Shown in pieces: positions 1-20,566 of a stretch of 20,566 nucleotides of DNA; position 1 is the first letter of the stretch; each line of letters starts with the position of its first letter. The DNA lies in IMG/VR virus record IMGVR_UViG_3300023444_000012, positions 1 through 20,566 of that record. The stretch is one strand, 5' to 3'. The stretch is from a virus. A program made the translations under genes and the position numbers. The notes beneath the pieces are model-generated. The model was not told the origin of the DNA, did no database searches, and saw only the letters and a program-made list of their open reading frames with translations.

Positions 1-58
1 AGAATTAACCGGCGGCAGCACCTTTTTGTGCTAAAGATTAAGGATTCCTGCGCGCGTA

Positions 59-111
59 ATGTGTGTGTGTGCATGTGTGTGTGTGTGCATGTGTGTGCAT
101 GTGTGTGCGTG
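59..111. repeat. 53-base alternating purine-pyrimidine (GT/GC) tract
   Basis: From 59 to 111 every base alternates purine and pyrimidine: mostly GT dinucleotides interrupted by three GCAT steps and one GCGT. It is preceded at 50-58 by CGCGCGTA plus one A that breaks the alternation. Such tracts are the classical sequence class for left-handed (Z) DNA under negative supercoiling. Nothing else in the window resembles it. Its function is unknown; replication slippage or an assembly-edge artefact could also contribute to its length. Confidence 0.9.
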
Positions 112-119
112 AGGCCTGC

Positions 120-165
120 CTTAAGATACCTCAAGATACCTCAAGATAACCTTAAGATACCTCAA
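120..165. repeat. Tandem decamer array (CTYAAGATAC)
   Basis: Four near-identical units follow each other: CTTAAGATAC (120-129), CTCAAGATAC (130-139), CTCAAGATAAC (140-150, one extra A) and CTTAAGATAC (151-160), then a partial CTCAA (161-165). T7 and relatives carry arrays of short CCTAAAG-type repeats just inside their terminal repeats. These units are comparable in size, orientation-independent location and pyrimidine/AAG content. The analogy with those arrays is inference; the repeats themselves are read directly. Confidence 0.85.
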
Positions 166-174
166 AAATTTGCT

Positions 175-296
175 TCGCTCGCCTGCACGCCGCGCTTGCC
201 CTTTGCCTGCCCCCTAGCCCCCCCGGTGCCGCCCCTCGCGCACGTCATGCACCCGTGTGGCGCACATTACACGCAGGGGTGCGCGTACGCCATAGC
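175..296. other. GC-rich, C-biased island
   Basis: This stretch is strongly C-rich on the plus strand, including runs of four to seven C, in a window otherwise moderately AT-rich. It contains a small inverted repeat, CGTGT at 254-258 facing ACACG at 269-273, with a 10-base loop. It adjoins the decamer array. It could be part of a terminal repeat or pac-like signal, or mark a junction with unrelated DNA. No coding potential is seen. Confidence 0.6.
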
Positions 297-508
297 ATAT
301 TTTTAGAAGCCTCAAGGGGGAATCTCAGGGGTGTATGCGATATTAGGCTATTTGGATTTTTGTGGTATTTTTGGAAGTAGCGGTAGTATAATAGGTATAG
401 TATATAAGGGTAGCGTAGTAGTGTTAGTCCTACAGGCCTTGCTACGTATACCTCCCACAGCGGACATAGAGGTAGGTACCCTACACATATCCTATATACC
501 TATATGAT

Positions 509-518
509 CCCCCCCCCC
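509..518. repeat. C10 homopolymer run
   Basis: Ten consecutive C on the plus strand (G10 on the transcribed strand), starting 44 bases downstream of the terminase stop and directly beyond the CTATAGGG palindrome. The exact length should be treated with caution because homopolymers are common sequencing errors. Nothing coding depends on it. Confidence 0.85.
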
Positions 519-519
519 T

Positions 520-543
520 GCCCTATAGGGCTACCTTCTAAAA
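520..543 (-). promoter_or_regulatory. Possible phage-type promoter or palindromic site after the terminase
   Basis: Positions 520-531 are a perfect 12-bp palindrome, GCCCTATAGGGC. Read on the minus strand the context is AGAAGGTAGCCCTATAGGGC, and CTATAGGG matches the melting/initiation part of T7-class RNA polymerase promoters. The site lies about 30 bases past the terminase stop, close to where T7 has its phiOR promoter near the right genome end. The upstream recognition half does not match the T7 consensus well, as expected for a different polymerase. It might instead be a packaging or cleavage palindrome. Promoter function is an inference of low certainty. Confidence 0.3.
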
Positions 544-562
544 GTGTAGTAATATCAAGGAC

Positions 563-2215
563 TTACGAGGCCCTCCCTAAGGTAGCCCATCTAGGGTTCT
601 TTACATCTCCTACAAACTTATCTAACTTCTCCTGTAGTATCTGTGCCTTATATTCCTTCTTAGCCTCATCAACATCTACACCAACAGTATCTGTGATAGC
701 TGCAACAGCCATAGCTAAGGCATCTAACCTATCATCGTGTCGTAGACAACCTCTAGTACGAGTTATATGTGTTAACTGGTACATTAGGGAATACTGTAAG
801 GCCTGTGGGTCCTGTAAGGCTCCCTCTACATCTTCCTTCACCATATCTAAGTTAAATACAAGCTTATGTGTATTCATCAATGGCTCTAAGGTATCAATGA
901 TGCGTAGCTCCTTCTGCTTAGATGAGCGTACTTCTTCTATACTTGCTGGGTGTACCTGCTTAAGAATAGGGCGTAATAGCTCATTAAACATACCATCACC
1001 GAAGTTATTCTCAATATAAATAGTATTAACCTTATAGCGCTTAGCTATATTAGCTAGTATAAATAGATTATCCTCAGTATAACCACCCTGTAAACCTCTA
1101 CACTCCATAATGTAGATACGGCCGTGTAAATACTTCAATACAGTGTAACCCATCTCGTCACTACCTCTACCTGAGGGATCAATAGACATAATACTGTATT
1201 GGTAATCAGCATGCTCTTTATCTATGTATTGTGGTTGGTGCAGCGCATCGCCCGTGAAGCCTATATTAGGCACATCGACTAGTGTTTCCCTTCCCCCACC
1301 ATAAGATAGCCCTATAGGTGCCTTATCGTCATCCAGAGGCATCACTATTAGATCCTCTTGTTTCAGTGGATACTTATCAGCATCACTAAGGGATGTATCT
1401 AATTGGTATTGTAGGCGATAGTATGACTTACCTACAGAACCCTCTCTTTCTAGTAGATCCTCGTGGGAGAACCTAATATCTGTTACAGAGCCTGCAGGTA
1501 GACCCATCTCTTCTATGTAAGGTGCTAAGCGCCCACCATACAACTCTACTTTCTCTGGGACTCTACTAGGCCAAATGCGCACTAAGAAACCCTTATCGAT
1601 GAACCTATTGTATACGCTATCGCCTGTTTGTGGAGTGCCTAGTCCTACAATAGAAGCATCTTCATTAGTTTGTAGGATACTATCAAATTCATTGATCTGT
1701 TGTAGTATCTTAGCCCTCATAACTTCAGTAGCACTATTAATAGAGGTCTCTACATCGTCGGCAATAAGGAGAGAGGCGCGATTACCCTGTAGTTGTGAGG
1801 TAATACCTAAACACTTAACACTAGGTTGTACTGTAGCTTGACAACCAGCAACATCAAAAGCCATAACAGAGTTTCGTTGATCTGGTCCTGGGCGTAGGTG
1901 TGCTAGTAGGGGTATCTCACCTAATAACTTATGAATAAATGTACTAATTGCAATAGCGTGAGAGCCTGAGGCAGATACAATAAGCACCTTCTCATTAGGA
2001 TTGCGTAACAACCTCCAAGTAGCATAAGCACCTGTTAGGTATGTCTTTCCAACACCACGGAATGCCTCAATAAGTAATCTTCTATTACCCTCTTGTAGCG
2101 TAGCACATATATCTTTCTGTAGTGGTGTAGCATTAGGTAACCCGATGTTACCCCACACATAATCTACATAGTCTGCAAAAGAGCCTACTAGCCCTTGTAT
2201 TTCTTGTTCATTCAT
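563..2215 (-). CDS. terL: Terminase large subunit (DNA packaging ATPase/nuclease)
   Basis: This is the motor and endonuclease that drives DNA into the prohead and cuts concatemers, related to T7 gp19 (550 residues here, about 586 in T7). The N-terminal ATPase has a Walker A loop, FRGVGKT, at residues 52-58 and a Walker B strand, LLIADD, near 149-154. The C-terminal RNase H-like nuclease shows its three acidic positions: D346 in SIDPSGRG, E402 in IYIEN and the RHDDRLDA motif at 492-499. It starts at ATG 2213-2215, and this ATG overlaps the stop of the PhoH-like gene by one base, which implies translational coupling. It is the last gene of the late operon. All catalytic motifs appear intact. 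Confidence 0.96.
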   Translation of the reverse strand: MNEQEIQGLVGSFADYVDYVWGNIGLPNATPLQKDICATLQEGNRRLLIEAFRGVGKTYLTGAYATWRLLRNPNEKVLIVSASGSHAIAISTFIHKLLGEIPLLAHLRPGPDQRNSVMAFDVAGCQATVQPSVKCLGITSQLQGNRASLLIADDVETSINSATEVMRAKILQQINEFDSILQTNEDASIVGLGTPQTGDSVYNRFIDKGFLVRIWPSRVPEKVELYGGRLAPYIEEMGLPAGSVTDIRFSHEDLLEREGSVGKSYYRLQYQLDTSLSDADKYPLKQEDLIVMPLDDDKAPIGLSYGGGRETLVDVPNIGFTGDALHQPQYIDKEHADYQYSIMSIDPSGRGSDEMGYTVLKYLHGRIYIMECRGLQGGYTEDNLFILANIAKRYKVNTIYIENNFGDGMFNELLRPILKQVHPASIEEVRSSKQKELRIIDTLEPLMNTHKLVFNLDMVKEDVEGALQDPQALQYSLMYQLTHITRTRGCLRHDDRLDALAMAVAAITDTVGVDVDEAKKEYKAQILQEKLDKFVGDVKNPRWATLGRAS

Positions 2216-2913
2216 TAGTACCCCTCGTAGTAACGTTCACTCCGCGTAATAATATAATCTCTTACAATACCACTACGCACAATGTCTTCCATCTTAAAGT
2301 CTGTTGTGTGAAAGTATTCCTTCATGTCCTGCAAGACCTTAATAAATTTTTGTATATTCTTGTCTCTCTCGCGTGTAAAGTCACTCTGTAAGAAATCGCC
2401 ACAGAATAATATACGGCTATTTTGACCTAACCGAGTCATAATACTATCGGCCTCGTGTGCAGTCATATTTTGAAATTCATCAACAACGACAACACTATTA
2501 TCTAAGGTTATGCCTCTAATATAGGAGGTAGTTAAGAAGCGTATAACTCCATGCTTCTTTAGTAAACCATAAGCATCACCTCTCCCAAATAGATCTGTAC
2601 ATATTTGTTGATAAGGCAGCTCATACACTTCGTTCTTTTCTTCTAAGGTACCAGGCAAGAATCCTACATCTCTACTAGGCACAGCTGATCTCACAATAAT
2701 AACTTGTTGCTTCTTAGACTCTAATAAATCTGTGAAAGCCTTGTGCAGCGCTAAGAATGTTTTACCTGTGCCTGGGTAACCTAAGAGCAGATGCTGTGAT
2801 GTATCTGTCCAGGCATCAAAGAATGTACCTTGAGACTCTGTAAGAGGCTCTATTGCCTTCAATTCCAGGTTAAGTTTATTTAATGTATTGCTCTTCTTTT
2901 TTTGTCGAGACAT
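2215..2913 (-). CDS. PhoH-like P-loop ATPase
   Basis: A 232-residue protein of the PhoH family of cytoplasmic P-loop NTPases. Walker A is GYPGTGKT at residues 45-52. The family signature RDVGFLPGTLEEK is at 81-93, Walker B VVVVDE at 141-146 and a GDFLQSD element near 172-178. The family fold is related to helicase-type ATPases and is sometimes tied to RNA metabolism; its role in phages is not established. I chose ATG 2911-2913 because it is the only ATG before the P-loop and has GGGG just upstream; a longer TTG version from 2946 would run back into the upstream gene. The gene sits directly before and overlaps the terminase gene, so it is made with packaging and lysis proteins rather than with replication genes. 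Confidence 0.9.
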   Translation of the reverse strand: MSRQKKKSNTLNKLNLELKAIEPLTESQGTFFDAWTDTSQHLLLGYPGTGKTFLALHKAFTDLLESKKQQVIIVRSAVPSRDVGFLPGTLEEKNEVYELPYQQICTDLFGRGDAYGLLKKHGVIRFLTTSYIRGITLDNSVVVVDEFQNMTAHEADSIMTRLGQNSRILFCGDFLQSDFTRERDKNIQKFIKVLQDMKEYFHTTDFKMEDIVRSGIVRDYIITRSERYYEGY

Positions 2914-2920
2914 ATTCCCC

Positions 2921-3319
2921 TTATCGTTTAGCCATGGAGTTACCAAAATAGAAACCCACCACAGACATAATAGCGTGTGGTAGCCACTCTGGGGTAACCA
3001 TTCCTTCTAGTGTAATGTACTCTGTTACTGTCTCTTTCCAGAATAGTAGGCCAGTAGTTACTTCCACTGGTACTACTGTAGGCAAATTAAAGAGTGGAGC
3101 GAAGAGGATGAAGTAAGCCATGCCTAAGAATGATAAGGTGATTGTCTTACGCATCCAAGAGGTATTAGGACTCTGCATCTCTCTGACTGCTGCCATCTGA
3201 CCTGCTCTGAAGTTCCTCTCATTAGCCAAATCTTGCTGACTATCTGATTGCATACGAATATAAGCACTACCTACTGTAGATATTAGCATCGTAACTATTT
3301 CCATTGGTAATCCAAACAT
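2921..3319 (-). CDS. Holin-like membrane protein with three hydrophobic segments
   Basis: A 132-residue protein with hydrophobic stretches near residues 4-20, 61-80 and 113-128 separated by charged segments. The layout resembles the three-segment holins found in phages and gene transfer agents, so it probably forms the membrane lesion in lysis. The ribosome site AAAGGAG lies six bases before the ATG and includes the last codons of the upstream gene. The neighbours fit a lysis cassette: a muralytic protein and a secreted protein precede it. The first hydrophobic segment is short and carries few charges, so topology is uncertain. It might instead be a membrane anchor for another function. Confidence 0.6.
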   Translation of the reverse strand: MFGLPMEIVTMLISTVGSAYIRMQSDSQQDLANERNFRAGQMAAVREMQSPNTSWMRKTITLSFLGMAYFILFAPLFNLPTVVPVEVTTGLLFWKETVTEYITLEGMVTPEWLPHAIMSVVGFYFGNSMAKR

Positions 3320-3322
3320 AAT

Positions 3323-3817
3323 TTACTCCTTTTCTAATTTGTCACAGCCCGCTATAACTTCAAACTTAGTGTTATTAGTACAGTCTTCTTTAAGCATATC
3401 TAACTCTAACTTCTTATCTTCTTCATCTAAAGGGTCTACTTCTTCCTCAGTTATCACTACTTCTTCCTTCTCTGTCACTACAGTCTTATGGTTTGCATAA
3501 GTACAGTGAAATACTTCGTGTCCTAAGATAGTTAATGCTTCTCTATCATCCCACATAGTAGTCTTAACCATATGTACGACACAGACATCACTAAACTCAG
3601 ATACGAAAGTAAAGCCTCTAACCTCACCTTCTGCTGTAGGAGCACCTTTCTTAAATGCTACCTGTAGTTCTTCAAAAGTATCATAGAAGACTAGCTTGAG
3701 TACAAATCCTGCCCTTCCTACTTCTATCTTATCCTCAGGACCATACCTATATAAGTCAAAGTCATCTAGTGCTAGTACGTTAAGCGCCAATAGGGAAGCA
3801 AATAAGAACTTTATCAT
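3323..3817 (-). CDS. Secreted protein with HExxH (metalloprotease-like) motif
   Basis: A 164-residue protein beginning with a typical signal sequence (MIKFLFASLLALNVLA, cut likely near residue 17) and no lipobox cysteine. A GHEVFH motif at 99-104 supplies HExxH at 100-104, and H110 has the spacing of a third zinc ligand (HExxHxxxxxH). Four cysteines (79, 105, 146, 158) could form disulphides in the periplasm. Residues 116-145 are strongly acidic and probably flexible. The ATG overlaps the stop of the muralytic gene by four bases or fewer, and the next gene is holin-like. Protease activity in the envelope is an inference from the motif; a spanin-like structural role is an alternative. Confidence 0.6.
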   Translation of the reverse strand: MIKFLFASLLALNVLALDDFDLYRYGPEDKIEVGRAGFVLKLVFYDTFEELQVAFKKGAPTAEGEVRGFTFVSEFSDVCVVHMVKTTMWDDREALTILGHEVFHCTYANHKTVVTEKEEVVITEEEVDPLDEEDKKLELDMLKEDCTNNTKFEVIAGCDKLEKE

Positions 3818-4302
3818 CTCTTCTCCATCTCCATACCTTTCTTAAGAATTGCATCAGTATAGTAGTCTAAACTATCGGGACCACCCTCGTGCTTTGTAAT
3901 AGCCTTCACTAATCTAAACATATGAGACTCTTTAATAGGGGCATCACGATCTAGACCAACATCAAACATGACATCTCTAATGTAGGCTTCGGTATTATTC
4001 TCTTTACCATTAGGTGCATACACTGGAAGTATTTGCCCGATAGTAGTAAGACCACGCGCTATCTTTGATCTTAAATCCCGAGTGAGGGCTCTAGCACCCC
4101 ATGTAGGTCCTTCAAAAATAGGAAAGCGCCCTTCGGCTACCTTACCCCCAGGGTCAAACTCACCAGTCATCCCATCCCAGTTAATGTTAGCATCCTTGAT
4201 ATTACCAGGATTATTATTACGCACATTTCTAGCTATTTTAGGGGCCTTCTTTGCTGCTGTCTGCTTCTCACGTATAATCTTTAATTCATCTAAAGCGCTC
4301 AA
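3814..4302 (-). CDS. P5-type muralytic (lysozyme-like) protein, candidate endolysin
   Basis: A 162-residue protein of the group often labelled structural protein P5 or virion lysozyme. It shows RNNNPGNIK at residues 28-36, a segment with F..GPTWGARALTRDLR near 63-78, GLTTIGQILPVYAP at 84-97 and ENNTEAYI at 101-108. These are the conserved blocks of that family, presumed to cleave peptidoglycan. It starts with TTG at 4300-4302: TAGGAG lies seven bases upstream, and the next in-frame ATG would delete the conserved N-terminal block. The TTG overlaps the TGA of the small terminase. No signal peptide is seen, so release would need the holin downstream, or the protein travels in the virion. Confidence 0.75.
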   Translation of the reverse strand: MSALDELKIIREKQTAAKKAPKIARNVRNNNPGNIKDANINWDGMTGEFDPGGKVAEGRFPIFEGPTWGARALTRDLRSKIARGLTTIGQILPVYAPNGKENNTEAYIRDVMFDVGLDRDAPIKESHMFRLVKAITKHEGGPDSLDYYTDAILKKGMEMEKR

Positions 4303-4538
4303 TGTAGGTCTCCTAGTAGCTTCTCTTCATTATCTAAGAAGTTTTGTATTAAATTGGCCATAGGCTTCGACTCAATTACATCAGCCGTAATCTCGTTGTC
4401 CTTTAAGAACTTAAGTGCTGCTGATAACTCCCCAGGAGCTAATCTTTCTCCTGAGGCAATTAATTGTGTAAAGTATGTAGCTATTTGATCGTGAAGACTA
4501 TTAAGTACTTCAATATCTGCTTTCTTGCTAATAGACAT
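4299..4538 (-). CDS. terS: Terminase small subunit, gp18-like
   Basis: A 79-residue, mainly helical protein that should recognise DNA ends and recruit the large terminase; T7 gp18 is 89 residues. Residues 38-55 include the segment LSAALKFLKDNEI, typical of the small terminases of marine T7-like podoviruses, and the chain ends with an acidic helix. I prefer ATG 4536-4538, with AAAGGAG placed seven bases upstream. The extra upstream residues of a longer frame would encode the ribosome site itself (Arg/Lys-rich). The ATG overlaps the TAA of the gp16-like gene by one base. The position before the lysis genes parallels gp18 before 18.5 in T7. Confidence 0.75.
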   Translation of the reverse strand: MSISKKADIEVLNSLHDQIATYFTQLIASGERLAPGELSAALKFLKDNEITADVIESKPMANLIQNFLDNEEKLLGDLH

Positions 4539-7500
4539 TATTCTGCTCCTTTTTCTAACCAAGTATCGTATAAGCCTTCTCGCTGGTTCCGTAAAGTACC
4601 AATCTTCTCCATCAAGTCTGCCTTTAATTCTTTTAAACGGTCAGGGTTTCTTTTTATGTATAACTTCTTAACTTTGTTTTTCTGGTCAGCAAAGTATGAT
4701 TTTATAGCATGCTTTTTAGTTCCCTTTTTGTCAAAGTCAATACCATCTGGCATATTCTTATACTTAGAAGAGGTAATGAGTTTATCTAGTCTCTCTTCAA
4801 TATGCGCGTGACTATCTAGTAGCCTGCGCATCTTCCAGTGGTCCTCAGCTTCTAACTGAATTTCAGCACTTTCAAACATAATCCTATCATCCATCTTACC
4901 AATATTCATTTTTAGACGCATTAACTCCTCTCTAATAGGCGTATTTTTAGGCTCACGCGTACGCATGCCTAAGAAAGAAGTAAGTGTTTGTGACTTACCA
5001 AAGATGTCTAGTTGGTCTCTAAGAGTATCTGGGGCAAATCTCTTTTTAACTTGCTCAAATAAACCTATAGCTTCCTTCAAGTTATCGCCTTCACCATTTT
5101 GTACAAAGTTAGCTAAAGAACTAAATGGTATAAAGGTAGCAGCAGTCTTCTCAGCATACTTTGGATTCTCACCTTTTGTCCAACTTAGTAGCTCATCAAA
5201 TGATTTCATCCACATCTTATTAACAATTTGATTACTGAAGCCCACGACTAAGGCACCAGTAAGTTCATCTAAGTTTTCTTGGTAACCTTCTACATTGTTT
5301 AAACCGCGTCTTTCCATATCAGTAATAAACATATTTATTTCCGCGGCAAGTCCTAAGAAAGTACCTACTGGGTCTAAGCCATTAAATGGTACCCATTCTT
5401 CTGTAAAGGGGTTGTAGATGCTGTTTTCAGCAATACCTGCAGCCTTCCATGCTGCTCTTTCATTCGCAGGAGCACTACCAGTTATCATACCGTTGTAAGC
5501 TAACATACCTGATATAGCATACAGAGAAGAACCCATAACTAAACGCGATTCTGCTAGCGCTTTTCTTCGCCCACCTGCAGCAATATCATCCATCATACGT
5601 TGAGATAACTTATGTAAGCCTGGAGTTCTTCTGCCTACCCACTTCATTAGATTTACAGGTGTTCTATAGAATGGAATAACCCATTGTCCACCGGGGATAG
5701 CTTTAATAGCTTTATCAATATGATATAAACCTTTATTAATGCCATTGCCATCATGCAGTCTTAACTCTTCCTGGAAAGTGCCTTCACGCGAGCGTTCAAT
5801 TGCCTCTGTGTGCCACTTACCTTTATTAGGTGCAATATATTTCTTAATTAAGGCTTGCTCTGCTTCTGATAAAGCGTCTGCGCCCTTACCTTTTAAGAAT
5901 AAAGCCTCGTGTGCTGCATAAAATTCTTTAATGAAATTTTGTTTTTCAACACCTTGTAGACCTCTAATATTAGCTTCTCTAGTACCAATATATTTAATCT
6001 CACTACCATAGATAACACGTTTAAACATATCGTCGGTAATACCTAATGCTTGGTATGGTGTCCTAATTAAAGCACCAATACCATCAATAGTTTGACCTAC
6101 AAATTGACGTATAGGAGTGTCTGTGTTAGAAAGTAAGTACTCTTTACTAATTGCGCGATAAGAACCTGTGTCATACTTTTGATAAAAGTCTAAGTAACCT
6201 TCTTCTAACGCATCCTCATAAGCTTTGGTACCTTTTGGCAACTGCTGAATAGCTTTAAAAAACCCCTTAACAGTCTCATAGGATTGGTGTAGACTTCCAT
6301 GTGTTAGTGCCTCGATCTCATCACTTTTAAAGCGGTCTACATCATTGCGCATTTTGCCAATAACGCCAGCCATACGGTATTCTAAGTTAGAAGCCTTACG
6401 TACAAAGTAGTTACCTGCTATATTTCGTCCTAAAGTTACCGGTCCAGATAGTAAAGAGGTTAAGCGTACCTCAGTTAATACATTAATAGTTTTCTTTAAC
6501 CAGTGATCCTTTTTATCTAAGCCCTTCATAACGCGGTGTAGAGTTATATCGCTCTCAACATCAACTACACCTTTTAATAACTTATGAATCTTCTTAGCTG
6601 TTACATCATTAATAATCTTATCTGCTTCCATCTTTAAAACGTCGGGAGCAGTTTCAGCAATCTCATCTAGCTTTTCTAACACTGCCTTAGGAAAAATCTC
6701 AATACGTCCTGCAGAAGTAACACGCGCACCACCTTGTTGTAGTGACTTAGCACCTGCAGTTAATATGTGCAGCGTTTGTAATTCACGTAGACCATTAAGT
6801 AGTGCCACTTTGTCTGTAGCATCTGGAGCATCCTTAACAATTTGGCTTAGGTGTTCTAAACGCCCTGACATAGCTCTTTTTAATACAATAAGCTGCGCAT
6901 CTAGCTTTTGAGCGTCCTTAACAGTCTTTGTAGCTAACTCAAGTGTGCCATCAAACCCTAACTTTTTTTCTAAAGCCTTAGCTTGCTTAACAGTAATATC
7001 GTGAGGTTTAACACCAGTCTTAGCAAATTTGATAAAGTCTTGACTCTTAGTAATATTCTCTAAGATGTATTGTGCTTCATCGTGTAGACTCTCATCTAAG
7101 CCCTTAAGAATCTTCTCGTAGTTAAATGCAACTTCTGGTGGTTTAACGCCATCAACTGTAACCACTGTTTCTTCAAATTTTGCTTTAGTAAAACCCTCTG
7201 GTTGTGGGTTAACAATATCATCAGTCTTAGGCTTTGGTAGTAATTCACCAGCTTCGTGCATATCATCCACCGCTTGTGCTACAGCGTCTGGGTTATCATG
7301 CTTAGCCCAAAGCTTCTCTTTAGCACCACGATAAATCTTAGTAATATTTAATAGTACATCAACACTAACGCCTAAGCCTATACCCTCTAGCGCATGCTTA
7401 AACTTATCTTCAAACACACTATCATTAGGGTCTGATTTTAAATAATTAACAACCACATTGTCTACACCGTGATCAGCGAGCATAGTAGTTAGCCTACCAT

Positions 7501-7942
7501 CCTCTTTATCCCAGATAGTAAAATCTACTACCGCACCTTTTACGGCTGCCTGCTTTAATTGCCCCACCTTAGTTGTGGCGCTACCATAGCCCCTCAGTAA
7601 CATAAATGAGGATATAAAGCGGGAAAAGCCTTCTGTGACATGCCCTGGTGTGGTATCAAGCTTACCACTATTTTCTAGTAAATAATCCATCCAAGGTGTC
7701 TTTCTTTCCATTCCTGTTACATCTGCTAAAAGGTTTGCTGCATTTTTAACCGCATTCATAGGGCCTTTTGCAACACCTTGTACTATATCAAGAGCGTACT
7801 CGCCAATACCTGGATCAGCCTTTACCTCCGCATTACGCGAGGAGAAATAAGCTTCAGCCGCAGCTGCCGTTTCGTTTTGTTGCGTTTCAAAATAAGTTTT
7901 AATCTCATCTTCATTACTTTCGTTATTCACCTCAGTGGTCAT
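4538..7942 (-). CDS. Large internal virion / DNA ejection protein, gp16-like
   Basis: At 1134 residues this is the largest protein of the window and occupies the place of T7 gp16 (about 1318 residues). It probably sits in the internal core of the head and is ejected to form part of the channel across the cell envelope. The N-terminus is polar and acidic, residues 180-200 contain a short hydrophobic patch, and the region near 850-950 alternates hydrophobic helices with conserved-looking Gly/Pro segments. The C-terminal 200 residues are charged and likely coiled coil. I do not see the lytic transglycosylase catalytic motifs (such as GAMGLMQ) present in T7 gp16. Assignment rests on size, order after gp14/15-like genes and general resemblance. 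Confidence 0.7.
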   Translation of the reverse strand: MTTEVNNESNEDEIKTYFETQQNETAAAAEAYFSSRNAEVKADPGIGEYALDIVQGVAKGPMNAVKNAANLLADVTGMERKTPWMDYLLENSGKLDTTPGHVTEGFSRFISSFMLLRGYGSATTKVGQLKQAAVKGAVVDFTIWDKEDGRLTTMLADHGVDNVVVNYLKSDPNDSVFEDKFKHALEGIGLGVSVDVLLNITKIYRGAKEKLWAKHDNPDAVAQAVDDMHEAGELLPKPKTDDIVNPQPEGFTKAKFEETVVTVDGVKPPEVAFNYEKILKGLDESLHDEAQYILENITKSQDFIKFAKTGVKPHDITVKQAKALEKKLGFDGTLELATKTVKDAQKLDAQLIVLKRAMSGRLEHLSQIVKDAPDATDKVALLNGLRELQTLHILTAGAKSLQQGGARVTSAGRIEIFPKAVLEKLDEIAETAPDVLKMEADKIINDVTAKKIHKLLKGVVDVESDITLHRVMKGLDKKDHWLKKTINVLTEVRLTSLLSGPVTLGRNIAGNYFVRKASNLEYRMAGVIGKMRNDVDRFKSDEIEALTHGSLHQSYETVKGFFKAIQQLPKGTKAYEDALEEGYLDFYQKYDTGSYRAISKEYLLSNTDTPIRQFVGQTIDGIGALIRTPYQALGITDDMFKRVIYGSEIKYIGTREANIRGLQGVEKQNFIKEFYAAHEALFLKGKGADALSEAEQALIKKYIAPNKGKWHTEAIERSREGTFQEELRLHDGNGINKGLYHIDKAIKAIPGGQWVIPFYRTPVNLMKWVGRRTPGLHKLSQRMMDDIAAGGRRKALAESRLVMGSSLYAISGMLAYNGMITGSAPANERAAWKAAGIAENSIYNPFTEEWVPFNGLDPVGTFLGLAAEINMFITDMERRGLNNVEGYQENLDELTGALVVGFSNQIVNKMWMKSFDELLSWTKGENPKYAEKTAATFIPFSSLANFVQNGEGDNLKEAIGLFEQVKKRFAPDTLRDQLDIFGKSQTLTSFLGMRTREPKNTPIREELMRLKMNIGKMDDRIMFESAEIQLEAEDHWKMRRLLDSHAHIEERLDKLITSSKYKNMPDGIDFDKKGTKKHAIKSYFADQKNKVKKLYIKRNPDRLKELKADLMEKIGTLRNQREGLYDTWLEKGAE

Positions 7943-7950
7943 GAGTACTC

Positions 7951-9630
7951 CTAATCAAATAAGTTTTTTAGTGCTTCCCAGACGCCAGTGCCCTCAGGCT
8001 CTTCTGACGCACCTTGTTTTAAGCTATCAAAGTATTGATCATACGCCTTAACTTCGTCAAGTGTAATCTCATTAGCTAATACAGCATCTTGCAAGGTACG
8101 GGTAGTATCTTTTTTAATTACATCTATCTTATCGATAGTAGTTTGCAATTCAGGTGTTAATTCTACAGCAGGCTTTGCCTCTTTTTTGTCGTCCTTTTTA
8201 TCACCAACACCAAAGTCTACGCCTGGGAAGGCTTTTACTACAGCTTGAATAATTCTGGTGCTCTCAGCGTTTGCCTCATTTAGTGGTGGGTTAGCCCCAT
8301 CATTATTCTCAGCGTACTCAATGACGTACTGATTCCACAGTTGGGAAGCCATTTTACCTTTAGCTGGACCATCATCTTCTAAGAAGCCGCCAAAAGCGTC
8401 CTGTTGCGCCACACTTTTCATTAACCATTTTTCAGTATCTTTAATACCTGCCGCCAAAGCCCGCTTAGAGGTATCTAGTAGAGCCTCTTCTTTCTTCAGG
8501 GCTAAGCTTTGAAGCTCTCTATAATCTTTTAAAGACAGATTAGCCTTTACTGTAGGATTAGAGAGGTCGGCGCTAGACATATCACCTTTTGTCACACGCG
8601 CTTTATACGAGGTATATAGATCAGGGGTTGAACGCCCTGCAAATCCTTTAATATCTAGTGATTCATCAATTGCATCTCGTGCAGTCTGGTAATCAGAGAC
8701 GGACATTAGGTGAGCATTCTCTGCTAACCTAACCTCCATAGCTGCCAAATCTGAAGGAGAGGTTGCAGGGTCATAAGCTAATGTTAATGCAGCTTTAGTT
8801 AAATCAGCGCTTACTTTAGCATTAGCGGCTTTCTCTGCCGTATTTCTAGCGCTGGTTAGTACCCTAAGAGATGCTTCTACACCATCAATCTCCTTACCAT
8901 AAGTAGGGTGATCTGCGTACGATACACCATCAGGTGTAACAATCTTTAAATATTTATCTATAGCGCCTTGCCAATCATACGAAGGGTCCTGCTCTGCTAA
9001 GTTCTTAACCATCGCACCAACAGTATCAATATAAAGTTGGCCTGAAGCGGCATTACCCAAGTCTAGCTGCGAGTTCTTAATAGTATCTAACAAAGCTAAA
9101 GGTGTTGACCCTTGCTCAAAATCTGCTTGGATAAGTTCAATAATAGTATCTGTATTATCTAATGTAAATTCATCAAAAAGTTTCTTTTCATTCGTTGCAT
9201 TATAGGTATCTAAGCGATTACCCATAGCAGCAGCAAACCCATTAAAATAGTCTGCATGTACATTATCATTATCTGCGCTTAGTTGATCAACAATACCCTT
9301 AAAACCACTTGCTAGAAAACCCTTTCTTTGCGCAGGTGCTAACTTCTCTGCTTCCTTAAGAAGAACATAAGCCTTACTGTTACCTGCCCTATTACCTAGT
9401 GAGCGTTGCTTAATCGCTTCGCGCTTAGCATTCTTCTCACCATGTGTTTGTAAAATATCAGCTGCACCCTTAGCCGCTAAACCTACTGCCTCTAGCAGCA
9501 CAGAACTATCACTCTGTAAGGGTGTTACTGTAGGCGCTCGCATACTTTTACTAACACCACTTGTTAATTGACCTAGTGGTGTCGCAACACCTGCTGTTTT
9601 TACTAAATTTACTCTCTGTTCTCTTGGCAC
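7951..9630 (-). CDS. Internal virion protein, gp15-like
   Basis: A 559-residue, alanine-rich and predominantly helical protein between the gp14- and gp16-like genes, the place of T7 gp15 (747 residues). It likely forms part of the internal core and ejection tube. There is a Lys/Asp-rich stretch near 475-490 followed by a helical C-terminus. Start is GTG at 9628-9630, with GGAG eight bases upstream; there is no ATG nearby that keeps the N-terminal MPREQRVNLVKTAGV-type segment, which is common at the start of such proteins. It is shorter than T7 gp15. No catalytic motif is visible. Confidence 0.7.
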   Translation of the reverse strand: MPREQRVNLVKTAGVATPLGQLTSGVSKSMRAPTVTPLQSDSSVLLEAVGLAAKGAADILQTHGEKNAKREAIKQRSLGNRAGNSKAYVLLKEAEKLAPAQRKGFLASGFKGIVDQLSADNDNVHADYFNGFAAAMGNRLDTYNATNEKKLFDEFTLDNTDTIIELIQADFEQGSTPLALLDTIKNSQLDLGNAASGQLYIDTVGAMVKNLAEQDPSYDWQGAIDKYLKIVTPDGVSYADHPTYGKEIDGVEASLRVLTSARNTAEKAANAKVSADLTKAALTLAYDPATSPSDLAAMEVRLAENAHLMSVSDYQTARDAIDESLDIKGFAGRSTPDLYTSYKARVTKGDMSSADLSNPTVKANLSLKDYRELQSLALKKEEALLDTSKRALAAGIKDTEKWLMKSVAQQDAFGGFLEDDGPAKGKMASQLWNQYVIEYAENNDGANPPLNEANAESTRIIQAVVKAFPGVDFGVGDKKDDKKEAKPAVELTPELQTTIDKIDVIKKDTTRTLQDAVLANEITLDEVKAYDQYFDSLKQGASEEPEGTGVWEALKNLFD

Positions 9631-9650
9631 CTCAGTGTCTCCTTTTAGTA

Positions 9651-10226
9651 TTAATTACCATATATCTGTAGACCTCTTTTGTGGCCTTCAGCGTAGTCTT
9701 TATCATAAGCACTAGATTTTGGTGCTGACTTACTCGCATAAGTCTCACCTTGTTGATAGCCGCCTGCCGCAGCTGCTCCAATACTCAAGGCAGCTGCAAG
9801 ACCGCCTTTCTTATTTCGTTCAAGGCCTTGAATTTGCCCTTTAGTATTTAACCAATCCATATCAGCCTGCATTGCTACATTCAATACATCACTTTCTGAT
9901 AGGGATATAACAGAGCCTTGAATAAGCCCTTCCTGCATATACACATTAGCAATATTCTTAAAGGGACTAGCACCTGCCACACCACTTTCTGCCCCCATGA
10001 CTCTAGCCGTAGAAGCTTCTCGTTTCTTTTCGCGGGTTAGCTGAGCAAGGTCCATCTCGGTTTTACCCTTAATATCCTCTTCCTCCGCAATACCCATTTT
10101 TTGGGTTGCCCTTAGGGCCTCCGCTTCTGCTGTTTGTGCATCGGCGGCATCCCTATTTGTTTGACCAATCTCAGAGGCTTTAGCTACGCCTGCTACGATT
10201 GCCATTATAGTTGCTGGATCACACAT
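9651..10226 (-). CDS. Internal virion protein, gp14-like
   Basis: A 191-residue protein very close in length to T7 gp14 (196). It begins MCDPATIMAIVAG, a short hydrophobic N-terminus preceded by Met-Cys as in T7 gp14. It continues with a long Ala/Glu/Gln-rich helical region at 25-125 and ends in a glycine/alanine-rich patch at 138-156 and a polar tail. T7 gp14 is ejected first and inserts in the outer membrane. The ATG overlaps the last codons of the gp13-like gene (TATGTGTGA), so the two are translationally coupled. Confidence 0.75.
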   Translation of the reverse strand: MCDPATIMAIVAGVAKASEIGQTNRDAADAQTAEAEALRATQKMGIAEEEDIKGKTEMDLAQLTREKKREASTARVMGAESGVAGASPFKNIANVYMQEGLIQGSVISLSESDVLNVAMQADMDWLNTKGQIQGLERNKKGGLAAALSIGAAAAGGYQQGETYASKSAPKSSAYDKDYAEGHKRGLQIYGN

Positions 10227-10698
10227 AATAATCTTCCTTTCTTAATTCAAACTTATAAAAAGGTATATCTGGGTCTTCCAATATATACGCTTTGCCATTA
10301 AATCGAGCCCCTATTTTTTTTAACCACCTAACTGATAGCTTATGCTCTACTGAGACATAGTTAGTTATACTTGAGTACTTCTTGAGTAAGTGAACGACGA
10401 CGTCTATGGAGTATCTAGTGAAATCCCACTTGTACTCACTAATTCTATCATCTGTTAATAAATATCCAATGCCTACGCCTTTCTTAGGGCTATCTACAGC
10501 TCCAAATATGCCACTCACCGTACCATTGTACATAATTAGATACATAGTACTCTTGTACCTATTTACGGCTCTCTGGAGGACCCTACGATACCCAAAGCCA
10601 TTAGCAGCTTCTACCTCACGCCTATCAAACTCTTTTATTTTTAAGTTGATAATTTCGTGGTAATATTTGTCTTCAAATAGAATAATCTCAATCTTCAT
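10219..10698 (-). CDS. gp13-like virion assembly protein with GNAT-like fold
   Basis: A 159-residue protein. Its C-terminal part, NYVSVEH then VRWLKKIGARF at 113-133, parallels the T7 gp13 segment that reads NYVWVGN and IRFLKTIGAVF, and is typical of acetyltransferase-like folds. T7 gp13 is needed for internal core assembly; enzymatic activity is doubtful. The order 13-14-15-16 matches T7. The ATG at 10696-10698 lies inside the end of the upstream small membrane protein gene (11-base overlap), and a run of purines before it can serve as ribosome site. Confidence 0.65.
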   Translation of the reverse strand: MKIEIILFEDKYYHEIINLKIKEFDRREVEAANGFGYRRVLQRAVNRYKSTMYLIMYNGTVSGIFGAVDSPKKGVGIGYLLTDDRISEYKWDFTRYSIDVVVHLLKKYSSITNYVSVEHKLSVRWLKKIGARFNGKAYILEDPDIPFYKFELRKEDYYV

Positions 10699-10888
10699 AG
10701 GGGGTTACCTCAATCTGTACATCCAGCGTGCCATCTTCATTCTCGTCCACTTCCCAAGTAAGCCTCTCTTCATACAAACAAACTATAGTGTCTACCATAG
10801 CTTGTTGTGTAGCGACCTTCTTAGTGTACCACCAAGTGTGGATTAGCGCTGCTGCAAATACTACATAAGTTATCCAGATATATTCCAT
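10688..10888 (-). CDS. Small single-span membrane protein
   Basis: A 66-residue protein with one hydrophobic helix at residues 4-20, a lysine pair just after it and an acidic C-terminus (40-66). The likely topology is N-out or N-in anchor with a soluble acidic tail. A GGGGGA ribosome site precedes the ATG. It overlaps the gp13-like gene. I do not recognise the family; size and place suggest an accessory membrane or lysis-timing protein, but nothing in the sequence decides this. Confidence 0.65.
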   Translation of the reverse strand: MEYIWITYVVFAAALIHTWWYTKKVATQQAMVDTIVCLYEERLTWEVDENEDGTLDVQIEVTPYED

Positions 10889-10904
10889 ATTCCCCCTAGT
10901 AAGA

Positions 10905-11057
10905 TTAAAGTTTAATTTTTAAAGGACCAAATAAGTTATTGTCTTTTTTCTTCTTCTTTTTCTTATCTTTATCATCGGGGATAAAGCGTGTATTGCCATC
11001 CTTATCTGTTTCTAAACGACCATATTGAATCTTTACGCTATCTTTTTTCTTACTCAT
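10905..11057 (-). CDS. 50-codon lysine-rich hypothetical protein
   Basis: A short gene that is easily missed. It starts at ATG 11055-11057 after AAGGAAC and ends with TAA at 10905-10907, filling the gap between its neighbours. The product begins MSKKKDSVKIQYGRLETD, carries a central GNTRFIPDD and then a run of about seven lysines interrupted by Asp, ending in NLFGPLKIKL. The clear ribosome site, tight fit between neighbours and non-random protein all support it. The basic tract could bind nucleic acid or acidic partners. Function unknown. Confidence 0.7.
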   Translation of the reverse strand: MSKKKDSVKIQYGRLETDKDGNTRFIPDDKDKKKKKKKDNNLFGPLKIKL

Positions 11058-11080
11058 AATTGTTCCTTATTATTTTAAAT

Positions 11081-11341
11081 TTAATTATCACACTTACCGC
11101 CCATCTTACTAAAGAGCTTACCAATAAGAGATTTAATCTCAGAGATGTCCTCTTTAATATCTGCCTTGAACTCTTTCTGTTCTTGGTGATAATCTTCCTT
11201 AAGTACATAAGTATGTGGTAGGCTCTGCTTACAAGTATTATGCTCCTTCTGAATATCCTTGAGGTCCTGTGAGATACTATGAAGGAAATACCCTAGCATC
11301 GTGACCATTATTGTTAATCCATATAATCCTATATCTTCCAT
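11081..11341 (-). CDS. Membrane-anchored coiled-coil protein (spanin/XhlA-like layout)
   Basis: An 86-residue protein with an N-terminal transmembrane helix at residues 5-24 and a charged helical region from 25 to 78, with Lys/Glu/Asp in heptad-like spacing, then GGKCDN at the C-terminus. This plan is common among phage proteins described as XhlA-like or as inner-membrane spanins. The ribosome site AAGGA lies eight bases before the ATG. It stands apart from the main lysis genes at 2.9-4.3 kb. Role in lysis is possible but only inferred from architecture. Confidence 0.65.
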   Translation of the reverse strand: MEDIGLYGLTIMVTMLGYFLHSISQDLKDIQKEHNTCKQSLPHTYVLKEDYHQEQKEFKADIKEDISEIKSLIGKLFSKMGGKCDN

Positions 11342-11377
11342 CGCAATCCTTATCTATATAAGTAAATAATAGTACTC

Positions 11378-11755
11378 CTATTCTGTTGGTTGTTCACTTA
11401 AAGCTGCCCAGTCTTGTACTTCCTCATCCCACATGTAATAACTTCCATCGGTAGGGTAAGGTATAGGTGCTTCCCATTGATACTCGGCATTTAATACCCA
11501 AGAAGTAAAAGGCTTTGGTGAAATAAATTTATCAAGTTTTTCATCATATCTACCGCCAGGGTCTGCCACTCCTCTATCACCAATTTCATCAGTTAGTGTT
11601 TCTGCTACCCAATATGGATATAAAGTTACTTCTTCAAGATGTGCTATTCCAACACTTTCTAATGGGTTGCCATTTTCATCTTGTGTATCTTCATCATCAA
11701 CCGCAACAACTGTTAACACTTTATAGTTTAATCCTATTTTTGCAAAACTTGCCAT
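11378..11755 (-). CDS. Conserved virion/adhesin-associated protein (marine phage family)
   Basis: A 125-residue protein of a type I recognise as frequent in cyanophages and other marine phages. It has MASFAKIGLN at the start and DENGNPLESVGIAHLEE near residues 25-42. Aromatic/proline-rich blocks PKPFTSWVLN and the repeated W..P.PYPTDG..Y.WDEE follow at 80-112. Its role is not established; it is usually found with tail fibre genes, as here, following the glycine-rich adhesin by eleven bases. It may be a capping or assembly partner of the adhesin. Start is ATG 11753-11755 with GGGATAAG upstream. Confidence 0.7.
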   Translation of the reverse strand: MASFAKIGLNYKVLTVVAVDDEDTQDENGNPLESVGIAHLEEVTLYPYWVAETLTDEIGDRGVADPGGRYDEKLDKFISPKPFTSWVLNAEYQWEAPIPYPTDGSYYMWDEEVQDWAALSEQPTE

Positions 11756-11766
11756 AATCTTATCCC

Positions 11767-13197
11767 TTAACTTGGTGGTAGTTTATATCTAAAAATTACA
11801 ATACCTTTGGACGATTTCGTAGCACTCCTGCCACCACCACCATTATTCTCAGTAAAACCACTGCCTGGGGATTCTGTAGTATTATTACCATAGGCTCCGC
11901 CATTACCACTATTAGTCCAAGAGCTATCTTCGCCACTACCACCACCTGCACCACCACCAGCATACCAAGTATCTGTGCCAGTAATATCTAGTTTCAACCC
12001 ATCACCACCTTGCCCTTGGTATCCAGCTTCAGAAGCACCACCACCACCACCAAAGTTCGTCTCATTTCCACCCCAGCCAGTACCGTGATAAACACCTCCA
12101 CCAAATCCTTCATCTTGCGTGCCATCTCCAGGGTAATCATTTTTGCCTGCACCACCACCAGAGCCTCCATTTCCACCCGCTTCGGCAGTACTATTATTCC
12201 ATTGGTCGTTATGTCCACTACCTCCTCTGCCTCCACCAACTGTTGTAACTAGGGTTGTTGTACCTTGTTTAATGTTTGATGAAATCCCATCTCTACCATC
12301 AAAGCTATTTGTTGGTCGACTAGCTCCAATATTAACAGCATAGCTTGTATTATCTAATACCATAAAACCATTTTCAGCTACGCTATCCCCGCCAGAAATT
12401 AAGGCATAAGAGGTGCGTAACCCACCGCCACCACCACCACCAGAGCCGTCGCTATTGTTTCCTCCCTCACCGCCAGAACCACCAGAGGCCACTACTAAGT
12501 AGGTTACCGGGAGTGTGCCACCTACTTGTACCACAAATGCGCTACTACCAGTAAATTTATGTATTTTTTCATCAGCACTTGAATGAGAACAAGCAACTAC
12601 ATTATTATCATCATCAACACAGATAATTGTTCCACCAGTAGCTTCTGTATATACAACCGCTTTTAGCATTAAGCCATAAGTTTCAGATATAGTGGAATGT
12701 CCATATTTATCAGTTACTTTTATCTTAAAAGTCATCTCAGTATCATCTGCAAGGTTAGCATCAACATTCATATATAATGCCGCGCCATTTACTCCACCAG
12801 ATTGACCAAAACTGGCTATATTAGTAGCATCACCACCAATTTCAACAACTGAATAACTAAAGTCAGTAGAAGTAAAAATAGTATCATTATCACCAGAAGC
12901 AGAACCAGACCATACAACCTTACTTTGAGTATTAAGAAAAAACTCACCAAGATGGTTGTTTGCTGCGCCCGTACCAGTATTTACTGCTGATTGGCCTTCT
13001 CCAACGTCTGTTATTGGATTAAATCTTTCATAAACTATTCCAGAAACGTCCGGGTCTACGTTAACTTGAGGATATAAAGATTCAATTTCGTCATTAACGT
13101 CATTAAGATTCCAGATTCCAGAAGCTGATTTTGAAGAAGCATCACGACTATCTGGCACGATTCCTTTGCCAATTAATCCGCCTCTTTTTCTGCTCAT
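11767..13197 (-). CDS. Glycine-rich adhesin-like protein, probable receptor-binding protein
   Basis: A 476-residue protein in three parts: a short basic N-terminus with SGIWNLNDV (26-34), a beta-rich middle (50-225) with an Ig/cadherin-like look (TFKIKVTDKYGHSTISETYGL), and a glycine-rich C-terminal half (235-465). The last half begins with TYLVVASGGSGG and has many GGG blocks, ending GIVIFRYK, the usual closing strand of this glycine-rich domain. Comparable glycine-rich domains form polyglycine-II bundles at the tips of gp38-type phage adhesins and bind receptors. It follows the fibre and overlaps the preceding gene by one base (TAATG). I infer host recognition; direct evidence is architecture and context only. 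Confidence 0.7.
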   Translation of the reverse strand: MSRKRGGLIGKGIVPDSRDASSKSASGIWNLNDVNDEIESLYPQVNVDPDVSGIVYERFNPITDVGEGQSAVNTGTGAANNHLGEFFLNTQSKVVWSGSASGDNDTIFTSTDFSYSVVEIGGDATNIASFGQSGGVNGAALYMNVDANLADDTEMTFKIKVTDKYGHSTISETYGLMLKAVVYTEATGGTIICVDDDNNVVACSHSSADEKIHKFTGSSAFVVQVGGTLPVTYLVVASGGSGGEGGNNSDGSGGGGGGGLRTSYALISGGDSVAENGFMVLDNTSYAVNIGASRPTNSFDGRDGISSNIKQGTTTLVTTVGGGRGGSGHNDQWNNSTAEAGGNGGSGGGAGKNDYPGDGTQDEGFGGGVYHGTGWGGNETNFGGGGGASEAGYQGQGGDGLKLDITGTDTWYAGGGAGGGSGEDSSWTNSGNGGAYGNNTTESPGSGFTENNGGGGRSATKSSKGIVIFRYKLPPS

Positions 13198-13541
13198 TAG
13201 CTAATCTCCTCGTAAGAAATAACAATTTCTAAGTCGCCAGCATTATCTGTATAACCAGTTAGTGCTTGTCCTTCTTCAAGGTATATTGCTTCGTTTTTAC
13301 TGATTGCAATTAGGGTTGAATTAGCAGGCACAGAAACTTCTTTAATTAAGAAGAATGCATCAAACTTTAATGTTGCTGGTGCTGCCGTTGCATTATCTAC
13401 ATTTGATATGTAAACTGAATTTATCTTTAGCACCTTTCCACTCTCAGCTACGTTTTCTACTAAATCAACATCACCAGCAGAAGTTGCTAATACTTGTGCA
13501 AATGTTTTGCCGTTAATCGTTACTACGTCTAATATATTCAT
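13197..13541 (-). CDS. Small beta-type virion protein
   Basis: A 114-residue protein rich in predicted beta strands, with INSVYISNVDN at 41-51, VPANSTLIAISKNEAIYLEEGQ at 76-97 and an ending LEIVISYEEIS. I know this pattern as a frequent virion-associated protein of marine phages, encoded near fibres; its role is not established. A collar, tail-tip or fibre-binding function is plausible. The ribosome site GGAG is seven bases before ATG 13541, and the stop overlaps the adhesin start. Confidence 0.65.
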   Translation of the reverse strand: MNILDVVTINGKTFAQVLATSAGDVDLVENVAESGKVLKINSVYISNVDNATAAPATLKFDAFFLIKEVSVPANSTLIAISKNEAIYLEEGQALTGYTDNAGDLEIVISYEEIS

Positions 13542-13553
13542 ATTATTCTCCTA

Positions 13554-13775
13554 TTACCCGAATACCATTGCCATAGCAATTGATTTACCTATTGAAACAC
13601 CGCCACCGCCACCACCACCACCAGCAGAAGCCCCAATTTCAAAGACGGTCGTACCATCAGATGAGTACAACTTTTGGTCTGTTGTATTGATAGCTAGCTC
13701 ACCTTGAACAATATCGTTTGTATCTGGAACGTTAGCAGCTATTGTTGAGCGTTTTAATTTAATTATGCTTGACAT
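13554..13775 (-). CDS. Short fibre-tip module with glycine linker
   Basis: A 73-residue protein. Residues 1-48 (IKLKRST, then PDTNDIVQGELAINTTDQKLYSSDGT) form a module widespread in phage fibres and reminiscent of the N-terminal domain of major tropism determinant-type proteins. A pure glycine linker follows at 52-59 (eight glycines after SAG), then VSIGKSIAMAMVFG. In other phages the module is often fused inside a long fibre, so here it appears as a separate subunit after the stalk gene. GGGAG precedes the ATG. Confidence 0.65.
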   Translation of the reverse strand: MSSIIKLKRSTIAANVPDTNDIVQGELAINTTDQKLYSSDGTTVFEIGASAGGGGGGGGVSIGKSIAMAMVFG

Positions 13776-13794
13776 ATATATGTCTCCCTTAAAT

Positions 13795-13806
13795 GCTTAT
13801 ATAAGC
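13795..13806. other. 12-bp palindrome GCTTATATAAGC between fibre genes
   Basis: A perfect 12-bp palindrome occupies the 45-base gap between the fibre stalk gene and the tip-module gene. Related TATATAAG/TATATTAGGG strings occur in the capsid leader (19045-19054), in the gap before the 86-residue gene (11355-11362) and in the left end (401-410). It could be a phage promoter element or operator. The AT-rich background makes chance matches likely. Confidence 0.3.
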
Positions 13807-13820
13807 GGGTTAAAAATTGT

Positions 13821-15119
13821 TTAGTCAAATGAACCACCATCAATAGTAGCCATTGCTGTAGTTACTGCTGTTGTAGCTGCAGAGGCCGCTGAAGAGGCAC
13901 TGCTAGCAGCATTAGATGCAGAAGTAGCTGCATTCCCTGCGCTTGTGGAGGCTTCACCTGCTTTAGTAGTAGCGGTACTAGCTTGCGTAGTAGCAATGCC
14001 AGCCTGTGTAGTAGCTGTACCAGCTTGTGTAGTTGCGGTTGAGGCACTACCAGAAGCACTTGTAGCACTCGAAGCTGCTGCATTCTTACTAGATAAAGCG
14101 TTAGACTCACTTGTAGCCGCTGTGTTCTTACTAGCTAATGCCGCTGCAGCACTACTCGCACTTGCAGTAGCACTATCAGAAGAAGCTGTCGCACTATTAG
14201 CAGCATTAGTTTCAGAGGTAGCTGCATCATCTTCTGACGATTGAGCATCTGAGGCGCTAGAAGAAGCCGAGGAAGCACTAGATGTGGCTGAAGAAGCGCT
14301 AGAAGTAGCCGAAGAAGCTGAAGCTGTAGCACTAGACTGAGAGGACTCAGCTGCCGTCTTAGCAGAAACAGCGCTTGCTTTAGCTGTCTCTGCGGCTGCT
14401 TTGGCTGACACTGCGGCTGTCTCGGCTTGCTCTGCTGCTGCTTGCGCAGTCTCTGCATCATCTTCGGAACTTTGAGCCGCTTGTTCGCTAACTAATGCCG
14501 CTGCAGCACTACTCGCACTTGCAGTAGCACTTGAGGCTGCATTAGAAGCCTGTGTAGGTGCAGATGTAATAGAGGTTATATTGTCATAACAAGTCGTTAC
14601 TGCGGCAATATTATCAGCTACTGTATCAATTTCTGATATAGCCTCATCTAAATCTGCTGCAACAATATTAATGTTAGCTATATTAGTACCTACTAGATCA
14701 ATATTGTCTTCATTGTCTACAATGCCTTGTAATCCAGCAGCACCAATACCTGCGACAATACCAATGTTAACTGTGTCCTCTCCCACAGCTTCAATATTGT
14801 CTGCATTAGCTGCCACATCAATAACATCTTGCTTAATGCCTGCAACTGCATTAACACTACTTATATTGTCAGCAACAATACCTGCGTCTGTAGGACTCGT
14901 TAAAATATCATCAGGCGTAGTTCCCACCTGTAGTAATAGCGATTGTCCTGTTGTTGGAGGGGCATGAAATACAGCCGCGTTGTTGATCAGATCATAGTCG
15001 CTGCGGGATATAACATCCCCGTCTAAGAAAACTCTAAGATGATCCTCTGAAATAATTGCAAAATCAGAGGAAAATATCTTTTGGATTCCTGTGGTGTTAA
15101 AACTCTTATCACTTACCAC
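13821..15119 (-). CDS. Tail fibre anchor with Ala/Ser-rich stalk, gp17 N-terminal type
   Basis: A 432-residue protein. Residues 1-73 match the N-terminal tail-attachment domain of T7 gp17-type fibres (FAIISEDHLRVFLDGD, then YDLINNAAVFHAPPTTGQSLLLQVGTTPDD). Residues 76-190 repeat short NI/VA units (DNIEAV, VNIGIV, DNIDLV, NIANINIV). Residues 191-425 are almost only Ala, Ser, Thr and acidic residues in heptad-like patterns, including four TTQAGxA-type units near 365-395, consistent with a trimeric helical stalk. It ends at DGGSFD without a receptor-binding tip; that role probably falls to the following genes. Start is GTG 15117-15119 with AGGAG seven bases upstream. Confidence 0.85.
   Translation of the reverse strand: MVSDKSFNTTGIQKIFSSDFAIISEDHLRVFLDGDVISRSDYDLINNAAVFHAPPTTGQSLLLQVGTTPDDILTSPTDAGIVADNISSVNAVAGIKQDVIDVAANADNIEAVGEDTVNIGIVAGIGAAGLQGIVDNEDNIDLVGTNIANINIVAADLDEAISEIDTVADNIAAVTTCYDNITSITSAPTQASNAASSATASASSAAAALVSEQAAQSSEDDAETAQAAAEQAETAAVSAKAAAETAKASAVSAKTAAESSQSSATASASSATSSASSATSSASSASSSASDAQSSEDDAATSETNAANSATASSDSATASASSAAAALASKNTAATSESNALSSKNAAASSATSASGSASTATTQAGTATTQAGIATTQASTATTKAGEASTSAGNAATSASNAASSASSAASAATTAVTTAMATIDGGSFD
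14135..14174 (-). repeat. Exact 40-bp direct repeat, copy 1 (fibre stalk)
   Basis: These 40 bases recur unchanged at 14492-14531 within the same gene, 357 bases away. The distance is a multiple of three, so the copies encode the same residues (SATASASSAAAALAS versus SATASASSAAAALVS context). Identity at synonymous positions points to a recent duplication or gene conversion rather than old protein repetition. Confidence 0.9.
14492..14531 (-). repeat. Exact 40-bp direct repeat, copy 2 (fibre stalk)
   Basis: Second copy of the 40-bp segment at 14135-14174, also in frame. Recombination between the copies would delete 119 codons and leave a shorter stalk in the same frame, a possible route to stalk length variation. 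Confidence 0.9.
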
Positions 15120-15129
15120 TGTTATTCTC

Positions 15130-17280
15130 CTATATTCCTTGAGAGCCTCTTAGGTGCATATTGCCACGCCAAGAAAGACTATCTAGTTTAAATCCCTTAT
15201 TAGTCTCACTAACAAAGGCTATATTTACTGTGTCTGCATTACCTACTACTGTGTACTTATGGTCCCCAATTGGATCACCATTAGAATCATAGTTATACCA
15301 AGTATTACTAACTACACCACGCGAAACCTCTACACCATACTTAGAGCCCTCTCCCATGTTAAACTTCAAGTCACGTAAACGCAATGAAGCTCTATTACTA
15401 TCTACTTCAGAGTTCCCTTCTGGAACGCCCCATTTAGATAATTCAATACGGGATACAACATCTGCTCCATCATCATCAGTATAATCACCCACCGAACTGA
15501 TGTTCTTAGGTAATTCTAAAGATATACTTTCTAAGTGTGTAGTGTCATCGTCGTAGCGCACCATAACTAATAGTTGGTTATTCAGTACTTCAATGTTAAA
15601 GATTGTTTCATCTTCAGCAACTTCCCACCGATGCCACGCTGATTGCGCTTTCTCAGTGCCTTGCCAATAATAGTTATAAACATAAATGTTATTGTCTGTG
15701 CCTGTGATGGCAAAAATCATGTCATGCTTACTACTTCCCATGAGCTTAACTAAGTCCTTAGGAACATAATATGGGCAATGAGCAGTAATATTTGCGGCAT
15801 CATTAGTTGCAGTATCAGGGACTGTGAAGTACTCTCTGACAATACTACTCTCATCTTTATTAGTAACAAAGTAAACATTAGGGCCTAATGTAATAGGCTC
15901 TACATTTCTATTAATATCGTAGGCAGTTGATTGCTGCACATTTAGGTCCTTTGGTGTCAAAGCTTTAGAGGCAGATAAAATAAATTGTGCTCTATCTCCA
16001 AAGACTAATAACTCCTTATTGTAAGGGATAGCGTATCTAAGATGTACTGCTCTATTACTATCCACAGCTACGTCAATAGGATCACTATCAAGTACGTCTG
16101 TTATAGTAGTTGGCCAGAAGTTATAATATTCTCCTGTCTCTGACATAATGATATTATCACCTGCAAGCATACCTAATCTGTTCTTAAAGAAGAAGATGTC
16201 TTCTAAAGGTTTACCTACAAAGGATGGAACAGGCGCACTATCCTCATCGCCATACTTACGCGCTCCCCAGTCTAAGTCGGCTTGCCCATCTACACCGGAG
16301 AACGCAAATTCTGTGAGGGACTCTCTAGTAAGTGCGTGTGGCATTGTAGTAACATCTAATGTATTTGCTAAACCTGGTCTAAAGGTTTCTTTGTATACAC
16401 CATCTACAAATTTTACATAGAAGTTATCAAAACTATTTTTATCATCACCTGTAATTTCAATAACAGTACCTTCATAACCTAAGTCACTTGGTAAGTCTTG
16501 CAGTTTTCTAATAGAACCCTGCCAACTCTCTGTTGCCTGGTCACCCCAAGAATCTGCTCCTTTGTACGTGCCTGAAGCTACTGCGGCTTTAACTACAGAA
16601 CCTTTAGCCGTTGCGCTATCTAGTAAGGCTGCTAAGGCAGTGGCGACTTCCACACCGTCTGAGCCTTCAGCTTCTGCAATTGCGGTAGTTGAGGAATCAT
16701 TATAAATATAATAAGAGTAACCTTTAGAGTCAGCGCCATTTGTGCCATATCTAATTTCGGTTGTTCTTTTAACCCAATAAAAGAATTGAGATTCCCAATC
16801 GGAGTCCCCATTATCATCAGTAGCAGCTAGCATGGCTACGTCTACAGTCTTATTAATAATATAAGTAGTATCACCTACAGTTAAAGCTTTAAAAGCAGTC
16901 TTAGGTGATGGAGTAACACCTGAGCCTGTATATGTTTCTGAAGGCAAGTCTAAGTAGGCGGCTGTCTCCCAATCTTGAACGAGGGTGCCATCACCTTCAT
17001 ACACTTTATACTGACCTGTTCCTGACGTTCCAGGAGTAGCCTTAATTACAATAATGTATTGTTCACTATCTGCACCTCTATCGTACACGTGAATAAATGC
17101 GTCTGTTGGTACACTATTATCTGTTTGGTGCAATACAGTGGGGTTACGCTTATGCGCCCCTTGTACTAGACTAGGGTAGCAGTTAACCATCTCAGTAACC
17201 TGAGTGTCTAACCTCAATTCATGAGGCTGCTGCGATACGCCATTATATAACCCTGGTATAGTTTGGTTAACTAAGCCCAT
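15130..17280 (-). CDS. Tail tubular protein B (nozzle), gp12-like
   Basis: A 716-residue protein forming the tail nozzle of the short tail, compared with 794 residues in T7 gp12. The start GLVNQTIPGLYNGVSQQP, with LDTQVTEMVNCYPSLVQGAHKRNPT nearby, is a strong family signature. The middle has EFAFSGVDGQADLDWGARKYGDEDSAPVPSF-type sequence and FFFKNRLGMLAGDNIIMSETGEYYNFWP (around 355-385), both typical of gp12. AGGAG precedes the ATG by eight bases. It follows tail tube A directly and is followed by the fibre anchor, which should attach at the junction of these two proteins. Confidence 0.95.
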   Translation of the reverse strand: MGLVNQTIPGLYNGVSQQPHELRLDTQVTEMVNCYPSLVQGAHKRNPTVLHQTDNSVPTDAFIHVYDRGADSEQYIIVIKATPGTSGTGQYKVYEGDGTLVQDWETAAYLDLPSETYTGSGVTPSPKTAFKALTVGDTTYIINKTVDVAMLAATDDNGDSDWESQFFYWVKRTTEIRYGTNGADSKGYSYYIYNDSSTTAIAEAEGSDGVEVATALAALLDSATAKGSVVKAAVASGTYKGADSWGDQATESWQGSIRKLQDLPSDLGYEGTVIEITGDDKNSFDNFYVKFVDGVYKETFRPGLANTLDVTTMPHALTRESLTEFAFSGVDGQADLDWGARKYGDEDSAPVPSFVGKPLEDIFFFKNRLGMLAGDNIIMSETGEYYNFWPTTITDVLDSDPIDVAVDSNRAVHLRYAIPYNKELLVFGDRAQFILSASKALTPKDLNVQQSTAYDINRNVEPITLGPNVYFVTNKDESSIVREYFTVPDTATNDAANITAHCPYYVPKDLVKLMGSSKHDMIFAITGTDNNIYVYNYYWQGTEKAQSAWHRWEVAEDETIFNIEVLNNQLLVMVRYDDDTTHLESISLELPKNISSVGDYTDDDGADVVSRIELSKWGVPEGNSEVDSNRASLRLRDLKFNMGEGSKYGVEVSRGVVSNTWYNYDSNGDPIGDHKYTVVGNADTVNIAFVSETNKGFKLDSLSWRGNMHLRGSQGI

Positions 17281-17297
17281 ATCCTGCTCCTATTTTA

Positions 17298-17903
17298 TTA
17301 ACCAAGGATGCCCCTTGGATTTCTATTTCTTGTAATAACTCGTCTATTTACTGCACTATCAAAGATATTATAATTTCTAGTATCTACATCGTGTTCGATT
17401 AGTTTCTCACGCGCCTTCGCTTCATCATTCATTAACACACGCAGGATATCAGTGCTACCAATTAACCTTTGATATACTATGCGTGCTGTTTTAATCGCCA
17501 CATAATAAGCAATTGTGTGTGGTAGGTTATCAAAATCTAAATCCCATACTGCATCTACTTTGTGTGTACTTAATGCCTCAAATAAGAAAGTGTGATTGTC
17601 TTTGTCATACATCTTATTATCTTTCATTATCAAATTCTTAGCTTCTTTGCTCTCAAGTCTAAGCATATTTGGTGGTATAGCGATATAACCAGTATCAGGT
17701 AAAGTTCCTGCAGAATCTGCGGTTAACTCCCAATCTGTGTCTGTATTGCAATTAAGACCCTCTGTTAAGACTGAGCGTCTAGTTTCTTTTAAAATCTCTA
17801 GTGAAGTCTTCGCCTCATATACATCGTCAATATTGTTTGCCGTAGTTAATACCATTTCACCAATTGTTTGTAGTGAGATATTAACAGCTTCTAGTTCAGT
17901 CAT
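17298..17903 (-). CDS. Tail tubular protein A (adaptor/gatekeeper), gp11-like
   Basis: A 201-residue protein, near the 196 of T7 gp11, forming the adaptor ring below the portal. The N-terminus MTELEAVNISLQTIGE and the segments YIAIPPNMLRLE (72-83) and LPHTIAYYVAIKTARIVYQRL (126-146) are characteristic. GGAG lies nine bases before the ATG. It is the first gene after the capsid terminator, so its expression probably depends on terminator read-through, as in T7. Confidence 0.93.
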   Translation of the reverse strand: MTELEAVNISLQTIGEMVLTTANNIDDVYEAKTSLEILKETRRSVLTEGLNCNTDTDWELTADSAGTLPDTGYIAIPPNMLRLESKEAKNLIMKDNKMYDKDNHTFLFEALSTHKVDAVWDLDFDNLPHTIAYYVAIKTARIVYQRLIGSTDILRVLMNDEAKAREKLIEHDVDTRNYNIFDSAVNRRVITRNRNPRGILG

Positions 17904-17968
17904 ACTCTGTTCTCCAATTTATTTCTTTTTAATTTAGATTCTTTTAATTTACGCTAAAAACCTAAATC

Positions 17969-18000
17969 AAAAAAAAGGGCCTCCCGAAGAAGAGCCCTTA
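17969..18000 (-). terminator. Intrinsic terminator after the capsid gene (Tphi position)
   Basis: On the minus strand AAGGGC (17999-17994) pairs with GCCCTT (17980-17975), with inner CTCT/GGAG pairing around a TTCTTC loop, and is followed by eight T (17976-17969). It begins about ten bases after the capsid stop. T7 has its main late terminator Tphi in exactly this place, which lowers tail gene expression relative to capsid. This is the clearest terminator in the window. Confidence 0.9.
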
Positions 18001-18010
18001 GTTTTAACTA

Positions 18011-18937
18011 TTAGTCGTCAGTAGACATCTTAACAACACAACCGTTGTTTAAAACACCAAAACCCATAGCGTAAGATGAAGTCATCAAATCACCTAATTT
18101 CTCAGGGATGTAATTAACTTCAGATTTAATGTCAAGTAACTTAACAACACCAACAGAGTTCTGAGTGAACATGTAGATGTTGTTAGTACCGATATTATTT
18201 GATACCATGATGTTATGACCAGCAACTTGTGTAACCTTGCCTGTGTCAATACCACCATTACCAGAAGTCATATCCTTATGAACTGCGCCTGACTGTACTA
18301 GTCTGTTGTAGTTCTTAGGAGACATAGTAACCCAACGGTCACCTGGTACATCATCTTCATCCATTGCTGTTTGTGCATCGAATAAAGAAGCGATGATTGC
18401 ATCACCTTTAGCGCCATTGCCTGTTGCAGCAGCTGTACCAATAGTGATTGCTGTCTGGGCTAAAGGTTGACCTTCGTTACCATTAACATCACCAGAGTTA
18501 CCAGTGTTGTCAGCTACACACGCATCTAATTGAGCGATAATAGCAGAGTCAACTGTCTTAGCTAATGCACGACCCATTTCAGTAGAGTACTGAGAACGAG
18601 TTTCATAGTGCTGCATTGCTTCTTCAAAGTTATCAACGAATACTGAAGCGTATTTAAGATCGTCGATCTCAATTACTCTTTCACCTGCATTGATCAAGTT
18701 TGTGTCTACGTCTTCACCTGGAACGTGTGCTGTTACAGCTGAGTCGTATTTACCAATTACTGCGAAAGACGCAGATTTACCAATTGCGATTGTACGCGTC
18801 TGGACTAGAGGCAAGAAAATGTTTGCTGTTTCGAAAGCCGTTAGTACTTCGCCAGAAAACACTTTAATTGCCAAGTCGCGGTCAGAGTGACCACCGGTGC
18901 GGTCTGTGCCGACACCTTGGGATGGATTAAAAGCCAT
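18011..18937 (-). CDS. Major capsid protein, gp10A-like
   Basis: A 308-residue shell protein (T7 gp10A is 345). It shows the usual start region (SDRDLAIKVFSGEVLTAFETANIF near 18-41), TRTIAIGKSASFAVIGK at 48-64 and a C-terminal half with VTMSPKNYNRLVQSGAVHKDM (203-223) and NNIGTNNIYMFTQNSVGVVKLLD. The reading frame closes ten bases before the terminator, so there is no room for a T7 10B-type frameshift extension. Codon use appears slightly more C-ending than in neighbours, fitting high expression. The leader holds AAGGAAA nine bases before the ATG. Flanked by scaffold and terminator. Confidence 0.96.
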   Translation of the reverse strand: MAFNPSQGVGTDRTGGHSDRDLAIKVFSGEVLTAFETANIFLPLVQTRTIAIGKSASFAVIGKYDSAVTAHVPGEDVDTNLINAGERVIEIDDLKYASVFVDNFEEAMQHYETRSQYSTEMGRALAKTVDSAIIAQLDACVADNTGNSGDVNGNEGQPLAQTAITIGTAAATGNGAKGDAIIASLFDAQTAMDEDDVPGDRWVTMSPKNYNRLVQSGAVHKDMTSGNGGIDTGKVTQVAGHNIMVSNNIGTNNIYMFTQNSVGVVKLLDIKSEVNYIPEKLGDLMTSSYAMGFGVLNNGCVVKMSTDD

Positions 18938-19169
18938 TTTATTTTCCTTATATTATATTTAACAAAATTGTAGTTGTTTAGGTTACTACTTACCTGGCAG
19001 TACTACACATAATGAGGGTATCCTTTTATATAAACCTCAGCTTATATATTAGGGCAACTTCTGCTGCGTACTAAATGGGGTGGAGGAGGCAGGTCTGAAA
19101 TAAGGTATAGAGGGGGAACCTTAAAGCCTAAAGAGAGATATCAAGGTATCACCTCCTCCGTTGTGAGCT
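18938..19169 (-). promoter_or_regulatory. Capsid leader with orphan Shine-Dalgarno and inverted repeats
   Basis: A 232-base space without a real gene. Just after the scaffold stop, 19148-19157 reads AGGAGGTGAT on the minus strand, a near-complete complement of the 16S rRNA tail, but the nearest start (TTG) opens only a seven-codon frame. GGAGGAGG here (19159-19152) can pair with CCTCCTCC 62 bases downstream (19089-19082). A second inverted repeat, TATATAA/TTATATA, lies at 19027-19033 and 19042-19048, next to CCCTAATATA. T7 has its strongest late promoter before gene 10, so a promoter is expected here; I cannot define its exact bases. Confidence 0.5.
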
Positions 19170-19952
19170 CTACCCAAAGTTGGATAAAGCAACACGCCTT
19201 TGAACCTCAGCACGGAATGCTGGGTCACGTTTGTACTGGGGGTTTGCCATGTCAACCATCATTTCCTGTTTACTTGCAAACCCTCCAGAGGATACAGGGC
19301 TAGTCCCACCTTTAATTAGGTTAGGACCCTTCTCTGCACTAAAGCGTGCATGAAGTCCCTGTATCGCAAATTGTGCTGCATTCTCATTAGTAAGAGATGC
19401 ATTAAAAGCCTCAACGTCTGATTCGCTCAAAGTATCTTGAGCCCACTGAATCATCTCGTTATACTCGGTTTCTCCTCCGGCAACCTTTTGCATATTACTA
19501 ATTACAGATTGTGATAACGCTTCTTGTCCTGCGATATAAGCGTCTACCATATTTTGAGGAATACCTTGGTCAGCCAAAGCTTTGTAGGTATCCTCAGATA
19601 AATTTCCAGATTCCTGGTACTCTTTTTCTAACGCTGAATAATCAATGCCTTTCTCAGTAGCTAGTGCTTGCGCATCTTCAGTAGAAGGAGTCTCACCTTC
19701 CTTAATTTCAATAGCAGCCTCTTCTGAGACCTCTTCTTCAGCTGGCTGGCCTAGTTTACTTTGTAAATGCTCGTAAGCTTTTTCAAGTTCTTCTACGCTA
19801 CCGTACTTACCGGCAAGCATTCGCTGCTCATCAGTCTGGGTTGAAGACTCGGTCTGTGCCTTACTTTGATCTACTTTTTCCACCATTGCTTGATCGTGTT
19901 CGCTTAATGTTGGTTCCTGCTTTGCTTCTTGATTTTGGGTTTGGTTTTCCAT
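19170..19952 (-). CDS. Capsid assembly scaffold protein, gp9-like
   Basis: A 260-residue, Glu/Gln-rich and highly soluble protein (T7 gp9 is 307). It contains LAGKYGSVEELEKAYEHLQSKLG near residues 46-68, a pattern common to podovirus scaffolds, a central acidic, probably disordered region and a C-terminus (NPQYKRDPAFRAEVQRRVALS) typical of the part that binds the capsid protein. It should guide prohead assembly and then leave the shell. AGAGGAAA precedes the ATG. Lies between portal and capsid as in T7. Confidence 0.93.
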   Translation of the reverse strand: MENQTQNQEAKQEPTLSEHDQAMVEKVDQSKAQTESSTQTDEQRMLAGKYGSVEELEKAYEHLQSKLGQPAEEEVSEEAAIEIKEGETPSTEDAQALATEKGIDYSALEKEYQESGNLSEDTYKALADQGIPQNMVDAYIAGQEALSQSVISNMQKVAGGETEYNEMIQWAQDTLSESDVEAFNASLTNENAAQFAIQGLHARFSAEKGPNLIKGGTSPVSSGGFASKQEMMVDMANPQYKRDPAFRAEVQRRVALSNFG

Positions 19953-20040
19953 CGTTAGTTTCCTCTGATTTTAATTGTGTCTTTAATAGTCTCTCTTGTG
20001 GGGTAATCTTCATCACCTCATCATACCTTTTTATTAACAT
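19861..20040 (-). CDS. Possible 59-codon basic ORF overlapping the scaffold start
   Basis: Directly after the portal stop (TAATATG) an ATG opens a 59-residue frame running through the 89-base gap and 92 bases into the scaffold gene in another frame. The product would be basic, with ITPQERLLKTQLKSEE in the gap part and many Lys/Arg/Ser in the overlap. The ribosome site is weak (GGA nine or more bases upstream). The open gap and abutting stop favour it; the low-complexity overlap disfavours it. It may simply be spacer. Confidence 0.3.
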   Translation of the reverse strand: MLIKRYDEVMKITPQERLLKTQLKSEETNDGKPNPKSRSKAGTNIKRTRSSNGGKSRSK

Positions 20041-20041
20041 A

Positions 20042-20566
20042 TTACTGTTCCATTGCGCCTTGCGCTGCTGCCTCTACTGCTGCGCCACCACCTTGCTGAG
20101 CCATTGAATCCATGCCCATCTGTGATGCCTGCTGCATCATTTGCATAGCCTTTTCTTGTTGAATTTGTTCTTCACTCTTCACTAATTCGTTAGTCTCAAT
20201 GCCTAGTGAAGTACCTACTTGTTCAATAACTGCTTGTACATTAGTATATTGTGCAAATATCTCAGGACCAAGTAGTTGTTGTAACGTTTGTGCAAATTGA
20301 ACTAACTTATTATAGTCGTGTCCTCTGCCTAGCGCTTCTACACCTGTAACAATAACAGGCTCTACTAATCCTTCTGGGAACTTAACTTTATTACTAATCA
20401 TTAATAGCTTGATTAATGGTAGTTGTAGTTCCTGCGTTAAGATTGAGTATATACCACCTAAGGCATCCTCAAGTTCTCCTGCCATCAAACGCACTTCTTC
20501 CGCAGTTACACGCTCAGCATCACGTCTAGCACTCTCATTCAATAAGAAGGCTGAAGCTAAACGTCT
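20042..20566 (-). CDS. Head-tail connector (portal) protein, C-terminal part, gp8-like
   Basis: The gene runs off the right edge; 174 C-terminal residues are visible and the frame stays open to base 20566. The visible part begins RRLASAFLLNESARR and contains RVTAEEVRLMAGELEDALGG and YSILTQELQLPL, closely matching the T7 gp8 region with RVTAEEI, ELEDTLGG and QELQLPL. The tail is Gln/Met/Ala-rich, which is usual for these portals. The protein forms the dodecameric portal through which DNA is packaged and leaves. An apparent start at 20542 is only an internal TTG. Confidence 0.95.
   Translation of the reverse strand, partial: RRLASAFLLNESARRDAERVTAEEVRLMAGELEDALGGIYSILTQELQLPLIKLLMISNKVKFPEGLVEPVIVTGVEALGRGHDYNKLVQFAQTLQQLLGPEIFAQYTNVQAVIEQVGTSLGIETNELVKSEEQIQQEKAMQMMQQASQMGMDSMAQQGGGAAVEAAAQGAMEQ

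Follow-up and report, generated by a model that had tools for sequence, protein, structure and literature searches.

A Conserved Phage Family of Predicted Exported Minimal Zincins Encoded near Putative Lysis Genes

RESULTS

A predicted secreted zincin is encoded between muralytic and holin-like genes

The window, the whole 20,566-nucleotide stretch analyzed here, is a 20.6-kb virus record from IMG/VR. It comes from a marine T7-like phage; the products identified include a gp13-like protein, a small terminase (PF11123), a T7-type large terminase (PF22530), and PhoH (Table 1). The gene of interest shares 4 nt with the muralytic gene upstream of it, and a 3-nt gap separates it from the 3TM gene, in agreement with its earlier placement in a lysis cassette. 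The muralytic gene has no Pfam match, and its assignment rests on one PHROG. In the product of the 3TM gene, three hydrophobic segments are visible by eye and two 19-mers exceed the hydropathy cutoff. In Roseobacter phages CRP-5 and CRP-603, relatives of this protein are encoded directly 3' of a gene for a lytic transglycosylase or a cell-wall hydrolase, a gene order that fits a holin-like role. The 3TM proteins of Pelagibacter phage Skadi (L117:2501-2932) are named "peptidase M15" despite their 3TM holin-like sequence; because the name is attached to the 3TM protein and not to a neighbor, it is probably an annotation error, and we did not use it as evidence. The window also encodes a protein with a TM segment plus a coiled coil (11081-11341), distant from the endolysin gene. 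A simple scan of the coding strand of this 20.6-kb fragment, which is not a whole genome, revealed no lipobox open reading frame (ORF) that could be a classical o-spanin.

TABLE 1 Features of the window and of the protein encoded at 3323-3817
Feature	Position	Strand	Basis or remark
Large terminase subunit (T7 type)	563..2215	-	PF22530, E 7.3e-41
PhoH-like ATPase gene	2215..2946	-	PF02562, E 1.1e-42
Holin-like membrane protein gene (3TM), 132 aa	2921..3319	-	phrog_38283, E 0.0017
Secreted minimal zincin gene (predicted)	3323..3817	-	ATG start, 164 aa; 58 relatives; conservation
Acidic C-terminal tail, residues 111-164, with predicted helix 129-148	3326..3487	-	Tail missing from short homologues
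Zincin-like core, residues 17-112, b-a-b-b-a	3482..3769	-	AlphaFold2 model
HExxHxxxxxH, residues 100-110 (HEVFHCTYANH)	3488..3520	-	H100, E101, H104, C105, H110 invariant where covered
Cys105, beside ligand H104 on active-site helix (predicted)	3503..3505	-	Invariant
WDDRE, residues 89-93, N terminus of active-site helix	3539..3553	-	Identical in 46/46
Cys79, likely disulfide partner of Cys105 (pairing inferred)	3581..3583	-	Invariant in near and distant relatives
Signal peptide, residues 1-16 (MIKFLFASLLALNVLA), AxA-type cleavage before LDDF	3770..3817	-	N-terminal hydrophobicity in 43/46 homologues; Ala before conserved LDD in nearly all
Upstream muralytic (endolysin-like) gene, 162 aa	3814..4302	-	phrog_873 "endolysin," E 8.8e-32
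Small terminase subunit (DNA_Packaging_2)	4299..4562	-	PF11123, E 3e-13
TM plus coiled-coil protein, weak i-spanin-like candidate, 86 aa	11081..11341	-	phrog_7686 Rz-like spanin, E 0.022; phrog_462 "lipoprotein," E 1.6e-8

A preliminary description, made from the sequence alone, had reported a signal peptide, the HExxHxxxxxH spacing with Tyr in place of the metzincin Gly, four cysteines, and an acidic tail, and all of these readings held. The hydrophobic residues 1 to 16 end in VLA, followed by LDDF; this is an AxA signal peptidase I site without a lipobox, and we therefore rejected the idea that the window protein is the lipoprotein o-subunit of a spanin. The cysteines are C79 and C105, which occur family-wide, and C146 and C158, which are confined to the closest relatives. 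Acidic residues prevail over the whole protein (36 D+E versus 18 K+R). Among the ∼6,400 residues of protein encoded in the window, HExxH occurs once; 0.10 occurrences of HExxH and 0.0014 of HExxHxxxxxH are expected by chance in the window. This expectation, together with conservation of the motif in every homologue covering the site, rules out a chance motif.

The protein belongs to a strictly conserved family

The window protein as the query retrieved five relatives from IMG/VR, and profile scans of the same database extended the set to 58 loci, later to one more, plus a distant group described below. The 46 nonredundant proteins all keep W89-DDRE, C79, G99, H100, E101, H104, C105, and H110 wherever these positions are covered, and they share an invariant or nearly invariant LDDFDL after the signal peptide. 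Homologues lacking HExxH, which would have spoken against the proposed enzyme, were looked for, and none was found among those covering the site; the catalytic Glu (E101) is kept in every near and distant member that does. Export signals are present in 43 of the 46 and usually end in AxA before LDD, with a lipobox instead of the AxA site in L049, L050, and L053. The Gly of the metzincin motif is limited to a few members, including L002 (HEVLHCLGANH), L009 (HEILHCLGANH), L056 (HEILHCTGAVH), L105, and the protein of phage Rb1.

Searches of GTDB genomes and of cultured phages with the window protein and its close homologues found no further members of the close family, and Pfam, PHROGs, and PDB sequence profiles gave no convincing family match for the window protein. 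Weak, subthreshold zincin echoes around HExxH came from PhageMetallopep (PF18894; best E value, 0.0071) and peptidase M48 (PF01435; best E value, 0.0083), neither shown to reach its curated cutoff; the M48 score of the window protein is 11.9 bits, below the Pfam cutoff of 20.3. M48 enzymes are larger and have a helix with a Glu ligand. The window protein and its close relatives make up a strictly conserved family that had no name before, and its members are probable zinc proteases.

The predicted core resembles a minimal zincin with a third histidine ligand

An AlphaFold2 model built with 37 sequences has a pLDDT of >90 over most of residues 37 to 106. The confidently predicted core runs b-a-b-b-a, with HExxH on the last helix and the invariant H110 close behind that helix, a layout like that of a minimal zincin. 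Its placement of HExxH on a helix, along with the invariant catalytic Glu, is a feature of the zincin superfamily, within which the window protein and its relatives appear to form a new, uncharacterized phage family.

Foldseek searches of a viral library returned two close uncharacterized phage proteins (E values, 8.5e-6 and 9.4e-4), with SprT, PolyVal, and IrrE metalloproteins lower and weak. Against the PDB, neither the full-length nor the core model had a significant match; the top query TM-score among the PDB matches listed, 0.41 for 1oz9 (AQ_1354), is not significant (E value, 0.88). We take AQ_1354 to be a member of the YbeY family, which shares a small zincin-like fold; YbeY proteins are cytoplasmic and carry HxxxHxxxxxH. 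The best PDB sequence-profile match, MJ1213 (PDB 4qhf), aligns HELLHLKYGKYH with the family motif and is likewise not significant (E value, 0.16). MJ1213, presumably the minigluzincin projannalysin, is also a single-domain HExxH protein of ∼100 residues but is archaeal and soluble. In minigluzincins, the third ligand is a downstream Glu, which is impossible for the short members of the window family.

Several family proteins terminate 0 to 10 residues past the third His and therefore lack both a Met-turn and a Glu ligand further downstream. In the long members, the window protein included, a conserved Glu (E138) lies on a C-terminal helix; this helix is missing from the short members, and the Glu therefore cannot be a family-wide ligand. 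HExxH plus the third His is the simplest site common to all members, and H110 is the likely third ligand, with some room left for a Glu ligand (E138) in the long members. No conserved Met follows the third His in family members, and the suggestion that the spacing points to metzincins was accordingly dropped for want of a Met-turn. A gluzincin or M48 assignment was not supported for the family as a whole, given the lack of a family-wide downstream Glu ligand and the score below the Pfam cutoff.

Family genes are found near holin-like, DUF1353, and coiled-coil genes

To describe the gene neighborhood, we counted genes at the 27 nonredundant loci that have three or more genes on either side of the family gene. 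At 22 of these, a 3TM holin-like, DUF1353, or TM-plus-coiled-coil gene lies at most four genes away on the same strand; by type, 3TM genes were found at 11 loci, DUF1353 genes at 12, TM-plus-coiled-coil genes at 12, and a small MscS-like gene at 9. One 3TM protein family recurs within six genes at 27 of the 59 loci, across unrelated phages. PhoH, terminase, and portal genes are likewise among the neighbors.

At four loci (L049 to L051 and L053), the family gene and a TM-plus-coiled-coil gene overlap by 4 nt, and this pair resembles an i-spanin/o-spanin pair; the coiled-coil gene of L049 has a weak Rz-like match (E value, 0.007).

DUF1353 proteins are encoded upstream of the HExxH gene at L016:4785-5369 and at 20 other loci. 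One DUF1353 protein, TtaP, has been shown to act as a phospholipase A2 and has a His/Asp dyad next to a further Asp (PMC11525133). The DUF1353 His-Asp motif, GL[VI]HD[YF], is retained in each of the 16 unique phage copies, and judging from this sequence the phage DUF1353 neighbors are possibly envelope phospholipases. At L035:633-1601, DUF1353 and the HExxH protein are read in a single frame without a break, and a signal-like segment lies inside it; this ORF could be a real fusion or reflect a lost stop codon, and we gave it no weight. A small MscS beta-domain protein (PF00924; E value, 1.6e-5), a putative phage mechanosensitive-channel-like protein, is encoded downstream of the HExxH gene at L009:2779-3129 and at 12 other loci.

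Distant relatives are mostly short lipoproteins

A search of IMG/VR from divergent members led to a set of short proteins, most of them lipoproteins, that carry GHExxHC together with a third His. A profile-profile comparison matched this distant group to the window family with a probability of 99% over 71 columns (E value, 2.3e-18). Across 27 aligned members, only C79, G-H-E, H, and C105 are invariant, with D91 nearly so; most of the distant group has a lipobox, and some lipoprotein relatives have one additional motif residue. Distant relatives occur in cultured phages, namely, Alteromonas phages V22 and PT15-A5, Xanthomonas phage Rb1, and phage C48C1, and on three contigs from bacterial genomes, Shewanella among them; the Alteromonas, Xanthomonas, and Shewanella carriers are phages or prophages. 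On the Shewanella contig, a 98-aa lipoprotein gene (L123:5950-6246) adjoins tail genes, and its product ends exactly on the third motif His. The lipoprotein relatives of V22 (L113:3791-4114) and PT15-A5 (L114:3890-4249), annotated as hypothetical, are encoded between the tail genes and the tail fibre gene, directly upstream of the latter; separate Rz-like proteins are encoded elsewhere in the region.

DISCUSSION

From the export signal, the invariant motif, and the gene neighborhood, as read in the sequences, and from the zincin-like core of the model, we infer that the window protein binds zinc, forms a disulfide, and cleaves a protein substrate; a possible role in lysis is suggested by the neighborhood only. 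Our preferred reading, which we hold tentatively, is that it is a periplasmic minimal zincin metalloprotease that acts at the end of infection and aids lysis. The protein would be made late, together with packaging and lysis genes, and exported via Sec, with the signal peptide removed before LDDF. A C79-C105 disulfide would probably lock it in the oxidizing periplasm, where H100, H104, and H110 would coordinate zinc and E101 would serve as the general base. It may then cleave one or more envelope proteins, such as a host protein of the outer membrane or one linked to peptidoglycan, or else a phage regulator of lysis, and the weakened envelope would allow endolysin and holin action to give complete lysis. 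The envelope metalloprotease proposed in the preliminary description thus survives in its export, predicted zincin-type core, family-wide catalytic residues, and envelope-gene setting, and loses its link to metzincins.

The closest experimentally tested precedent is Mtz of Listeria, a phage-derived secreted metzincin that acts on the envelope and, with a lipoprotein partner, sensitizes Listeria to phage lysis and requires its catalytic site to do so; the partner, the TIMP-like lipoprotein Tim, is cleaved by Mtz (PMC8235301). The window protein is likewise a phage-encoded, exported HExxH protein, a likeness of type. Mtz differs in its HExxHxxGxxH/D motif with a Met-turn, in its Gram-positive host, and in its TIMP-like partner, whereas the window family has no Met-turn and usually no Gly. 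Rz/Rz1 spanins share the envelope location, and some family relatives are lipoproteins whose genes overlap a TM-plus-coiled-coil gene; however, spanins are nonenzymatic and membrane fusing, and the window protein is not a lipoprotein and has a folded catalytic-type core. The case for action with or instead of spanins is circumstantial, since these overlaps in some relatives are set against the tail-fibre setting and the Rz-like proteins in others.

That tail-fibre setting would fit a different role, in which the exported protease would trim or inactivate a surface receptor or periplasmic protein during infection, sparing the infected cell or the released progeny from re-adsorption or competitors, and would have no direct part in lysis. 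The T5 llp gene adjoins its receptor-binding gene, and some relatives are placed alike: those in V22 and PT15-A5 immediately precede the gene for the receptor-binding tail fibre, and that on the Shewanella contig lies downstream of tail genes. However, the window gene and most close relatives adjoin muralytic, 3TM, DUF1353, or coiled-coil genes rather than fibres, and we consider such a superinfection block unlikely for the family.

The recurrent linkage to one 3TM family, and the Listeria enzyme that cleaves its own partner lipoprotein (PMC8235301), would suit a protease that sets the timing of lysis or assembly by maturing or degrading one of the phage's own membrane or virion proteins, for example a holin, an antiholin, or an internal protein; but no partner is conserved at all loci, many of which have no 3TM gene, making this role doubtful. 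Still less probable is a second peptidoglycan hydrolase, which would cut peptide cross-links and complement the upstream muralytic enzyme. The direct 4-nt overlap with the muralytic gene and the periplasmic location would suit that substrate, but the protein does not resemble the known peptidoglycan peptidases, M15, M23, and M74 among them, and to our knowledge HExxHxxxxxH is not the metal-site pattern of any of these, which also counts against it. An envelope protein that binds metal without being a protease, for example a structural lipoprotein dependent on zinc, would accord with the very small core, the short members without the C-terminal subdomain, and the absence of a PDB fold match, but it is very improbable, as structure alone would not demand a catalytic Glu that is invariant near and far.

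The preferred reading, a periplasmic protease that aids lysis, can be extended to a broader proposal that we regard as unlikely in its full form: in phages of Gram-negative marine bacteria, periplasmic or lipoprotein minimal zincins may be an enzymatic third lysis factor that, along with a DUF1353 phospholipase, would proteolyze outer-membrane attachment and replace membrane-fusing spanins. The question of how phages without spanins disrupt the outer membrane has been posed explicitly (PMC6139136). A family of putative exported proteases, with its genes linked to those for holin-like and phospholipase-like proteins, is a concrete candidate for this step, and it provides a hypothesis for the function of proteins labeled hypothetical in cultured Alteromonas and Xanthomonas phages.
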